Program-made: the position numbers and the translations under genes | Notes under the pieces: model-generated | Databases searched by the model: none | What the model saw: the letters and a program-made list of their open reading frames with translations, nothing else | Told to the model about the DNA's origin: nothing | Source of the DNA: Martelella radicis | GTDB taxonomy: Bacteria; Pseudomonadota; Alphaproteobacteria; Rhizobiales; Rhizobiaceae | NCBI RefSeq assembly: GCF_014196625.1 | Contig: NZ_JACIDZ010000002.1 | Location: forward strand, 124,001-188,000 | Length of the DNA stretch: 64,000 nt | Direction of reading: 5' to 3' | In this document: positions 1 through 64,000 of the stretch, one piece after another | How positions within the stretch are numbered: the stretch's first letter is position 1 | How the letters are laid out: every line of letters starts with the position of its first letter

Positions 1-95
1 TGGCACGGGTGACGGCACGCTCGTCCTATTTGCTCGACCTGAAACCGGGAATGACCGTCTTTGCCCAGATCAAGTCCGTGGCAATGGTCGATTAA
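1..95 (+). CDS. modC: C-terminal end of a molybdate ABC transporter ATPase (ModC-like), truncated by the window edge
   Basis: Only the last 30 codons are visible, read in the frame that starts at base 3 and stops at TAA 93-95. They encode a TOBE-type tail with the pattern LKPGMTVFAQIKSVA, which is typical of the molybdate-binding TOBE domain at the end of ModC. The same fold also occurs in ModE and free molybdopterin-binding proteins, so the ATPase identity is inferred rather than seen. The gene is followed by an AT-rich stem-loop and then by the leader of metE. Confidence 0.6.
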   Translation, partial: ARVTARSSYLLDLKPGMTVFAQIKSVAMVD

Positions 96-105
96 AGACT
101 TAACC

Positions 106-125
106 ATATAAATATATCTTTATAT
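106..125. other. AT-rich inverted repeat after the modC-like gene
   Basis: The arms ATATAAA and TTTATAT flank a 6-base spacer, in an AT-rich patch that stands out from the GC-rich surroundings. It lies 10 bases past the stop codon. It could be a weak terminator or part of the upstream promoter region of metE. A TTGACA hexamer follows at 130-135, but I see no convincing -10 partner. Confidence 0.35.
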
Positions 126-164
126 GATATTGACAATCATGTCCGACCCAACGACACTGTGCCT

Positions 165-362
165 GCTTTGGTTCGCGGCGCGGGATCTTCTCCCGTGGCT
201 GCGCTAAGAGGGAATCCGGTGCGCTGTCCGTCCTTATCGTCGGCGGCAATTCCGGAGCTGCCCCCGCAACTGTAAGCGGTGAGTGCCTTTCCAAACCGTC
301 ACTGGAAACCCGGGAAGACGGAAGGGCGCATTGACCCGCGAGCCAGGAGACCTGCCAGGGCG
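165..362 (+). promoter_or_regulatory. Cobalamin (AdoCbl) riboswitch upstream of metE
   Basis: The conserved blocks of the cobalamin aptamer are present in order: AAGAGGGAATCCGGTGCG at 206-223, GCTGCCCCCGCAACTGTAAG (the B12-box core) near 257-276, a CACTG...CGGGAAGACGG block near 299-321, and GAGCCAGGAGACCTGCC near 340-356. It precedes the B12-independent methionine synthase, which in many bacteria is switched off when cobalamin is plentiful because MetH can then take over. The 5' boundary is approximate; the 3' boundary is the end of the last conserved arm. Confidence 0.95.
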
Positions 363-409
363 TCTTTCTGTCCACGGGCGGGGTGTCCCGGTGGTGCTGC
401 GAATCCGGT

Positions 410-435
410 GCGGACAGCCCTGTCCGCGCGTGTTT
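410..435 (+). terminator. Terminator-like expression platform of the riboswitch
   Basis: A GC-rich hairpin (CGGACA, 4-base loop, TGTCCG) is followed by a short T-rich run (TGTTTT) ahead of the metE start. Its 5' arm CGGACAG (411-417) could pair instead with CTGTCCG at 224-230 inside the aptamer. That would give a ligand-controlled antiterminator/terminator choice. The hairpin is seen; the switching is inferred. Confidence 0.55.
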
Positions 436-482
436 TCCCATGCTTTCCGCCAGCCCATGCCCCCAGCATTTTGGGGTATGAA

Positions 483-2804
483 ATGTCTGTTACCAAACCT
501 GCCGTCGCAAGCCTCGGCTTTCCGCGCATCGGCGCCAGGCGCGAACTGAAATTCGCGCTCGAATCCTTCTGGGCCGGCAAGTCCGGCGCCGGCGAACTTC
601 TTGATACGGCCGAGCATCTCCGGCGCAGGAACTGGATTCTTCAACGCGACAAGGGGATCGACGTGATCCCCTCGAATGATTTTTCGCTCTATGACCACGT
701 GCTCGATACCGCCGTGATGGTCGGCGCGATCCCTTCGGAATACGGCTGGGCCGGCGACGATGTTGCACTCGATGTCTATTTCGCCATGGCGCGCGGCGCA
801 CAGACCGACGGCGAGGAAGCCGGCTGCGATCATCCGGACCATGGCCGCGACGTCCGCGCGCTGGAAATGACCAAATGGTTCGACACCAACTACCATTACC
901 TCGTTCCGGAACTCACGCAGCAGCAGACCTTCGCTCTCTCCTCGACCAAACCGGTCGATCACTTTCTCGAAGCAAAAGCGCTCGGAATCGAGACGCGGCC
1001 GGTCATCCTCGGCCCCGTCACCTTCCTGAAACTTGCCAAGGCCAGGGGCGGCGATTTCGAGCCCCTGACGCTGCTTTCAAGTCTGCTGCCGGTCTATGGC
1101 GAACTGCTTTCCCGGCTTCAGCAAGCCGGCGCGATCTGGGTGCAGGTCGACGAGCCGGCGCTGGCTCTCGACCTGACGGAAGGCGAGCGCGCCGCCTATG
1201 TTGAAGCCTACGATGCCATCGCCACGGCCGTGCCGGACGTCAAGCTGATGCTCGCCAGCTATTTCGGAAGCCTCGGCGACAATCTCGAAACGGCGCTCAG
1301 CCTCCCGGTCGCAGGGCTGCATCTCGATCTCGTGCGTGCGCCCGATGCCCTTGCCGACATCCTGGCGAAGGCCCCGGCGGACCTGGTGCTTTCGCTCGGC
1401 GTGATCGACGGCCGCAATATCTGGCGGGCAGACCTTGCCGCAATTCTTGAACGGCTGCGCCCAGTCATCGATGCGAGAGGCGCGGACAAGGTTCAGATTG
1501 CCCCGTCCTGCTCGCTGATCCATGTGCCGATCGATGTTGATCTTGAAACCGAGCTCGATGCCGAGTTGAAGGGCTGGCTTTCCTTTGCTGTCCAGAAGCT
1601 TGGTGAACTCTCGACGATTTCCGGCGGCCTTGCCGGGGCGAATGTCTCCGATGCGCTGTCATCGGCGAGCGAAGCCCTTGCCGCTCGCGCCGAGACCTCC
1701 CGCGTCCACGACAGGGCGGTGTCGGCCCGGCTTGCATCTCTCAAGGAGACCGACCGCAACCGCAGGAGCGGCTTTGCCGACCGCATCGCCCTGCAGCGGA
1801 AGAAGCTCGGCCTCCCGTTGTTTCCGACCACCACGATCGGCTCTTTCCCGCAGACGGGCGATGTGCGCAAGGCCCGCGCCGCCTTCAATCGCGGCGATCT
1901 CGACCGCGCGGCCTATGACGGTTTCCTTCAGGCCGAGACGGAGAAGACGATCCGGCTCCAGGAGGAAATCGGGCTTGATGTCCTTGTTCACGGCGAATTC
2001 GAGCGCAATGACATGGTGCAGTATTTCGGCGAGAAGCTCTCAGGCTTCGCCTTCACCAGACATGGCTGGGTGCAAAGCTATGGCTCGCGCTATGTGCGCC
2101 CGCCGATCATCTTCGGCGATGTTTCCCGGCCCGAGCCGATGACGATCGACTGGTGGCGCTTTGCCCAGGCGAAAACGCAAAGGCCGATCAAGGGCATGCT
2201 GACCGGGCCGGTCACCATCCTCAACTGGTCCTTCGTGCGCGACGACATTCCCCGCGCCGAGACATGCCGGCAGATCGCGCTGGCGATCCGCGATGAGGTT
2301 CAAGACCTCGAACGGGCGGGCGCGGCGATCATCCAGATCGACGAGGCGGCGCTGCGCGAGGGTCTGCCGCTTCGGGTATCCGAGTGGAAGTCTTATCTCG
2401 ACTGGGCGATCGACGCCTTCCGGCTTTCGGCCTCCGGCGTTTCGGACGAGACCCAGATCCACACCCATATGTGCTACTCGGAGTTCAACGACATCATCGC
2501 GGCGATCGCGGCGATGGATGCCGATGTGATCTCGATCGAGACTTCGCGCTCGAAGATGGAACTGCTCGATGCCTTCACCGCCTTCGACTATCCAAGCGAG
2601 ATCGGGCCGGGCGTCTACGATATCCACGCGCCCCGCATTCCCGCGACCTCCGAGATGACCGAGCTTCTGGATCTTGCCCGAAAACGGCTCGACGACCGCC
2701 AGATCTGGATCAATCCCGATTGCGGGCTGAAGACCCGCAGATGGGAAGAGGTTAAACCGGCGCTGAAGAACATGGTGGCGGCGGCCAAAGCCCTTCGGGG
2801 ATAG
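483..2804 (+). CDS. metE: Cobalamin-independent methionine synthase
   Basis: Cytosolic 5-methyltetrahydropteroyltriglutamate-homocysteine methyltransferase, which makes methionine without B12. The 773-residue product has the family's usual length and two homologous barrels. The N-terminal half starts with SLGFPRIGARRELK, and the C-terminal catalytic half begins near TTTIGSFPQT. The zinc and homocysteine site is intact: H662 and C664 in THMCYSEF, E686 in ISIETSRS, and C747 in NPDCGLKTR, with the same spacing as in the E. coli enzyme. An open frame continues upstream to 279, but that stretch is riboswitch. The ATG at 483 follows a GGGGT element and begins the conserved protein. Expression should be repressed by cobalamin through the leader. 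The gene ends tail-to-tail with a LysR gene 25 bases away. Confidence 0.97.
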   Translation: MSVTKPAVASLGFPRIGARRELKFALESFWAGKSGAGELLDTAEHLRRRNWILQRDKGIDVIPSNDFSLYDHVLDTAVMVGAIPSEYGWAGDDVALDVYFAMARGAQTDGEEAGCDHPDHGRDVRALEMTKWFDTNYHYLVPELTQQQTFALSSTKPVDHFLEAKALGIETRPVILGPVTFLKLAKARGGDFEPLTLLSSLLPVYGELLSRLQQAGAIWVQVDEPALALDLTEGERAAYVEAYDAIATAVPDVKLMLASYFGSLGDNLETALSLPVAGLHLDLVRAPDALADILAKAPADLVLSLGVIDGRNIWRADLAAILERLRPVIDARGADKVQIAPSCSLIHVPIDVDLETELDAELKGWLSFAVQKLGELSTISGGLAGANVSDALSSASEALAARAETSRVHDRAVSARLASLKETDRNRRSGFADRIALQRKKLGLPLFPTTTIGSFPQTGDVRKARAAFNRGDLDRAAYDGFLQAETEKTIRLQEEIGLDVLVHGEFERNDMVQYFGEKLSGFAFTRHGWVQSYGSRYVRPPIIFGDVSRPEPMTIDWWRFAQAKTQRPIKGMLTGPVTILNWSFVRDDIPRAETCRQIALAIRDEVQDLERAGAAIIQIDEAALREGLPLRVSEWKSYLDWAIDAFRLSASGVSDETQIHTHMCYSEFNDIIAAIAAMDADVISIETSRSKMELLDAFTAFDYPSEIGPGVYDIHAPRIPATSEMTELLDLARKRLDDRQIWINPDCGLKTRRWEEVKPALKNMVAAAKALRG

Positions 2805-2829
2805 GCCTGCCTGAAAAGCCCTCGGCGCT

Positions 2830-3765
2830 TCATGGCGCCGGCGGCACCCAGGCGCTTTCGGATGCCGCACTATCGCAGAAACTCGCGGCGCTCTTGCGCG
2901 CCTCCTCCGCCACGGCACGCAGAATATTCTGGCCGACGGCGGTCTGGTAGCTCGCCACGATCGGCATGGGCGGAAACGGCTTTGCAACGCTGACGCGGCA
3001 AAGCAGGCGGTTTTCGAGTTCGCGCGCAATGGCAACCGAGGGGATGGCGGCGACCCCGAAACCGCCGATCAGAAGGTTGATCATGGCGAACAGCGAGTTG
3101 GAACTGGTGAGCTTGGAAGCCAGAACCCGCTCATCCTGAAAATAGGGCGCGACATAGGCGTAAGGCGGCGTGCCCTTGGGAAAGGTAATGATCGGCATGT
3201 TCGACAATTCATCGACGCTGTAGGTGGTCTTCTCATCGATCACGGCGGGCGCCGCCGCCCAGACCATCTCGTAATAGCAGACGATGAAGGAGCGGAAAGT
3301 GTCGCCGATCGCCGGTTCGATGCCGAAGATCAGGTCGAACTCGCCGCGCGACAGGCCGGCGACCAGATCACGCGTGCCTTCTATGGTCAGTTCCACCCTG
3401 AGATTGGGCATGGCATGGCTGAGCGCCTCGATGAAGTCCGGCATCCAGGTGGCGACGACGGAATCGATGGCGCCGATACGGACAGTATAGGCTGCATCGC
3501 TGCCGCCTTCCTTGAGGTCGGATTTCAGCGTGTTGAGCCTCTCCAGCACCTCCTGAAACACCATCAGCGCCTCTTCGCCGGCGGGCGTCAGGCGGAATTC
3601 GCGGTCACCGCGCTCCACCAGCCGGCAGGCATATTCGCGCTCCAGAATGGCAAGACGCGAGGAAATGGCCGGCTGCGTGGTGTTGAGCTCCTGCGCCGTC
3701 CGGCCGAAATGCCGGTTGCGTGCCAGGGCAACAAAGGTGGCCATGTCGATGATGCGCATGGGCAT
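2830..3765 (-). CDS. LysR-family transcriptional regulator of the polyamine-type operon
   Basis: This 311-residue protein has an N-terminal winged helix-turn-helix (about residues 5-65, with NRHFGRTAQELNTTQPAISS as the recognition region). A periplasmic-binding-protein-like effector domain follows from about residue 90. It starts 35 bases after the stop of the aldehyde dehydrogenase gene on the same strand, so it is probably the last gene of that operon and not a divergent regulator. A GGGAGG element lies 10 bases before the chosen ATG; a second in-frame ATG is two codons in. The effector is unknown; from context it would be a polyamine, its aldehyde or a related amino compound. Confidence 0.88.
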   Translation of the reverse strand: MPMRIIDMATFVALARNRHFGRTAQELNTTQPAISSRLAILEREYACRLVERGDREFRLTPAGEEALMVFQEVLERLNTLKSDLKEGGSDAAYTVRIGAIDSVVATWMPDFIEALSHAMPNLRVELTIEGTRDLVAGLSRGEFDLIFGIEPAIGDTFRSFIVCYYEMVWAAAPAVIDEKTTYSVDELSNMPIITFPKGTPPYAYVAPYFQDERVLASKLTSSNSLFAMINLLIGGFGVAAIPSVAIARELENRLLCRVSVAKPFPPMPIVASYQTAVGQNILRAVAEEARKSAASFCDSAASESAWVPPAP

Positions 3766-3800
3766 CTTTTACCAGCCTCCCTTGCAGCAGACAATCTGGC

Positions 3801-5234
3801 TCAGTCGAGCGCCGTCATCACATGGCGGACCTGGGTATAGTCGAGAAGCGACTGCATGGAGAGGTCCGAGCCATAGCCGGAATTCTTCATGCCGCCATGG
3901 GGCATCTCGGTGGCGAAGACGCCGTGGGTATTGATCCAGGTGACGCCGTATTCGAGCGCGCCGGCAATGCGCGCCGCGCGTGCGCTGTCCTTCGACCAGA
4001 CGGAGGAGGCGAGCCCGTATTCGGACGCATTGGCGATGGCGAGCGCTTCCCTCTCGTCGGCGATGCTTGTGAGCGAGATCACCGGGCCAAAGACTTCCTT
4101 CTGCACGATCTCGGCTTCGGCGCGCGCTTCCACCAGCGTCGGCTCAAAGAAATAGCCTTCGCCTTCCGGCGCCTTGCCGCCGGCAAGCACCGTGCCGCCA
4201 TCGGCTTGCGCGCGCTCGACGAAACCGGCGATGCGGTCGCGATGGCGGGCGGTGATGACGGGGCCGAATTCGACATCGTCGCGTTCCGGCGCGCCATAGG
4301 TGAGATCGCCGATCATGGCGACGAGACGCTCTTTCAACTCATCGGAGCGCGACCGCTCGACGAGAATGCGGCAGGCGGCGGTGCAGTCCTGCCCGGCATT
4401 GTAGAAACTCGCCTCGCGCAGCGTGGCGACAAGCTTTTCCAGATCGGCATCATCAGCCACGATGACCGGCGCCTTGCCGCCAAGCTCCAGATGGGTGCGT
4501 TTGATCATCGGACCGGCGGCAGCCTGCAGCACCGCGCGGCCGGTGCGCACATCGCCGGTGAGCGAAATCATCCGCACCAGATCGTGCGAGATCAGCTTCT
4601 GGCCGACGGCAAGCCCGTTGCCGAGCACGACATTGACGACGCCCGGCGGCAGAAGATCGCCGATGATCTCGGCAAGCTTCAGCAGGCTGAGGGGCGTGTG
4701 CTCGGATGGCTTGATCACCACCGTATTGCCGGCCGCCACGGCCGGCGCGATCTTCCACGCCGCCATCAGCAGCGGATAGTTCCACGGTGCGATCTGGGCA
4801 ATCACGCCAACCGGATCGCGCCGCATCACGCTCATCATCGAAGGGGAACGATAGTGACCGCCGGCCGTTGCCGGCATGTTGCGAATGGCGGAGGCGAAGA
4901 AGCGGAAGACATCGGCCACATTGGCAAGCTCGCCGGCAACGACAAAACGCAGCGGCTTGCCGGCATTGACGGATTCGATTGCCGCGAGATCCGCATTGCC
5001 CTCGACCTTGTCGGCAATCGCATTGAGGGCGGCGGCCCGCTCCTTCGGCGTAGTCAGCGCAAAACCGGTTCGCGCGGCGTCGGCGGCTTCGACGGCGCGG
5101 TTCACCTGCGCTTCGCTGGCCGAAGCGACATCAGCGAGCTTCCTGCCGGTTGCGGGCTCGAACGCGGTTTCAGGGCTGCCCTCGCCCGCCTCGAACCGGC
5201 CATTGATGAAAAGTCGCGTCTCGAAATCCGACAT
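3801..5234 (-). CDS. patD: Gamma-aminobutyraldehyde dehydrogenase (PatD/YdcW-like)
   Basis: NAD(P)-dependent aldehyde dehydrogenase of 477 residues, full length for the family. The Rossmann and active-site motifs are present: APWNYPLLMAAWK, the general-base region LELGGKAP, and the catalytic cysteine C284 in YNAGQDCTAACR. That last signature, and the C-terminal EMPHGGMKNSGYG...DYT, match E. coli PatD, which oxidises 4-aminobutanal (from putrescine) to GABA. It sits next to a PotABCD-type transporter just as ydcW follows ydcSTUV. The start at 5234 (MSDFETRLFINGRF) is preceded by AAGGAAG; the open frame continues upstream only through a palindromic repeat. Betaine-aldehyde or other aminoaldehyde substrates are possible. 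Confidence 0.9.
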   Translation of the reverse strand: MSDFETRLFINGRFEAGEGSPETAFEPATGRKLADVASASEAQVNRAVEAADAARTGFALTTPKERAAALNAIADKVEGNADLAAIESVNAGKPLRFVVAGELANVADVFRFFASAIRNMPATAGGHYRSPSMMSVMRRDPVGVIAQIAPWNYPLLMAAWKIAPAVAAGNTVVIKPSEHTPLSLLKLAEIIGDLLPPGVVNVVLGNGLAVGQKLISHDLVRMISLTGDVRTGRAVLQAAAGPMIKRTHLELGGKAPVIVADDADLEKLVATLREASFYNAGQDCTAACRILVERSRSDELKERLVAMIGDLTYGAPERDDVEFGPVITARHRDRIAGFVERAQADGGTVLAGGKAPEGEGYFFEPTLVEARAEAEIVQKEVFGPVISLTSIADEREALAIANASEYGLASSVWSKDSARAARIAGALEYGVTWINTHGVFATEMPHGGMKNSGYGSDLSMQSLLDYTQVRHVMTALD

Positions 5235-5265
5235 GGGGATCTTCCTTCGGTTGAATTCAGGCGTT

Positions 5266-5342
5266 CTAGTGGTCCGATTCCAACATTTGGTTCCCGTTTC
5301 AGCGACCTCGGTGCCAAATGTTGGAATCAACAGGACCACTAG
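5266..5342. repeat. CTAG-ended palindromic repeat, hairpin A
   Basis: A long inverted repeat begins and ends with CTAG. The outer arm CTAGTGGTCC pairs with GGACCACTAG, and the inner arm GATTCCAACATTTGG pairs with CCAAATGTTGGAATC; there is a small asymmetric bulge. The loop contains TTCCCGTTTCAGCGA. It lies in the gap between the ABC ATPase gene and patD and forms a head-on pair with hairpin B. Confidence 0.9.
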
Positions 5343-5355
5343 CAAGTTTATGTTT

Positions 5356-5433
5356 CTAGTGGAATTTTCGAATTTGACATTTGATGTATGCGCTCGCTGA
5401 GACGGGAATCAAATGTCAAATTCATTCCACTAG
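5356..5433. repeat. CTAG-ended palindromic repeat, hairpin B, in opposite orientation to A
   Basis: On the minus strand the arms are CTAGTGGAAT plus GAATTTGACATTTGA, with their complements, and the loop begins TTCCCGTCTCAGCGA. The architecture and the loop start are the same as hairpin A, while the stem bases differ on both arms together. The CTAG at 5430-5433 overlaps the stop codon (TAG) of the ABC ATPase gene. Confidence 0.9.
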
Positions 5434-6461
5434 CGATCAAGAATGCGGATGCGGTCTGCGGCGATGGCAAGCGCCACCTCTTCGCCCGGCTTGAGCACGA
5501 CCTCGTTTGCCGTCAGCATGCGGATGGTCTGGCCGGCAAGCGACAGGACGTACCGGTTGCGTCCGCCGAGATAGACGCGGGTCTTGACCTCTGCCTTCAG
5601 GCCGGCGCCATCGGCGGCGACGCCGAGGTCTTCCTGCCGGAGCGCAACGGAGACGGGGCCATCCGGCCTGTCGGACATCGGCAGGTCGAGGCGCTGTCCG
5701 TCCTCCAGCACAGCCGCGCCCGCCTCGATCTTCGCCGGCAGGATATTAGCCGAGCCGATGAAGCCGGAGACGAATTCGGTAGCCGGTTCGGCATAGATTG
5801 CCTCCGGCGCGCCTTCCTGCTCCACCTTGCCGGCGTTCAGCAGCACCACGCGGTCGGAAAGACTGAGCGCCTCCTCCTGGTCGTGGGTGACGAACAGCGT
5901 CGTCAGGCCGAGACGGCGGTGGATCTCGATCAGTTCCACCTGCATGTCCTCGCGAAGGCGCGCATCGAGATTGGAGAGCGGCTCGTCGAGCAGCAGTACT
6001 TTCGGGTTTGACACGATGGCGCGGGCAAGGGCGACGCGCTGCTGCTGGCCGCCGGAAAGCTGGCGCGGGTAACGGTCGGACAGATGCGGCAATTGCACGG
6101 TCTCCAGCGCGTCCTTCACCCGCTGGTCCTGTTCGGCCCGCGTGCCGATGCGGCGCATGCGCAGGGGAAAGCGGACATTCTCATAGACGGAGAGATGCGG
6201 CAGCAGCGCATAGGACTGGAACATCATCGCGATGTCGCGCCGTTCCGGCGGCAGGTTGGTGACATCCTGATTGTCGATGACCACCCGCCCGGCGGTCGCG
6301 GCCTCAAGGCCCGCCACGGTGCGCAACAGCGTGGTCTTGCCGCAACCCGAAGCGCCCAGAAGGCTGACGAATTCCCCGGAGGCAAGCTGAAGGTCGATGC
6401 CGTGCAGCACTTCCACGGGGCCATAGGATTTTCTGATCTGGTCGAGATGAATGTCTGACAT
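5430..6461 (-). CDS. Polyamine-type ABC transporter ATP-binding protein (PotA/YdcT-like)
   Basis: A 343-residue ATPase that energises the inner-membrane importer formed with the two permeases upstream. Seen motifs are Walker A GASGCGKTTLL (about residues 36-46), Q-loop region MMFQSYALLPH, signature LSGGQQQRVALARA, Walker B VLLLDEP and switch histidine FVTHDQEEA. A C-terminal TOBE domain runs from about residue 240. The start ATG is 10 bases from the end of the PotC-like gene. The stop codon TAG lies within the terminal CTAG of a palindromic repeat, so the last residues (ILDR) directly abut the repeat. A polyamine substrate is inferred from the neighbouring patD. Confidence 0.93.
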   Translation of the reverse strand: MSDIHLDQIRKSYGPVEVLHGIDLQLASGEFVSLLGASGCGKTTLLRTVAGLEAATAGRVVIDNQDVTNLPPERRDIAMMFQSYALLPHLSVYENVRFPLRMRRIGTRAEQDQRVKDALETVQLPHLSDRYPRQLSGGQQQRVALARAIVSNPKVLLLDEPLSNLDARLREDMQVELIEIHRRLGLTTLFVTHDQEEALSLSDRVVLLNAGKVEQEGAPEAIYAEPATEFVSGFIGSANILPAKIEAGAAVLEDGQRLDLPMSDRPDGPVSVALRQEDLGVAADGAGLKAEVKTRVYLGGRNRYVLSLAGQTIRMLTANEVVLKPGEEVALAIAADRIRILDR

Positions 6462-6471
6462 GATTTTATTC

Positions 6472-7275
6472 CTATGCGCTCGCGAATTTGCCGATCCCGA
6501 GAACGCGGTCGATCACGAGAATGAGCAGAACGGTGAGCGCGATCATGATCGTGGAGACTGCGGCGACGGAAGGGTCGGGGCTGAATTCGAGCTGGCCGTA
6601 GATCTGCACCGGCAGCGTGGTGAGATCGGGTGTTCTCAAGAACAGCGACAGCACCGCCTCGTCAAAGGAGATGTTGAAGGCGAAGAAGGCGCCGGCGGCA
6701 AGGCCCGGCCGGCATTGCGGCAGCACCACGAAGAACAGCCGCTGCAGGCGTCCCGCGCCCATGGTGCGGGCCGCCTCCTCGATGAAGGGGTCGGATTCCG
6801 TCAGCACGGCAAGCGTGGTGCGCACCACATAGGGCAACGTGATCGCCGTATGCCCGATCCACAGCGTGACGAAGGAGACGCGGCCGAAGGTGGCGCTCCA
6901 GAACATCAGGAGGCCGATGGCATAAATGATTGTCGGCAGGATCAGCGGCGACAGGAACAGCGCGCCGAGAAGCTCCGATTTCGGCAATTGCCGCCGGTGG
7001 ATCGCAATCGCCGCCGCACCGCCGACGATAACGGAGGAAAGCGTGACCAGAAGCGCGATCGCCAGGCTGAGGCCCGCCGATCCGAGATAGGCATCCGACG
7101 ACAATACCTTCTGATACCATTCCAGCGAAAATCCCTTCGGCGGGAAGGCAATGAACTGATTGGCCGAAAAGGACGTACCGACCACCACGACAAGCGGCGC
7201 GAGCATCAGCACGACGATCAGTGCGATGAAGACATAGGTCGCAATCTTCAGCCAGAGCGGAACCGCCTTAACCAT
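6472..7275 (-). CDS. Polyamine-type ABC transporter permease (PotC/YdcV-like)
   Basis: This 267-residue inner-membrane protein has about six hydrophobic helices, starting with one at residues 10-32 (IATYVFIALIVVLMLAPLVV). The EAA-type loop is present as EEAARTMGAGRLQRLFFVVLP. It overlaps the preceding permease gene by 8 bases, which indicates translational coupling. It should pair with the PotB-like permease and the PotA-like ATPase to form the import channel. Confidence 0.92.
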   Translation of the reverse strand: MVKAVPLWLKIATYVFIALIVVLMLAPLVVVVGTSFSANQFIAFPPKGFSLEWYQKVLSSDAYLGSAGLSLAIALLVTLSSVIVGGAAAIAIHRRQLPKSELLGALFLSPLILPTIIYAIGLLMFWSATFGRVSFVTLWIGHTAITLPYVVRTTLAVLTESDPFIEEAARTMGAGRLQRLFFVVLPQCRPGLAAGAFFAFNISFDEAVLSLFLRTPDLTTLPVQIYGQLEFSPDPSVAAVSTIMIALTVLLILVIDRVLGIGKFASA

Positions 7276-8095
7276 GCCGACCTCCCGTGAGCCTGAAATA
7301 GGGAATGAGGGTGAGCGCGATGCCGAGGAACAGGATGACCGCCTGGGCGGCGGCGAAATGCCAGTCGAGCGTCTGCGTCACCGATGAATAGATCGAGGAG
7401 GCAAGAACCTGAAGCCTCGGACCACCAAGCAGGCTGGGGGTTACAAAGGAGCTTGCCGACAGCGTGAAGGCAAGCAGCGATCCGGCGGCGATCCCCGGCA
7501 TGGAAAGCGGCAGCACGACATGGCGGAAGGACTGGAGGAAATTGCAGCCCATGGTGCGCGCGGCTTCTTCCAGCCGCTGGTCGATGCGGGTGATGACGCC
7601 GAGGATCGACAGCGTCATGAAGGGCAGCAGCACCTGGACCATGCCGATGACGATCGCGGTTTCGGTGCGCATCAAGGTGAAATTGCGCTTTACCAGCCCG
7701 AGATCATAAAGCGTGCTGGAGATGATGCCGCCGCGCTCGAAGATCACCATCCAGCCGAAGGTGCGGATGACGACGCTGGTCATCAGCGGCAGCAGGATGA
7801 CGATGATCAGCCACAGACGCGCACGCGGGCCGGAGCGCGCCATGATGTAGGCGAGCGGAAAGCCGATCAGGGCGGAAATGACGGTGATGATGAAAGAAAG
7901 CCGGATCGTGCGCCACAAGACGCCGAGATAATAGGGTTCGCTCAGGAACTGGACGAAGTGGTCAAGCGTGAAGCCCCCCTCTTTCGCCATCACCGAAAGC
8001 CCCAGCATGCGGGCAATGGGCAGGAAGAAGGCAAGCGCCAGCAGCAAGAGCCCCGGCGAAACCAGAAGCGCGTTTTCTGCACGGTCGGTCTTCAT
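7268..8095 (-). CDS. Polyamine-type ABC transporter permease (PotB/YdcU-like)
   Basis: A 275-residue inner-membrane permease with about six transmembrane helices. The first is LLVSPGLLLLALAFFLPIAR at about residues 10-29. The ATPase-contact loop reads EEAARTMGCNFLQSFRHVVLP. It is the first permease gene after the binding-protein gene, but 357 bases separate them. That gap holds an inverted pair of palindromic elements and a strong hairpin, so its expression is probably lower than that of the binding protein. Confidence 0.92.
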   Translation of the reverse strand: MKTDRAENALLVSPGLLLLALAFFLPIARMLGLSVMAKEGGFTLDHFVQFLSEPYYLGVLWRTIRLSFIITVISALIGFPLAYIMARSGPRARLWLIIVILLPLMTSVVIRTFGWMVIFERGGIISSTLYDLGLVKRNFTLMRTETAIVIGMVQVLLPFMTLSILGVITRIDQRLEEAARTMGCNFLQSFRHVVLPLSMPGIAAGSLLAFTLSASSFVTPSLLGGPRLQVLASSIYSSVTQTLDWHFAAAQAVILFLGIALTLIPYFRLTGGRHG

Positions 8096-8156
8096 CCAAC
8101 TTCCTCTCGACTTTGATGCTGCGGCAATCAGTTTGTTGACGAGGGTCCACAGGCAC

Positions 8157-8278
8157 GTCCGTCATGCCGGGCCTGACCCGGCATAAAGGGCCAGATATCG
8201 AGGACTATCAAAAATAAACTCGTTGCATGCAAGGCGTTCCACAGCCCTTAACCCCGGATCAAGTCCGGGGTGACGGAC
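8157..8278. repeat. Inverted pair of REP-like palindromic elements
   Basis: Two copies of one short element face each other. Copy 1 (8157-8184) is GTCCGTCA followed by the stem ATGCCGGG / CCCGGCAT. Copy 2 (8251-8278, complement) is GTCCGTCA followed by ACCCCGGA / TCCGGGGT on the plus strand. The flanking octamers GTCCGTCA (8157-8164) and TGACGGAC (8271-8278) also complement each other, so the whole unit can fold as one structure. This is the arrangement of bacterial interspersed mosaic elements. The rest of the 8096-8452 gap shows no gene. Confidence 0.85.
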
Positions 8279-8402
8279 AGAGGATGAGCGCATTGCGCGT
8301 GATTGCAAACCGGTTTGTCGTCACTCCGAAACTCCCTTCTTAAACATGGGAGATCGGCTCTTCGCGGGATCCGGCTGTGATTTGCCATCGCGCGATTTGA
8401 TC

Positions 8403-8436
8403 GCCCCGCATTCCGGTGGGGTCCGGAATGCGGGGC
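8403..8436 (-). terminator. Strong stem-loop after the substrate-binding protein gene
   Basis: A perfect 14-base-pair stem (GCCCCGCATTCCGG with its complement) closes a 6-base loop 17 bases past the stop codon of the binding-protein gene. No U-run follows on the minus strand. It therefore looks more like an mRNA-stabilising or partial-termination hairpin than a full terminator. Confidence 0.7.
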
Positions 8437-8452
8437 GCGGGCGCACCCCGTA

Positions 8453-9484
8453 TTATTGGGCGATTGCCTTGTTCCACTCGACGACCCAGTCGGCGCGGTT
8501 TGCCTCGATCACGGCCGGATCGAAACGCAGAAGGCTCTTCACACCTTCCTCGCCGTAAGCGACGTCGGCGGCGACCTCTTCCGGCAGTTCGGTCTTGGAA
8601 TTGGTCGGCGTGTAGCGCAGCGCCTCGGCAAAGCAGGCCTGGGCCTCTGGCGAGAGCTCGATATCGATGAACTTCAGCGCCAGATCCTCATTGTCGCGGC
8701 CCGCCACCAGATTGGTGGTGATGTAGCTTGCCGGCGTGCCTTCCGCGCCCTGCTGGAACTTGACCGGCAGACCGGCCTTTCTCAGCGTATAGGCATAATC
8801 CGAGGCGTAGGGAGCAATGAACGCGCCGCCCTGCGCGAAGGACTGCTGGATTTCCGGCGACTTGGAGACGACATAGGCGCCGTTTTCAAGCATCGATTTT
8901 ACCGCCTCGAGACCCGGCTCGATATTGTCGAGATCGCCGCCGGCAACCTGGTTCAGCATCAGGAAGCCGAACAGGCCATAGGTGTTGGAGATGTCGGTCA
9001 GCACCAGGCCCTCGGCCATTTCCGGCTTGGTCAGGTCTGCCCAGTTCGCCGGTGCCTCGGAAAGCTCGTCGCTATTGTAAAGCAGGCCGATGGCCGCGAT
9101 CTGGTAGGCCGGGCCTTCGCCCTTTTCCATGTTGGCGCCGGCGAAGGGGTAGAGGTCGGCGGCGTTCGAAAGCTTCGACGGATCGATCGGAGCAAGAAGC
9201 CCTTCCGCAGCGCCGACGATCTCCTGACCGCCGGAGAAATGGATGACGTCGAACTGCGGCGCGTCCTTCTGGGCGCGAAGCTGGGCGAAGGCGTCGGCCG
9301 AATAGGCGGTGACGATCTTCACATCCGCGCCGGTTTCTGTCGTGAACGGCTCGATGACGCATTTGCGGTGAGCCTCCTCATAGGCGCCGCCGAAGGAGTT
9401 GATGGCGATCTCCGCCGCGAAGGCGGGAGCCTGCGAGGCGGCGAGAACTGACACAGTCGCCAGCAATGTGGTTACGCGTTTCAT
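8453..9484 (-). CDS. Polyamine-type ABC transporter substrate-binding protein (PotD/YdcS-like)
   Basis: A 343-residue periplasmic solute-binding protein. It has a typical Sec signal peptide (MKRVTTLLATVSVLAASQAP) cleaved near AFA-AEIAI. The mature part has the PotD-type layout (SFGGAYEEAHRKCVIEPFTTETG and the later Asp/Gln-rich ligand region). It is the second gene of the minus-strand operon, 35 bases after the DUF3830 gene, and is separated from the permeases by hairpins. That is common where the binding protein must be made in excess. The ligand is inferred from context to be putrescine or a similar amine. Confidence 0.9.
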   Translation of the reverse strand: MKRVTTLLATVSVLAASQAPAFAAEIAINSFGGAYEEAHRKCVIEPFTTETGADVKIVTAYSADAFAQLRAQKDAPQFDVIHFSGGQEIVGAAEGLLAPIDPSKLSNAADLYPFAGANMEKGEGPAYQIAAIGLLYNSDELSEAPANWADLTKPEMAEGLVLTDISNTYGLFGFLMLNQVAGGDLDNIEPGLEAVKSMLENGAYVVSKSPEIQQSFAQGGAFIAPYASDYAYTLRKAGLPVKFQQGAEGTPASYITTNLVAGRDNEDLALKFIDIELSPEAQACFAEALRYTPTNSKTELPEEVAADVAYGEEGVKSLLRFDPAVIEANRADWVVEWNKAIAQ

Positions 9485-9519
9485 GCTATTCCCTTCCTCT
9501 TTTTATGGTTTCGGGTGGC

Positions 9520-9996
9520 TCAGGCCAGACGGCCAACCTCCACCCGCTTTGCGCCCTCGACGCGGATGAGTTTGCACTGCTCGGCAACCGCATCAAGGTT
9601 TTCAGTCATTTTTCCGATATAGGTGCAGGATATCCAGCCGGTCGGACCGAAGGTGCGGCCGCCTTTTCCATAGAACATGCCAAGTTCCCAGAATTCCGAA
9701 GGATCGTCCTTGAAGAAATTCTTGGGCTGATAGAACCACAGCATTTCGCCGGGCTCCGGCAGAATCGTCTGGTTTTCCGGCGGGAGTTTCGTCGGGTCGA
9801 AGTTGCGCGCTTCTTCCGGCAGGCCCATCATGATCTCGGGACCTGCGAACATGGCATGCGTCGCCGGCCACTGGATCGGCTTTTCGAGCGCCCCCCAGAT
9901 TGCCGCGCAGGTCTCGGGCGCATTTTCCCAATAAAGAGAAATTATGCCCTGCACGTTGGCGTCGATGAATTTGAGATAGAGTTTCTTGTCGGTCAC
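9520..9996 (-). CDS. DUF3830-family protein (cyclophilin-like fold), first gene of the polyamine-type operon
   Basis: A 158-residue cytosolic protein without signal peptide. Family features seen are THAMFAGPEIMMGLPEE in the middle, ENQTILPEPGEMLWFYQP, and a C-terminal FEL/WELGMFYGKGG...FGPTGW stretch. DUF3830 proteins have a cyclophilin-like barrel in known structures but no established function. The start is GTG (9994-9996) with an AGGGAG site 8 bases before it. As the first gene of the operon it is made with the binding protein. A role in sensing or modifying the imported amine is possible but unproven. Confidence 0.85.
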   Translation of the reverse strand: MTDKKLYLKFIDANVQGIISLYWENAPETCAAIWGALEKPIQWPATHAMFAGPEIMMGLPEEARNFDPTKLPPENQTILPEPGEMLWFYQPKNFFKDDPSEFWELGMFYGKGGRTFGPTGWISCTYIGKMTENLDAVAEQCKLIRVEGAKRVEVGRLA

Positions 9997-10007
9997 CTGA
10001 TCGCTCC

Positions 10008-10032
10008 CTTCATTTTCTTATGGTGAATGAAG
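10008..10032. promoter_or_regulatory. Inverted repeat in the leader of the polyamine-type operon
   Basis: The arms CTTCATT and AATGAAG are separated by 11 bases, starting 12 bases before the DUF3830 start codon and overlapping its ribosome-binding region. It could be an operator half-pair for the LysR protein encoded at the operon's end, or an RNA hairpin that controls translation. Function is not established. Confidence 0.35.
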
Positions 10033-10099
10033 CGGAACAACGCTGTCCATGTCCAATTTCAATTTCTCATGTTTCGATAGATTTTTTTTATCGTTTTTC

Positions 10100-10113
10100 A
10101 ATTTTCGAAAATT
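10100..10113. promoter_or_regulatory. 14-base perfect palindrome in the AT-rich divergent gap
   Basis: AATTTTCGAAAATT is a perfect palindrome within an AT-rich stretch (10080-10117) in the 241-base gap between the divergent DUF3830 and DsbA-like genes. The stretch most likely holds promoters for both directions; the palindrome is a candidate operator. I see nothing else gene-like in this gap. Confidence 0.4.
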
Positions 10114-10237
10114 TAGCGCCCGAACCCGATCCGCCGTCTTGCTGACATCGTTATTGAAGCGCCATCCCAAAAAAGTGGATCCAACACACCGCGCGGTATT
10201 TCGCCGGGCGCATTATCACAAGCGAAAACAGAACATC

Positions 10238-10858
10238 ATGCATAACAGACGCAGCCTTCTCAAGGCGATGCTGGCGCTCGGCGCGGCGCCGCTGTTCGGC
10301 GCCGACCGCGCGAATGCCGCAGCAACCATCCCGACCGCCGCCTTCGATTACGATCTCGTGCCCGCCTTCGGCAATCCGCACGGGGATGTCACCATCGTCG
10401 AGTTTTTCGATTATCAATGCGGCTATTGTCGCGAGATGTACAAGATGCTTCATCGCGTTGTTGCCGAAGACGGCAATATCCGGCTGGTGATGAAGGACTG
10501 GACCGTTTTCGGGCCCGATTCCGTCTATGCCGCGACGGCGGTCGCCGCCGCCGCCAAACTCGGTCGCTATCGGGCCGCCCACGACGCATTGATGCGCAGT
10601 TCCGGGCGGCTTTCGCAACGCAAGACGGATGCCCTTCTATCTCGCCGCGCCGGTATCGACGAGGCGACCCTGGCGGAGACGATCAACGCATATCGAACGG
10701 AGATCGGCAGTGCGCTGCAACGCAATGACAACCAGGCGCGCGGCCTGCGGCTGAAGGGCACGCCGACCTTCCTCATGGGCGACCAGATCTATTCGGGCGC
10801 CCTCTACAAACGCGAAGTTCTGCGGGCGATCGAAAAGGTGCGAACAGCCGGAGTCTGA
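10238..10858 (+). CDS. DsbA-family thiol-disulfide protein with Tat-like signal (paralogue 1)
   Basis: This 206-residue exported thioredoxin-fold protein starts with twin arginines in NRRSLLKAMLALG, a Tat-like leader, and would be cleaved near ANA-AAT. The active site is C61-G-Y-C64, with helical insertion and the cis-proline loop KGTPTF near the C-terminus, as in DsbA/Com1-type oxidoreductases. The open frame extends to 10049, but the conserved leader begins at 10238. It should oxidise or isomerise disulfides in periplasmic proteins. A close paralogue follows 125 bases downstream. Confidence 0.85.
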   Translation: MHNRRSLLKAMLALGAAPLFGADRANAAATIPTAAFDYDLVPAFGNPHGDVTIVEFFDYQCGYCREMYKMLHRVVAEDGNIRLVMKDWTVFGPDSVYAATAVAAAAKLGRYRAAHDALMRSSGRLSQRKTDALLSRRAGIDEATLAETINAYRTEIGSALQRNDNQARGLRLKGTPTFLMGDQIYSGALYKREVLRAIEKVRTAGV

Positions 10859-10983
10859 GCAGGCCCGTGTCAGGGCCGGCCGAAACCCGCTCTGTTCCAT
10901 GACGCCGATCACGCGCTTGTTGGTTGCAGATCGCGCATCGCTGGCCGAACATGATCGTTCGCAATTGACGAAAGGACTGCGCC

Positions 10984-11595
10984 ATGACGAAGAGACGCAC
11001 GGTTTTGAAAGCCATGCTTGCGACGGGCGGGCTCGCCGTGATGCCCTTTGCGGCGCGGGCTCATGAACCCACGCCACAGCAGGTGTTTGCCGACCCCAAC
11101 GCGCCTGTGCTCGGCAATCCTGACGGCGACGTGACCGTGGTCGAGTATTTCGATTTCCAGTGCACCTACTGCAAGCGCGACTACCCGATGGTGCGCGATG
11201 TTGTTGCCAAGGACGGCAATGTGAAGCTGGTGATGAAGGACTGGCCAATCTTCGGCGAAGCCTCCGTCTATGCGGCGCAGGCGGTTCAGGGCGCGGCGGC
11301 GCTCGGCCGATATGACACCGCCCTCAATGCGCTTATGACCGCCGAGGGCCGGCTGACCCATGCGCGGATCGAGGCGCTTCTGACCGGCGCGGGCCTTGAT
11401 TTCGACGCGATCGCAGAGGCGGTGAAGGCAAATGAGCAAAAGATCTCCGCCCTGCTCGACAGCAATTACCATCAGGCCGAGGCCTTCCAGTTCAACGGCA
11501 CGCCGTCTTACGTGATCGGCCGGATGGTCTATCCGGGCATCCTCGACAGGATCATGCTGGAATCGGCGATCGCCGAGGCAAGGTCGGCGGGTTGA
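10984..11595 (+). CDS. DsbA-family thiol-disulfide protein with Tat-like signal (paralogue 2)
   Basis: A 203-residue paralogue of the gene before it. It has the leader MTKRRTVLKAMLATGGLAVM (twin arginines), active site C60-T-Y-C63, the same VVEYFDFQC / VKLVMKDWPIFG core and the cis-proline loop NGTPSYV. A tandem duplication followed by divergence of the CXXC dipeptide (GY against TY) suggests partners of different redox potential. The ATG is preceded by AAAGGAC. The two may be co-transcribed, as no clear terminator is seen in the 125-base gap. Confidence 0.87.
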   Translation: MTKRRTVLKAMLATGGLAVMPFAARAHEPTPQQVFADPNAPVLGNPDGDVTVVEYFDFQCTYCKRDYPMVRDVVAKDGNVKLVMKDWPIFGEASVYAAQAVQGAAALGRYDTALNALMTAEGRLTHARIEALLTGAGLDFDAIAEAVKANEQKISALLDSNYHQAEAFQFNGTPSYVIGRMVYPGILDRIMLESAIAEARSAG

Positions 11596-11740
11596 GCCTT
11601 CGCCCGCAATTCGCCGGAAACATGGTTTTAAAGAATTATCTGGACCGCATCCCGCCCTGCCGTTAGCCTCCGGCATCACAACGCCTTGAGGCGGAAACCG
11701 TCCGCTCCGCGCGCCACCTTGACCAGCACGAAGGCCCATC

Positions 11741-13543
11741 ATGAGCAAGCTGACCCGTTTTTCCGTCGCCCCACTCTCGGACATGACGCGGCGGCTAGCC
11801 GACGTCGCCTTCGAACGCGAGGAACCCGATCTCGTCATCACCGGCGCGCGCGTTCTATCGACCTATTCGGAACGGATGCTGGATGACCGCGAGATCTGGA
11901 TTTCCGGTGGACGCATCGCCGCGATGAAGCCGGCCGGCGCCTATCTTGGCAAGGCGGCAGATGTCTACGACGTCAAGGGCGGCATCATCGCGCCCGGCCT
12001 GGTGGATCCGCATCTGCATATCGAATCCAGCATGGTGACGGCCTGCGCCTATGCCGAGGCAGCCCTCCTGAACGGCACCACGACGATTTTCTGCGACAGC
12101 CACGAGATCGGCAACGTCATGGATGTCGAGGGTGTGGAAGCCATGCTGGAGGACGCCCGCGAGGCGCCGCTTTCGATCTTTCTCACCGTTCCGAGCACGG
12201 TTCCCGCCACCAGCCCCGACATGGAAACCGCCGGCGGCGACCTGACGCCGGAAAAGATCGCGAAGATCTTCGACCGCTGGCCGGAAGCCGTGGCGCTTGG
12301 CGAGAAGATGGACTTCGTGCCCGTCGCCATGAGCGACGAGCGCTCGCATGCCATCATTGCCGAATCACTGAAGCGCGGCCGTCCCGTTTCCGGTCATGTC
12401 TATGGCCGCGATTTCGTTGCGGCCTACGCTGCTGCAGGCGTCACCGACACCCATGAGGCGATCGATCGCGAGATCGCCAATGACCTGATCGAAGCCGGTG
12501 TGTGGATCTTCCTGCGCGGCGGCCCGCCGACGACGCCCTGGCATTCTCTGCCCGAGGCGATCAAGGCGATCACCGAACTTGGCGCATCGCACAAGCGCGT
12601 TGCCGTCTGCACCGACGACCGCGACGCCGACGATCTCCTGATGTTCGGCCAGGACTGGGTGACGCGCCAGGCGGTCAAGGCCGGCATGAAGCCGGAACAG
12701 GCCTGGTCGATGGGCTCGCTCCACGGCGCCACCCGCTTCGGCATGGGCGACGAGATCGGCGGGCTTGGCGGCGGAAGGCGCGCCGACATCGTGCTGCTCG
12801 ACGACACGCTGAAGCCGGTCAACACCTGGTATGGCGGCGAGCTTGTCGTGGAAGACGAGAAGGTGACATCGCTGCTCGACGAGGCCCTTTCCGAGCGCTA
12901 CCGCTATCCCGACGCCGCCTATCACACGGTGAAGCTGCCGAAAGAGGTCAAGCTGACGCCAGATCTTCCGACCGAGCGGGTCGTCGCCCATTGCATTCGC
13001 ACCGAACTGCCCGGCATCACGCTGATCCACGACAAGATCGAGCTCGAACTGGCCAATGACTGGCAGGACCATTTCGACCGGCACGACCTCTGCTTTGTCT
13101 CGGTGATCGAGCGCCACGGCAAATCCGACGGCAATGTCGCCAACGGCCTGCTGTCCGATTTCTCGCTGAAGCGCGGCGCGGTCGCATCATCCGTCGGCCA
13201 TGACAGCCACAACATCATTGTTGCCGGCACCAACGAGGCCGACATGCAGGTGGCTGTTCGCGCGATCGAGGAGAGCCAGGGCGGCGTCTGTGTGGTCAAT
13301 GAGGGCAAGGTCCGCGCCATGGTCGAACTGCCGGTCGCGGGCCTTCTCTCCGACAAGCGCGTCCACGATGTCGCCGACGCCGTGCGCGTGCTGAAGCTCG
13401 AATGGGAGGAGGCAGGCTGTGCCATCCCCTATATGGGCTTCAACCTCATCCCGCTCTCCGTCATTCCCGAAATCCGCCTGACCGACAAGGGACTGGTCCT
13501 GGTGCCGGAGATGGAAGTGATTGATCTGTTCGAGACGGTTTGA
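11741..13543 (+). CDS. ade: Adenine deaminase
   Basis: Metal-dependent amidohydrolase of 600 residues that converts adenine to hypoxanthine plus ammonia in purine salvage. Seen features are the metal-binding PHLHIESS after GLVDP (near residue 90), [12 protein letters not shown], the long central GHVYGRDF segment, and the C-terminal domain with [10 protein letters not shown] typical of the Ade family. The length fits family members. The start [14 protein letters not shown] at 11741 is followed directly by conserved sequence. It is monocistronic as far as can be seen, with about 145 bases to the DsbA-like gene before it and a converging gene after it. Confidence 0.95.
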
Positions 13544-13592
13544 GCGGGAGCCCTGACCGAGTCAGCGGGACAAAAGCGTCAAGGTCAAACGG

Positions 13593-14126
13593 TCATGATG
13601 GATTCGGGCATTCACCTTTCCTGAAATAGTTGGTGCTAATGCCCAGTCGACCATCCGTGCTACTCAACTGCACGTTCACACTCAGTCCATCCAAATCCGC
13701 AAACCGCACATCCACATTCGAAATCCGAGTCGCGCCGGCAAAGAATGTCGCGACCTGCATATCCGGTTCAGTTTTTCGGTGTGTTCTCTGAAGCTCCATC
13801 ACAATTCTAGCGAATTCATCGAGATCCCCGGATGCATACTTGTGCACACCGGAAATGACGTGGCCGCAAACAAATAGACCTATCTTGCCGTGGGCGTTTC
13901 CTTCCACGATCCACTGACCAGGCAATTCAGGAGAAAGCCGGACGAGTCGCCAGCCTTGCATGCTTGCATGGTGCTTTGCTTCATCAAGCGAACGGCCGAT
14001 TTCGAAGCCGCCCGGAAGTTCAACCGGCTCCGATCGAGCTTCTGCGCTGATACAAATCATGGCAGCAACGAAAGTCAGCGACACTCTTAACAGACCTTCT
14101 TTGCGATTGGCTGCGTTTTTCGACAT
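13593..14126 (-). CDS. Hypothetical secreted protein, 177 residues
   Basis: I do not recognise a family. The N-terminus (NRKEGLLRVSLTFVAAMICI) looks like a signal peptide with a cleavage site near ISAEARSEP. The mature part has LPGGFEIGRSLDEAKHHAS, two cysteines (one in FVCGHVI, one in the C-terminal KGECPNPS) and a final segment with alternating hydrophobics, suggesting a small beta-rich periplasmic domain. Codon use is noticeably less GC-rich than in the neighbours, hinting at recent acquisition or weak selection. It stands alone between ade (converging) and the start of the TetR-controlled operon (diverging). Confidence 0.6.
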   Translation of the reverse strand: MSKNAANRKEGLLRVSLTFVAAMICISAEARSEPVELPGGFEIGRSLDEAKHHASMQGWRLVRLSPELPGQWIVEGNAHGKIGLFVCGHVISGVHKYASGDLDEFARIVMELQRTHRKTEPDMQVATFFAGATRISNVDVRFADLDGLSVNVQLSSTDGRLGISTNYFRKGECPNPS

Positions 14127-14301
14127 CTGATTTTCTCACTGACAACAGGCGACCGAACCAAACCACGTCAGATATTATCCGGCGAAGCATTCGACGCAAC
14201 TCGCGCCGCTCCCATTCTACCCCCTTTGATAATACCTCGAAGCTCGTAGAAACGCTTCTCTATCAACACCATCATTTTCCTTCTCGCCGTCCTTGACCGC
14301 C

Positions 14302-14325
14302 TTATTACTAACTGGTAGGTAATAA
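14302..14325. promoter_or_regulatory. TetR-type operator in front of the 14.3-23.7 kb operon
   Basis: An imperfect palindrome with outer arms TTATTAC / GTAATAA. Its core TTACTAACTGGTAGGTAA has the TTACnnACnnGTnnGTAA symmetry common among TetR-family operators. It lies 22 bases upstream of the first start codon, just before the GGGAGG ribosome site, so binding would block transcription start or clearance. The likely ligand-responsive repressor is the TetR gene at 20867 in the same operon. Confidence 0.65.
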
Positions 14326-14347
14326 ACAGATTGATGGGAGGAAATCT

Positions 14348-15502
14348 ATGTCTGATACCAATCGTATCGGGATTATCATGCACGGTGTTACCGGCCGCAT
14401 GGGCATGAACCAGCACCTCATTCGTTCGGTGCTGGCCATTCGTGATCAGGGTGGGCTTCGGCTGAAGGATGGCTCGAAGGTGATGCCGGACCCGATCATT
14501 GTCGGGCGCAACGCCGGAAAGATCGAGGAACTGGCACGCCGCCATAACGTCGAGCGCTACACCACCGATCTCGATGCCGCCCTTGCCGACCCCTACAACA
14601 TCATCTTCTTTGATGCCGCCTCCACCAAGCTGCGCCCGACGCTGCTGAAAAAGGCGATCGATGCGGGCAAGCATGTCTATTCCGAAAAGCCGGTTTCCGA
14701 AGGCCTGGAAGAAGCGGTCGCAATCGCGCGCTACGCAAAGGAAAAGGGCGTCAAGAACGGCATCGTCCACGACAAGCTGGACCTGCCGGGCCTCATCAAG
14801 CTGAAGCGCCTGCGCGACAACGGCTTCTTCGGCAAGATCCTCTCGGTCAAGGGCGAGTTCGGCTACTGGGTCTTCACCGGCGAGGACCAGCCGGCCCAGC
14901 GGCCGAGCTGGAACTATCGCGCAGCTGACGGCGGCGGCATGGTCTCCGACATGCTCTGCCACTGGCGCTATGTGCTCGACAATGTGGTGGCGCCGGTGAA
15001 ATCCGTGTCTTGCACCACCGCGACCCACATCCCGACGCGCTATGACGAAGAGGGCAAGGAATATCAGGCAACGGCCGATGACGCCGCCTATGCCACCTTC
15101 CATCTCGAGGGCGATATCGTCGCCCATATCAATTCCAGCTGGTGCACCCGCGTGCGCCGCGACGATCTCGTGACCTTCCAGATCGACGGCACCCATGGTT
15201 CCGCCGTGGCCGGCTTGCACAAGTGCTACAGCCAGCACCGCGCCAACACGCCGAAACCGGTCTGGAACCCCGATGAGCCGCAGAAGATGAACTTCTTCGA
15301 CGACTGGCAGGAAGTGCCGGACAACACGGTCTTCGACAACGGCTTCAAGGTGCAATGGGAGCAGTTCCTGCGCCATGTGCTGGAAGATGCCCCCTTTGCC
15401 TACACGCTGAGTGAAGGCGCCAAGGGCGTGCAGCTTGCCGAGGCCGGCTACAGGAGCGCGCGCGAGCGCCGCTGGGTAGACATTGAAGATCTGGGAATCT
15501 GA
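14348..15502 (+). CDS. Gfo/Idh/MocA-family NAD(P)-dependent oxidoreductase
   Basis: A 384-residue dehydrogenase with an N-terminal Rossmann fold (IIMHGVTGRMGMNQH, residues about 8-23, with an unusual GVTGRMG turn). The family's EKP motif is in YSEKPVSEG near residue 115, and a substrate domain contains the DGGGMVSDMLCHW segment. Such enzymes oxidise sugars, inositols or glycosides at a secondary hydroxyl. It is the first gene of the operon, directly downstream of the putative TetR operator and two bases from the DUF993 gene. It probably performs the first oxidation of the imported compound; the substrate is unknown. Confidence 0.88.
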   Translation: MSDTNRIGIIMHGVTGRMGMNQHLIRSVLAIRDQGGLRLKDGSKVMPDPIIVGRNAGKIEELARRHNVERYTTDLDAALADPYNIIFFDAASTKLRPTLLKKAIDAGKHVYSEKPVSEGLEEAVAIARYAKEKGVKNGIVHDKLDLPGLIKLKRLRDNGFFGKILSVKGEFGYWVFTGEDQPAQRPSWNYRAADGGGMVSDMLCHWRYVLDNVVAPVKSVSCTTATHIPTRYDEEGKEYQATADDAAYATFHLEGDIVAHINSSWCTRVRRDDLVTFQIDGTHGSAVAGLHKCYSQHRANTPKPVWNPDEPQKMNFFDDWQEVPDNTVFDNGFKVQWEQFLRHVLEDAPFAYTLSEGAKGVQLAEAGYRSARERRWVDIEDLGI

Positions 15503-15504
15503 CC

Positions 15505-16662
15505 ATGAGCACGATCACGCTACCGACCGCCTCCGGCGCTCTTGAAAACTTCACGTTCTCCGGCGCTTCCATTACCGCCGACAAGGGCGAATGGAACCGC
15601 TCCGTCTTCGCCGCCGCCCATGTCGTCGTCGATCCGCTCGCCGACAACAACCCCTGGTCGGACTGCAATGTCGACTGGGACAGGACGCTCGCCTTCCGCC
15701 ATCATCTCTGGTCGCTCGGTTTTGGCGTGGCGGAGGCCATGGACACCGCCCAGCGCGGCATGGGCATGGACTGGCCAACCTCGCTGGAACTGATCCGGCG
15801 TTCGGTGAAAGAGGCAATGGCTGGCGGTCACTCGATCGCCTGCGGCGCGGGTACCGACCACCTCGACCCGGCAGATGCCAAGACTATTGATGACGTGATC
15901 GCGGCCTATGAAATGCAGTGCGAGGCCGTCGAGGCCACCGGCGGCCAGGTCATCCTCATGGCCTCGCGCGCGCTGTGCAAGGTGGCGAAAAGCGCCGACG
16001 ACTATGCCCATGTCTATGGCCATATCCTGCAAGGCCTGAAACAGCCGGCCATCCTGCACTGGCTCGGCGAGATGTTCGATCCGGCGCTTGAAGGCTACTG
16101 GGCCAGCACGGACCACATGGTGGCGATGGATACCTGCCTGAAGGTGATCGCCGAAAATGCCGACAAGGTCGACGGCATCAAGATCTCGTTGCTTTCGGCG
16201 GAAAAGGAAATAGCCATGCGCCGCCGTCTGCCGGAAGGCGTGAAGATGTATACCGGCGACGATTTCAACTATCCCGAACTGATTGCCGGCGACGACCAGG
16301 GCTACAGCCACGCGCTTCTCGGCATTTTCGATCCGATCGCGCCTGTCGCCGCTACCGGTCTAGCGGCCCTTGCCAAGGGCGACATGCAGCGCTGGGGCGC
16401 CGTGATGGAGCCGACCGTTCCGCTTTCGCGCCATATCTTCAAGGCGCCGACGCGCTACTACAAGACCGGCGTCGTGTTCCTGGCCTATCTGATGGGCCAT
16501 CAGGATCATTTCACCATGCTCGGCGGCCAGCAGAGTGCCCGTTCCGCACAGCATCTGGCTGATGTGGTCCGGCTTGCAGACAAGGCCGGGCTTATCGCCG
16601 ATGCCGACATGGCGGGGACCCGCGCGGCCCGCGTGATGGCGACGCATGGCATCGGGGTCTGA
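15505..16662 (+). CDS. DUF993-family protein, aldolase-like (DHDPS/N-acetylneuraminate lyase fold)
   Basis: A 385-residue cytosolic protein of a family without assigned function but with the layout of class I pyruvate aldolases. A likely Schiff-base lysine, K226 in VDGIKISLL, is followed by YTGDDFNYPELIAGDDQGYS, which mimics the GxD...GAxG segment of that superfamily. The reaction is inferred to be retro-aldol cleavage of a 2-keto-3-deoxy acid or a related compound. The gene lies between the oxidoreductase and a TIM-barrel isomerase with gaps of 2 and 4 bases, so all three are translated together. Confidence 0.8.
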   Translation: MSTITLPTASGALENFTFSGASITADKGEWNRSVFAAAHVVVDPLADNNPWSDCNVDWDRTLAFRHHLWSLGFGVAEAMDTAQRGMGMDWPTSLELIRRSVKEAMAGGHSIACGAGTDHLDPADAKTIDDVIAAYEMQCEAVEATGGQVILMASRALCKVAKSADDYAHVYGHILQGLKQPAILHWLGEMFDPALEGYWASTDHMVAMDTCLKVIAENADKVDGIKISLLSAEKEIAMRRRLPEGVKMYTGDDFNYPELIAGDDQGYSHALLGIFDPIAPVAATGLAALAKGDMQRWGAVMEPTVPLSRHIFKAPTRYYKTGVVFLAYLMGHQDHFTMLGGQQSARSAQHLADVVRLADKAGLIADADMAGTRAARVMATHGIGV

Positions 16663-16666
16663 GCGC

Positions 16667-17494
16667 ATGGAAACGATCACCCCCGAACGGCTTTCGCTGA
16701 ACACCGCCACCACGCGCCCGCAATGGACGCTCGACAAGGCGATTGACGGGGCGGCCCGTCACGGCTTCGGCGGGGTTTCGCCCTGGCGGGACCAGTTGCA
16801 GGCGCTTGGAGCGGAAAAGGCCGCGCGCCAGTTGCGTGAGGCAGGGCTCGGCGTCTCCGGGCTTTGCCGCGGCGGCTGGTACACCGCAGAAGGCGCGCTC
16901 ACGGATGCCGTTATCGACGACAACCGTCGCGCCGTTGATGAAGCGGCGACAATAGGTGCCGCCTGCCTCGTCATGGTGGTCGGCGGACTTGCCCCCCGAA
17001 GCCGCGATCTTGCAAGCGCGCGCGCCATGATCGAGGAAGGTCTCGGCAAGACGCTGGAATACGCCCGCGCCGTCGGCGTCAAGATCGCCATAGAACCGCT
17101 CCACCCGATGTATGCCGCCGACCGCGCCGCCGTGAACACGATGGCCCAGGCGCTCGATATCTGTGACCGCCTCGGCGACGGCATCGGCGTTGCCGCCGAC
17201 GTCTACCACATCTGGTGGGATCCGGCAGTCAAGGAACAGATCAAACGCGCCGGCCGCGATCGGCTGATGGCCTTTCATCTCTGCGACTGGCTGGTGCCGA
17301 CCACCGACATGCTCAACGACCGCGGCATGATGGGCGACGGCGTGATCGACATTCCCGACCTCAGGCAGGCTGTGGAGGCCGAAGGCTTTGCGGGCCTCAA
17401 CGAGGTCGAGATCTTCTCGGCGGACAACTGGTGGAAACGCGACCCGGACGAGGTGCTGGAGGTAATCATCACGCGCGCTGCCAGCAGCTGCTGA
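16667..17494 (+). CDS. Sugar phosphate isomerase/epimerase-like TIM barrel (AP endonuclease family 2 fold)
   Basis: A 275-residue protein of the xylose-isomerase-like superfamily. Metal-site segments are visible: IAIEPLHPMY (Glu ligand), GVAADVYHIWWDP (Asp and His), FHLCDWLVPT and LNEVEIFS (Glu). The ATG at 16667 follows the upstream stop by 4 bases and is preferred to an in-frame ATG at 16646 inside the previous gene. The family includes epimerases, isomerases and lyases for keto sugars. Together with the oxidoreductase and DUF993 gene it forms the enzymatic core of the operon. Confidence 0.85.
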   Translation: METITPERLSLNTATTRPQWTLDKAIDGAARHGFGGVSPWRDQLQALGAEKAARQLREAGLGVSGLCRGGWYTAEGALTDAVIDDNRRAVDEAATIGAACLVMVVGGLAPRSRDLASARAMIEEGLGKTLEYARAVGVKIAIEPLHPMYAADRAAVNTMAQALDICDRLGDGIGVAADVYHIWWDPAVKEQIKRAGRDRLMAFHLCDWLVPTTDMLNDRGMMGDGVIDIPDLRQAVEAEGFAGLNEVEIFSADNWWKRDPDEVLEVIITRAASSC

Positions 17495-17656
17495 GCATGA
17501 TCCATGCCTGCCCGCGCAGGCAGGAGGCCGCACGCCGCAACTCGGGAAAGAGGAGTTTCCCCGGCGGCAGACCCGGCCAGAAAACTGCGCATTCGCCGCG
17601 CCCGGCGACATACCGGGCGCGCTCAACCGACCATCCGGTCGTCAAGGGAGGAGACT

Positions 17657-18667
17657 ATGAATACCAACTTCTTGAAGCTGGCCGCGTCCGCGGCCGCATT
17701 CGCCGTCATTGCCGCAGGCAGCGCCACCGCTCAGACCTGGCAACCCGACCGCCCGATCAACATCATCGTGCCATGGTCGGCCGGCGGCTCGACCGACCAG
17801 GTGACCCGCGTCGTCGCGCCGATCCTCGAGGAAGCGCTCGGCACAGAAGTCGTTGTCGTCAACCAGCCCGGCGCCTCCGGCTCGATCGGCACCAAGGCGG
17901 CGCTGGACGCCCCGCGCGACGGCTACACCTGGACGGCAAATGCGATCGCCAACAACGCGACCTATCAGGTCTCGGGCCTTCTGGAGGAATCCGGCATCGA
18001 TGACTATCGGGTCTATCTCCATGTTGCCAACGCGCCGGTGATCTCCGTCAATGCCAACGCCCCCTACAAGGATTTCGGCGAACTTCTGGAAGCGATGAAG
18101 ACGGGGAATGTCACGGTCGGCACGGCCGGCGTAACATCTTCCGGCGGCATGGCGCTGGCAGCGCTTAACGATGCTTCCGGCGGCGACATGACCGCGCGCA
18201 TGGTGACCTATGACGGCGGCAACCCGGCCGTGATCGCGGCGGCCTCCGGCGAGGTCGACATGACCACCCAGCTTGCCGTGGAACAGACGGAAATGATCAA
18301 GGCCGGCCGCCTGCGCCCGCTCGCCGTCATCTCCGATACGCCGCTTGAAATCGAGGGACTCGACCCGGTTCCGCCGGTCACCGACTGGCTCGACATGCAT
18401 GTCGCCCCCGACTATTTCGGCGTCTTCATCCCGACCGGCGCTCCCCAGGAGGTCTACGATACCGTCGACCAGGTCTGGGAGGAGCATGTGATGAACGCCC
18501 CGGCGCTGAAGAAATATGCCAATGAACGCGGTGCCATGTTCAACCCGAGCTTTGGCGATCAGGCCCGCGAGCGCGCCATGCCGGTGGTCATCTCGGAAGC
18601 CTGCGCCCTGAAGTCGCGTGGCGAGGCCGTCAAGGACCCGTCCGAGCTCGGCATTTCCTGCGAATAA
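17657..18667 (+). CDS. tctC: Tripartite tricarboxylate transporter substrate-binding protein (TctC/Bug family)
   Basis: A 336-residue periplasmic binding protein with a Sec signal peptide (MNTNFLKLAASAAAFAVIAA, cleaved near ATA-QTW). The Bug-family hallmark is present as RPINIIVPWSAGGSTDQ, followed by VVNQPGASGSIGTKAA. These proteins bind carboxylates between two lobes and deliver them to TctA/TctB. The ATG at 17657 has a GGGAGGAG site; the upstream open frame is ignored. Two stem-loops after the stop separate it from tctB, presumably allowing extra copies of the binding protein. The ligand is unknown, and a sugar acid fits the neighbouring enzymes. Confidence 0.92.
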   Translation: MNTNFLKLAASAAAFAVIAAGSATAQTWQPDRPINIIVPWSAGGSTDQVTRVVAPILEEALGTEVVVVNQPGASGSIGTKAALDAPRDGYTWTANAIANNATYQVSGLLEESGIDDYRVYLHVANAPVISVNANAPYKDFGELLEAMKTGNVTVGTAGVTSSGGMALAALNDASGGDMTARMVTYDGGNPAVIAAASGEVDMTTQLAVEQTEMIKAGRLRPLAVISDTPLEIEGLDPVPPVTDWLDMHVAPDYFGVFIPTGAPQEVYDTVDQVWEEHVMNAPALKKYANERGAMFNPSFGDQARERAMPVVISEACALKSRGEAVKDPSELGISCE

Positions 18668-18678
18668 GAAAAGAACCG

Positions 18679-18724
18679 GCCGGCTCCAGCCGGCTGCAAT
18701 TTGGCGGGGCCACAAGGCCCCGCC
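18679..18724 (+). terminator. Two stem-loops between tctC and tctB
   Basis: The first hairpin is GCCGG-CTCCAG-CCGGC (18679-18694). The second is a perfect 9-base-pair stem GGCGGGGCC / GGCCCCGCC with an ACAA loop (18703-18724). Only CTCTTCC follows, so this is probably partial termination or 3' end protection of the tctC message. Confidence 0.65.
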
Positions 18725-18812
18725 CTCTTCCTCCGTCGCCTGCGGTACGCGGAAGAAGCGTTGGCGGTGACGCACGATCCGCCTCGTTAATGCTCGAACA
18801 CCGGAGAGTTTC

Positions 18813-19313
18813 ATGCTGAAGCTACGTTCCGTCGACCTCACAGTGACCGCTATCCTGCTGGCGATCGGGATTGCCCAGTTTGTCGGCGGGTTTACCATGG
18901 ACCGGCTGGAGGTGCGCCGCATCCACCCTGCCAGCATTCCCGGCCTTCTGCCCATGATCCTCGGTATCGCCATCACGATCGTAGCCGGACTGCAGCTCTG
19001 GGGCCTGATGCGCAGCAAGGGAAACGATGACGGCGCCCATGTTTCAGGCCTGATCGATCGCGCCGAACTGCTGAAGCTTCTCGGCCTCATCGCGATCTGC
19101 GCAGCCTATGCCCTCGTTCTCGTTGGCCGCATTCACTTCTGGGCGGCGAGCAGCCTGTTCGTCGCAAGCTTTGTCATCATCTTCGAGTTTTCATCCGGCA
19201 TGTCGCGCAGGGCGCTGTTCTTGATGGTTGCCCGCGCGGTGATCATCGCGGTCGTCTTCGGCGGCGCTCTCTCATACCTCTTTGAAGATCTCTTTCTGGT
19301 GCGGTTGCCATGA
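18813..19313 (+). CDS. tctB: Tripartite tricarboxylate transporter small subunit (TctB)
   Basis: A 166-residue inner-membrane protein with about four hydrophobic helices, starting with LTVTAILLAIGIAQFVGGF. The TctB (DUF1468) context is clear from its position between TctC and TctA and from the 4-base ATGA overlap with tctA. It is a required but poorly understood membrane partner of TctA. Sequence conservation in this family is low, so the call rests on length, hydrophobicity and gene order. Confidence 0.88.
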   Translation: MLKLRSVDLTVTAILLAIGIAQFVGGFTMDRLEVRRIHPASIPGLLPMILGIAITIVAGLQLWGLMRSKGNDDGAHVSGLIDRAELLKLLGLIAICAAYALVLVGRIHFWAASSLFVASFVIIFEFSSGMSRRALFLMVARAVIIAVVFGGALSYLFEDLFLVRLP

Positions 19314-20854
19314 ACACGGTTTTCGACGCTCTATTCTCCGCCTTCGCCAACCTCTCGACGCCGATGATGCTGTTCAACGTCGTCTGGGCGACACTGCTCG
19401 GCATCTTCGTCGGCGCGCTGCCCGGCCTGACGGCGACCATGGGCGTGGCGCTTCTGACGACGCTCACCTACTCGCTCGACCGCGATGCGGCGATCCTGGT
19501 CCTGATCTGCATGTATGTCGGCGCGATCTATGGCGGCTCGCGCAGCGCCATCCTGCTCAACATTCCCGGAACGCCGGCCAGTGCCGCGACCGCGCTCGAC
19601 GGTTTCCCGCTGGTGCGTCAGGGCAAGGGCGCGCTTGCCATGGCGATCGCCACGCTCGGATCCATGTTCGGCACGCTGGTCGGCATCGTCATGCTGATTG
19701 CCATCGCTCCGCCTCTGGCGGAAGCCGCCTTCGGCTTCGGCTCCTACGAATTCTTCTGGCTGGCGCTGTTCGGCATCATCATTTCCGGCCAGTTGACCCA
19801 TTCCGGCGAGCCACTGAAAGGCTATATGGCCGGGTTGATCGGACTTTCAGTCGCCATGATCGGCTCGGAAGGCATTCATTCCTATGTCCGCTTCAATTTC
19901 GATATTCAGCAGATGAATGGCGGGATAGATCTGATCCCCGCCATGGTCGGCGCCTTCGGCTTCGCCGAGGTGCTGTTTGCCATGACACTGCCGGCCGCCC
20001 AGATGGTGGAAAAGAAATCGGTGCGCGCGCCGATCCGCGAGCTCCTGACCAGCGTGTGGGGTTACAAGCGCACTGTTCTGGAGTCAGGCGTCATTGGCAC
20101 GCTGGTCGGCATCATTCCAGGCGTCGGCGAGGATATCGGCGCCTGGGGCTCCTATGCCGCCGCCAAGCGCCACTCAAAGGAACGCGACCAGTTCGGCAAG
20201 GGTAGCCAGGAGGGCCTGATCGCAGCCGAAACCGGCAATTCCGCCGTGGTGCCCGGATCGCTGATCCCGACGCTGACGCTTGGCGTTCCCGGTTCCGCCT
20301 CGGCGGCGGTGCTGATCGCGGCACTCTTCCTTCACGGCGTGCGGCCCGGCCCGATGATCATGTTCGATCAGCCGGAGATGATCTACACCATCGCCGTGAT
20401 GCTGATCTTTGCGACGATCGCCATGGGCGTGTTCGGCATGGCGCTGACGCCGGTTTTCGTTCGCGTGCTGAAAGTGCCGCGCACCATCTTGATGCCGCTG
20501 GTCTTCTGCCTCTGCGTCATCGGCCCCTATGCGCTGACACAGCGGATCTTCGATATCTGGGTCATGTTCTTCTTCGGCGTCGTCGGCTATGTGCTGCGCC
20601 GGCTGAACTATCCGATGGCCCCGCTCGTGCTCGGCATCATCCTCGGCAGCCTGCTCGACAAGAGCCTGCGGCGCGGCCTCATCCTTTCGAACGGCGATAT
20701 CACCGCCTTCTTCACCCGGCCGGTGTCGGCGGGCTTCGCAATCCTGATCGCGCTGATCATCCTGTTCTCCATCCCGCCGGTCCGTCGTCTTCTGCAGTTC
20801 AAACGCAGGGGCGGCAATGCTAACAGTCAGGAAACGTCTGACGGCAAGGAATGA
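19310..20854 (+). CDS. tctA: Tripartite tricarboxylate transporter large permease (TctA)
   Basis: A 514-residue inner-membrane secondary transporter with about 12 helices. TctA signatures seen are GALPGLTATMG, MYVGAIYGGSRSAILLNIPGTPASAATALDG, and the second-half repeat IIPGVGEDIGAW and TLGVPGSASAAVL. It uses an ion gradient to import the carboxylate delivered by TctC. The gene overlaps tctB by 4 bases and is followed 12 bases later by the TetR gene, so regulator and transporter share a transcript. Confidence 0.95.
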   Translation: MNTVFDALFSAFANLSTPMMLFNVVWATLLGIFVGALPGLTATMGVALLTTLTYSLDRDAAILVLICMYVGAIYGGSRSAILLNIPGTPASAATALDGFPLVRQGKGALAMAIATLGSMFGTLVGIVMLIAIAPPLAEAAFGFGSYEFFWLALFGIIISGQLTHSGEPLKGYMAGLIGLSVAMIGSEGIHSYVRFNFDIQQMNGGIDLIPAMVGAFGFAEVLFAMTLPAAQMVEKKSVRAPIRELLTSVWGYKRTVLESGVIGTLVGIIPGVGEDIGAWGSYAAAKRHSKERDQFGKGSQEGLIAAETGNSAVVPGSLIPTLTLGVPGSASAAVLIAALFLHGVRPGPMIMFDQPEMIYTIAVMLIFATIAMGVFGMALTPVFVRVLKVPRTILMPLVFCLCVIGPYALTQRIFDIWVMFFFGVVGYVLRRLNYPMAPLVLGIILGSLLDKSLRRGLILSNGDITAFFTRPVSAGFAILIALIILFSIPPVRRLLQFKRRGGNANSQETSDGKE

Positions 20855-20866
20855 GGAGAAACCCAA

Positions 20867-21535
20867 GTGGCGAGAAGCGGCAAGGCAACGGCAACACGGA
20901 CAAGGCGCGGCGTGCGCGACGCGGAAGCCTCGCGCGCCGCTATCCTCCAGGCCGCGCTCGACGAATTCTCCTCGGTCGGCTATGACGGCGCCCGCGTCGA
21001 CCGGATCGCCGCCGAGGCAGGCCTTTCGAAACCGCTGCTCTACGATTATTTCGGCGACAAGGACGAACTCTACAAGGCTGCGTTGCGCGAGGCCTATGTG
21101 CAGATCCGCGCAGGCGAGGAAAACCTGGCCCTGGACGCGCTGTCCCCGGAAGAGGCCGTCGCCGCTCTGGTGATGTTCACCATGACCCATTTCCGCACGC
21201 GGCCCTGGTTCATCACCATGCTCAACACCGAAAACCTTCGCCACGGCTCGTCCGTCAGCGCCATCGGTGACCGGCGTGAGATCCAGTCAAAACTGCTGGT
21301 CAAGCTTTCGGACGTGCTCGAGCGCGGCTGGGAGGACGGTGTTTTCCTGCGCCGGGCAAAGCCGGTGGAAGTCTATATCATGATCGCCTCGCTCTGCTAT
21401 TTTCCGGTTTCCAACCGATTTACGCTCGCCGAAGTGTTCGGCTTCGATACCAGTGAGGAAGGATTGAACGCCCATGCCCGACGCGCCACCGAGGCTGTAG
21501 TCGGCTGGCTGAAGCAGAAGGGGGAGGAGACATGA
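20867..21535 (+). CDS. TetR-family transcriptional regulator of the operon
   Basis: A 222-residue regulator. A basic N-terminal tail (GKATATRTRRGVRD) precedes the TetR helix-turn-helix at about residues 22-68 (ILQAALDEFSSVGYDGARVD, then LSKPLLYDYFGDKDELYKAA). A C-terminal all-helical ligand domain follows. It starts at GTG 20867 with a GGAGAAA element upstream, 12 bases after tctA, and overlaps the next gene by 4 bases. The palindrome at 14302-14325 is its best candidate operator, which would make it an autoregulated repressor released by the operon's substrate or an intermediate. Confidence 0.9.
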   Translation: MARSGKATATRTRRGVRDAEASRAAILQAALDEFSSVGYDGARVDRIAAEAGLSKPLLYDYFGDKDELYKAALREAYVQIRAGEENLALDALSPEEAVAALVMFTMTHFRTRPWFITMLNTENLRHGSSVSAIGDRREIQSKLLVKLSDVLERGWEDGVFLRRAKPVEVYIMIASLCYFPVSNRFTLAEVFGFDTSEEGLNAHARRATEAVVGWLKQKGEET

Positions 21536-22371
21536 TACGCCTTGTCTGCTGCAATGAACTCCTGAGCCGCCAGGGTCTCGATTTTGCCGACCAGTGCCGC
21601 TTTGCCCGCGCCGTCGGCTATGAAGCGCTTGAGCTCGCCGTCGAGAGCTTTCCTGACGATCCGCGCGACATTTCCATGGCGGAGATCCGCAAGATGCGCG
21701 CCATCGCGAAGTCAGAGGGCCTCGACATAGCCGGGCTGCACTGGCTGCTCTCGTCCGCGCCGGAACTCTCGATCACCGATCCGGAAGCATCACGCCCGAC
21801 GGCCGACTATCTGTTGCGCCTTTTCGACATCACGGCCGAGCTTGGCGGCAGAGTGCTGGTGCACGGCTCGCCCCGCCAGCGCCGGCCGCCCGAAGGCGAG
21901 CCCCGCGATAAGACACTGGAGCGCGTGGCGGCGTTTTTCGCGCCTGTGGCGAAGGCTGCGGCCGATCGCGACCTCTGCTACTGCATCGAGCCGCTTTCAC
22001 GCGACCAGACGCCCTTCATCAACACGCTCAAAGAGGCCGCCCGTCTGGTCGGGATGGTCGGCTCCGATCACTTCAAGACCATGCTCGACTGTTCCTCTGC
22101 CGCGCTTGCCGAAGATGAGGACGTGCCATCGCTCATCGAGATGTGGATGCCGACGGGGAACATCGCCCATATCCATCTCAATGATCGCAATCGCGGCGCG
22201 CCCGGCACCGGCTCGGACGATTTTTCCGCGATCATCGCCGCCATTCTCAAAAGCGGCTATTCGGGCGATCTTTCCGTCGAGCCATTCAAGACCTGCTACA
22301 GCGCAGAAGTGACGCTCGCGATCGCCGCTGCGACCGTGGAGGCCCACCTTCAGACGCACGGGAGAAAATGA
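21532..22371 (+). CDS. Second sugar phosphate isomerase/epimerase-like TIM barrel
   Basis: This 279-residue xylose-isomerase-like barrel is distinct from the one at 16667. Visible metal-site segments include YCIEPLSRDQT (Glu), TMLDCSSAAL (Asp), IAHIHLNDRN (His) and DLSVEPFKTC (Glu). It resembles the D-psicose/D-tagatose 3-epimerase and hydroxypyruvate-isomerase-like group, but I would not assign a substrate. The ATG overlaps the stop of the TetR gene, and its own stop overlaps the next ATG, so it is tightly coupled to both. Confidence 0.87.
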   Translation: MIRLVCCNELLSRQGLDFADQCRFARAVGYEALELAVESFPDDPRDISMAEIRKMRAIAKSEGLDIAGLHWLLSSAPELSITDPEASRPTADYLLRLFDITAELGGRVLVHGSPRQRRPPEGEPRDKTLERVAAFFAPVAKAAADRDLCYCIEPLSRDQTPFINTLKEAARLVGMVGSDHFKTMLDCSSAALAEDEDVPSLIEMWMPTGNIAHIHLNDRNRGAPGTGSDDFSAIIAAILKSGYSGDLSVEPFKTCYSAEVTLAIAAATVEAHLQTHGRK

Positions 22372-23726
22372 TGACCGGCGCGCCGCGACTTGAAGTCGGT
22401 TCCATCTCCTTTGACATGCGGCCTGTCGTCTTTCGCCTGCCGTTCCATTTCGGAAATACCGTGGTTACCGAAACCGACCAGGCCTTCGTTTCGGTGTCGA
22501 TTGCCGTCGGCGGCCAGCGGGCCGAAGGGCGCTCGGCCCAGTTGCTGGTGCCGCGCTGGTTCGACAAGCGCCCGACCCGCAGCAATGACGAGACAGTCGA
22601 GGATCTCCGGCTGTCGCTGTCGCATGCCTGCCGGCATGCCGAAACCATTGCCGGCGACACCGTAGCCGAAGCGACCACGCGGCTTCGCGCCGCCGTTGAA
22701 GCGGATATGCCCGCGACGCCGCGCCTTGCCGCTCATTTCGGCCCTGCCCTGGTCGAAATGGCGCTGATCGATGCGCTGTCGATCGCCTTCGGCCTCAACT
22801 TCGCCCAGGCCGCCCGGGCCGATCTCTTTGGCGTTGCCGCCATGGAGGCGCCGGATATCGCGCCGCAGGCCATCACCGCGGCCCTTGCGGCGATCCGGCC
22901 CCTCCCCGCGATCATGCCGCGACAGACCGTCGGCTTCGACGCGCCGCTGAGAGAGACCGAGGTGGCCGGCGATCACCCGGATGATGGCCTGCCCGTGAGC
23001 CTCGAGGCGATCATCCGCGCCACCGGCATCCGCGCCTTCAAGATCAAGCTTGCGGGCGACCCGGAGGCCGATATCGACAGACTTACCGCGATTGCAGGCC
23101 TTGTCGGGAACATGGACGGGTTGCGCGTGACGCTCGACGCCAATGAACAATATGCGCCCGACCGCTTTGCCGGTTTTCTCGATATGCTGTTTGCCGACGA
23201 TGCGCTTTCGCCCTTTCGCCAGGCTATCGGCTTCATCGAACAGCCCTTCCCCCGCGAGACGGCCCTCGCCCAGGGTATCGCGCCGGACCTTTGCCGTTTT
23301 CCACTGATCATCGATGAAAGCGATGATCATGACGGAGCCTTTGCGAGCGCGCTGGAGCGCGGGTGGTCGGGAACCTCGATCAAGAGCTGCAAGGGCGTCC
23401 TGCGCGCGCTTCTCAACTTCTGCCGCGTGAAGGCGGGAAGGGCTGAGGGCCGGAACCTGTTCATTTCCGCGGAGGACCTGACCTGCCAGCCCGGCCTTTG
23501 CTGGCAACAGGACACGATGGTGGCAGCGACGCTCGGCCTTCGCGACGTCGAGCGCAACGGCCATCATTTCGCCGGCGGAATGCAGGGCTGTGACGACCTG
23601 CAGAAGGCACGGCTCCTGTCCACCCATCCGGACATCTACCTGAAGCAAGACGGCCATATCGGGCTCAGAATCGAGGACGGGACGATCGCTGTCGGCTCGT
23701 TGTTCGTGCCCGGCTTCGGCCGGTAG
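22368..23726 (+). CDS. Divergent enolase-superfamily enzyme (mandelate racemase / muconate lactonizing type)
   Basis: A 452-residue protein with an N-terminal capping domain and a C-terminal barrel. Expected catalytic positions are visible: K225-I-K227 in FKIKLAGD, metal ligands D257 (TLDANEQY), E291 (FIEQPFPR) and D316/E317 (IIDESDD), and a sixth-strand lysine region SIKSCKG (K339/K342). Lysines on strands 2 and 6 fit the muconate-lactonizing/epimerase subgroup rather than strict sugar-acid dehydratases. The protein is longer than most relatives. As last gene of the operon (ATGA overlap) it could dehydrate or isomerise the acid that the DUF993 protein then cleaves. Confidence 0.82.
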   Translation: MMTGAPRLEVGSISFDMRPVVFRLPFHFGNTVVTETDQAFVSVSIAVGGQRAEGRSAQLLVPRWFDKRPTRSNDETVEDLRLSLSHACRHAETIAGDTVAEATTRLRAAVEADMPATPRLAAHFGPALVEMALIDALSIAFGLNFAQAARADLFGVAAMEAPDIAPQAITAALAAIRPLPAIMPRQTVGFDAPLRETEVAGDHPDDGLPVSLEAIIRATGIRAFKIKLAGDPEADIDRLTAIAGLVGNMDGLRVTLDANEQYAPDRFAGFLDMLFADDALSPFRQAIGFIEQPFPRETALAQGIAPDLCRFPLIIDESDDHDGAFASALERGWSGTSIKSCKGVLRALLNFCRVKAGRAEGRNLFISAEDLTCQPGLCWQQDTMVAATLGLRDVERNGHHFAGGMQGCDDLQKARLLSTHPDIYLKQDGHIGLRIEDGTIAVGSLFVPGFGR

Positions 23727-23782
23727 CCGCCCCTTGTGCCCAATATTGAGGCGTCCGAAGCGAGCCTTGCGTTTTTTGCATA

Positions 23783-23801
23783 GGGGCATTGCTTTTGCCC
23801 C
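23783..23801 (+). terminator. Stem-loop after the enolase-superfamily gene
   Basis: GGGGCA and TGCCCC flank a 7-base loop, 57 bases past the stop codon. There is no T-run after the stem, so termination would be weak or Rho-assisted. A TATATAA element at 23827-23833, just downstream, may belong to the promoter of the DUF1127 gene. Confidence 0.4.
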
Positions 23802-23876
23802 ACTGCCTCACCCCGAAGCGTCGGCGTATATAAGTATCAACAACAGCGAAGACGAAGCCAACAAAGGAGACCGGAA

Positions 23877-24020
23877 ATGAGCATGACCCGTTCGTTCAAC
23901 AACTGGCTCAAATACCGCGAGACCGTTACCGAGCTTGGCCGCATGAGCACCCGTGAACTGCACGACCTCGGCATCAATCGCGAAGATATCCGTCGCGTCG
24001 CCCGCAAGGCCGCGTTCTAA
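23877..24020 (+). CDS. DUF1127-family small protein, 47 residues
   Basis: The product starts MSMTRSFNNWLKYRETVTEL and ends with the family's RELHDLGINREDIRRVARKA motif, so this is a complete DUF1127 (YjiS-like) domain. An AAAGGAGA ribosome site lies 6 bases before the ATG. These tiny basic proteins are widespread in alphaproteobacteria and have been linked to RNA turnover and nutrient or stress adaptation. In Rhodobacter a DUF1127 gene is co-transcribed with CCUCCUCCC small RNAs, and the same arrangement follows here. The gene is too short for routine ORF cut-offs and easily missed. Confidence 0.93.
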   Translation: MSMTRSFNNWLKYRETVTELGRMSTRELHDLGINREDIRRVARKAAF

Positions 24021-24028
24021 GCAATTCC

Positions 24029-24049
24029 TTCGGCTCGCAAAAAGCCGAA
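24029..24049 (+). other. Stem-loop directly after the DUF1127 gene
   Basis: TTCGGCT and AGCCGAA form a 7-base-pair stem with an A-rich loop, 8 bases past the stop codon. No T-run follows. It may mark the processing boundary between the DUF1127 message and the downstream small RNA hairpins. Confidence 0.55.
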
Positions 24050-24060
24050 ACACATGTTTT

Positions 24061-24094
24061 CGGAGCCGCGCCCTCCTCCTCCCAGCGCGCTTCG
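24061..24094 (+). ncRNA. CcsR/cuckoo-type small RNA hairpin 1 (CCUCCUCCC loop)
   Basis: CGGAGCCGCGC (24061-24071) pairs with GCGCGCTTCG (24085-24094) with one bulged C and one G-U pair. It exposes the 13-base loop CCTCCTCCTCCCA. The anti-Shine-Dalgarno-like loop on a GC-rich stem is the defining trait of the CcsR/cuckoo small RNAs of alphaproteobacteria, which occur in tandem after DUF1127 genes. Processing ends are not determined. Confidence 0.85.
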
Positions 24095-24099
24095 ATTTG

Positions 24100-24132
24100 G
24101 ACCGGCGATCCTCCTCCTCCCAATCGCTGGTC
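24100..24132 (+). ncRNA. CcsR/cuckoo-type small RNA hairpin 2 (CCUCCUCCC loop)
   Basis: GACCGGCGAT (24100-24109) pairs with ATCGCTGGTC (24123-24132) through ten pairs, one of them G-U. It closes the loop CCTCCTCCTCCCA, identical over 13 bases to that of hairpin 1 while the stem is unrelated. Conserved loop and free-running stem argue that the loop is the functional part. Confidence 0.87.
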
Positions 24133-24142
24133 ATCATGATGA

Positions 24143-24181
24143 CGCCCACCGGATCCTCCTCCCCCGGTGGGCGTTTTCTTT
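24143..24181 (+). ncRNA. CcsR/cuckoo-type hairpin 3, doubling as Rho-independent terminator
   Basis: A perfect 10-base-pair stem CGCCCACCGG / CCGGTGGGCG closes a loop ATCCTCCTCCC and is followed by TTTTCTTTT. The loop keeps the CCTCCTCCC motif, so the last small RNA of the array also ends the transcript that starts before the DUF1127 gene. The remaining 24182-24319 holds two further short inverted repeats and no gene. Confidence 0.85.
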
Positions 24182-24319
24182 TGTCTTCTCCAGCGCACCA
24201 CAAACAATCAGGCCTTCCAAATCCGCGAAGTTGCGTTCGTTGAAGGCAAGCACGGCTCCTTGCCTGCGATCAGACGATCGCAAGCCTTCAGATTGTGTCA
24301 TGACATTATCGCCGGTCGC

Positions 24320-25120
24320 TCAACGCGGAGGCTGACCGGAGGTTGCCTGGATGAACTCGACCTCGCGCTCCGGCCGGATGATGGCGGCCGTCAGGCGGTC
24401 GGTGGCATAGGCGCCGGTATCGATCGAGATCACACCGTTTGCCATTTGCGGAACCTGCACGATCGTGTGGCCATGGACGATCCATAACCCGTCTCGCCGC
24501 GGCAAATGACCGAAGTCCTGATGGCCCCAGGTGAGATTGCGCTCGGGCTGTTCATCGAGCGGCATGCGCGGATCGGCGCCGGCGTGAACCACGGACATGT
24601 TTCCGCTCGACCAGACGAGCGGCAAGCCTCTCAGCCAATCGAGCTGCTCCTGTCCGAGGCTTTCGATGACTGCATCGCGCAGGCTGAAAATGTCTTTCCG
24701 GCCATAGGCATCGCCCGCAGGACCGAAACTGGCGACGGTCTGCAGGCCGCCGTAACGCAGCCAGCGCTCGCCGCTCTTTTCGGGCTTGTCGAGAAACTCG
24801 AGAAACATCTCCTCGTGATTGCCCATCAGGCAGGCGATATCGCCGCGCTCGCGCTGACGGTCGAATAACATTTTGAGCACCTGGGCCGAATGTTCTCCCC
24901 GATCGACATAGTCACCGACATGCACCACGGGCATACCCGGGACCATAGCATCGATCTTCTCCCACAACCGGTCGAGATTGTCGGCGCAGCCGTGAATGTC
25001 ACCGATCGCGACGAAAGCCTCTTCGGGCTTGGGCATGCCGCCGCGAAAACCCGGCGTCGGCCCCGGGCGCGGCGCGGATCTCGGCTTCGGCGAGGTGAAC
25101 AGGCGGCGTAGAGATTTCAT
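24320..25120 (-). CDS. PPP-family metallophosphatase (serine/threonine protein phosphatase-like)
   Basis: A 266-residue cytosolic phosphoesterase with all core PPP motifs: GDIHG (in AIGDIHGCADN), GDYVDRG, GNHE (in LMGNHEEMF), and later histidines in VVHAG and VHGHT. Two metals in this site would hydrolyse phosphomonoesters. Related bacterial enzymes act on phosphoproteins or on diadenosine tetraphosphate. I choose the ATG at 25120 (MKSLRRLFTSP) since the upstream extension to 25201 is poorly conserved in character and lies in the intergenic repeat. The gene is divergent from addB and converges with the small RNA array. Confidence 0.87.
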   Translation of the reverse strand: MKSLRRLFTSPKPRSAPRPGPTPGFRGGMPKPEEAFVAIGDIHGCADNLDRLWEKIDAMVPGMPVVHVGDYVDRGEHSAQVLKMLFDRQRERGDIACLMGNHEEMFLEFLDKPEKSGERWLRYGGLQTVASFGPAGDAYGRKDIFSLRDAVIESLGQEQLDWLRGLPLVWSSGNMSVVHAGADPRMPLDEQPERNLTWGHQDFGHLPRRDGLWIVHGHTIVQVPQMANGVISIDTGAYATDRLTAAIIRPEREVEFIQATSGQPPR

Positions 25121-25140
25121 CGACGGAGCTAACCTCTGTT

Positions 25141-25221
25141 GGATGACGTCCGGGCCGGCCTGCCGCCGATCCGGCTCTCCTAACATTAGGCCCCGGAACA
25201 CGGCAGTTCAACACGTCATCC
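25141..25221. repeat. Distant inverted repeat in the phosphatase-addB gap
   Basis: GGATGACGT (25141-25149) and ACGTCATCC (25213-25221) are complementary and each is followed or joined by a CCGGGCCGG-like block. It resembles the termini of a small palindromic repeat with a 63-base interior. Function and boundaries are uncertain. The gap probably also holds the addB promoter. Confidence 0.4.
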
Positions 25222-25319
25222 GGCCCGGCCGTTCCGGTTTCCCTTTTTTGCCCGCGCTTGCGTGGGCCGCTTTTGGCCCGTAAAACCGTCGATGAATCGG
25301 ATGGAAACGGGAGCCCGGC

Positions 25320-28300
25320 ATGGTGGAGGCGACGAGAGCCGGATTGTGGACGATACCGCCAGGCGTGCCGTTTCTGCAAAGCCTTGCCCATAACATGCTC
25401 TCGGGAAGGTTGGCGCCTTCCTTCCGCTACGACCCGAAAGATCCGCTCGCCCTTGCCGATGTGAGGATATTCCTGCCAACGCGGCGAGCAGTGCGCGTGC
25501 TGCGCGGCGAGTTTTCCACCCTTCTCGGTGGCGCCGCCGCGATCCTGCCGGAAATCCGCGCGCTCGGCGAAACCGACGAGGACGAGCACTATTTCGAGGA
25601 AAGCCTGCCCGAGAGTGCGGAAAGCCTGCCGCCGATCGAACCCGTTCCGCGACTGCTGGAGCTTGCCGGCCTGATCCTGCCCTGGCGCAACCGGCTGTCG
25701 GACGAACTTGCCGGACTGCATGGCGGCTCGCCGCTCGTCGCGCCCGCAAGCCCCGCCGATGCCGTCTGGCTTGCCCGGGATCTCGCCGAACTCATCGATG
25801 CCATGGAGACGGAACGGATCGGCTGGGACAGTCTGACATCGCTTGAGCAGGAAAACTACGCCGTCTGGTGGCAACTCACCGCCGAGTTCCTGAAGATCGC
25901 GGCGCATTACTGGCCCGGCCGGCTGGACGAGCTCGGCCGCTCCTCGGCGATTGCGCGCCGCAATGCACTGCTCGCCGGCGAGGCCGAACGGATCGCCGCG
26001 TTGACGGGGGACGCGCCGGTCATCATTGCCGGCTCCACCGGCTCCGTTCCCGCCATCGCCGACCTGATCGCGGCCGTTGCCGGCCTGCCGCAGGGCGTGG
26101 TTGTCCTGCCAGGGCTCGATCGCGAGATGACAGGAGAGGACTGGCAGGCGCTGACAGCGGCAGACCCGGAACCCTCCCTGCCCGATCCCTCGATCCGCAG
26201 CCATCCGCAATACGAGATGGCGCGCCTGCTCGAGCGCCTTGCCCTGAGCCGCGATCATTTTGCCACGCTTGAGGAAGCTGACCCGTCGCGCGGCATTCGT
26301 GGTCGCGTGCTCGCGGCAGCCTTTGCGCCGGCCGAGACGACCGACCGGTGGGAGATCTGGCGGGCGACTTTCGAGGCCGGTGAGATCGACCGGGGCTTTT
26401 CCGATGTCGCGCTGCTGGAGGCGGCCAACGAACGGCAGGAGGCGCTTGCCATCTCCACGGCCTTGCGGCTGGCGCTGGAAAGGCCGGGCGAAGATGGCAG
26501 ACCGGCCCGCGCGGCCCTGATCACACCCGACCGCAACCTTGCCCGCCGCGTCGCCGCCGAACTTCATCGTTTCGCAATCGATGCGGATGATTCAGCCGGT
26601 ACGCCGCTTTCGGCGACCGGCCAGGGAACGCTTTTGACGCTGCTTCTGGAAGCGGCGCTGAAGCCGGGCGAGCCCGCCACGCTTGCAGCGCTTTTGAAAC
26701 ACCCGCTCTCGCGTTTCGGCCTCTCCGCCCGGAAAATGCGGTCCGCCGGCGCCGCCTTCGAGCTGATCGCGCTGCGCGGCGGCACCAGAGCAGCCGACCT
26801 CGGCAATCTCCAGGCCTTTGTCGCGGAGGCACTGGAGGTTCAGAAGGATGAACGCCATCCGCCGCGCTGGCGCACCGCATTGCCGAAGAGCGCAGCGGCA
26901 GATGCCCTCGACCTTGCAGAGAGGATCGATCTGGCACTCGCCTTGCTGATCGAAACCCACGTCGCGCGCGGACCCGACCAGCCTCCGCTGACGGAAGCAA
27001 TTCCGCTTTCCGACTGGGCGGCGCGCACCGGCCGGGCTCTGGAAGCGGTCGCCGCGGACGAGGCGGGCGACCTTTCCGCCCTCTGGTCCGGCGAGGCTGG
27101 CGAGCGGCTTTCGACCGTGTTGTCGGAGACAATGGGATCTGAAAGCACGATCGAGGCCGACGGCCCGCAATGGATCGACATCGTCGCGGCGCTTTCCGCA
27201 TCCGAAGCGGTGAAGCCGCGTTCCATGGGCAATCCGCGGGTCTTCATCTTCGGCGCGGTGGAGGCGCGCCTGCAGGATGTCGAGACCATCGTCATCGGCG
27301 GGCTGAATGAAGGCATATGGCCAACACAGGCGAAGAACAATCCTTTCCTGTCGCGTGGAATGAAGGCGGAGATTGGACTGGAGCCGCCGGAAAAGCGCGT
27401 CGGGCAACTGGCCCATGACCTGATCATGGCTGCCGGCGCGCCGCATCTGCTTTTCTCGCGCGCGCTGCGTCAAGGCTCGGCCCCGACGGTAGCCAGCCGC
27501 TGGCTGCAACGGCTCCTGGCCTTTGCCGGACCCGGCCTCGAGGCCGCGATGAGGAAACGCGGCGATGTTCTCCTGGGCTGGGCGAGCGCACTTGACGATC
27601 AGCCGCGCACGCCGATCCCGCCGCGCCCCGAACCATACCCGCCGGCAGACAGCCAGCCTAAGCGTTATTCCTTCTCCGAAATCGGCAGGTTGCGGCGCGA
27701 TCCTTACGCGATCTACGCCCAGAAGGTGCTGAAGCTCGACCCACTCGCCCCCTTCAACGCGGACCCCTCGGTGAAGGAACGCGGCATTCTCTATCACGCG
27801 CTCGCCGAACGCTTCATCAAGACCGGCGCTGATCCTTCGGGCGAGGCCGGGCGGGCGGCGATGGGGGATGTTCTGGCCGGACTTCTGCTGGAGGCCGAGC
27901 TGCCGCCGCATCTGGCCCTGAGCTGGGTGCCGCGGCTTGAATCCGTGGCGGAGGAACTGCTGAAATTCGAGGCGGCCAGGCGCTTGTCGACGCCGATCGA
28001 CGCAACGCTGACGGAGGCCGGCGCGGGCTTCGACATTCCTCTTGCCGAAATCAGGCTGACAGGCATTGCTGACCGGATCGACATTCTGGATGACGGAACG
28101 GCTGAGATCATAGACTACAAGACCGGCATCTCACCTTCGCTCAATCAAGCGCGCTCGCTTCTCGAACCGCAATTGCCGCTTGAAGCCGCGGCCCTTTCTG
28201 CCGGCGCCTTCAAGAACGTGCCACCGCTTGAAACGAAAAGTCTCAAATATGTTCGGCTGAGGCCCGGCCATCGTTTCGGCGTCGACTCCCTCGAAAAGGC

Positions 28301-28520
28301 GGAAACCAAAAAGGACCCGGCAATCACGGCGGAGGAGCTTGCAACCGACGCGCTCCGCGAGTTCACACGCTTCGTCACGGCGCTGAAGACCGGACAGCGG
28401 CCGTTTGCCTCGCGTCTCATTCCGGCAAGCGCGCGTGATTTTGGCGGCGAATACGACCATCTCGCGCGCGTCGCGGAATGGTCGACGGTCGATGACGATG
28501 GGGAGGGCGGCAATGACTGA
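25320..28520 (+). CDS. addB: Double-strand break repair protein AddB (alphaproteobacterial type)
   Basis: A 1066-residue subunit of the AddAB helicase-nuclease that resects DNA ends for RecA-dependent repair. The N-terminal half is helicase-like but lacks a real Walker A motif (the AGSTGSVPA segment is not one). The C-terminal RecB-type nuclease has GILYHALAERF near residue 820, GIADRIDIL and the DxK motif in EIIDYKTG. I found no cysteine in the whole protein, so the four-cysteine iron-sulfur clamp of Firmicute AddB is absent. The stop overlaps the addA start by 8 bases. Unlike the usual rhizobial order, no nucleotidyltransferase gene precedes it. Confidence 0.95.
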   Translation: MVEATRAGLWTIPPGVPFLQSLAHNMLSGRLAPSFRYDPKDPLALADVRIFLPTRRAVRVLRGEFSTLLGGAAAILPEIRALGETDEDEHYFEESLPESAESLPPIEPVPRLLELAGLILPWRNRLSDELAGLHGGSPLVAPASPADAVWLARDLAELIDAMETERIGWDSLTSLEQENYAVWWQLTAEFLKIAAHYWPGRLDELGRSSAIARRNALLAGEAERIAALTGDAPVIIAGSTGSVPAIADLIAAVAGLPQGVVVLPGLDREMTGEDWQALTAADPEPSLPDPSIRSHPQYEMARLLERLALSRDHFATLEEADPSRGIRGRVLAAAFAPAETTDRWEIWRATFEAGEIDRGFSDVALLEAANERQEALAISTALRLALERPGEDGRPARAALITPDRNLARRVAAELHRFAIDADDSAGTPLSATGQGTLLTLLLEAALKPGEPATLAALLKHPLSRFGLSARKMRSAGAAFELIALRGGTRAADLGNLQAFVAEALEVQKDERHPPRWRTALPKSAAADALDLAERIDLALALLIETHVARGPDQPPLTEAIPLSDWAARTGRALEAVAADEAGDLSALWSGEAGERLSTVLSETMGSESTIEADGPQWIDIVAALSASEAVKPRSMGNPRVFIFGAVEARLQDVETIVIGGLNEGIWPTQAKNNPFLSRGMKAEIGLEPPEKRVGQLAHDLIMAAGAPHLLFSRALRQGSAPTVASRWLQRLLAFAGPGLEAAMRKRGDVLLGWASALDDQPRTPIPPRPEPYPPADSQPKRYSFSEIGRLRRDPYAIYAQKVLKLDPLAPFNADPSVKERGILYHALAERFIKTGADPSGEAGRAAMGDVLAGLLLEAELPPHLALSWVPRLESVAEELLKFEAARRLSTPIDATLTEAGAGFDIPLAEIRLTGIADRIDILDDGTAEIIDYKTGISPSLNQARSLLEPQLPLEAAALSAGAFKNVPPLETKSLKYVRLRPGHRFGVDSLEKAETKKDPAITAEELATDALREFTRFVTALKTGQRPFASRLIPASARDFGGEYDHLARVAEWSTVDDDGEGGND

Positions 28521-31500
28521 CGATCCGGACGCGAATGCCAGCCCCGAGGACTGGCTTTCCTGGACGACCGGGCGACAGAGGCTCGCCTCGGATCCGGCCC
28601 GCACGGTATGGGTCTCGGCCAATGCCGGCTCCGGCAAGACCCATGTGCTGACACAGCGCGTGGTCCGGTTGCTGCTCGCGGGCGCCAGACCGTCCGCCAT
28701 TCTCTGCCTCACCTATACCAAGGCGGCGGCTTCCGAAATGTCGAATCGGGTCTTCGCCCGGCTTGCCGAATGGGCGGTGCTGCCGGAGGAAGACCTAGCC
28801 GCCGAGATCGCTGAAATCGAGGGCGCGCGACCGGACGGGCTGAAGATCGCGGTGGCGCGCCGGCTCTTCGCTCATGCGCTGGAGACGCCCGGCGGGTTGA
28901 AGATACAGACCATCCACGCCTTTTGCGAGAGCCTGCTGCATCGTTTTCCGCTGGAGGCAAATGTCGCCGGACACTTCTCCGTGCTGGACGATATCGCCGC
29001 CGCCACGCTGCTCGCCGATGCGCGCCGGCAGCTTCTGACCGCGACGGCAAGCCGGGAGGATCCGGCGTTGTCGGTCGCCTTCCAGACGGTTCTGGACATT
29101 GCCGACGACAGCGGGCTTGAGAAACTGCTTGGCGAGATCGTCGGCGCGCGCCATGCGATCCGCCCGTTTCTGGAAGAAGCGCGGCGCAAGGACGGGCTCG
29201 CGGCCAGACTGCGGGTGGTCTACGGTTTTGACGCAGACACCGACGAGGAAAGCATTGCCGGCGAAGCCTGGCCGCTTTCAGGGCTCGAAAATCTTGCGGC
29301 GCTGGTAATAATCGCGCGCGATGACGGCGGTTCGCGCGCCGCCGGCTTTGCCGATGACCTGCAAAAAGCCGTCGAGGCAGGTGATGCGGCCTCCCGCTTT
29401 GCCGCTCTCGAAAGCGCCTTCCTGACATCTGCGGGAACACCGAAGGCGGAATCCACGCTCGTCTTCAAGTCACTCAGGGTCAAGGCGCCGGAGCTTGGCG
29501 AGGCGGTTCTGGCCGCCGCTCAACAGGTCTTCGCACTTCGCGACCGGCTGAACCGGTTCCGCATCTTCGAAAAGACGCTTGCGGCGCTCATCCTCGCCGA
29601 CCGGCTCGACACGCGCTACGAGGCGCTGAAACAGCGGCGCGGCAAGCTCGATTTCGAGGACCTGATCGCCCGCACCGCAGCGCTTCTGTCGCGCTCGGAC
29701 GCCGGTCCATGGGTGCATTACAAGCTCGACCAGGGCATCGACCATATTCTGGTCGACGAGGCGCAGGATACCGCGCCCCTGCAATGGGACGTGGTGCGGG
29801 CGTTGAGCGAGGATTTCTTCACCGGCGAGGGCGCGCGGTCCGGGCTTCGCACAATGTTCGCCGTCGGCGACGAGAAACAGTCGATCTATTCCTTTCAGGG
29901 GGCGCGGCCCGAACGCTTTGCCGCTGAAGGAAGACTGACTGAAAAGCGGGTCGCTTCGATCGCGGCGGATTTTTCAAGGATCGGCCTGCCGCTTTCCTTC
30001 CGCTCCACCGCCTCGGTTCTTTCGGCGGTCGATTGCGTGTTCTCGATCCCTGAGAACCGCAAGGGCCTTTCGGCCGAGGGGGAGGATACGGTGCATGTCT
30101 CCAACCGCCTCGGCCATCCGGGCAATGTCGAAGCCTGGGAGATGATCGCGCCTTCGGAGGCGGAAGACGAGGAGGACTGGACCGCCCCGTTCGACGCAAC
30201 GCCGGAACAGGCTCCGGCGGCCATTCTGGCGCGACGCATCGCCCACCGCATCTCGCAGACGGTCGGCCGCGAGACGATCGTGGAGAAGGATCGCGAACGT
30301 CCGGTGCGCGCCGGCGATATTCTGGTTCTGGTCAGGAAGCGCGACGCCTTTGTCAACGCGCTGACGCGCGCGCTGAAATCGCCCTACGACATTCCGGTCG
30401 CCGGCGCCGACCGGCTGAAACTCGCCGATCACATCGCGGTCAAGGACCTGATGGCGCTCGGGCGCTTCGCGGTCATACCGGAAGACGATCTCTCGCTCGC
30501 CGCCATTTTCAAGAGCCCGCTTCTGAACCTTTCCGAAGACGATCTCTTTGCTGTCGCGGCGCGGCGAAGGCCAGACGAGCATGTCTGGTCGGCGCTTCGG
30601 CGTCTCGCTGCCGCCGGTGACGAGACCTTCGCTGAAGCCGTCGCAACGCTGGAACGGATCATTAATGCGGCTCGCCGCCGCACCGCCTTCGACTTCTACG
30701 CCGACATTCTTGCGCGCGAGGGTGGCAGGCGCGCCTTCCTCGCCCGGCTCGGCAGCGAGGCAGGGGATATTCTGGACGAGTTTCTGAACGCGGCGAAGGA
30801 TCACGAGGATACAGGCCTGCCGGGCCTGCAAAGCTTCCTCGACGTGATGGAAACGGGCGGCCTCGAGATCAAGCGCGAACAGGACAAGGGCCGCGACGAG
30901 GTGCGGATCATGACGGTCCATGCCTCCAAGGGGCTTGAGGCGCCGATTGTGTTCCTGGTCGACAGCGGCGGCCGGCCCTTCATCGCAAGCCATCTGTCCG
31001 GCTTCCGGATGATGGAGGCGGGGCTGCCCGTCTGGCATTCGTCAAAGAAGGAAGCTGACAGCGGCGTTCTCGCCGATATCGCGCGGCGCGAAGACGAGGC
31101 GAAGGAGGAATATCGACGCCTCCTTTATGTGGCGATGACCCGGGCCGCCGACCGGCTCTTCATCACCGGTTACCGGGGCAAGACGGAAGTGCCGGATTGC
31201 TGGCACAGGATCGTATGGTCGGCGCTTTCCGCCGATGAACAGGGCCGCTCGGAAACGATCGAGGTGTCCGGGCCCTTCGCAGAGAGCTGGCCGGGACTTC
31301 TGTGGAAAGAGAATATTCCGCCGCGCGCATTCGCAAGCAAGGCCGGGAGCGCGGAACAGGAAGAAGCGCTTCCGCCATTGCCCCAGGCGCTTTTTGAGCC
31401 GTTCCGGGAGGCCGCCCGCCCGGCACCGCCTCTCAGCCCATCCCAAGCGGGCCTTGAGGTGGAGGACCCGCCGCCGGTTACCGCCTCGCCGCTTTTCGGC

Positions 31501-32037
31501 AAACCCGCCGCCAATATTGCGCTGGAGAGAGGGCGGCTGGTCCACCGCCTCATGCAATTGCTGCCGGGCTTCGATGTTTCAGACCGCGAGGACGCCTGCC
31601 GCCGCTATCTTTCACGCGCCGCGCTCCAACTGCCGGAGGAAGCAGGCGACGCCATCCTGAAGAACGTGATGTCGGTGATGTCGGATCCCGAACTGGCGCC
31701 CGTATTCTCATCCGCCGCCCGGGCCGAGGTTTCGGTGACGGGAACCGTCCGGCTCAAGGCCGCCGATTTTACCGTTTCCGGCCGGCTTGACCGGCTGGCG
31801 GTCCTGGAAGAGGCGGTGCTGCTGGTTGATTTCAAGACAAACCGAAATCCGCCCGGCGCGGATGATCCGGTGCCTTTCTCCCATGCCGCGCAGATGGCGG
31901 TCTACCGGGAAATTCTCTCGCCGCTCTACCCTGAGAAAACGGTGGAATGCCTGCTGGTCTATACCGAAACGTCATCAGTGCGTCGCCTGACCTCGAGGGA
32001 ACTTGAAGAGGCGCTTGCGGCACTTTCGACAAAGTGA
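28513..32037 (+). CDS. addA: Double-strand break repair helicase-nuclease AddA
   Basis: A 1174-residue UvrD/RecB-type 3'-5' helicase plus nuclease. Motifs in order are Walker [17 protein letters not shown] (residues 35-50), [16 protein letters not shown], Walker [31 protein letters not shown], the helicase 2 region with [29 protein letters not shown], and the C-terminal nuclease DFKTNR with a preceding [10 protein letters not shown] helix. The ATG at 28513 is inside the last codons of addB and starts the conserved sequence; the open frame upstream to 28405 is spurious. It forms a heterodimer with AddB. Confidence 0.96.
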
Positions 32038-32144
32038 GAGTTGCAGCCATTGATTTTTCCTCTGCCTGTGCTCACATGGAGGACAAATCTACGATAATGC
32101 GAAAGTATCCAGGAGTGTATTTCGCCTTTGCCAAGGAGTTCAAT

Positions 32145-32468
32145 ATGACGACAGTCAAGGTCAATACCGCCAATTTCAAGCAGGAAGTGCTCGACTCCGA
32201 ACAGCCCGTCGTGGTTGATTTCTGGGCCGAATGGTGCGGCCCGTGCCGGATGATCGGCCCGAGCCTCGAAGAGATCGCCGATGAAATGGACGGCAAGGTC
32301 AAGATCGCCAAGGTCAATGTCGACGACAATCCCGATCTCGCGGTCAAGTACGGCGTCCGTTCCATTCCGATGCTGGCGATGTTCAAGGGCGGCGAGCTTG
32401 CCGACGTCAAGGTCGGCGCCGCGCCGAAGACGGCCCTTTCGAGCTGGATTTCCGGCGTCGTCGGCTAA
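32145..32468 (+). CDS. trxA: Thioredoxin 1
   Basis: A 107-residue cytosolic thioredoxin with the canonical W30-C-G-P-C34 active site ([11 protein letters not shown]), the buried Asp in VVDFW, and the cis-proline loop [12 protein letters not shown]. It reduces disulfides in ribonucleotide reductase, methionine sulfoxide reductases and other proteins. The ATG at 32145 has an AAGGAG site 7 bases upstream; an open frame continues to 32034 but adds no conserved sequence. It follows addA by 107 bases, the conserved rhizobial neighbour, and ends with a good terminator. Confidence 0.97.
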
Positions 32469-32495
32469 GCTGACAGCAGGACCTTTCGCTATTCG

Positions 32496-32517
32496 AAGCC
32501 CGCGTTCGCGCGGGCTT
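32496..32517 (+). terminator. Rho-independent-like terminator of trxA
   Basis: AAGCCCGCG and CGCGGGCTT form a perfect 9-base-pair stem with a TTCG tetraloop, 27 bases past the stop codon. Only a short T-rich tail (TTTGCC) follows, yet stem strength and position make termination likely. Confidence 0.75.
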
Positions 32518-32605
32518 TGCCATATTGGAAGGAAAGCGGGAACCTGGCGGCCTCCAGAACGTTCACGCATTCAGAGTGTTTTCGGCCCTTTCGGAGTTTG
32601 CCCTG

Positions 32606-34177
32606 ATGACGAACCGTATGCCTGCCCGTCTTTCGCCTCTGTTTCTGCCCGTGTTTGCGTTGTTCTCAATGCCCGTCGCAGCCGCCGCTCAGGATTTCGA
32701 GCCCGCCCTCGGCCCGGCCGAACCCTTTTCCTTCGAAAGGCTCGCCGACGAGGCGAAGGCGATTTCGGAGAAACCGTTCGAGCCCTATCCGGTCGAGCAT
32801 CCGGAACTCTTCGACGCGATCGATTACGATGCCCACTGGAAGATCATGTTCCGCAAGGACCATACGGTCGATGTCGGCGACGCCCCGGTACAGTTCTTCC
32901 ATGAAGGCCGCTATTTCAAGGAACCTGTAACCATCAGCCTGGTCGAGGACGGCGAGGCGCGCGAGGTGCTCTACAGCGCCGATTATTTCACCATGCCGGA
33001 AGACAGCCCCGCCAAGGCGGTCGAGGATTTCGCCGGCTGGGCAGGTTTCCGGGTGATGCGGCCGGACATGAAGACCGACTGGATCTCCTTTCTCGGCGCG
33101 AGCTATTTCCGCACCGACGGACCGGACAGGCAGTACGGTCTCTCCGCCCGCGCGCTTGCCGTCGATACCGGTCTTGCGCGGCCGGAAGAGTTTCCGCGCT
33201 TCACGTCCTTCTATCTAGAAAAGGACGACAAGCCCGGCGACAGCATCGTCATCTACGCCCTGCTCGACAGCAAGAGCGTTTCCGGCGCCTATCGCATCGA
33301 GGCGGAAAACGAGGATGGCGAAGGTCAGGTTCTGCACATCACCAGCCGGCTTTTCTTCCGCGAGGCTGTGGAGCGGCTCGGCGTCGCGCCGTTGACCTCG
33401 ATGTACTGGTATTCCGAAACCCACCGCAACATGGCCTTCGACTGGCGCCCGGAAGTTCATGACAGCGACGGGCTGGAAGTGGTCACCGGTTCGGGCGAGC
33501 AGATCTGGCGGCCGCTCAACAACCCGCCGCGCGTCGTCACATCGAGCTTCTTTGACGAGAACCCCGAAGGTTTCGGCCTGATCCAGCGCGACCGGAATTT
33601 CGACCACTATCAGGATGACGGCGTGTTCTATAATCGCCGGGCGTCGGCCTGGGTCGAACCCGAGGGCGACTGGGGCCGAGGGGCGGTGCAGCTTGTCGAA
33701 CTGCCGTCGGATGATGAGATCTACGACAACATCGTCGCCTACTGGCTGCCGGAAGACCTGCCCGAGGCCGGCGACGAACGCGATTTTTCCTATACGCTGA
33801 CCTGGGCGAAGACCGCGCCGCCGAATGAGCGCCTGGCCGAGACGACAGCAAGCCGGATCGGTCGCGGCGGCGTGCCTGGCCAGCCGCGCCCGGGCGATCA
33901 GGTCAAGGTCGTCGTCGATTTCTCCGGCCCGGCCGTTGAGGGCCTGACGGCCGAAGACGGCGTGGAAGCCGAAATCTCGGTCGGCGGCGCCGCCGAGGTC
34001 ATCAACGCCTATGCGATGCCGATCGTCGGCACGGACGACTGGCGAATGACCTATGACCTCAAATTCGACGGAACCGCCGATACGATCGATGTACGCGCCT
34101 ATCTTTCCGAGGATGGCGAGCCGCTGACGGAGACCTGGCTCGGCCAGTTCCATCCCGGCCAGTTCGCGCCGCACTAG
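32606..34177 (+). CDS. Periplasmic glucan biosynthesis protein of the OpgG/OpgD (MdoG) family
   Basis: A 523-residue exported protein. The signal peptide (about residues 1-29, RLSPLFLPVFALFSMPVAAA) is cleaved near AAA-QDF. The mature part contains FSFERLADEAKAIS, the catalytic-domain stretch FLGASYFRTDGPDRQYGLSARALAVDTG, TSMYWYSETHR, and FQLIQRDR-like FGLIQRDRNFDHYQDDGVFYNRR, all typical of OpgG/OpgD. Family members shape or cleave beta-1,2-glucan backbones of osmoregulated periplasmic glucans. No opgH glucosyltransferase is adjacent, so it acts alone or with a distant partner such as cyclic glucan synthase. Its TAG stop lies in the CTAG end of a palindromic repeat. Confidence 0.9.
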   Translation: MTNRMPARLSPLFLPVFALFSMPVAAAAQDFEPALGPAEPFSFERLADEAKAISEKPFEPYPVEHPELFDAIDYDAHWKIMFRKDHTVDVGDAPVQFFHEGRYFKEPVTISLVEDGEAREVLYSADYFTMPEDSPAKAVEDFAGWAGFRVMRPDMKTDWISFLGASYFRTDGPDRQYGLSARALAVDTGLARPEEFPRFTSFYLEKDDKPGDSIVIYALLDSKSVSGAYRIEAENEDGEGQVLHITSRLFFREAVERLGVAPLTSMYWYSETHRNMAFDWRPEVHDSDGLEVVTGSGEQIWRPLNNPPRVVTSSFFDENPEGFGLIQRDRNFDHYQDDGVFYNRRASAWVEPEGDWGRGAVQLVELPSDDEIYDNIVAYWLPEDLPEAGDERDFSYTLTWAKTAPPNERLAETTASRIGRGGVPGQPRPGDQVKVVVDFSGPAVEGLTAEDGVEAEISVGGAAEVINAYAMPIVGTDDWRMTYDLKFDGTADTIDVRAYLSEDGEPLTETWLGQFHPGQFAPH

Positions 34178-34217
34178 AGCGCCGTGCATCCATTCGGATG
34201 CACAAAGGACGCTCTAG
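34174..34217. repeat. Rhizobial palindromic repeat 1, overlapping the opgG-like stop codon
   Basis: The outer arms CTAGAGCG / CGCTCTAG enclose the inner stem TGCATCC / GGATGCA. The first CTAG provides the stop codon TAG at 34175-34177. The overall pattern is a familiar dispersed repeat of Rhizobium and Agrobacterium chromosomes. Confidence 0.88.
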
Positions 34218-34231
34218 CTTATTGAATCTAC

Positions 34232-34275
34232 GCATCGTGCTTTCCGAAAATCGATTCCGATTTTCGGGCCGATGC
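34232..34275. repeat. Rhizobial palindromic repeat 2
   Basis: The outer arms GCATCG / CGATGC enclose the inner stem CCGAAAATC / GATTTTCGG with a GATTCC loop. It usually travels with the repeat immediately upstream as one composite element, as it does here. Confidence 0.85.
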
Positions 34276-34340
34276 TATTAAGCAACTCCAGATGAAGTGG
34301 ACACCGGTTCACCGCCCGGAATTGCGAAAAAACAAAGAGG

Positions 34341-34381
34341 TAGAGCGGTACGGCGTTTCCGTGAAAAGCTGAACCGCTCTA
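34341..34381. repeat. Rhizobial palindromic repeat 3
   Basis: The arms TAGAGCGGT and ACCGCTCTA flank an interior with a TTTCC...GAAAA half-symmetry. It lies about 65 bases after repeat 2, so the 298-base gap 34178-34475 is largely repeat sequence. A GGGAGG ribosome site for the next gene stands at its end. Confidence 0.8.
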
Positions 34382-34475
34382 AGCGGCCGGGCGGCGACGG
34401 TGCAAGAAACGCCATCGCTCTGCCGCAAGAACGGCGTTATCCTCCGCCGGAAAAAAACCTGCGGGAGGCGTGAAC

Positions 34476-35231
34476 ATGGGTGAATTTCAGGGGCGGCGGA
34501 TTCTCTACACGGGTGCAGCGGGCGGGCTCGGGCTTCCGGCAAGCCTTGCCCTGATGCAAGCCGGCGCCGAGGTGATCGTGCTCGACAATGATCCGGCCAA
34601 GATCGCGGCACTGAAGGCCGCGGCGGCGGCCAGGGATCTCTCGGAGAGGCTTACAGTCAGCAAGGTTGATCTCACCGACAAGACGGCGCTTGAAGAAACG
34701 CTTTCCGGACTGCTCGCCCGAGGCCCGGTCGACACGGCGATCAACAATGCCGCGATCTATCCGTCAAAGCCGTTCGAGGATTTCACCATGGATGAGCACG
34801 CGAAGATCCATGCCGTCAATGTCGAGGCGGCGCTTATGATCGTCAAGGCTCTGCTCCCGGGCATGCGCGAGGCCGGTTTCGGGCGGATCATCAATATCAG
34901 TTCGATCACGGTCTCAGGCGGCTGGGAAAACCTCACCCCCTATATCCAGTCGAAGGGCGCGCTGATCATGCTGGCGCGCGGCTGGGCGCGCGAATTCGGC
35001 AAATGGGGCATTACGGTCAACACGCTGTCGCCCGGCGCTTTCCCCACGGACGCGGAGAAGATCCATCCGGATCAGGAGGCCTATCAGCGCCGTATCATCG
35101 ATAGCCAGGCGATCAAGCGCCGGGGCGCGCCGGAAGACCTTGCCGAGGCGCTGATGTTCCTGATCTCGACGCGCGCCGGCTTCATCACCGGGCAGAACCT
35201 TAATGTCGATGGCGGCTGGGTGATGCATTGA
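34476..35231 (+). CDS. Short-chain dehydrogenase/reductase
   Basis: A 251-residue classical SDR. The nucleotide-binding motif is TGAAGGLG (residues about 12-19), followed by NNAA, the catalytic Ser in NISSITVSG, Tyr-x-x-x-Lys in YIQSKGA, and the PG-motif LSPGAFPTD. It ends with GQNLNVDGGWVMH. The ATG at 34476 has a GGGAGG site at 34463-34468; a GTG at 34470 is less likely. The substrate is unknown, though relatives oxidise sugars or reduce 3-oxoacyl groups. A second SDR follows 71 bases later. Confidence 0.87.
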   Translation: MGEFQGRRILYTGAAGGLGLPASLALMQAGAEVIVLDNDPAKIAALKAAAAARDLSERLTVSKVDLTDKTALEETLSGLLARGPVDTAINNAAIYPSKPFEDFTMDEHAKIHAVNVEAALMIVKALLPGMREAGFGRIINISSITVSGGWENLTPYIQSKGALIMLARGWAREFGKWGITVNTLSPGAFPTDAEKIHPDQEAYQRRIIDSQAIKRRGAPEDLAEALMFLISTRAGFITGQNLNVDGGWVMH

Positions 35232-35302
35232 CGCTGCGGCTCGCCTTTGCCGGCCCGATCGGTCTATAGAGGATCACGACAGACTTAAGGAAAGGGAACC
35301 GC

Positions 35303-36067
35303 ATGATACCCGTCAATGACATTCAAGGACTGAAGGTTCTCATCACCGGCGCGAGTTCCGGCATCGGGGCGGCCGCCGCGCGCGCCTTTTCGCGCTCCGG
35401 TGCGGAGGTGACCATTCACTACAATAAGCGACGGGAAGAGGCCGAGAGCCTTGCCGCGGCCCTGCGCGAGGAGGGCGGCACGGCGCATGTCGTCTCCGGC
35501 GACGTGACCCGGGCGGAGGATGCTGAGGACATCGTCGCGCGGTCAGTGGCGATGATGGGCGGGCTTGACTGCCTGGTGAACAATGCCGGCGCCATCCTGC
35601 GCTCGCCGTCGGCCGATTTCGACGAGGCGATCTATGATCAGGTCTTTGACCTCAACACCCGTTCGATCCTGCGCATGGTGCGCTATTCGGGGCCTGCCCT
35701 GAAAGCGAGTGACCGCGCCTCGGTCATCAATCTCGGATCGATCGCAGGCCGCAATGGCGGCGCGCCGGGCTCCGGCCTCTATGCCGCCGCCAAGGCCGCC
35801 GTGCATTCGCTGACACGGGCTTTGGCGCGGGAAATGGCGGCGGACGGCGTGCGCGTCAACGCGATCGCGCCCGGCGTCATCGAAACGCCCTTCCATGACG
35901 AGACGCCGGAATCCGCGCTTAACGCGGCGCTGGCCGCGATCCCGCTCGCAAGGCTCGGCACGGCGGAAGACTGCGCCTGGAGCTTCGTCTTCCTCGCCTC
36001 GCCGACCATGGCCGGCTATATCACCGGCCAGATTCTCGATATCAATGGCGGCCAGTTAATGCCGTAG
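35303..36067 (+). CDS. Short-chain dehydrogenase/reductase (FabG-like)
   Basis: This 254-residue SDR has TGASSGIG near residue 14, NNAG, catalytic serine in NLGSIAG, YAAAK (Tyr and Lys) and a C-terminal GQILDINGGQLMP. It resembles 3-oxoacyl-[ACP] reductases and sugar dehydrogenases; the exact substrate cannot be read from sequence. A GGAAAGGG site precedes the ATG. Its last 12 bases overlap, tail to tail, the end of the SapC gene on the opposite strand. Confidence 0.87.
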   Translation: MIPVNDIQGLKVLITGASSGIGAAAARAFSRSGAEVTIHYNKRREEAESLAAALREEGGTAHVVSGDVTRAEDAEDIVARSVAMMGGLDCLVNNAGAILRSPSADFDEAIYDQVFDLNTRSILRMVRYSGPALKASDRASVINLGSIAGRNGGAPGSGLYAAAKAAVHSLTRALAREMAADGVRVNAIAPGVIETPFHDETPESALNAALAAIPLARLGTAEDCAWSFVFLASPTMAGYITGQILDINGGQLMP

Positions 36068-36832
36068 GCGCGCGTCCTTGTCGCCGGCGGAGACCAGCCG
36101 GTTGCGCTCCATCATCAGCCCCCAGTTCTGGGCGGAGGCAAGGTGCAGAGCGATTGCGTCCGTCCAGCCCTTCTCCGTCCACTGCTTGAGCGTGCGGGCG
36201 GGGAGGTTGCGGTAGCGCTCGTGGTCGATGACGCTGAAGCCGTCGAGCCGGTAGCGGCTCTTGTCGGGGAACTCCATGTCCACATGGCGGGCGAGCAGGA
36301 TATCGGCCTCGGCAATTGCCTTGAGGAAGGCCGCGTCCTGGGCGCGGTGCTGGTGGTAGGCCTCGCAAAGTTCCAGCATCGGCGCAACCGTCTTGCTCGC
36401 CGCGCCGTCGTCGTTGAAGATCGGCGCGGCGTCGGGGTTCTCGGCAAGCGGCTTCACCCGCCCGCTCTCGCTGTCATAGGCGAGATAGCGGGTATCCTCG
36501 TCGGGCGATTGCACCAGAATGAAGGGATAGCGGCGGATATAGGCGGGCACATAGGCATGCGGCGCCCAACTGCCGTCCTTCTCCAGCATCAGGTTCTGGC
36601 CTTCCCTGAGACCGACAATGGCAACCGGGGCCGGCTGGCCGGCAGCCTCGATGAAGACGATCGGATAGTGGCGCACGGCCGGCATGAACTCGCTCACCGA
36701 AAGCGGGATCGCCGTCGCCTCGGCGGAGAATGCGTAGTCGTTCCTCGCCACCAGACCGAGGCCCTTGTGTTCTTCGAAGCGTAGCACCTGCGGTTTCTTG
36801 TAAAAAAGCGGCATGGCGTTCTGAGTGGTCAT
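36056..36832 (-). CDS. SapC-family protein
   Basis: A 258-residue protein with the SapC-family pattern: FYKKPQVLRFEEHKGLGL at the N-terminus, PLSVSEFMPAVRHYPIVF, YIRRYPFI, and the C-terminal GFSVIDHERYRNLP. The family is named after an S-layer operon gene in Campylobacter, but its role in alphaproteobacteria is not established. There is no signal peptide, so it is likely cytosolic. It has a GGAGA ribosome site upstream and stands alone on the minus strand, convergent with the second SDR. Confidence 0.85.
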   Translation of the reverse strand: MTTQNAMPLFYKKPQVLRFEEHKGLGLVARNDYAFSAEATAIPLSVSEFMPAVRHYPIVFIEAAGQPAPVAIVGLREGQNLMLEKDGSWAPHAYVPAYIRRYPFILVQSPDEDTRYLAYDSESGRVKPLAENPDAAPIFNDDGAASKTVAPMLELCEAYHQHRAQDAAFLKAIAEADILLARHVDMEFPDKSRYRLDGFSVIDHERYRNLPARTLKQWTEKGWTDAIALHLASAQNWGLMMERNRLVSAGDKDARLRH

Positions 36833-36922
36833 CGATCAGGTCTCCTTCATCCGACGGCCGGAACACGTCTTCTACTATTGATGCCCGCAGGCGACAATCG
36901 TCAGGTTAGGTCTCTTTCATGT

Positions 36923-36934
36923 TGCAGCGCTGCA
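36923..36934. promoter_or_regulatory. 12-base perfect palindrome upstream of the lipoprotein gene
   Basis: TGCAGCGCTGCA lies in the 251-base divergent gap between the SapC-family gene and the surface-lipoprotein gene. It is a candidate operator for one or both. The remainder of the gap shows no gene. Confidence 0.3.
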
Positions 36935-37083
36935 TGTCATAGATTCCCGTATAGATTGAGCTTTCGGTTGAAACACGACTGCGCCTCTCGCTTTCAGCGC
37001 CTGATGCGGTTGACAGCGTCGCGCGCCATTGCGAAGGTTTACAAGTTCTTAACAACGCAAGAGAGCAGGACAGGAGCGGGGAC

Positions 37084-37896
37084 ATGAAAGCATCGATGAC
37101 GGCGCTGATGGGGACAGTGGCGCTTGTGGCCCTCACCGGCTGCAGCAGCGGCGGTGGTGGAGGCGGATCGGTTGCGCCGAACGCGCTCGGCTATTATGGG
37201 GATGTCGACACATGGAACGCTGCCGTGACGGGTTCCGGATCGGCATCGGCCAATATCCAGATGAATGGCGACGACACCGTTAGCGTCGAGATCACCGGCG
37301 GTCCCGACGCTGGCGAAACGGCGCTGTTCTACCCCGACGGCGAGGGTTACACCGCCGATCTTGGCGACGGCGCCGAAGCCTATATGCGGCTCGGTTATTT
37401 TGGCGTCGACGGCATCAAGGACGGGCCTGTGGTCGCCCTGATCGACGCCGACACCTGGGATGACAACGTCGTGGCGATGGCGTTTCGCTCGACCGACGGC
37501 GTGACCGCGCCCGGCGACATGCCGCTTAGCGGACGTGCGACCTATTCCGGCCAGCATCTCGGCGCGGCAGCGCTTCCGGGCGAATATCTCGACTATATCG
37601 ACGGCTCGTTCAACGCCGATGTGGACTTCGGCAGCGGACAACTGGACGGCGCGATGGTCACACAGGTGGGTGACGTCACTTTCCAGGCAACGATCGCCGG
37701 CTCGGAGTTCAACTCCAATGCCAATTCGATTGCCGTCGGCAATGATTACGTGAACGTCGATCAGGCAAACTCGAACGTGAACGGAGCCTTTTACGGCAAC
37801 CGCGCCGCCGGCATTGCCGGAACCTACAGGGTGAACGGCGCGCGGGCCGATGCCGGGGCGGGTATGATCGGCACCTTTGTTGGCGAACGGAACTGA
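37084..37896 (+). CDS. Surface lipoprotein with TbpB-like C-terminal barrel, probable Slam cargo
   Basis: A 270-residue lipoprotein. The signal peptide ends in a lipobox LTG-C20, followed by SSGGGGGGS. That Gly-rich anchor is typical of Slam-dependent surface lipoproteins such as neisserial TbpB. The C-terminal part has NGAFYGNRAAGIAGTYRVNG and ends GMIGTFVGERN. This is the pattern of the TbpB-type beta-barrel domain (SFYGP...GG.F.......GVFGAKR). The middle is rich in Asp, Gly and beta-prone stretches and may be the ligand-binding handle. The Slam gene follows 85 bases later, past a terminator-like hairpin. The ligand is unknown, and I do not see a TonB-dependent receptor nearby. Confidence 0.82.
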   Translation: MKASMTALMGTVALVALTGCSSGGGGGGSVAPNALGYYGDVDTWNAAVTGSGSASANIQMNGDDTVSVEITGGPDAGETALFYPDGEGYTADLGDGAEAYMRLGYFGVDGIKDGPVVALIDADTWDDNVVAMAFRSTDGVTAPGDMPLSGRATYSGQHLGAAALPGEYLDYIDGSFNADVDFGSGQLDGAMVTQVGDVTFQATIAGSEFNSNANSIAVGNDYVNVDQANSNVNGAFYGNRAAGIAGTYRVNGARADAGAGMIGTFVGERN

Positions 37897-37918
37897 GTTT
37901 TCACGCCCTTGAGAATTG

Positions 37919-37955
37919 CGCCGGGCCGGTTGTCGGCCGGCCTGGCGTTTTCTGT
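37919..37955 (+). terminator. Terminator/attenuator between the lipoprotein and Slam genes
   Basis: CGCCGGGCCGG (37919-37929) pairs with CCGGCCTGGCG (37937-37947) through 11 pairs including one G-U, and TTTTCTGT follows. It would end most transcripts after the cargo gene and let a fraction continue into the Slam gene, giving more cargo than secretion channel. Confidence 0.75.
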
Positions 37956-37981
37956 ATCGCGTTTTGAGTTCCGGGGTTTTC

Positions 37982-39298
37982 ATGCGGCATTTTCTGCCAT
38001 GGATGCGTTTGAGGCTGGCAAGATCCTTTGGGGGCCTCGTCTGTCTGCTGATGGTTTTTATCGCCGGCACGGCCGTCGCGGTCGTCAATCCGTTTCCGCA
38101 GATCAAGGTGCTGATCGAGAGCGGCCAGTATGAACAGGCCATGGCGCTTTCGGCCGAGCTTTCCGATGATCCGGAACTCTCCGCGCTTTCCCAGCAATTT
38201 ACCTACGCGCTGATCCTCAAGCATGAGGGGCACTTCAAGGAAGCGGCGATCCTGATGCGCGGCGTTCTCGACAAGAAGCCGGATTTTACCCGTGTGCGGC
38301 AGGAGCTTGCCCATACGCTGGCGCTGATGGGCGAGAAGAAGGCGGCGATCTATCACTTTTCGCTTCTCGCCGACAATGCGCCGAGCGAATCGCTGCGCTC
38401 CTTCTACGAGGACTTCATCGACCGGGTGAATATCGACCGACCCTGGACGCTCGGCGGCTATCTGGCGATCGCGCCGAGCACGAATATCTCCAATTCCACC
38501 GACGAGACCCTCGTTCATGTCGGCGGCATTCCGCTCGCGCCCGGCACCCGGGCGGAAAGCGGCGTCGGCCTCAATTACGGCGTCAACGGCACCTATTCCT
38601 TCGATCTCGAAGACGACCTGTCGCTCACCTTCGGCGGTTCCGTCACCGGCCTTGCCTACAAGGAAAAGGTCTACAACCAGACCCAGTTCGGCGGATTCTC
38701 GCAACTGTCCTGGCGCAATGATCCGTGGATCTTCAGCGGCGGCATGGCGGCGGAATATGTGCTGATGGGCAATGAGCCCTACCGTGTCGGCTACGGACCG
38801 GTGTTTTCGGTGCGCCGCTCCTTCGGTCCGTTCGGCGTCACGTCGGCCAATTTCTCGTTCCAGTGGCTCGATTACCACGACATGGATGCCTATGACGGCT
38901 ATGAGGCCGGCATGAGCATCAATCACCGCTATGCGTTGACGCCGTCGAGCAGCATCCGCATGGGCGGCGGGTTCAATTATGTCTCCGCCGAGAAGGACTT
39001 CAATTCCTATTACGGCTACAACATCAACACCAAATATGCCCGCGAATGGTCGGGCGGAATCCTGACCGATATCGAGGTCGCCGGCACGCTGCGCGACTAT
39101 GAGGGCGAGTTTCCGCTGATGACCAAATCGCGGCTTGACCGAAGGCTCGATATTGCCGTCGGCGCGACCTTCCGCACCCTTGCGATGAAGGGCTTCGCGC
39201 CGCGCCTCGAATATGCCTATTCGAAGAATTTCTCCAATGTCGAGCTCTACGAATACGACAAGAGCACGGTCTCGCTGTTCGTCACCAAGCAGTTCTGA
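37982..39298 (+). CDS. Slam-type outer-membrane protein (type XI secretion, DUF560)
   Basis: A 438-residue protein. After an N-terminal hydrophobic leader (about residues 17-33, GGLVCLLMVFIAGTAVA) comes a TPR-like helical domain (about 37-140) with QYEQAMALSAELSDDPELSA and RVRQELAHTLALMGEKKAAI. A C-terminal beta-barrel follows from about residue 150, with PSTNISNSTDE at the junction and alternating strands ending in the OMP-type terminal phenylalanine (SLFVTKQF). TPR plus barrel is the Slam layout; these proteins move lipoproteins or soluble TbpB-like cargo to the cell surface. The adjacent TbpB-like lipoprotein is the obvious client. The ATG at 37982 starts the leader. Confidence 0.85.
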   Translation: MRHFLPWMRLRLARSFGGLVCLLMVFIAGTAVAVVNPFPQIKVLIESGQYEQAMALSAELSDDPELSALSQQFTYALILKHEGHFKEAAILMRGVLDKKPDFTRVRQELAHTLALMGEKKAAIYHFSLLADNAPSESLRSFYEDFIDRVNIDRPWTLGGYLAIAPSTNISNSTDETLVHVGGIPLAPGTRAESGVGLNYGVNGTYSFDLEDDLSLTFGGSVTGLAYKEKVYNQTQFGGFSQLSWRNDPWIFSGGMAAEYVLMGNEPYRVGYGPVFSVRRSFGPFGVTSANFSFQWLDYHDMDAYDGYEAGMSINHRYALTPSSSIRMGGGFNYVSAEKDFNSYYGYNINTKYAREWSGGILTDIEVAGTLRDYEGEFPLMTKSRLDRRLDIAVGATFRTLAMKGFAPRLEYAYSKNFSNVELYEYDKSTVSLFVTKQF

Positions 39299-39300
39299 CC

Positions 39301-40227
39301 TCAGCAGAAGAACGGCTCCGTCGTCTTCTGCTCGGCTGTTGCGAACGCCTCTCCGACATGGCCGAGCGGCGTCGCGTCGACGTCGCTTTCGCCGCTGCCG
39401 ATCAGTGCGGCGAAACGGCTGTAGACGGCCTCATATTCCCGCTGCGGCCTGTCGAGAAGCAGGGCGCCGTTGAAGGCGAGCCGTTCGCCGCTGCGGTCCA
39501 GCAGGAGCATGCCGCGATCGGTCTCCACCTCGAGCGCCTTGTCGTCGGCGCCGTTATGGTTCCAGTCGAAGGCGGCCAAAAAGTTGTCGCAGCCGTCCAT
39601 GGCGATGTCGAGCATGGCCGTCACCGGAACCTTTCGGTTCTCAGGATAAGCGAGCGTCGCGCCCTGCACGGCAAAGGGGGCCGGCAGCACGGCCGAGGCG
39701 AGTGACAATCCGTTGATGCCCATGTCGAAGACGCCGAGGCTTTCCGGCTCGAAGATCCAGCTCTGATCCGGGTGCCAGCGACGCACGTCTTCCTTCCAGG
39801 TCAGCCTGACCGAACGGATATGGGCATCGGACAGCAGGTCACGCGCCGTGGCGACGCCCGGGGCAAAGCGCGAATGCCAGGCGGCAAACAGCGACAGCCC
39901 CTTTGCCGCTGCTTTTTGTCGCAGCGTCTCGATCTCCTCCAGCGTCACGGCCGGCGGCTTCTCCAGCAGCACGTGCTTGCCCGCCTCAAGCGCCTCGGCG
40001 GCAAGCGCAAAACGGGCAGCCGTCGGCACGCAGAGCGCCACGCAATCGACCGCCGGTCCCGCGTCGAAGAGGCTGGAAAGATCGGAGAAAACCGGCGTGC
40101 CGGAAGGCGCGGCGCCCTTGGTGACGATCGCGGCGAGTTCGAAATCGCCGCTTCGATCGATCGCCGGACGATGCTCGTCGCCGGCGATCTTGCCGTAACC
40201 GACGATCGCGATCCTGAATGCGCTCAT
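39301..40227 (-). CDS. L-arabinose / D-galactose 1-dehydrogenase (Gfo/Idh/MocA family)
   Basis: A 308-residue cytosolic NAD(P)-dependent dehydrogenase that oxidises the anomeric carbon of L-arabinose or D-galactose to the lactone. Signature blocks shared with Azospirillum L-arabinose 1-dehydrogenase and Pseudomonas galactose dehydrogenase are IVGYGKIAGDEHRPAI, GKHVLLEKPP, LFAAWHSRFAPGV, WKEDVRRWHPDQSWIFEP and LGVFDMGIN. The ATG at 40227 (MSAFRIAIVG) is chosen over an upstream extension. It is 94 bases downstream of the LysR gene on the same strand and converges with the Slam gene. It offers an oxidative route beside araBAD. Confidence 0.9.
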   Translation of the reverse strand: MSAFRIAIVGYGKIAGDEHRPAIDRSGDFELAAIVTKGAAPSGTPVFSDLSSLFDAGPAVDCVALCVPTAARFALAAEALEAGKHVLLEKPPAVTLEEIETLRQKAAAKGLSLFAAWHSRFAPGVATARDLLSDAHIRSVRLTWKEDVRRWHPDQSWIFEPESLGVFDMGINGLSLASAVLPAPFAVQGATLAYPENRKVPVTAMLDIAMDGCDNFLAAFDWNHNGADDKALEVETDRGMLLLDRSGERLAFNGALLLDRPQREYEAVYSRFAALIGSGESDVDATPLGHVGEAFATAEQKTTEPFFC

Positions 40228-40321
40228 GCTGTCCTCGATGCCTCGGCAGGCAGAAGGAATGACAAGCCTGCGCTTCATCGTTAACGCGCTTGCGGCCGGT
40301 TGGAAAGAGCCGGCACGACTT

Positions 40322-41326
40322 TCACCGGCCGATCAGGTCTTCGGGAAACTGCTCGGGCCTCAACTTGATCTCGCGATCGATCAGCGCCAGCACCCGCTCC
40401 ACCGGCGGCGGCTGGACGGAGGTGACCCGCTGGATGATCGAATAGGGGCTGACATCGATGCTCTCGCGAACCGGAAGCTGGCAGATGGCCGCGCCCAGCG
40501 TGCCGTCGACATGCAGGAAATCCGCCACAGGCCGGGCAACCGGCGTCACCGCATCCGTATCGGCAATGATTGCAAGCGACAGGAGCGGCGAGGTGGTGAC
40601 GAAAACATGGCGCGGCAGGGTGAAGCCGTTGGCCAGGAGATGCGCCTCGATCGACCGGCGCATCGGGGCGCCGACGGGCTGCAGCACCCAGTCATATTCG
40701 AGGCATTCGCCGATCGAGACTGTCTGTCTCCCGGCAAGCGGGTGGCCTGTCCGGGCGATCATGTTGACGGGCTCGACGCCGAGCGGGCGCATGGTCACCG
40801 ACTTGGCGTCCACTTCCTCCGGCAGACGGCCGATATAGAAATCGAGATTGTGGGAGAAGAGCGCTTCGGCCAGCTTGTCGGAGGTGTCGACCAGCACCGA
40901 AAGCTCGATTTCGGGATAGTTCTCCCTGAGTTCGCGGATCACCGGCAGCACAAGCTGCATCGAAGGCCCGGTCACCGCGCCAATGCGCACCTGGCCGCGC
41001 GCGCCGTCAACGATCTGCGATATCTCCTGGTGAGCGCTGTCAAGCTGGTTCAGGATGATCAGCGCCTGGCGCGCCATCGCCTGTCCGGCCTCGCTCAACA
41101 CGACGCCGCGTCCGTGGCGCTCGTAGAGCTTCGCGCCGACGGTGTGTTCGAGCTCCGACAGCAGACGCGACGCCGCCGACTGGGTCATCCCCAGCTGCGC
41201 CGCAGCCGAAGAGATCTGTCCCTTGCGGTCGAGAAGCGCGATCAGCCGCATCTGCGAGAACCGCAGGCCGCGGCGGATGAATTCGTCCTGACTTTTCTGG
41301 CGTAGGTCATGCGCCATGGGATCCAT
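40322..41326 (-). CDS. LysR-family regulator of the arabinose/galactose region (GbpR-like)
   Basis: A 334-residue LysR protein with helix-turn-helix at about residues 24-82 (LIALLDRKGQISSAAAQLG, TQSAASRLLSELEHTVGAKL) and a sugar-responsive effector domain. It resembles GbpR, the Agrobacterium regulator of the galactose/arabinose-binding protein gene, in the N-terminal part and in position: divergent from a sugar ABC operon and upstream of a sugar 1-dehydrogenase. It probably activates the YtfQRT-araBAD operon in response to L-arabinose or a related sugar and represses its own gene. A second in-frame ATG is at 41317. Confidence 0.88.
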   Translation of the reverse strand: MDPMAHDLRQKSQDEFIRRGLRFSQMRLIALLDRKGQISSAAAQLGMTQSAASRLLSELEHTVGAKLYERHGRGVVLSEAGQAMARQALIILNQLDSAHQEISQIVDGARGQVRIGAVTGPSMQLVLPVIRELRENYPEIELSVLVDTSDKLAEALFSHNLDFYIGRLPEEVDAKSVTMRPLGVEPVNMIARTGHPLAGRQTVSIGECLEYDWVLQPVGAPMRRSIEAHLLANGFTLPRHVFVTTSPLLSLAIIADTDAVTPVARPVADFLHVDGTLGAAICQLPVRESIDVSPYSIIQRVTSVQPPPVERVLALIDREIKLRPEQFPEDLIGR

Positions 41327-41331
41327 ACCAA

Positions 41332-41347
41332 TTCTGCTATATCAGAA
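41332..41347. promoter_or_regulatory. Candidate LysR box between the divergent promoters
   Basis: TTCTG-N6-CAGAA forms a 16-base palindrome with the T-N11-A core of LysR-family sites. It lies 6 bases before the LysR start codon and 275 bases before the ytfQ-like start. The rest of the 295-base gap (41348-41621) has no gene and ends in a CGGGAGG ribosome site. Confidence 0.45.
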
Positions 41348-41621
41348 ACACGATTATTCATTTGTCCGTATCAAGGGAAATTGCAAGAATTCCCTCGTCG
41401 CAAGGCCCTTTTAACGCAGAAAAAGCGGGGTGATCACCCCTTTGACGCTGCGACAGGGCGACACGGTTTCGCCGGGAGGAAAAGGCCGAACACCGTATCA
41501 CCCTCGGCAATGCGATCGATCGGCCGCAAGGGCCGAAAGGCAGGGTCTCCCCGTCCGGCGGAGGCCGGTGCCGGAACGGCAATCCAGATTGCCATCTGTT
41601 CCTAACGGGAGGACAAAACTG

Positions 41622-42572
41622 ATGAAATCGATACTTCTTGCAGGCGTCGCCGCATTCACCCTCGCCGCGACTGCCGCTTCGGCGCAGACGGTCGGCTTTT
41701 CGCAGATCGGCTCGGAATCGGGCTGGCGCGCGGCCGAAACCACGCTGACCAAGCAGCAGGCGGAAGAACGCGGCATCGACCTGAAATTCTCCGATGCCCA
41801 GCAGAAACAGGAAAACCAGATCGCCGCCATCCGCGCCTTCGTCGCCCAGGGCGTCGACGCCATCCTGCTCGCCCCGGTCGTCGCCACCGGCTGGGATTCG
41901 GCGCTGGAAGAGGCCAAGGATGCCGACATTCCGGTGGTCCTGCTCGACCGCCAGGTCGACAGTTCCGATGACCTCTACCTGACGGCCGTCGGCTCAAACC
42001 TCGTGCATGAGGGCGAAGTGGCCGGCCAGTGGCTGGTGGATACGGTCGGCGACCAGCCTTGCCGCGTTGTCGAACTGCAGGGCACGACCGGTTCGTCGCC
42101 GGCCATCGACCGCGCCACCGGTTTCCGCAATTCGCTGGAAGGTCACGACAATCTCGAGATCGTCCGCAGTCAGACCGGCGACTTCACCCGCTCGCAGGGC
42201 AAGGAAGTCATGGAAAGCTTCCTGCAGGCCGAAAACGGCGGCGCCGATATCTGCGCGCTCTATGCCCATAATGACGACATGGCCGTCGGCGCCATTCAGG
42301 CGATCAAGGAAGCCGGCCTGAAGCCCGGCACCGACATTCTGGTCGTCGCCATCGACGCCGTGCCGGACTACTTCCAGGCCATGGCCGCGGGCGAGGTCAA
42401 CGCCACGGTAGAACTGACCCCGAACATGGCCGGTCCCGCCTTCGACGCGCTGGAAGCCTACTGGGCCGATGGCACCATGCCGCCGAAATTCATCCAGACG
42501 GAATCCAAGCTCTATACCCAGGCTGACGATCCGCAGGGCGAATACGAGCGCCGCAAGGGCCTCGGCTACTAA
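41622..42572 (+). CDS. ytfQ: Furanose ABC transporter substrate-binding protein (YtfQ-like)
   Basis: A 316-residue periplasmic binding protein. The signal peptide MKSILLAGVAAFTLAATAAS is cleaved near ASA-QTV. The mature part follows YtfQ closely: VGFSQIGSESGWRAAET, SDAQQKQENQIAAIRAF, LAPVVATGWD, VVLLDRQVD, LQGTTGSSPAIDRATGF, YAHNDDMAVGAIQAIKEAG. E. coli YtfQ binds galactofuranose. The position before araBAD suggests the furanose form of L-arabinose here, though galactose is possible. The ATG at 41622 has a CGGGAGG site. A strong hairpin follows the stop before the ATPase gene. Confidence 0.93.
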   Translation: MKSILLAGVAAFTLAATAASAQTVGFSQIGSESGWRAAETTLTKQQAEERGIDLKFSDAQQKQENQIAAIRAFVAQGVDAILLAPVVATGWDSALEEAKDADIPVVLLDRQVDSSDDLYLTAVGSNLVHEGEVAGQWLVDTVGDQPCRVVELQGTTGSSPAIDRATGFRNSLEGHDNLEIVRSQTGDFTRSQGKEVMESFLQAENGGADICALYAHNDDMAVGAIQAIKEAGLKPGTDILVVAIDAVPDYFQAMAAGEVNATVELTPNMAGPAFDALEAYWADGTMPPKFIQTESKLYTQADDPQGEYERRKGLGY

Positions 42573-42590
42573 GTCCGCTTCCTCCCGGGT

Positions 42591-42618
42591 GCGGTCGGGA
42601 CTCCAGGGTCCCGGCCGC
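42591..42618 (+). terminator. Stem-loop between the ytfQ-like and ytfR-like genes
   Basis: GCGGTCGGGAC (42591-42601) and GTCCCGGCCGC (42608-42618) form 11 pairs (one G-U) around a 6-base loop. There is no T-run, so it is better read as a 3' stabiliser or partial terminator for the binding-protein message. Confidence 0.65.
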
Positions 42619-42666
42619 CTCGGTTCATGATCATGGCGCCGCGCGATCGATCCAAGGTGCTGGGAA

Positions 42667-44184
42667 ATGCTTCTGACAATCAAAAACCTGACCAAGACCT
42701 TTGTCGGCATGAAGGCGCTCGATGACGTTTCGTTCGAGCTTGAAGCCGGCGAGATTCACGCCCTTCTCGGCGAAAATGGCGCCGGCAAATCGACCCTCAT
42801 CAAATGCCTGACCGGGGCCTATAGCCGCGATTCGGGCGTCATCACGCTGAATGGCGAGACCATCTCGCCGCGCTCCACGCTGGAAGCGCAGGATCTCGGC
42901 ATCGGCACGGTCTACCAGGAAGTGAACCTCCTGCCGAACCTCACCGTTGCCCAGAACCTTGTCTTCGGGCGCGAAAAACGCCGCTTCGGCATTATCGACG
43001 GGCGCGCCATGCTCCGCGATGCCGAGGCGATGCTGGAAGGCTACGGCCTCGATATCGACGTCAACCGCGACCTTGGCAGCTATTCCGTCGCCGTCCAGCA
43101 GATTGTCGCCATTGCCCGCGCGGTGGCGCTGTCCGGCAAGGTGCTGATCCTCGACGAGCCGACGGCAAGCCTTGATACGCGCGAGGTCGAGATGCTGTTC
43201 GATGTCGTCCGGCAATTGCGCGACAAGGGTCTCGGCATCATTTTCGTTTCGCACTTCCTCGACCAGGTGTTCGAACTGACGGACAGGCTGACGGTGCTTC
43301 GAAACGGCTGCAAGATCACCACGGAAAAGACCGCCGAACTCGACCGGATGCGGCTGATTTCCCACATGCTCGGCCGCGAACTGGACGAGGCCGAGGAGAT
43401 CGGCGGCCAGCGCGATACGGCGGGACGCGTCGGCGAAAAGCCGCTCCTCAGCTTCAAGGGCGTCGGACGGAAGAACTATGTCGAGCCCTTCGATCTCGAT
43501 GTGCACAAGGGTGAGGTCATCGGCCTTGCCGGGCTGCTCGGCTCTGGCCGCACGGAGACGGCGGAACTTGTCTTCGGCGTGCGCACAGCCCAATCGGGGA
43601 CGGTCTCGGATGAGAACGGCAAAATCTCGATCGGCAGTCCGCGCGACGCGATCGCCGCGGGCTTCGGCTTTGCCCCGGAAGACCGCAAGACCGACGGCAT
43701 CATCGCCGATCTCTCGGTGCGCGAAAACATCGCGCTGGCGCTGCAGGCGCGGCGCGGCTGGGCGCGGCCGATCAGCCGGGGCGAACAGGCGCGGCTTGCC
43801 GCCGATTACATCGAAAAGCTCGACATCCGCACCTCGAGCGCTGAAAAACCGGTCGGCGAACTGTCGGGCGGCAACCAGCAAAAGGTGGTGCTTGCCCGCT
43901 GGCTGGCGATGAACCCGCGCTTCCTCATCCTTGATGAGCCGACGCGCGGCATCGATGTCGGGGCGCATGCCGAAATCCTGCATCTCATTCACCAGATCAC
44001 GGCCGAGGGCATGTCGATCCTGATCATCTCCTCCGAACTCGACGAACTGATCGCGGTCTCCGACCGGGTCATCGTCGTGCGCGACCGCCGCCATGTCGCC
44101 GAACTGACGGGGGCTGAAATCGCCACGGAAAACATCGTCAAGGCGATCGCCACATCGGCCGCCGAGAAAAGGGAGGCGGTCTGA
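42667..44184 (+). CDS. ytfR: Furanose ABC transporter ATPase with two nucleotide-binding domains (YtfR-like)
   Basis: A 505-residue sugar-type ABC ATPase. The first domain has Walker A LLGENGAGKSTL, the sugar-family degenerate signature region SYSVAVQQIVAIARA and Walker B VLILDEPTAS. The second has a degenerate Walker A (GLLGSGRTE), a full LSGGNQQKVVLARW signature and LILDEPTRGIDVG. A canonical first site with a degenerate second P-loop is normal for RbsA/YtfR proteins. It overlaps the following permease gene by one base (TGATG). It powers uptake through YtfT and YjfF. Confidence 0.95.
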   Translation: MLLTIKNLTKTFVGMKALDDVSFELEAGEIHALLGENGAGKSTLIKCLTGAYSRDSGVITLNGETISPRSTLEAQDLGIGTVYQEVNLLPNLTVAQNLVFGREKRRFGIIDGRAMLRDAEAMLEGYGLDIDVNRDLGSYSVAVQQIVAIARAVALSGKVLILDEPTASLDTREVEMLFDVVRQLRDKGLGIIFVSHFLDQVFELTDRLTVLRNGCKITTEKTAELDRMRLISHMLGRELDEAEEIGGQRDTAGRVGEKPLLSFKGVGRKNYVEPFDLDVHKGEVIGLAGLLGSGRTETAELVFGVRTAQSGTVSDENGKISIGSPRDAIAAGFGFAPEDRKTDGIIADLSVRENIALALQARRGWARPISRGEQARLAADYIEKLDIRTSSAEKPVGELSGGNQQKVVLARWLAMNPRFLILDEPTRGIDVGAHAEILHLIHQITAEGMSILIISSELDELIAVSDRVIVVRDRRHVAELTGAEIATENIVKAIATSAAEKREAV

Positions 44185-45209
44185 TGCCCGGCGGTCTGAA
44201 GCGGGTCATCCCGCAGCTTGTCACGCTCGTCTTCCTGGTGGGGCTGGTGAGCCTATTCTTCCCGACCTTCCTGCAGGTCGAATATTCCGGCGGACGCTTT
44301 GTCGGGCCGGTGATCGATGTTCTGAAACGGGGTGCGCCCGTAGCCCTGCTGGCGATCGGCATGACGCTCGTGGTCGCGACGCGCGGGATCGACCTTTCGG
44401 TCGGCACCGTGATCGCGATCTCCGGCGCGGTCGGCGCGGCGACGATCGCAAGCGGTTACGGCCTTGTGCCGGCGCTTGTCACGGCGATCGCCGCAGGGCT
44501 TGCTGCTGGCCTTTTCAACGGCATTCTGGTCGCCTTCATCGGCATCCAGCCGATTGTCGCGACGCTGATCCTGATGATCTCCGGGCGGGGCATCGCGCAG
44601 TTGATCACCGAGGGGCGGATCCTGACCTTCAATCTGCCGAGTTTCGCCTTTCTCGGCTCCGGCGATGTTCTCGGCATTCCGGTGCCGGTCTGGATCTGGG
44701 TGCTGACGGCGGCGCTGGTCATCTTCCTCGTCCGTCGCACCGCGCTTGGCCTTCTGATCGAATCGATCGGCGTCAACCGGCGGGCAAGCGCCCTTGCCGG
44801 CGTCAATGCGCGGGTTCTGCTGATCGCCGTCTACATGGCGTCGGGCTTCTGCGCGGCCCTTGCCGGCATCATCATCACGGCGGATATCCGCGGCGCGGAC
44901 GCCAACAATGCCGGGCTCTGGCTCGAGCTTGATGCCGTGCTTGCCACCGTCATCGGCGGCAATTCCCTGATGGGCGGCCGCTTCTCGATCTCGGCCGCCG
45001 TCATCGGCGCGATGATCATCCAGACCATCGACACCGGCATCCTTCTGGCGGGCTTCCCGTCGGAATACAATCTGGTGATCAAGGCGGTGCTGGTCGTCAT
45101 CATCCTGGTGCTGCAGTCGCCCAACATCACCGGCGACCTGAAATTCCTGAAGCAGAACCTGTTTGCGGGGCGGGCCAAACCCGAAGCCCGGCAGGAGGCA
45201 GGCAAATGA
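44184..45209 (+). CDS. ytfT: Furanose ABC transporter permease (YtfT-like)
   Basis: A 341-residue inner-membrane permease of the RbsC family with about nine hydrophobic helices. The family pattern GMTLVVATRGIDLSVGTVIAISG lies near residue 55, and AVLATVIGGNSLMGGRF in the second half. It starts on the last base of the ATPase stop codon and overlaps the second permease gene by 4 bases. It makes a heterodimeric channel with YjfF. Confidence 0.94.
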   Translation: MPGGLKRVIPQLVTLVFLVGLVSLFFPTFLQVEYSGGRFVGPVIDVLKRGAPVALLAIGMTLVVATRGIDLSVGTVIAISGAVGAATIASGYGLVPALVTAIAAGLAAGLFNGILVAFIGIQPIVATLILMISGRGIAQLITEGRILTFNLPSFAFLGSGDVLGIPVPVWIWVLTAALVIFLVRRTALGLLIESIGVNRRASALAGVNARVLLIAVYMASGFCAALAGIIITADIRGADANNAGLWLELDAVLATVIGGNSLMGGRFSISAAVIGAMIIQTIDTGILLAGFPSEYNLVIKAVLVVIILVLQSPNITGDLKFLKQNLFAGRAKPEARQEAGK

Positions 45210-46177
45210 AAAATCCGCGTCTCTATCCCCTGTTTGCCACCATCGCCATCTTCATCGTGGCCTATGCGATCTGCTACATCCAGTTTCCGTTCATGCTGTC
45301 GACCCGGGTGGCGGGCAATCTTCTGACCGACAACGCCTATCTCGGCATCGTCGCCGTCGGCATGACGGTGGTGATCCTGTCGGGCGGGATCGATCTTTCC
45401 GTCGGCTCGGTGATCGCCTTTTCCGGCGTGTTCATCGCCGTGCTTCTGCGGGATACGGGCCTTCATCCGCTTGTCGTCTTCGCCCTGCTCCTGGCGGTCA
45501 CGACCGCCTTCGGCGCGGCCATGGGCTGGTTGATCTACACGCTCGGCATGCCGGCCTTCATTGTCACGCTGGCCGGCATGTTCCTGGCGCGCGGCGTCGC
45601 CTACATGCTGACAATCGATTCCGTGCCGATCGACAATCCCTTCTTCGACATGCTGCAGGGCGCTTACTGGCTGATGCCCGGCAAGGGGCGGCTGACGCTG
45701 ATCGGCGTGATCATGCTGCTCGCTTTCGTCATCGGTCACTTCGTTGCCCACAAGACCCGTTTCGGCGCCAATGTGTTCGCGATTGGCGGCGGTCAGCAGA
45801 CGGCGACGCTGATGGGCTCGAAGATAGGCCAGACCACGGTGATGATCTATGCCTTCTCCGGCTTCATGGCGGGTCTGTCCGGCATCGTCTTCGCCATCTA
45901 CACCGGTTCGGGCTATCCGCTGGCAACTGTCGGGACCGAACTGACGGCGATTGCGACCGTCGTCATCGGCGGCACGCTTCTGACGGGTGGCGCCGGTTAC
46001 GTCTTCGGCACGCTTTTCGGCGTGTTGACCATGGGCCTGATCCAGACCTACATCGTCTTCGACGGGACGCTCTCCAGCTGGTGGACCAAGATCGCGATCG
46101 GCATTCTGCTTCTGCTCTTCATCGTGCTGCAGAAGGGCCTGCTGAAACTGACGGTCGAACGCACAGCGGCTCCCTGA
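45206..46177 (+). CDS. yjfF: Furanose ABC transporter permease (YjfF-like)
   Basis: A 323-residue inner-membrane permease related to YtfT. It has GMTVVILSGGIDLSVGSVIAFSG, a central FVAHKTRFGANVFAIGGG stretch and VIGGTLLTGGAGY. Two different permeases plus a two-domain ATPase is the defining make-up of the YtfQRT-YjfF system, in contrast to the homodimeric RbsC of ribose transporters. A hairpin in the 76-base gap separates it from araB. Confidence 0.94.
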   Translation: MKNPRLYPLFATIAIFIVAYAICYIQFPFMLSTRVAGNLLTDNAYLGIVAVGMTVVILSGGIDLSVGSVIAFSGVFIAVLLRDTGLHPLVVFALLLAVTTAFGAAMGWLIYTLGMPAFIVTLAGMFLARGVAYMLTIDSVPIDNPFFDMLQGAYWLMPGKGRLTLIGVIMLLAFVIGHFVAHKTRFGANVFAIGGGQQTATLMGSKIGQTTVMIYAFSGFMAGLSGIVFAIYTGSGYPLATVGTELTAIATVVIGGTLLTGGAGYVFGTLFGVLTMGLIQTYIVFDGTLSSWWTKIAIGILLLLFIVLQKGLLKLTVERTAAP

Positions 46178-46192
46178 TCAACAAAAAAACAC

Positions 46193-46224
46193 GTTACCGG
46201 CACAGGCAAGGCGGCGCCGGTAAC
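46193..46224 (+). terminator. Stem-loop between yjfF and araB
   Basis: GTTACCGGC and GCCGGTAAC form a perfect 9-base-pair stem with a 14-base loop, 16 bases past the stop codon. The loop is rich in AGGC. No T-run follows, so read-through into araBAD is expected; it may tune the enzyme-to-transporter ratio. Confidence 0.55.
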
Positions 46225-46253
46225 ACAACGAGACAATAAGAACGAGGCACACC

Positions 46254-47912
46254 ATGTTCTCCATCGGAATCGATTACGGAACCAATTCGGTCCGCGCGCT
46301 CGTTGTGGGCTGCGACGATGGTTTTGAGTACGGAACCCATGTCTACAACTACCCAAGCGGCGACCAGGGCGTGCTGCTTGACCCCTCCGACCCGCTGCTT
46401 GCCCGCCAGAGCCCGGCGGATTATCTGAAGGGTCTTGAGGAGAGCGTGCGCGGCGCGCTCGCCGAGGCGGCAAAGCATGAGGCCTTCGACGCGGCGAAGG
46501 TGATCGGGATCGGCGTGGATTCGACCGGCTCCAGTCCGCTTCCGGTCGATGAGAACAACGGCGCGCTGTCGATGGACCCACGCTTCACCGACAATCTCAA
46601 CGCCTATTGCTGGCTGTGGAAGGACCACACGAGCTGGCGCGAGGCGGAGAAGATCACCGCCCTCGGCAAGGACGAGCGGCCGGAATACCTCGCCATGGTC
46701 GGCGATACCTATTCGTCGGAGTGGTGGTGGTCGAAGATCTGGCATTGCCTCAATGTCGATCGTTCCGTTTTCGATGCGGCGGCATCCTGGGTGGAGCTTG
46801 CCGACTGGATTCCCTCCGTGCTTGCCGGCGTCAAGGCGCCGGCCGACGTCAAGCGCGGCGTCTGCGCTGCCGGCCACAAGGGGCTTTATAACCCCAAATG
46901 GGGCGGCCTGCCGGACAAGGAGTTCCTCGGCAAGCTCGATCCCGCCATCGCCGACCTGCGCGACCGTCTCTATGACACGGCGCAGGACATCTCCGTGCCC
47001 GCCGGCGCGCTCTGCGCCGAATGGGCGGAGAAGCTTGGCCTGCCGGAAGGCATCGCCATTGCCACCGGCGCATTCGACAACCATCTGGGCTCGATCGGCT
47101 GCGGCATCGAGGAAGGCATGCTGGTCAAGGTCATCGGCACGTCGACCTGCGACTGCGCCATTGTCGACCTGTCGAAGTCCGACACCATTCCCGGCGTCTG
47201 CGGCATTGTAGAAGGCTCGATCCTGCCGGGTTTCTTCGGCATCGAGGCAGGCCAGTCGGCCGTTGGCGACATCTTCAAATGGTGGGTGGAACGCGTGTGC
47301 CAGGGCGGGCCGGACCTGCACCGCGAACTGACGGAGGAAGCAACGGCGATGAAGCCCGGCCAGAGCGGCCTTCTGGCGCTCGACTGGAACAATGGCAACC
47401 GCACCATCCTCGTCGACCAGCGGCTGACGGGGCTGATGATCGGCCAGACGCTCTATTCGACCCGTGCGGAAATCTACCGCGCCCTCGTTGAGGCGACAGC
47501 CTTCGGCGCGCGCGCCATCGTCGAGCGCATGACGGATTTCGGCGTGCCGATCGACAAGGTGGTCTGCGCCGGCGGCATTGCCGAAAAGAACCCGATGCTG
47601 ATGCAGATCTATGCCGATGTGATGAACCGCACCATGCTGGTCACCCGTTCGGCCCAGACCTGCGCGCTGGGGGCTGCCGTGGCGGCCGCCGCCGTTGGCG
47701 GATCGCACGAGAATATAGGCGAAACGACGCGCGCGATGACCGGTCTGAAGGACATCCGCTATGACCCCATTCCCGAAAACGTCGCGATCTACGAGGAGCT
47801 CTACGGGCTCTACCTGACGCTCCACGACGGGTTCGGCGGCATCACCCGCGACAGCGACATGTCCCAGGTGATGAAGGATTTGATCGAAATTCGGGACAAG
47901 GTGCGCGGCTGA
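46254..47912 (+). CDS. araB: Ribulokinase
   Basis: FGGY-family kinase of 552 residues that phosphorylates L-ribulose to L-ribulose 5-phosphate with ATP. Seen features are the N-terminal ATPase loop SIGIDYGTNSVRALVV, DSTGSSPLPVDE, the large substrate segment YCWLWKDHTSW...YSSEWWWSKIWH typical of ribulokinases, the catalytic-aspartate region ATGAFDNHLGSIG, and the C-terminal GGIAEKNPMLMQIYADV. The length is usual for AraB and longer than generic FGGY kinases. It is followed at 44 bases by araA, the enzyme that makes its substrate. Confidence 0.97.
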   Translation: MFSIGIDYGTNSVRALVVGCDDGFEYGTHVYNYPSGDQGVLLDPSDPLLARQSPADYLKGLEESVRGALAEAAKHEAFDAAKVIGIGVDSTGSSPLPVDENNGALSMDPRFTDNLNAYCWLWKDHTSWREAEKITALGKDERPEYLAMVGDTYSSEWWWSKIWHCLNVDRSVFDAAASWVELADWIPSVLAGVKAPADVKRGVCAAGHKGLYNPKWGGLPDKEFLGKLDPAIADLRDRLYDTAQDISVPAGALCAEWAEKLGLPEGIAIATGAFDNHLGSIGCGIEEGMLVKVIGTSTCDCAIVDLSKSDTIPGVCGIVEGSILPGFFGIEAGQSAVGDIFKWWVERVCQGGPDLHRELTEEATAMKPGQSGLLALDWNNGNRTILVDQRLTGLMIGQTLYSTRAEIYRALVEATAFGARAIVERMTDFGVPIDKVVCAGGIAEKNPMLMQIYADVMNRTMLVTRSAQTCALGAAVAAAAVGGSHENIGETTRAMTGLKDIRYDPIPENVAIYEELYGLYLTLHDGFGGITRDSDMSQVMKDLIEIRDKVRG

Positions 47913-47956
47913 GGCTGGCGCTTTCAACCCGGTTTATTTGAGAAGGATTAAGTAAC

Positions 47957-49465
47957 ATGATCGGCCTGAAGCCCCTCAAGATCTGGTTCGTGTGCGGCTC
48001 GCAGCACCTTTACGGGCCTGAAGCGCTGGCGGAAGTCGACGCGCAGTTCAACGCCATTGCCGCCGCCCTTTCCAAGGACGGCAATCTGCCGCTCGAAATC
48101 GTGCCGCAGCCCGTCGTCAAAAGCCCGGCGGAAGCCGCTGAGCTTGCCGTGCGCGCCAATTCCGATCCCGAATGCGGCGGGCTTATTCTCTGGATGCACA
48201 CATTCTCGCCGTCGAAAATGTGGATCCGCGGGCTTTCCATGCTCAACAAGCCCTTCCTGCATTTCCATACGCAATATGCCCGCGAACTGCCGTGGGACAC
48301 GATCGACATGGACTACATGAACCTCAACCAGTCGGCCCATGGCGACCGCGAGGCGGGCTTCATCCACACCCGCATGCGGCTTGGCCGCAAGGTGGTTTCC
48401 GGCCACTGGTCGGATCCGGAAGTCCATGCGAGGATCGATGCCTGGATGCGCGCCGCGCGCGCCTGGGACGACTGGCAGGGCGGCCGCTTCTGCCGCTTCG
48501 GCGACAATATGCGCGAGGTCGCGGTCACCGAGGGCGACAAGGTGGCAGCCGAAATGAAGCTCGGCTTTTCCGTCAACGGCTACGGCATCATGGACCTCGT
48601 GGACGTGATGAACACGCTTTCCGACGACGATGTCGCAGCGCTCGCCGCCGAATACGAGAACCAGTATGACGTTGTCGATGTGCTGAAGAAGGGCGGCGAA
48701 CGCCATGATGCGCTGCTCAACACCGCGCGCCAGGAGCTTGGCCTCAAGGCCTTCATGGAAGCCGGCGGCTTCAAGGGCTTCACCGATACGTTCGAGGACC
48801 TGCACGGCATGGAGACCCTGCCGGGCATGGCCGCACAGCGGATGATGGCGGCAGGCTACGGTTTTGCCGGCGAGGGCGACTGGAAGACGGTGGCGCTGGT
48901 GCGCGCGCTGAAGGTGATGGGCCACGGCATGAGCGGGGCAACCTCGTTCATGGAGGACTATACCTACCACATGGCACCGGGTCACGAGCAGGTGCTCGGC
49001 TCGCACATGCTGGAAGTCTGCCCGTCTATTGCCGACGGCACGCCGAAGGTGGAGATCCATCCGCTCGGCATCGGCGGCAAGGCGGATCCGGTCCGCATGG
49101 TCTTCAACGCGAAGCTCGGCCCGGCGCTGAATGCCTCGCTGATGGACATGGGCAACCGCTTCCGTCTGCTGGTCAACGAGGTGACGTCGGTGCCGCATCC
49201 CGATCTGCCGAACTTGCCGGTTGCGCGCGCGGTCTGGGAATGCAAGCCTGACTTCAAGACCGCGCTCTCGGCGTGGATCCTTGCCGGCGGCGCACACCAC
49301 ACTGCCTACAGCAATGACGTGACGACGGAGATGCTGGACGATTTCGCCACCATGGCGGGGATCGAACTTGCGGTCATCGACGGCGAAACCAAGCTCGATC
49401 GCTTCAAGCAGGATCTCCGCAACAACGAGATCTACTGGCATCTCGGCCTTGGCATCAAGGCCTGA
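47957..49465 (+). CDS. araA: L-arabinose isomerase
   Basis: A 502-residue Mn-dependent isomerase converting L-arabinose to L-ribulose. It matches the AraA family from the first residues ([21 protein letters not shown]) through [32 protein letters not shown], the metal-site regions FTDTFEDL and SFMEDYTYH (Glu ligands), and HMLEVCPSI and GGAHHTAYS (His ligands). Length is as expected. It is preceded by AGAAGGATTAAG and lies 14 bases before araD, so the three enzymes form one unit. Confidence 0.97.
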
Positions 49466-49479
49466 GAAGGGGGTACGCA

Positions 49480-50172
49480 ATGTATACGGAAATCCGGCGC
49501 GAGGCTTACGAGGCCAACCTCGCGCTTCCACGCCACGGGCTGATCAACCTGACCTTCGGCAATGCAAGTGCGGCCGATCGCGACAAGGGCGTCTTCGCCA
49601 TCAAGCCCTCCGGCGTCGATTATGACGATCTGTCGCCGGAGAACATGGTGATCGTCGATTTCGACGGAAAGATCGTGGAGGGCAATATGCGGCCCTCCTC
49701 TGATACGCCGACGCATCGCTGCCTGCTGCTCGCCTTCGAGGGCATCGGCGGCGTCGTCCACACCCATTCGACCAAGGCAACCGCCTTCGCCCAGGCCGGC
49801 AAGCCAATCCCGAATTTCGGCACCACCCATGCCGACTATTTCTACGGCGAAATCCCGGTGACGCGGAAGATGACGCCGGAGGAAATCGCGTCCGCTTACG
49901 AATGGGAGACCGGCAATGTCATCCTTGAACGGTTCAAGGGGCTGAACCCGCTCGATTTTCCGGGCGTTCTCGTCAACCGCCATGCGCCGTTCACCTGGGG
50001 CAAGTCGGTGGCGAAGGCCGTCGAGGTCGCCGTTGCGGTGGAATGCATCGCAGAGATGGCGCTGATGTCGATGCAACTCAATCCGGGCCTGCAGGCGATC
50101 GAACAGGAGCTGCTCGACAAGCATTTCCTGCGCAAGCACGGCGCTACGGCCTATTACGGGCAACCGGAATAG
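49480..50172 (+). CDS. araD: L-ribulose-5-phosphate 4-epimerase
   Basis: A 230-residue zinc enzyme of the class II aldolase family that converts L-ribulose 5-phosphate into D-xylulose 5-phosphate, an entry to the pentose phosphate pathway. Features are NLTFGNAS, the phosphate/substrate loop KPSGVDYDDL, RPSSDTPTH, zinc ligands H94 and H96 in VVHTHSTKA and a third in FGTTHADYF. The C-terminal Tyr near the end (HGATAYYGQ) matches the catalytic tyrosine region. It is the last gene of the arabinose operon; no clear terminator is seen in the 141-base gap before tsaE (convergent). Confidence 0.96.
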   Translation: MYTEIRREAYEANLALPRHGLINLTFGNASAADRDKGVFAIKPSGVDYDDLSPENMVIVDFDGKIVEGNMRPSSDTPTHRCLLLAFEGIGGVVHTHSTKATAFAQAGKPIPNFGTTHADYFYGEIPVTRKMTPEEIASAYEWETGNVILERFKGLNPLDFPGVLVNRHAPFTWGKSVAKAVEVAVAVECIAEMALMSMQLNPGLQAIEQELLDKHFLRKHGATAYYGQPE

Positions 50173-50313
50173 GGACGTCTGGCCCTGAACCGGGACGCGC
50201 CCTTGCGGGCCGTTCCGCGCTGAAGAGAGTGCGGGGATGGTGTTGCACGCACGTTTCCGTTCTTCTCGCCCTGCCGTCTACAGGCCGGCAAAATGAATCT
50301 TGCGGCAAAGCCA

Positions 50314-50766
50314 TCAGCCGAACGCGCCAGCCAACTCCGCACACCGCGCATCCGGCCCGGAAAGCCGAACCCGGCGGCCATTGCCTTCCTCGTCAAACGA
50401 AAGCGTCAGCGTTTCTTCAGGCAGCATACCCTCCCCGCGCTCCGGCCATTCGATCAGGCTAATGCCTTCTTCAAGCGCTTCGTCGAAACCGAGCTCGATC
50501 AGCTCGTCGGGATCGGAAAGGCGATAAAGATCGAAGTGGTAGAGCGCCGGCGTACCGTCATAGAGCTGGAGGAGCGTGAATGTGGGGCTCGGCACGTCGA
50601 GCGCTGGTTCCCCGAGGCGAGCGCGGATCAGCGCGCGGGCGAAGGTGGACTTTCCCATGCCGAGATCGCCGGAGAGCGCCAGACAGTCGCCTGTCTTCAG
50701 AAGCGGCGCCAGTTCTTCCGCAAGCGCGATCGTCGCCGCCTCATCAGGGAGGAAGCGCTCCATCAT
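50314..50766 (-). CDS. tsaE: tRNA threonylcarbamoyladenosine biosynthesis ATPase TsaE
   Basis: A 150-residue P-loop protein needed with TsaB and TsaD for the t6A37 modification of ANN-decoding tRNAs. Motifs seen are Walker A SGDLGMGKSTFARALI, VPSPTFTLLQLYDG, the HFDLYRL motif and IEWPERGEGMLPE. The start ATG overlaps the stop of the histidine kinase gene by 4 bases (ATGA), so the two are co-translated, as in other rhizobia. What is unusual is the end: the phosphotransferase and nucleotidyltransferase genes that normally follow it, leading to addB, are absent here. Confidence 0.95.
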   Translation of the reverse strand: MMERFLPDEAATIALAEELAPLLKTGDCLALSGDLGMGKSTFARALIRARLGEPALDVPSPTFTLLQLYDGTPALYHFDLYRLSDPDELIELGFDEALEEGISLIEWPERGEGMLPEETLTLSFDEEGNGRRVRLSGPDARCAELAGAFG

Positions 50767-53291
50767 TCCGCGGCGATGATTTCCGCCCCGCCCTTTTCGG
50801 CGGTGGCGTCGGGAATGCGGCAGGAAACGGTGGTGCCGGCGCCTGGCTCACTGTCGATGAAGACGCGGCCATTGTGCAGGCCGACAAAGCTTTCGACAAT
50901 GGCGAGGCCAAGACCAGCGCCGGCATATTGCGCCTGGCGGCCGCCGGATTCAAAGCGGGTGAACACGCTTTCGAGCGCATCATCGGCAATGCCCGGCCCG
51001 TTATCGGTGACGGTGAAGACGAAATCTCCCTGTTCACGCCAGCAGGACAGCGCGATGATCGAGCCGCGCGGAGCGTATTTGACGGCATTGCCCAGGATTT
51101 TCAGAAGCACCTGTTTCAACCTCTGGAAATCGGCGGTGATGTCACCAAGCTTTGGCGGCGCGGTGATTTCCAGCGTCACGCCGCCTTCCTGCAACCGGCT
51201 CGAAATGTCGTCCGCAACGGAATCGATCAGATCGTCGAGCGACATCCGGTCCAGTTCCAGTTGAAGAATGCCGGCATCGGCCGATTTCAGATCAATCATG
51301 TCGTTGACGATGGTCATCAGCACTGAGGAGGAATTGGCGATGTGATCGACATAATTGCCCTGGCGCGGCGTCAGCGCGCCCGTCTCGGGCGCCTTCAAAA
51401 GCTCGGCAAAGCCCATGATCGATGTCAGCGGCGTGCGAAGCTCGTGGGAAACATGTTCGAGGAAGGCGTTCTTCAGTTCCTCCGCCTTGCGCAACGCATC
51501 GTTCTTTTCCGTCAGCGCCCGCTCCACCTTCACCGAATCCGTCTTGTTGACGAAGGTGAGCATGGTCTGGGCGTTCGGCAGCGGCGTCACGGCATAGTCA
51601 AGCACCAGGCCAGAGGCGAGATCGAGCCGGCCCTGCCGCGAAACGCGCTCGTCGTCAAAAGAGGTGATCATCCGCGCAAAGAGCTTCCAGCCGTCGCTGG
51701 CGCCGGGATCATCCTCGCAGGTCTCGATCAGCGCGCGGATATGGGTGCCGGGTGCCGCGTCCTTGTCGGCAATGCGCCAGAGCGCCAGGAAGGCGGGGTT
51801 GGAGAGCTTCAGCCGGCCATCCGGTCCGAACACGGCAACGCCTTCGGAGAGATGGTCAATGGTCTCGCCCTGGACCTTTACCAGCGTGTTGTAACGCGTC
51901 TTAAGAGCCACTTGCTCGGTATGGTTCTCGAACACCCAGGTGGTGCCGCCGCGCGGATGGGCGGAGGCAAACACGCTCAGCGTCTCGCCGCTCGGCAGGT
52001 ACCAGAGATCGTTGTACGGTTCGACGGCGCGATAGACGGAGAGCGCCTTCTCCTTCCATTCGCGCCATTGGTGCGGTTCAGGCAGTTTGCCGTCGGCGCG
52101 CAGGCGCTCAAACAGTTCGCCATTGTCGGGATGGGATTCGAGAAAGCCCATATCGAGCTTCCAAAGCTTTTCGAAAGCCTGGTTGTAGAAGGTGAGCCGC
52201 CGTGAAGCGTCGAAGATCGCGACCGCCGTGTTTAGGTGATTGAGCGTGTCGGCATGACTTTCAAGCGTCTGTTCCAACGCGTTTTCAGCGCTCTGCAGCT
52301 CGGAAACGTCCCGCGCGATGCCGGCCGATCCGTCACCATTCGGCACCTCGCTCAGTTCATAGAAGGTGCGGCTGCCGCCGGTCACCACCGGTTGACGGCC
52401 ATCGAAGCGCGTGCCCGCACGAACGGCTTCATCAAGCTTTTCCTGAACGGCGGCGCCAACCAGCATGCGATTTTCCGCGATCGCCTGTTCCGGCTCACCG
52501 CCCTCGACCGCTTCGACATAGGCGCGGTTCGCCCAGATGAGAGCGCCATCCGCATCGCGCTGCCAGCAGGGCATGTCGACGGCATCGAACAGGGTTTCGA
52601 ACCGGGCGAGCACTGCCTTCTGGCGCTTGTGTTCGACCTTCAGTTCGGCAAGCTCGGCGCGAATGCTTTCCAGCGCGCCGAAACGCACATGAGCGCGCCC
52701 GCCCGTGGTGCCGCCGACGACTTCCAGCACATAGCCGTTTCTGGCCTCGGCCAGCATCTCAAAGGCCTTTGCTTTCTTGCGCAGCGCGGAAATGGCTGCC
52801 TCAAGCTGCTTCGAGCTTCCCGGCGAAAGCCAATCGGCAAAAGCGAGAAAGGCCGTCTCATCCTCGGGTGCGCCGGCTTCTGCCGGAAGGGCGCCCAGAA
52901 ATTCCGGCTGTGCCTTCGGGCCTTCCCAGAAGACAATCCGGCGGTTGCGCTCGGCATTCAGCGCCTTCAGATTGGCTATCCGCTCGCGGTGATTTTCGAG
53001 TTCAAGGGCAAGACGCTGGTTTTCCGCCTCGGTGCGTCCGCGCAGGCGCATGAACCAGAGGGTCGAAAGCACGGTTGCCGCCAGAATGCCGCAAAAGGCC
53101 GAAAGCGCCATGACCTCGCGTGAGGAAAGCACAGGCGCTGTATCCGTAGCCTGGGCAAAGGCGTTCGCTGCGGAGAGGGAAAGCGCCGTGCCTGCGGCGA
53201 GCCACCGCGCCGTCGCGCGTTTTGCGCGCCTGTCGCGAATCTTCCGGCCCTCGTTGCTTTTGCCGCCCCGCTCCATTCGTCTCTTCCGCAT
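50763..53291 (-). CDS. PAS-domain sensor histidine kinase (conserved rhizobial kinase next to tsaE)
   Basis: An 842-residue membrane kinase. It has two hydrophobic segments (about residues 29-49, with a signal-like end, and 61-81, VMALSAFCGILAATVLSTLW). A coiled-coil linker and about three PAS domains follow (near 235-330, 345-450 and 475-590). The HisKA domain has phospho-acceptor H616 in EHVSHELRTPLTSI, and the HATPase domain has KILGNAVKYAP, VTDNGPGIADD and GAGLGLAIVES. The histidine is present, so it is not a DivL-type tyrosine pseudokinase. Similar kinases near tsaE are linked to cell-cycle or envelope control, but the signal is unknown. A second possible start is the ATG at 53276. Confidence 0.9.
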   Translation of the reverse strand: MRKRRMERGGKSNEGRKIRDRRAKRATARWLAAGTALSLSAANAFAQATDTAPVLSSREVMALSAFCGILAATVLSTLWFMRLRGRTEAENQRLALELENHRERIANLKALNAERNRRIVFWEGPKAQPEFLGALPAEAGAPEDETAFLAFADWLSPGSSKQLEAAISALRKKAKAFEMLAEARNGYVLEVVGGTTGGRAHVRFGALESIRAELAELKVEHKRQKAVLARFETLFDAVDMPCWQRDADGALIWANRAYVEAVEGGEPEQAIAENRMLVGAAVQEKLDEAVRAGTRFDGRQPVVTGGSRTFYELSEVPNGDGSAGIARDVSELQSAENALEQTLESHADTLNHLNTAVAIFDASRRLTFYNQAFEKLWKLDMGFLESHPDNGELFERLRADGKLPEPHQWREWKEKALSVYRAVEPYNDLWYLPSGETLSVFASAHPRGGTTWVFENHTEQVALKTRYNTLVKVQGETIDHLSEGVAVFGPDGRLKLSNPAFLALWRIADKDAAPGTHIRALIETCEDDPGASDGWKLFARMITSFDDERVSRQGRLDLASGLVLDYAVTPLPNAQTMLTFVNKTDSVKVERALTEKNDALRKAEELKNAFLEHVSHELRTPLTSIMGFAELLKAPETGALTPRQGNYVDHIANSSSVLMTIVNDMIDLKSADAGILQLELDRMSLDDLIDSVADDISSRLQEGGVTLEITAPPKLGDITADFQRLKQVLLKILGNAVKYAPRGSIIALSCWREQGDFVFTVTDNGPGIADDALESVFTRFESGGRQAQYAGAGLGLAIVESFVGLHNGRVFIDSEPGAGTTVSCRIPDATAEKGGAEIIAAE

Positions 53292-53362
53292 CTGTCTTTC
53301 GGCGGGTCGCGCAGCCGCAAAGCGCCAAAGCCGCCTTCAAGAGGCCATTCACATCTCAAGAA

Positions 53363-53381
53363 GATCCGGAACGTCCGGATC
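53363..53381. promoter_or_regulatory. Palindrome upstream of the histidine kinase gene
   Basis: GATCCGGA-ACG-TCCGGATC is a perfect 8-base-arm inverted repeat, 72 bases before the kinase start. It is well placed for a regulator binding site near the promoter; it could also form a leader hairpin. The gap 53292-53522 has no other visible feature. Confidence 0.4.
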
Positions 53382-53522
53382 GAATCGCCCTCGACAAAAC
53401 ATAGACGCTTGGCGAATCCGCGAAAAGAGTCCGACGGAAATATTCGCCCGGCGCCCGGCTTTCAGGGCGGGACGAGATTAATGCGATCATGCTTACGGAA
53501 GTGTTAAGGCCAGCCCTGCGGA

Positions 53523-54767
53523 TCAGGCAGCGGCGGCCATGGGTGAGGCGGCGCGCTCGCGCACCGTCAGGTGGATCGCCGCCGAGAGAATGCCGAGCGC
53601 GATTGCCGCATACCAGATCACGTCGTAATTGCCGTAACGGTCGAACCAGGCACCGCCGAGCCAGACACCTGCAAAGCCGCCAAGCTGGTGGCTTAAGAAC
53701 ACGAAGCCGAACAGCGTGCCCATGGCGCGCGGGCCGAACATGACCACAATCAGCGCACTCGTCAGCGGCACGGTCGAAAGCCAGAGCACGCCCATGACAA
53801 GGCCGAAGATGAGCACCGAAACTGGTGTCAACGGCAGCCAGATGAACACCAGGATGACGAGCGCGCGCAGCGCATAAATGCAGGCCAGCACATGTGGCTT
53901 GGCGAAGAAATTGCCGAGCCGGGCGGCGATCAGCGTGCCGAAGATATTGGCAAAACCCGCAAGCGCCAGCGCTTTCAGGCCAAGCGCGCGCAGTTCCGGC
54001 GCGGAAAGCGCCGTGCCGGTGCAGAAATTCTGCACATAGTTCGGCAGATGGGCAGTGATGAAGGCGAGATGGAAACCGCAGACGAAAAAGCCCGCCGCCA
54101 GCATCACGAAGCTTCCATGGCCGAAGGCATGGCGGATGGTTTGCGGCAAGTCGATATCGTTCTCGGCGACGGAGCCCTTGTTCTTGACGTGCAGGAAGGG
54201 GATCGCAAGCGCCATCGGCGCCAAGAGCGCTGTGATGATCAGGAGCGTGGTCTGCCAGTCGAAACGGCTGATCAGGAACGCGGTCAGCAGCGGCAGCACC
54301 GCCTGACCGGCCGAGCCCATGGCCGAGGCAACGCCCAGATAGAAGCCGCGCTTTTCGGCAGGCGCGGCGCGTCCGACAACGGCCAGAACCGTTCCGAACG
54401 CCGTGCCCGAAACGCCCATGCCAACGAGAACGCCGGCGCCCATGTGCTGGGCGAAGGGCGAGACGCCGACGACGCAGATGAGCATGCCGAGGACATAACA
54501 GCCGAAACCGAGCCAAAGCGCGCGCCGGTCGCCGAACTTGTCGGCCAGCATGCCGAAAAACGGCTGCGCCAGCCCCCAGACGAGATTCTGGATGGCGATC
54601 GACAGCGAGAATATCTCGATCCGGCCGGCAAACAAATCATCCGACAAGGGCAGCACAACGCCGCCAAAGACCGATCGCACGCCGAAAGAAAGCGCCAGCA
54701 CCAGCCCGCCGGCCAGCATGATGATCAGCATGTCGCGGTCGGATCCGCTGCGTTCGGCCTGTTTCAT
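53523..54767 (-). CDS. Major facilitator superfamily transporter
   Basis: A 414-residue inner-membrane secondary transporter with about 12 helices and a long central loop (HVKNKGSVAENDIDLPQTIR, about residues 195-214). It carries the MFS loop motif GMLADKFGDRRALWLG between helices 2 and 3. Helix 1 (MLIIMLAGGLVLALSFGVRS) follows a short charged N-terminus. Relatives include carboxylate and drug transporters; the substrate cannot be told. It is downstream of the polyol dehydrogenases on the same strand, with a 111-base gap holding a hairpin, so it may or may not share their transcript. Confidence 0.88.
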   Translation of the reverse strand: MKQAERSGSDRDMLIIMLAGGLVLALSFGVRSVFGGVVLPLSDDLFAGRIEIFSLSIAIQNLVWGLAQPFFGMLADKFGDRRALWLGFGCYVLGMLICVVGVSPFAQHMGAGVLVGMGVSGTAFGTVLAVVGRAAPAEKRGFYLGVASAMGSAGQAVLPLLTAFLISRFDWQTTLLIITALLAPMALAIPFLHVKNKGSVAENDIDLPQTIRHAFGHGSFVMLAAGFFVCGFHLAFITAHLPNYVQNFCTGTALSAPELRALGLKALALAGFANIFGTLIAARLGNFFAKPHVLACIYALRALVILVFIWLPLTPVSVLIFGLVMGVLWLSTVPLTSALIVVMFGPRAMGTLFGFVFLSHQLGGFAGVWLGGAWFDRYGNYDVIWYAAIALGILSAAIHLTVRERAASPMAAAA

Positions 54768-54836
54768 GAAAACCTGTCCCGGAAAATTGCCTCGGGCCAG
54801 AACTAGCAGGGATCAAGAGAGATGAATATCCAATAT

Positions 54837-54857
54837 CGCTGATTTCAGACGTCAGCG
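54837..54857. terminator. Stem-loop between the polyol operon and the MFS gene
   Basis: CGCTGA and TCAGCG flank a 9-base loop, 22 bases after the stop of the xylitol-type dehydrogenase gene (minus strand). A T-run is found only on the plus-strand side, so for the minus-strand operon this would be at best a weak terminator. Confidence 0.35.
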
Positions 54858-54878
54858 TTTTTGATGAAGCGGCGGGCT

Positions 54879-55916
54879 TCAGCCCTCCAGCACGATCTGG
54901 ACCTTCACGTCTTCCGGCCGCTGTTCGACGGCGCGGTCGAAGGCCTCGACAGACTTCTCGAACGGAACCGTGTCGGAAATGAGCGGTTTCAGATCGACCT
55001 TGCCACTGGCGATCAGCGCGATCGCCCGATCGTAGACATTGGCGTAACGGAAGACCGTCTCGATCCGCGCCTCGCGCGCCTGCAGGCCGACGATATCGAC
55101 CGGAACCGGGTCGATCGGCATGCCGACGAAAACCACCGTGCCGCCTGGCGCAACGAGTTCGGACACCCCGAGGATCGCGGGCGGCGCGCCCGAACATTCG
55201 AACACGATATCCGCGCCCCAGCCGCCGGTCTTCTCTTGAACCGCTTCGGCCATCGACGTCTCGCCGAGGTTGACGGTTTCGATGCCATCATAACGCCCAA
55301 TGATATCAAGCTTCGGCTGACTGAAATCGGAAACGATCACCCGCGAGCAGCCACCGGCATGGGCGGCAAGCGCCACCATCATCCCGATCGGACCGGCGCC
55401 GGCAACGGCGGCAACGTCGCCCGGCTTGATGCGCGCCCGCAGGGCCGCCTGCATGCCGATGGCAAACGGTTCGACCATAGCACCTTCGCCGAAGCTGACA
55501 TGATCCGGCAGCTTGAATGTGTAGGCGGCCGGATGAATGACCTCGGGCACGAGGCAGCCATGGACCGGCGGCGTCGCCCAGAAGCGGACGGCCGGATCGA
55601 CATTGTAGATGCCGAGCTTGGCCGCCTTCGAATTGGGATCGGGAATGCCGGGTTCCATGCACACCCGGTCGCCCACTTTCAGATCCCGCACATTGGCGCC
55701 GACTTCCGCCACCGTACCGGAGGCCTCATGGCCGAGCACCATCGGCTCGTTGACGACGAAGGGACCGATTTTGCCATAGGTGTAGTAGTGAACATCCGAG
55801 CCGCAGATGCCGACTGTGTGGATGCGGATGCGCACATCGTCGGGGCCGAGGATCTGACCGAGGTCGATCTCCCGCAGCGCCAGCCTTCCCTTCTCCTCAA
55901 GCACCAGCGCCTTCAT
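54879..55916 (-). CDS. Zinc-dependent polyol dehydrogenase (xylitol/sorbitol dehydrogenase type)
   Basis: A 345-residue medium-chain dehydrogenase that likely oxidises xylitol or a related polyol to the ketose with NAD. Seen are catalytic Zn ligands C38 ([10 protein letters not shown]) and GHEASG, plus the family stretch [20 protein letters not shown] and [15 protein letters not shown]. The Rossmann motif is AGAGPIGMM. These blocks are shared with NAD-dependent D-xylulose reductases. Its start overlaps the preceding dehydrogenase gene by 4 bases. It is the last enzyme gene of the polyol operon. Confidence 0.88.
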
Positions 55917-57004
55917 GCCATCCTCCCCGGTTCCAGAACGACCTTCAGCGATTGCGAGCCGTCGGCGGCGATGTCGATGCCCTTGCGGAAATCCTCCAGC
56001 GGCAGGAAATGGGTGAGGATCTCGTCAATCGGCAGCAGCCCCTGTTCGAGCATGCGGATCGCGGTGGGATAGGTGCGCGGGCTCAGATGCGCGCCGTGAA
56101 TGTCGAGCTCCTTGCTGTCGCCGATGATCGTCCAGTCGACGGTAACAAGGTCCCGGAACACGGAAAACTCCACGAAAGTGCCGAGCTTGCGAATGGCGAG
56201 CAGGCCCTGTTCGACCGATTTCCCCGCCCCCGTCGCCTCGATATAGACATCGCAGCCATAGCCTTCCGTCATGTCGCGGATCGCGCCGACCACATCGGTT
56301 TCCGCCGGGTTGAGCACGATGTCCGCACCGCACTTCTTCGCCAGTTCGAGGCGATGCGGGTTGAGATCGAGCGCGACGAGCTTCGCCGGGTTCTTCAGCC
56401 TGGCGGCGGCGACCATGCCAAGCCCAAGCGCGCCACAGCCGGAAATGACGACGACATCGTTGAGCCCGATATTGCCGCGATTGACCGCATGGATCGAGCA
56501 GGCCAGCGGCTCGACGAAGACGCCGTGGCGCGGCGACAGCGTTTCCGGCAGCTTGTAGTTCAGCGCCTTTGCCGGATAGACCATATATTCCGCCCAGGCG
56601 CCCTGGGTCTCGCGGTGAAAGCCGTAAATGTCGTGCGGCTGGCACATCCAGTAGTCGCCCGACTGGCAGAAGCGGCATTTGCCGCAGGGCACGATCTGCT
56701 CCGATACGGCATGATCGCCGACCGAAAGCTCGTATTTCTCGCCCGCCCCTTCGCCGAGTTCCACGACCTCGCCGACAAATTCATGGCCGGGAATGACGTC
56801 GCTCTCGCAATAGGCCGGACGGCTTTCATCGCCCCAGAACATCGGGGCTCCGGCAAAGCATTTCACATCTCCGGCGCACACGCCTGTCGCCAGAACCTTG
56901 ACCAGCACCTCGCCGGGTTTCGGGCGCGGCACCGGCCGGGTTTCCATCCTGTAGTCGCCCGGCCCGTAGCAGATCACGGCGCGCATGGTTTCGGGGATCG
57001 TCAT
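55913..57004 (-). CDS. Erythritol/L-threitol-type dehydrogenase (zinc MDR)
   Basis: A 363-residue medium-chain dehydrogenase. Characteristic blocks are [42 protein letters not shown], the structural-zinc cysteines in [47 protein letters not shown] and [17 protein letters not shown]. They match the enzymes annotated as erythritol/L-threitol dehydrogenases, which give the ketotetrose. The ATG at 57004 is preferred because a GGAG site is 7 bases before it; ATGs at 57010 and 57037 are too near or inside the upstream gene. It is translated between the SDR and the xylitol-type gene. Confidence 0.87.
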
Positions 57005-57014
57005 TGTCATTCTC

Positions 57015-57782
57015 CTACCAGCAAGTGTATCCGCCATCGGCGACGACGACGGATCCGGTCATGTAGCTTGCAGCCGGCGAGGCCAGAAACACGATGATGG
57101 ACGCAATCTCGTCTGGCTGACCGACACGGCCCATCGGCGTGAGCTCGAGCCATTTTTCGGCGGTTTCGGGATCTTCCTCCATCCCGTATTTTGTCATCGG
57201 CGTTTCGATATAGCCGGGCGCCACGGCATTGATCCTGACACCGCGCGCCGCCCATTCGCCCGCCATGCTCTTGACCATCTGGTGCACGGCGGCCTTTGAA
57301 GCGTTGTAGTAGCTCTGCTTTTGCGGCCTGTTCGAGATCAGCGCCGAGATCGAACCGGTGACGACGATCGAGCCGCCGCCCGCCGCAAGCATTTTTCTTC
57401 CAAAGGCGCGGCAGCAATGTACCACGCCATTGAAATTGACGTTCATCACGTCGGCAATGACGTCATCGGCCATTTCCTCGGCCGCCTCGCCGGAGCGGGC
57501 AATCCCGGCATTGGCGAAGAGAATGTCGACGGCGCCCAGGTCTTCGGCGAGCGCCGTTACGGCGACGCTGTCGGTGACGTCGAGAAAACGGTGCTCGACC
57601 GAATAGCCTTCCGACGCCAGTTCGTCGGCCGCCTTTTCCAGCGCCTGCTCATCGCGCGAGGTGAGCAGCACATGGGCGCCGGCCTCGGCGAGAGCCCGGG
57701 CGGAGGCCAGCCCGATGCCTTGGGAAGCGCCGGTCACGACGGCGCGTTTGCCCTTCAGGTCAAATCGACTCATGATCGTCAT
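57015..57782 (-). CDS. Short-chain polyol dehydrogenase (SDR)
   Basis: A 255-residue classical SDR with TGASQGIG near residue 18, FANAG, VTGSISALISN around the catalytic serine, YYNASKA (Tyr and Lys), and AVAPGYIETPMT. The C-terminal GSVVVADGGYTCW is close to that of D-threitol and D-arabitol dehydrogenases. It overlaps the end of the ABC ATPase gene by 4 bases and is followed 10 bases later by the erythritol/L-threitol-type gene. The exact polyol is unknown. Confidence 0.86.
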   Translation of the reverse strand: MTIMSRFDLKGKRAVVTGASQGIGLASARALAEAGAHVLLTSRDEQALEKAADELASEGYSVEHRFLDVTDSVAVTALAEDLGAVDILFANAGIARSGEAAEEMADDVIADVMNVNFNGVVHCCRAFGRKMLAAGGGSIVVTGSISALISNRPQKQSYYNASKAAVHQMVKSMAGEWAARGVRINAVAPGYIETPMTKYGMEEDPETAEKWLELTPMGRVGQPDEIASIIVFLASPAASYMTGSVVVADGGYTCW

Positions 57783-58828
57783 GACGTGCGCACCCTCTTT
57801 CCCGTGTCCGTATCGAAGAACAGCATCTGTCCATCCGGCACCTCGAAGCGGAGCGTGGCCTCGATCTCCGGCCGGAACTTCTTGTCGCAGCGAATGATCA
57901 CCTGACCGCCGGCAATATTGAGAACAACATAGGTCGCCTCGCCGGTCGGCTCGACCTCATAGACCGTGCCGGTGAACCGGCCGTTCTCGGCAAGCACCAC
58001 GTCCTCGGCGCGAAAACCGAGGGTGAGCGCCTTGTGCGCCCCGGGCGCCGAGACATCAGAAACCCCGTCGGCGGAAAATGCGCCGCCCTTCGCGCGGCCT
58101 GCGATGAAGTTCATCGGCGGCGAGCCGATGAAGCCTGCAACGAACAGGTTTTCCGGATCGTCATAGATATCGTCGGGCGTGCCGACCTGCTGGATCTCGC
58201 CGCCCGACAAGAGCACGACCCGGTCGGCAAGCGTCATCGCCTCGATCTGGTCGTGGGTCACATAGATCATGGTGACGCCGAGCGTGCGGTGAAGGTGCTT
58301 GATCTCCGCGCGCATGGCAACGCGCAGCTTGGCGTCCAGATTGGACAGCGGCTCATCGAGCAGGAACACTTCCGGATCGCGCACCAGCGCGCGGGCCAGC
58401 GCCACACGCTGACGCTGGCCGCCGGAAAGATCGCGGGGATAGCGCTTCAGATAGGGCTCCAGATCAACGCGGGCGGCGGCCGCCTCCACCTGGCGGCGAC
58501 GCTCGGCCTTCTCCACCTTGGCCACCCGCAAGGGATAGCCGATGTTGTCGGCAACCGTCATATGCGGATAAAGCGCGTAGTTCTGGAACACCATGGCGAC
58601 ATTGCGCTCGCGCGGATGGGTGTTGGTGACATCGCGCCCGCCCATCAGCATGGTCCCGCGCGAGATCGTCTCAAGCCCCGCGATCATGCGCATCGTGGTC
58701 GACTTGCCGCAGCCCGACGGGCCGAGCAGCACCAGGAATTCGCCGTCGGCGATCTCGAGATCGATCGCCTTCAAAACAGTCACGGCGCCGAAACTCTTCT
58801 CAACGCCCTCAAGGGTCACTGAACTCAT
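57779..58828 (-). CDS. Polyol ABC transporter ATPase (UgpC/MalK type)
   Basis: A 349-residue ATPase of the carbohydrate CUT1 group. Motifs are Walker A GPSGCGKSTTM (about residues 38-48), Q-loop MVFQNYALYPHMTVADNIGYPL, signature LSGGQRQRVALARAL, Walker B VFLLDEPLSNLD, and H-loop YVTHDQIEAMT. Regulatory TOBE-type domains follow residue 235. It follows the 61-residue membrane protein with a 3-base gap and serves the two permeases upstream. Confidence 0.94.
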   Translation of the reverse strand: MSSVTLEGVEKSFGAVTVLKAIDLEIADGEFLVLLGPSGCGKSTTMRMIAGLETISRGTMLMGGRDVTNTHPRERNVAMVFQNYALYPHMTVADNIGYPLRVAKVEKAERRRQVEAAAARVDLEPYLKRYPRDLSGGQRQRVALARALVRDPEVFLLDEPLSNLDAKLRVAMRAEIKHLHRTLGVTMIYVTHDQIEAMTLADRVVLLSGGEIQQVGTPDDIYDDPENLFVAGFIGSPPMNFIAGRAKGGAFSADGVSDVSAPGAHKALTLGFRAEDVVLAENGRFTGTVYEVEPTGEATYVVLNIAGGQVIIRCDKKFRPEIEATLRFEVPDGQMLFFDTDTGKRVRTS

Positions 58829-58831
58829 GTC

Positions 58832-59017
58832 TTATCCTTTCCTGACGATCCACTGGCCGAGGATCACCGACAGAACGGTTGAGACCCAGAGCGGCAGGAG
58901 AGGTTCGAGGAACCGCATCCACAACAGCGAGATCGCGATGAACAGCACGACCGATATGAAGATGCGGTCGAAGAGATTGGTCCTGATCGGCAGAAAGCCA
59001 TCCTTGTGCTTGGCCAT
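58832..59017 (-). CDS. Small two-helix membrane protein of the polyol transporter operon, 61 residues
   Basis: I do not recognise a named family. A charged N-terminus (MAKHKDGFLPIRTNLFDR) precedes two hydrophobic segments, about residues 19-37 (IFISVVLFIAISLLWMRFL) and 41-58 (LPLWVSTVLSVILGQWIV), and it ends in a basic RKG. It sits between permease and ATPase with gaps of 3 bases on each side, so it is clearly translated as part of the transporter. Small extra membrane proteins occur in other rhizobial polyol and glycerol ABC operons. It may stabilise or regulate the permease pair. Confidence 0.75.
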   Translation of the reverse strand: MAKHKDGFLPIRTNLFDRIFISVVLFIAISLLWMRFLEPLLPLWVSTVLSVILGQWIVRKG

Positions 59018-59020
59018 GGT

Positions 59021-59868
<848 letters not shown>

Positions 59869-59872
<4 letters not shown>

Positions 59873-60744
59873 TCCCTGTTCTCCTTCATGCCGGTCATGG
59901 CGACATAGAGCAGCCAGCACATGACGATGGTGAGGTAGAGCGTGACCAGCGAGATTGCCGAGCCATAGCCGTAGTCGGTCTTCGGGAAGACCACGCGCCA
60001 GATGTAGAGCCCGACGAAACGGGTCTCCGCCCCCGGCCCGCCGCCCGTGAGCATCCACACCTCCTCGACGGTCCTCAACGCATCCATCAGACGGATGAAG
60101 ATCGTCGTCAAAAGCACGGGTTTCAGGAATGGCAGGGTGATGTCCCAGAAGAGCCGCCATTCGCCTGCGCCGTCGATACGGGCCTGTTCCAGCGGCTCCT
60201 CCGGCAGGTTGGAAAGCCCGGCCAGAAGCGTGAGCGTGATTAGCGGCGTCCAGTGCCAGATATCCATGATGACGACCGTGGCGAAGGCCTGATCGGGAAA
60301 ACGCGACAGCACATAGGACGTGTCGAACCATTTCTGCATGTAATAGGGGATCGGCCCGAGGCCCGGCACCGTCAGCAGGCGCCAGGTGGCGCCGACCGCA
60401 ATCGGGGCGATCATCAGCGGCAGCGTGTGGATCGTGCGGAAGAGCCCTTTGAGCGGCACGTTGCGCATCAGGAGCTTCGCCAGCGCGAAGCCGATCAGAA
60501 GCTCGCTGACCAGCACGAAGAAGGTGAATTTCAGCGTCAGCCAGACCGACTTCAGATAGCCGGGGTCGAAGACCAGCCGGCGGAAATTCTCTACGCCCGC
60601 AAATTGCGGTTCCGGGTTCTGCGCAAAAGTGTTCCAGTCGAAGAAGGAAACGACCAGCACGTACAGAAACGGCAGCAGCCCGGTAATGAACAGGATAAAC
60701 AGGGTCGGCGCGATCAGCAGCCAGCCCGTGGTAGAGTTTCGCAT
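59869..60744 (-). CDS. Polyol ABC transporter permease (MalF type)
   Basis: A 291-residue inner-membrane permease with six predicted helices, starting [20 protein letters not shown]. The ATPase-coupling loop is [25 protein letters not shown]. It follows the substrate-binding protein gene after a hairpin-containing 68-base gap and is translationally coupled to the MalG-type permease. The pattern fits mannitol/sorbitol-type polyol importers. Confidence 0.93.
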
Positions 60745-60771
60745 GCCCTTGATCTCCGGAAAGAAAGAGGA

Positions 60772-60796
60772 CCGGCGACGCAGAATGCGCCGCCGG
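60772..60796 (-). terminator. Stem-loop after the polyol-binding protein gene
   Basis: On the minus strand CCGGCG-G-CGC pairs with GCG-T-CGCCGG around a 5-base loop (ten pairs including G-U). It is followed by the pyrimidine-rich TCCTCTTTCTTTCC. It lies 16 bases past the stop codon and probably ends part of the transcripts, raising binding protein over permeases. Confidence 0.65.
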
Positions 60797-60812
60797 CGTC
60801 AGGCCCTGGGGA

Positions 60813-62222
60813 TCAATTGGAGAGATAACCGAGACGTTCCAGTTCGGCATCGGTCGCCGCCGCTGCCTTGTCGAGCGCCTCTTCCGCCGTCAACTGGCCG
60901 ATGATCGCCTCGTAGATGAACGGAGCGACCGTCTCGCGGATCTGGGCGTGGAACGGATATTCCGGCGCGCCCTTGAACAGATAGCCCTTGTCGCGCATCA
61001 GCGAGTAATAGCCGTCCGCCTTTTCGTCCTGCGCCTTGACCTTCGGATCGTCATAGGTCGCCGTTTGAACGACGCGCGAGCCGGCCACGGCCCAGTCGGC
61101 CTGAATCGACGGCTGGCCGATATATTCGAGCCAGAGCAGGGCGGCTTCCTTGTTCCTGGAGGAATGCGGAATGCCGAAGGCGCCGCCGTCATAATAGCCG
61201 ATATAGCCCTCGCCGGCCTCGGCATCCTCCATCACGCCGTCTGCGACCGGCGGCAGGGTGACGCCGACCTTGCCGACCACATTCGACTTTTCCGGATCGG
61301 TCGCGATCCAGGCGGCGTTCTCGCCATAGACCCAGCCCTGAGCGGCACGGCCTGCGGCGAATGTCGAGGCAACTTCGTCCCAGGTGGAAGCCGTTGCTTC
61401 GGGCGGAGCGTCGTCCAGAAGGCCGATCCAGAAGGCGAGCGCCTCCTTGGCGGTATCGGAATTCATCGTGCCGCCGTTTGAAACGGATGCACCGCCGGCA
61501 TCGAGATCGATACCCCAGTCATAGACGCCGAAGGTCGGCGCGATCGATTCGAAGAATTCGTAGAAGGAGGCGACATGGCCGGTCGAGGCCTGCACCGTGG
61601 TGCCCCAGAGCTGTTCGCCGGGACGGGTGAAGAAATCGGCAATGTCCTTCCACTGCTCGAACGTCGTCGCCGGCTGAAGTTCGTAGCCGTATTGCTCCTT
61701 GAACGCGGCCATTTCTTCCGGATCCTCGAACAGATCCTTGCGATAGAGATAGACCTTGATGAAGGCTTCCATCGGTATGCCGAAGACATCGCCGTTTTCG
61801 CCGCGGAAATTGTCGATGAAGGTGGTGAACGCGCCCATATCGAAATCGGGCGCATTCAGTTCCGGATGCTCTTTGAGCATGGCGGTGATGTCGACCAGGA
61901 AGTCGCGCGCCAGATAGGAATAGATAATATCCTGCTCGATATAGACGAAGTCATAGATGCCTGAACCGGCTTCCATGTCCTTGATCGCCTTGTCGAACAT
62001 CTGGTCCCAGGACGTGGTCTCCAGTTCGACCTTGATGCCGGTGGCGTCCTCGAACTGGGGCGCCAGAACATCGCGGACATAATTGGACGGCGGCGTGCTC
62101 TCGGTGATGCCGCGGATCGTGGCGCCCTTCAGGTCGGCAGCCGCGTCAGACCAGTAATCGGCCAGTGCCGGCTGCGCAACGATGAGCGCCAGTGCGGAAG
62201 TCGTCAGTAAACGCTTGATCAT
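60813..62222 (-). CDS. Polyol ABC transporter substrate-binding protein
   Basis: A 469-residue periplasmic binding protein of the extracellular solute-binding family 1. The signal peptide [20 protein letters not shown] is cleaved after ALA-DYW. Mature segments include [22 protein letters not shown]-type N-terminal strands and [27 protein letters not shown]. Start choice: GGGAGG lies 6 bases before the ATG at 62222 and only 2 bases before the ATG at 62228, so 62222 is preferred; the frame open to 62309 is ignored. It is the first gene of the polyol operon, so its promoter lies in the gap shared with the SorC gene. Confidence 0.91.
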
Positions 62223-62303
62223 ATTCATCCTCCCATGAAGGCCGTGAACGGCCAAGATCAATCCGGGCCACTCCATCTCCTCGGCCCGGACATCCATATC
62301 GAT

Positions 62304-62345
62304 ACACATGTTTTAAAAAAAAGACAAGTGTAAAATTACAAATGT
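62304..62345. promoter_or_regulatory. Three ACAnnTGT boxes, candidate SorC operator
   Basis: ACACATGT (62304-62311), ACAAGTGT (62324-62331) and ACAAATGT (62338-62345) share the ACAnnTGT dyad, with starts 20 and 14 bases apart. They lie in an AT-rich stretch in the middle of the 139-base gap between the divergent polyol operon and the SorC gene. Tandem dyads suit a tetrameric SorC-family regulator. Confidence 0.6.
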
Positions 62346-62361
62346 CAAATTTGCATTTCAG

Positions 62362-63378
62362 ATGAAAAACGGTCATATGACGATCAGGATGGAACTGCGT
62401 GACGGGATGTGCCTGGTGGCAAGTGAAGTAAATGCGGAAACCGAGGCGTTTCTGGTTGAGGTCTGCTGGCATTATTTCATCAATGAGATGACCCAGTCCG
62501 AGGTCGCGGCGCTGATGGGCATCACCCGGCTGCGCGTGAACCAGGCGATCAAGACCGCACGCGCCGGCGGGCTCGTGCGCGTTGAAATTCAGTCCCCGCA
62601 TGTCACCCGCTTCCGCCTCCAGGAGGAGCTGGGGCAGCGTTTCGGTCTGGAGGACGCGATCGTCGCGCCAGCCAACAGGGAGAATTACGACTTCCAGCTC
62701 CCTGCGGGCGCCGCGCTCGCCAACTACCTGGCAGCAGGATTACGCGAGGCGCGCTGGCGTCTGATCGGCGTTTCCTGGGGCATGACGCTGAAGAACGCGA
62801 TGACCCACCTTCCGCGCATGCAGTTTCCGCACGTCGAGATCGTCTCGATGATTGGCGGCACCTCGCAGGGCGCCTCTTTCAATGCCTTCGGCGTCGCCTC
62901 GGGTTTTGCCGACAGGCTGGGGGCCAGCTATTCGCTCTTCGCCGCGCCGGTTTATCTCTCGCCGGGTACGGACAGGGAGGAGTTCCTCTCCGACGCGGTC
63001 TTCAGCGCGCATCTGCAGAAGCTCGAAAACCTCGACCTGGCGGTGCTGGTGGCGGGCGATCTTTCCGAGAAATCCGTTTTGATGACGACGGGCGTGCCGA
63101 CGAATGTTTCGGCTGCGGAGCTGACCGCAAAAGGCGCCGTCGGCGATGTCGTCGGCCACTTCATCGACCGCGACGGCAGGGAAATCGACCACTTCATCAA
63201 CGACTGTGCGGTCGGCATCAGGCTCGGCGCTCTGGAAAAGGTTCCCGAACGGGTCCTTGCCGCCGCCGGCGCCCACAAGGTCGATGTCATCATCGCCGCC
63301 ATTCGCCGCGGGCTCGTCACCACGCTGATCACAGACGATGTGACCGCCGAACTCCTTCTCGCCAGGACCGCACCATGA
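62362..63378 (+). CDS. SorC-family sugar-responsive regulator
   Basis: A 338-residue regulator. An N-terminal helix-turn-helix lies at about residues 40-72 (MTQSEVAALMGITRLRVNQA). The C-terminal SorC sugar-phosphate-binding domain has GVSWGMTLKNAM, IVSMIGGTSQG, LFAAPVYLSPG, AVLVAGDLSEKS and GAVGDVVGHFIDRDG. The family includes EryD of the erythritol operons and the polyol regulators of rhizobia. It is divergent from the polyol operon and overlaps the HAD gene by 4 bases. The ATG at 62362 has no clear ribosome site, and starts at 62377 or 62389 are possible. It likely responds to a phosphorylated polyol or keto sugar. Confidence 0.9.
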   Translation: MKNGHMTIRMELRDGMCLVASEVNAETEAFLVEVCWHYFINEMTQSEVAALMGITRLRVNQAIKTARAGGLVRVEIQSPHVTRFRLQEELGQRFGLEDAIVAPANRENYDFQLPAGAALANYLAAGLREARWRLIGVSWGMTLKNAMTHLPRMQFPHVEIVSMIGGTSQGASFNAFGVASGFADRLGASYSLFAAPVYLSPGTDREEFLSDAVFSAHLQKLENLDLAVLVAGDLSEKSVLMTTGVPTNVSAAELTAKGAVGDVVGHFIDRDGREIDHFINDCAVGIRLGALEKVPERVLAAAGAHKVDVIIAAIRRGLVTTLITDDVTAELLLARTAP

Positions 63379-64000
63379 ACACTGTCATCTTCGATTTCGA
63401 CGGCGTGCTCGCCGACAGCGAAATCATCGCGCTTTCCGAACTTCGGACCTCGCTTGAGGAATACGGAATCATCATGGACTGGGACGCGCTGGTCGAACAG
63501 TTCCTTGGCGCGTCGGTCCGACAAATCATCGCCTTTGTCGAACAAAGGGCAGGCCGTCCCGTCGACGCCGGTTTTCAGAAAGACTGGTACAAGCGGCTTT
63601 TCGCCAGCTACCGCGCCAGGCTGAAACCGATGCCGGGCGCTGCGGAAATGCTCGACCGGCTGGACGCGGCCGGCATCGACTATTGCATCGCTTCCGGCGG
63701 TTCCTACAAGCGGCTTGGGGTCGCGCTGGAATGCATCGGTTTTTCCGAGCGCTTCGCGGACCGCGCCTTCAGCGCCGATTCGGTCGAACACGGCAAGCCG
63801 GCTCCGGACGTCTTCCTCTATGCAGCCGAAAAGCGCGGCGCCTCCTTTGCCGACTGCGTGGTTCTGGAAGATTCCATTGCCGGCGTCACCGCTGCCGGAC
63901 GCGCCGGAATGCGTGCCATCGGCTTCGTCGGCGGCGGTCATCTCGAAGGCATCAGGCCGCTTCATGCCGACAGGCTGCGGGCAGTCGGCGCAAAACCTGT
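63375..64000 (+). CDS. HAD-family phosphatase (beta-phosphoglucomutase-like), cut by the window end
   Basis: About 208 residues are visible before the window ends. Motif I is D7-F-D9-G in VIFDFDGVLADSE. A four-helix cap domain follows, then motif II in IASGGSYKRL, motif III lysine in EHGKPAPDVFLYAAEKRG and motif IV in VVLEDSIAGVTAAGRAGMR. This is the subclass I (beta-PGM-like) layout; such enzymes remove phosphate from sugar phosphates. The ATG overlaps the stop of the SorC gene (ATGA). It may keep the regulator's phosphorylated effector or a toxic sugar phosphate in check. Confidence 0.88.
   Translation, partial: MNTVIFDFDGVLADSEIIALSELRTSLEEYGIIMDWDALVEQFLGASVRQIIAFVEQRAGRPVDAGFQKDWYKRLFASYRARLKPMPGAAEMLDRLDAAGIDYCIASGGSYKRLGVALECIGFSERFADRAFSADSVEHGKPAPDVFLYAAEKRGASFADCVVLEDSIAGVTAAGRAGMRAIGFVGGGHLEGIRPLHADRLRAVGAKP

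Follow-up and report, generated by a model that had tools for sequence, protein, structure and literature searches.

A short DUF1127 gene of Martelella radicis is followed by three hairpins that each carry CCUCCUCCC in the loop, and we read the two together, with a probability of roughly two in three, as a CIN1-type locus: one transcription unit comprising the gene and an αr14 small RNA, placed under an LsrB/VtlR-type regulator, with a transcript that would be processed to yield an RNA that blocks ribosome-binding sites. Positions refer to the window, i.e., the whole stretch of 64,000 nucleotides that was analyzed, and the features are collected in Table 1. The combination of a short DUF1127 gene and CcsR-like RNAs is already known as the CIN1 locus, which is frequent in Alphaproteobacteria (Reinkensmeier and Giegerich 2015, as cited in PMC10253847). 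The Martelella locus, in which the DUF1127 stop codon lies 34 nt 5′ of the CCUCCUCCC RNA array, has the same arrangement as the CIN1 locus and its cuckoo RNA family, as defined in that citing paper, and is a further, ordinary, well-formed member.

Table 1. Features of the DUF1127-αr14 locus, with positions in the window
Feature	Position	Strand	Evidence
LsrB/VtlR-type (LysR family) operator, TGCGTTTTTTGCATAGGGGCATTGCTT, predicted	23768..23794	+	PWM 22.4
CTGCCT, candidate -35	23803..23808	+	identical in 17/17 aligned Martelella promoters; weak consensus match, no better than shuffles
GTATAT, candidate -10	23826..23831	+	TATAT identical in 17/17 aligned Martelella promoters
DUF1127 gene, 47 aa	23877..24020	+	Pfam PF06568, 54.4 bits; dN/dS versus positional orthologues
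Hairpin after DUF1127 stop, without CCUCCUCCC	24029..24049	+	3/200 shuffles fold as well
αr14 small RNA (RF02344)	24055..24179	+	104.9 bits, cut-off 58.8, E 2.5e-18
Hairpin 1, motif 24075-24083	24060..24095	+	fold; 84.5% of cells paired, 5/11 pairs changed on both sides
Hairpin 2, motif 24113-24121	24100..24132	+	fold; 98.3% of cells paired, 7/10 pairs changed on both sides
Hairpin 3 with T-rich tail, motif 24155-24163; putative terminator	24138..24178	+	fold; 99.7% of cells paired, 3/14 pairs changed on both sides

The original prediction had named a CcsR/cuckoo array in a Hyphomicrobiales host. The host is indeed of that order, and the general arrangement stood, with anti-Shine-Dalgarno hairpins arrayed downstream of a DUF1127 gene, but the family is a different one. 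The αr14 covariance model of Rfam was matched over its full length (positions 1 to 123 of 123), and the layout is that of αr14, three hairpins with CCUCCUCCC unpaired in each loop. In contrast, the CcsR1 model (RF02791) gave only 37.4 bits on hairpins 1 and 2 and 18.3 bits on hairpin 3, below its cut-off of 65.3, a strict threshold that is passed by only 10 of the 248 genomes of family f25. By these model scores, the array is a member of αr14 (the NfeR1 family) and not of CcsR1, the two being clearly akin, and strict CcsR membership was dropped. It had also been expected that standard annotation would miss both the protein and the RNAs, which proved wrong, since Rfam calls αr14 and Pfam calls DUF1127. 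Elsewhere in the window, at 152-373, a cobalamin riboswitch was recognized with 128.6 bits.

Two published systems stand closest. αr14/NfeR1 (Smr14C2) shares the three hairpins with CCUCCUCCC loops, the variable stems, and the LsrB-type operator (PMC10746234; PMC7143759). NfeR1 is made as one RNA, 123 nt in length (PMC10746234), and its promoter lies directly before it, whereas in Martelella the DUF1127 gene is found between operator and RNA. The ccaF1-CcsR1-4 locus of Rhodobacter sphaeroides has the same succession of a DUF1127 gene and CCUCCUCCC hairpins; it is cotranscribed from an RpoHI/RpoHII promoter and processed by RNase E, and its CcaF1 protein has 71 residues compared with 47 in Martelella (PMC10253847). 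A CcsR locus in this strict sense, driven by RpoH and processed, with the aid of a CcaF1-like protein, into a number of distinct small RNAs, would agree with the gene order and with the weak CcsR1 matches. We nonetheless hold it to be very unlikely, as the score falls short of the CcsR1 cut-off and far exceeds that of αr14, the hairpins follow the fixed three-hairpin layout of αr14 instead of repeated two-hairpin units, and the RpoH1-like promoter match described below is at chance level.

The three consecutive stems with their CCUCCUCCC loops had been proposed from the sequence, and folding bore them out. Three hairpins form in 24050-24184, every loop displaying the motif, at a folding energy of -57 kcal/mol, compared with a mean of -35.7 (sd 3.25) for 200 shuffles, none of which equaled it (z -6.55), and the unpaired probability of the motif is 1.0 in all three hairpins. 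The longer form CCTCCTCCC is present once in each of the three loops on the + strand, and its total of four in the window compares with a mean of 0.64 and a maximum of 3 in 100 dinucleotide shuffles. The fourth occurrence is isolated on the minus strand (13404-13412), with no like motifs nearby. Loops 1 and 2 are identical over 13 bases (24072-24084 versus 24110-24122), as had been noticed, and the T-tail reported for the third stem is there as well: TTTTCTTTT follows the stem and presumably serves in termination. A terminator scan, with a loop range of 3 to 8, returned no entry for hairpin 3, the loop of which has 11 nucleotides.

Conservation was examined by aligning those of the 44 αr14-like Martelella loci that are in + orientation, 24 in all. 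Stem cells were paired in 94.5% of cases (36 to 56% when the alignment was slid), and 15 of 35 pairs had changed on both sides, compared with 10.2 in shuffles, 2 of 500 being as high. The motif columns are almost all invariant; a single row, L188, retains just two intact motifs. The array loops are conserved while the stems diverge, just as the original prediction had it and as already described for αr14 (PMC3927594; PMC10746234). The hairpins might instead serve the DUF1127 mRNA alone, as a 3′ UTR element for its protection, termination, or cis control, with no action in trans, as their position in the 3′ UTR and the terminator-like last hairpin would allow. However, the loop motif is conserved three times over, on covarying stems and far beyond the needs of termination, and αr14 members elsewhere have been proven to act in trans (PMC10746234), so that such a purely local role appears very improbable.

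αr14 scored above the cut-off in all 13 Martelella genomes examined; of 151 genomes in the wider family, 146 matched at E <= 0.001, and 137 were above the cut-off. One of the genomes grouped with the host's genus, G128, has a contig with sequence in common with L014, a named locus of Martelella mediterranea. The Martelella loci are of three types, namely (A) DUF1127-array, as in the window, (B) DUF1127-array-DUF1127, and (C) the array first, followed by at least one DUF1127 gene. All type-A loci of Martelella have DUF1127 directly 5′ of the array. The genome to which the window belongs carries three copies above the cut-off, one per type (C2, C24, and C4), along with a weak one-motif copy on C7 (46.7 bits). 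Another Martelella genome (G121) has three weak αr14-like matches on C54 (25-132, 470-577, and 914-1021; 47 to 50 bits), spaced about 445 nt apart, a triplet that resembles a tandem repeat of a shortened αr14 copy. Among the matches listed, 136 arrays have at least three motifs (three of them from the window's genome, the others from a pattern scan), and a DUF1127 gene lies within 300 nt upstream in 56, with 4 arrays too near the locus edge to judge. In five loci (L099, L052, L062, L083, and L105), one DUF1127 gene leads an array with 10 to 12 copies of CCUCCUCCC; three of these belong to named Rhodobacterales/Rhodobacteraceae genera, and two are unlabelled.

The gene itself, predicted to encode 47 residues, exceeds the Pfam gathering score for DUF1127 by a wide margin (54.4 bits versus 23.3). 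Related loci were collected with the αr14 model and not through the upstream gene neighbor; a search with the upstream enolase-like protein at E <= 1e-100 among 121 genomes of the family returned only the window's own copy. Five loci (L129, L130, L131, L133, and L143) are positional orthologues of the window copy by virtue of a common neighbor gene. Judged from a comparison of the protein with four positional orthologues (dN 0.000 to 0.009, dS 0.10 to 0.42), it is under purifying selection. The protein also matched 306 plasmid records in PLSDB; of the 25 homologues listed, 14 are annotated as DUF1127, 8 have no feature in the PLSDB table, which is itself incomplete, and 3 records are wholly unannotated. 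CcaF1 is an RNA-binding protein that assists the maturation of CcsR (PMC10253847), whereas in Agrobacterium short DUF1127 proteins have the sensor kinase PhoR as their target (PMC12501420). The Martelella protein could accordingly be an RNA-processing aid or a sensor-kinase partner, and its sequence favors neither.

An RpoH-dependent promoter had been suggested for this locus. The best match to the RpoH1 consensus, taken from S. meliloti (PMC8844928) and not from Rhodobacter, has 5 mismatches of 13, and 259 of 300 shuffles were as good or better; the RpoH1 promoter was dropped on these grounds. The RpoD consensus fared similarly (4 mismatches of 12, equaled or bettered by 181 of 300 shuffles) and was also dropped, and a consensus-type promoter scan of 23600-24400 on both strands returned no promoter. 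Since neither match is better than shuffles, the candidate -35 and -10 elements are called from their conservation. From the position of the -10 element, transcription would start near 23838.

What the region does contain, in place of an RpoH promoter, is a predicted LsrB/VtlR-type operator. It was first seen as a dyad on aligning 17 type-A promoters of Martelella and reads TGCG-N6-GCAT at 23768, one mismatch away from the TGCA-N6-GCAT site through which LsrB activates NfeR1 (PMC10746234). It likewise differs by one base from the abcR1-derived consensus GCAT-N3-TG-N3-T (PMC8844928). With a start near 23838, the dyad falls at about -70 to -57, and the LsrB site of NfeR1 is at -72 to -60 (PMC10746234).

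A 27-column position weight matrix (PWM) was trained on 33 named Hyphomicrobiales sites with Martelella left out. In the window it scored 22.4 at 23768-23794, compared with 11.5 at the next best place and 12.3 on the opposite strand of the site, and 0 of 1,999,950 random positions scored as high. A cut of 18, set by eye, was reached by 1 of the 1,999,950 random positions and, away from arrays, by 3 of 1,291,996 positions (L019, L072, and L111), equivalent to 0.0008 per 350 nt. Upstream of the held-out Martelella loci, 36 of 42 scored (43 examined) were at 18 or above, and five of the six below it lay at 16.6 to 17.4. A matrix of 47 sites, set aside in favor of this one because its training data included unlabelled loci (at least two of them, L096 and L115, being Rhodobacterales-like), gave 24.2 in the window, 38 of 42 in Martelella, 27 of 30 in f25, and 13 of 13 in Rhodobacterales, counting L060, which is named only Alphaproteobacteria.

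A strict operator pattern derived from type-A and type-B sites matched three times in the 4,985,483 bases of the genome, with no match for the reversed control, and each match precedes a DUF1127 gene: the window, the C24 copy, and L260 (C2:336695), the last of which was not yet known when the pattern was written. At L260 (from 1500), a DUF1127 gene of 47 aa (40.7 bits) stands on its own; the operator lies 131 bp upstream of it, and no CCUCCUCCC array was seen within 600 nt after the operator. A looser pattern built to include type C added the C4 copy alone; the presence of C4 follows from the construction, while the absence of others does not.

The same genome encodes an lsrB-like gene that adjoins two ar15/AbcR RNAs at C12; it is the sole gene at its level of similarity, the next relatives being 31 to 33% identical. 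Within this lsrB-abcR region (L197), the best PWM site is the abcR promoter (21.3), and LsrB controls abcR directly in S. meliloti (PMC8844928). The locus has a predicted operator upstream and an lsrB-like gene in the genome, as expected for a member of an LsrB/VtlR regulon. Among the genes that VtlR activates in Brucella and Agrobacterium are the DUF1127 genes BAB1_0914, BAB2_0512, BAB2_0574, and Atu1667 (PMC12595884; PMC7486931), which are likewise short and under an LsrB/VtlR operator; unlike for the Martelella gene, no small RNA array is mentioned alongside them in the available portions of these papers.

The operator was then sought at other alphaproteobacterial arrays. The named-locus scan covered at least 120 loci, 80 of which are listed with names. 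Of 145 arrays listed, 121 units were scored; the remainder comprised the 3 arrays of the window's own genome, 9 arrays short of three motifs, 6 with less than 350 nt upstream, 3 non-alphaproteobacterial records with coding-like periodic repeats, and 3 duplicates of one unit. Among the 121 units listed, a site with no more than one mismatch was found before 18 of 19 DUF1127-array units of Hyphomicrobiales, 11 of 11 such units of Rhodobacterales, and 30 of 46 array-first units of Hyphomicrobiales, about one-fifth to one-third of units being expected by chance. With the PWM at 18 or above, all 12 named Rhodobacterales units listed passed (L060 being counted as unknown), as did 27 of 30 CcsR loci of family f25. 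Among the units listed, array-first Hyphomicrobiales were mixed (29 of 46 passed and 17 failed, some having been training data), and 10 of 23 unlabelled array-first units passed, a set that includes some likely chance repeats. Given the high pass rates of DUF1127-led units compared with the mixed result for array-first Hyphomicrobiales, the predicted operator is characteristic of units led by DUF1127 but is not shared by all arrays. Five array-first loci of Mesorhizobium (L024, L025, L028, L039, and L059) have motif steps of about 35 to 37 nt and lack the operator; this class is perhaps under other control.

The assignment of f25 (L215-L251) to Rhodobacteraceae is drawn from CcsR1 scores and the 71-aa protein, and no 60-mers are common to L215-L251 and the named loci. 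One f25 locus, L222, has a CcsR1 score of 106.2 bits, a 71-aa DUF1127 protein, and the operator; its score and the length shared with CcaF1 suggest R. sphaeroides or a near relative. In each of the 12 Rhodobacterales genomes searched, one LsrB-like protein was found at E <= 1e-60. The first 68 residues, which form the DNA-binding domain, are 69 to 77% identical to the Martelella protein, compared with 30 to 35% for the remainder. The motif beside LsrB in the trxB neighborhood is present in 4 of 4 Hyphomicrobiales and 0 of 12 Rhodobacterales loci. As gene order at trxB is not common to the two orders, it is the DNA-binding domain that speaks for orthology of the Rhodobacterales LsrB.

On balance, we lean slightly toward the view that CIN1 loci across Alphaproteobacteria share control through an LsrB/VtlR-type operator, probably as an ancestral trait. 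In Rhodobacter, the operator may add to the published RpoHI/RpoHII promoter; within the partial coverage of the literature, no LysR regulator is reported for ccaF1-CcsR. Any novelty may lie in this joint LsrB-type control from Hyphomicrobiales to Rhodobacterales. If true, the common operator joins two literatures, that on NfeR1/VtlR in Hyphomicrobiales and that on ccaF1-CcsR in Rhodobacter, and it offers a direct test of which regulator controls such loci. The LsrB/VtlR-type switch responds to oxidative stress in related bacteria. If one redox-linked LysR regulator governs the small protein as well as the anti-Shine-Dalgarno RNA all the way from Rhizobiales to Rhodobacterales, RpoH accounts for CcsR control in Rhodobacter only in part, and the effects on oxidative stress, nutrient uptake, and nitrogen that have been described one by one for these components would have a common input.

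Between the DUF1127 stop codon and the array lies a further hairpin without CCUCCUCCC. Hairpins of differing sequence occupy this place in ten Martelella loci (the window and nine others; 0 to 9 of 200 shuffles as good), and none is found in 4 of 16 loci, a subgroup with short spacers (L132, L134, L147, and L150). By PWM, the 3-kb locus has no second operator, and none lies between the DUF1127 gene and the RNA. This fits, together with the post-stop hairpin, a single transcript that is cut after that hairpin. The RNA could alternatively have a promoter of its own, as NfeR1 does (PMC10746234), with DUF1127 as a mere neighbor under its own operator. The operator directly before the array in type-C copies of Martelella speaks for this, as does the fact that most array-first Hyphomicrobiales loci listed have no DUF1127 gene directly upstream. 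Yet only 34 nt separate the DUF1127 stop codon from the 5′ end of the RNA, the PWM gives no second operator, and the promoter scan gives no promoter, which makes a separate promoter improbable.

In the preferred reading of one transcription unit, an LsrB/VtlR-type LysR regulator would bind the operator and activate the weak promoter downstream of it (-35 at 23803, -10 at 23826), and a single transcript would run through DUF1127 and terminate at hairpin 3. A cut in the linker after the 24029-24049 hairpin would then leave the DUF1127 mRNA protected and release an RNA of about 125 nt, the three CCUCCUCCC loops of which would base-pair with ribosome-binding sites rich in GGAGG and thereby prevent translation. 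In S. meliloti, NfeR1 silences ntrB by pairing of its loops with the ribosome-binding region (PMC10746234), and by analogy the αr14 RNA of the window likely acts in the same way.

The arrangement GGGAGGAGG-N3-9-ATG occurs seven times in the genome (0 in the control), one occurrence being opposite an αr14 array and three preceding long ORFs. In these three, C10:161198 (L253), C17:29248 (L255), and C29:13035 (L258), the perfect loop complement GGGAGGAGG lies 3 to 9 nt before the start codon. Judged by eye, the respective ORFs encode a LuxR-type response regulator-like protein, an FAD-dependent hydroxylase-like protein, and a 293-aa protein, which we regard as target leads only.
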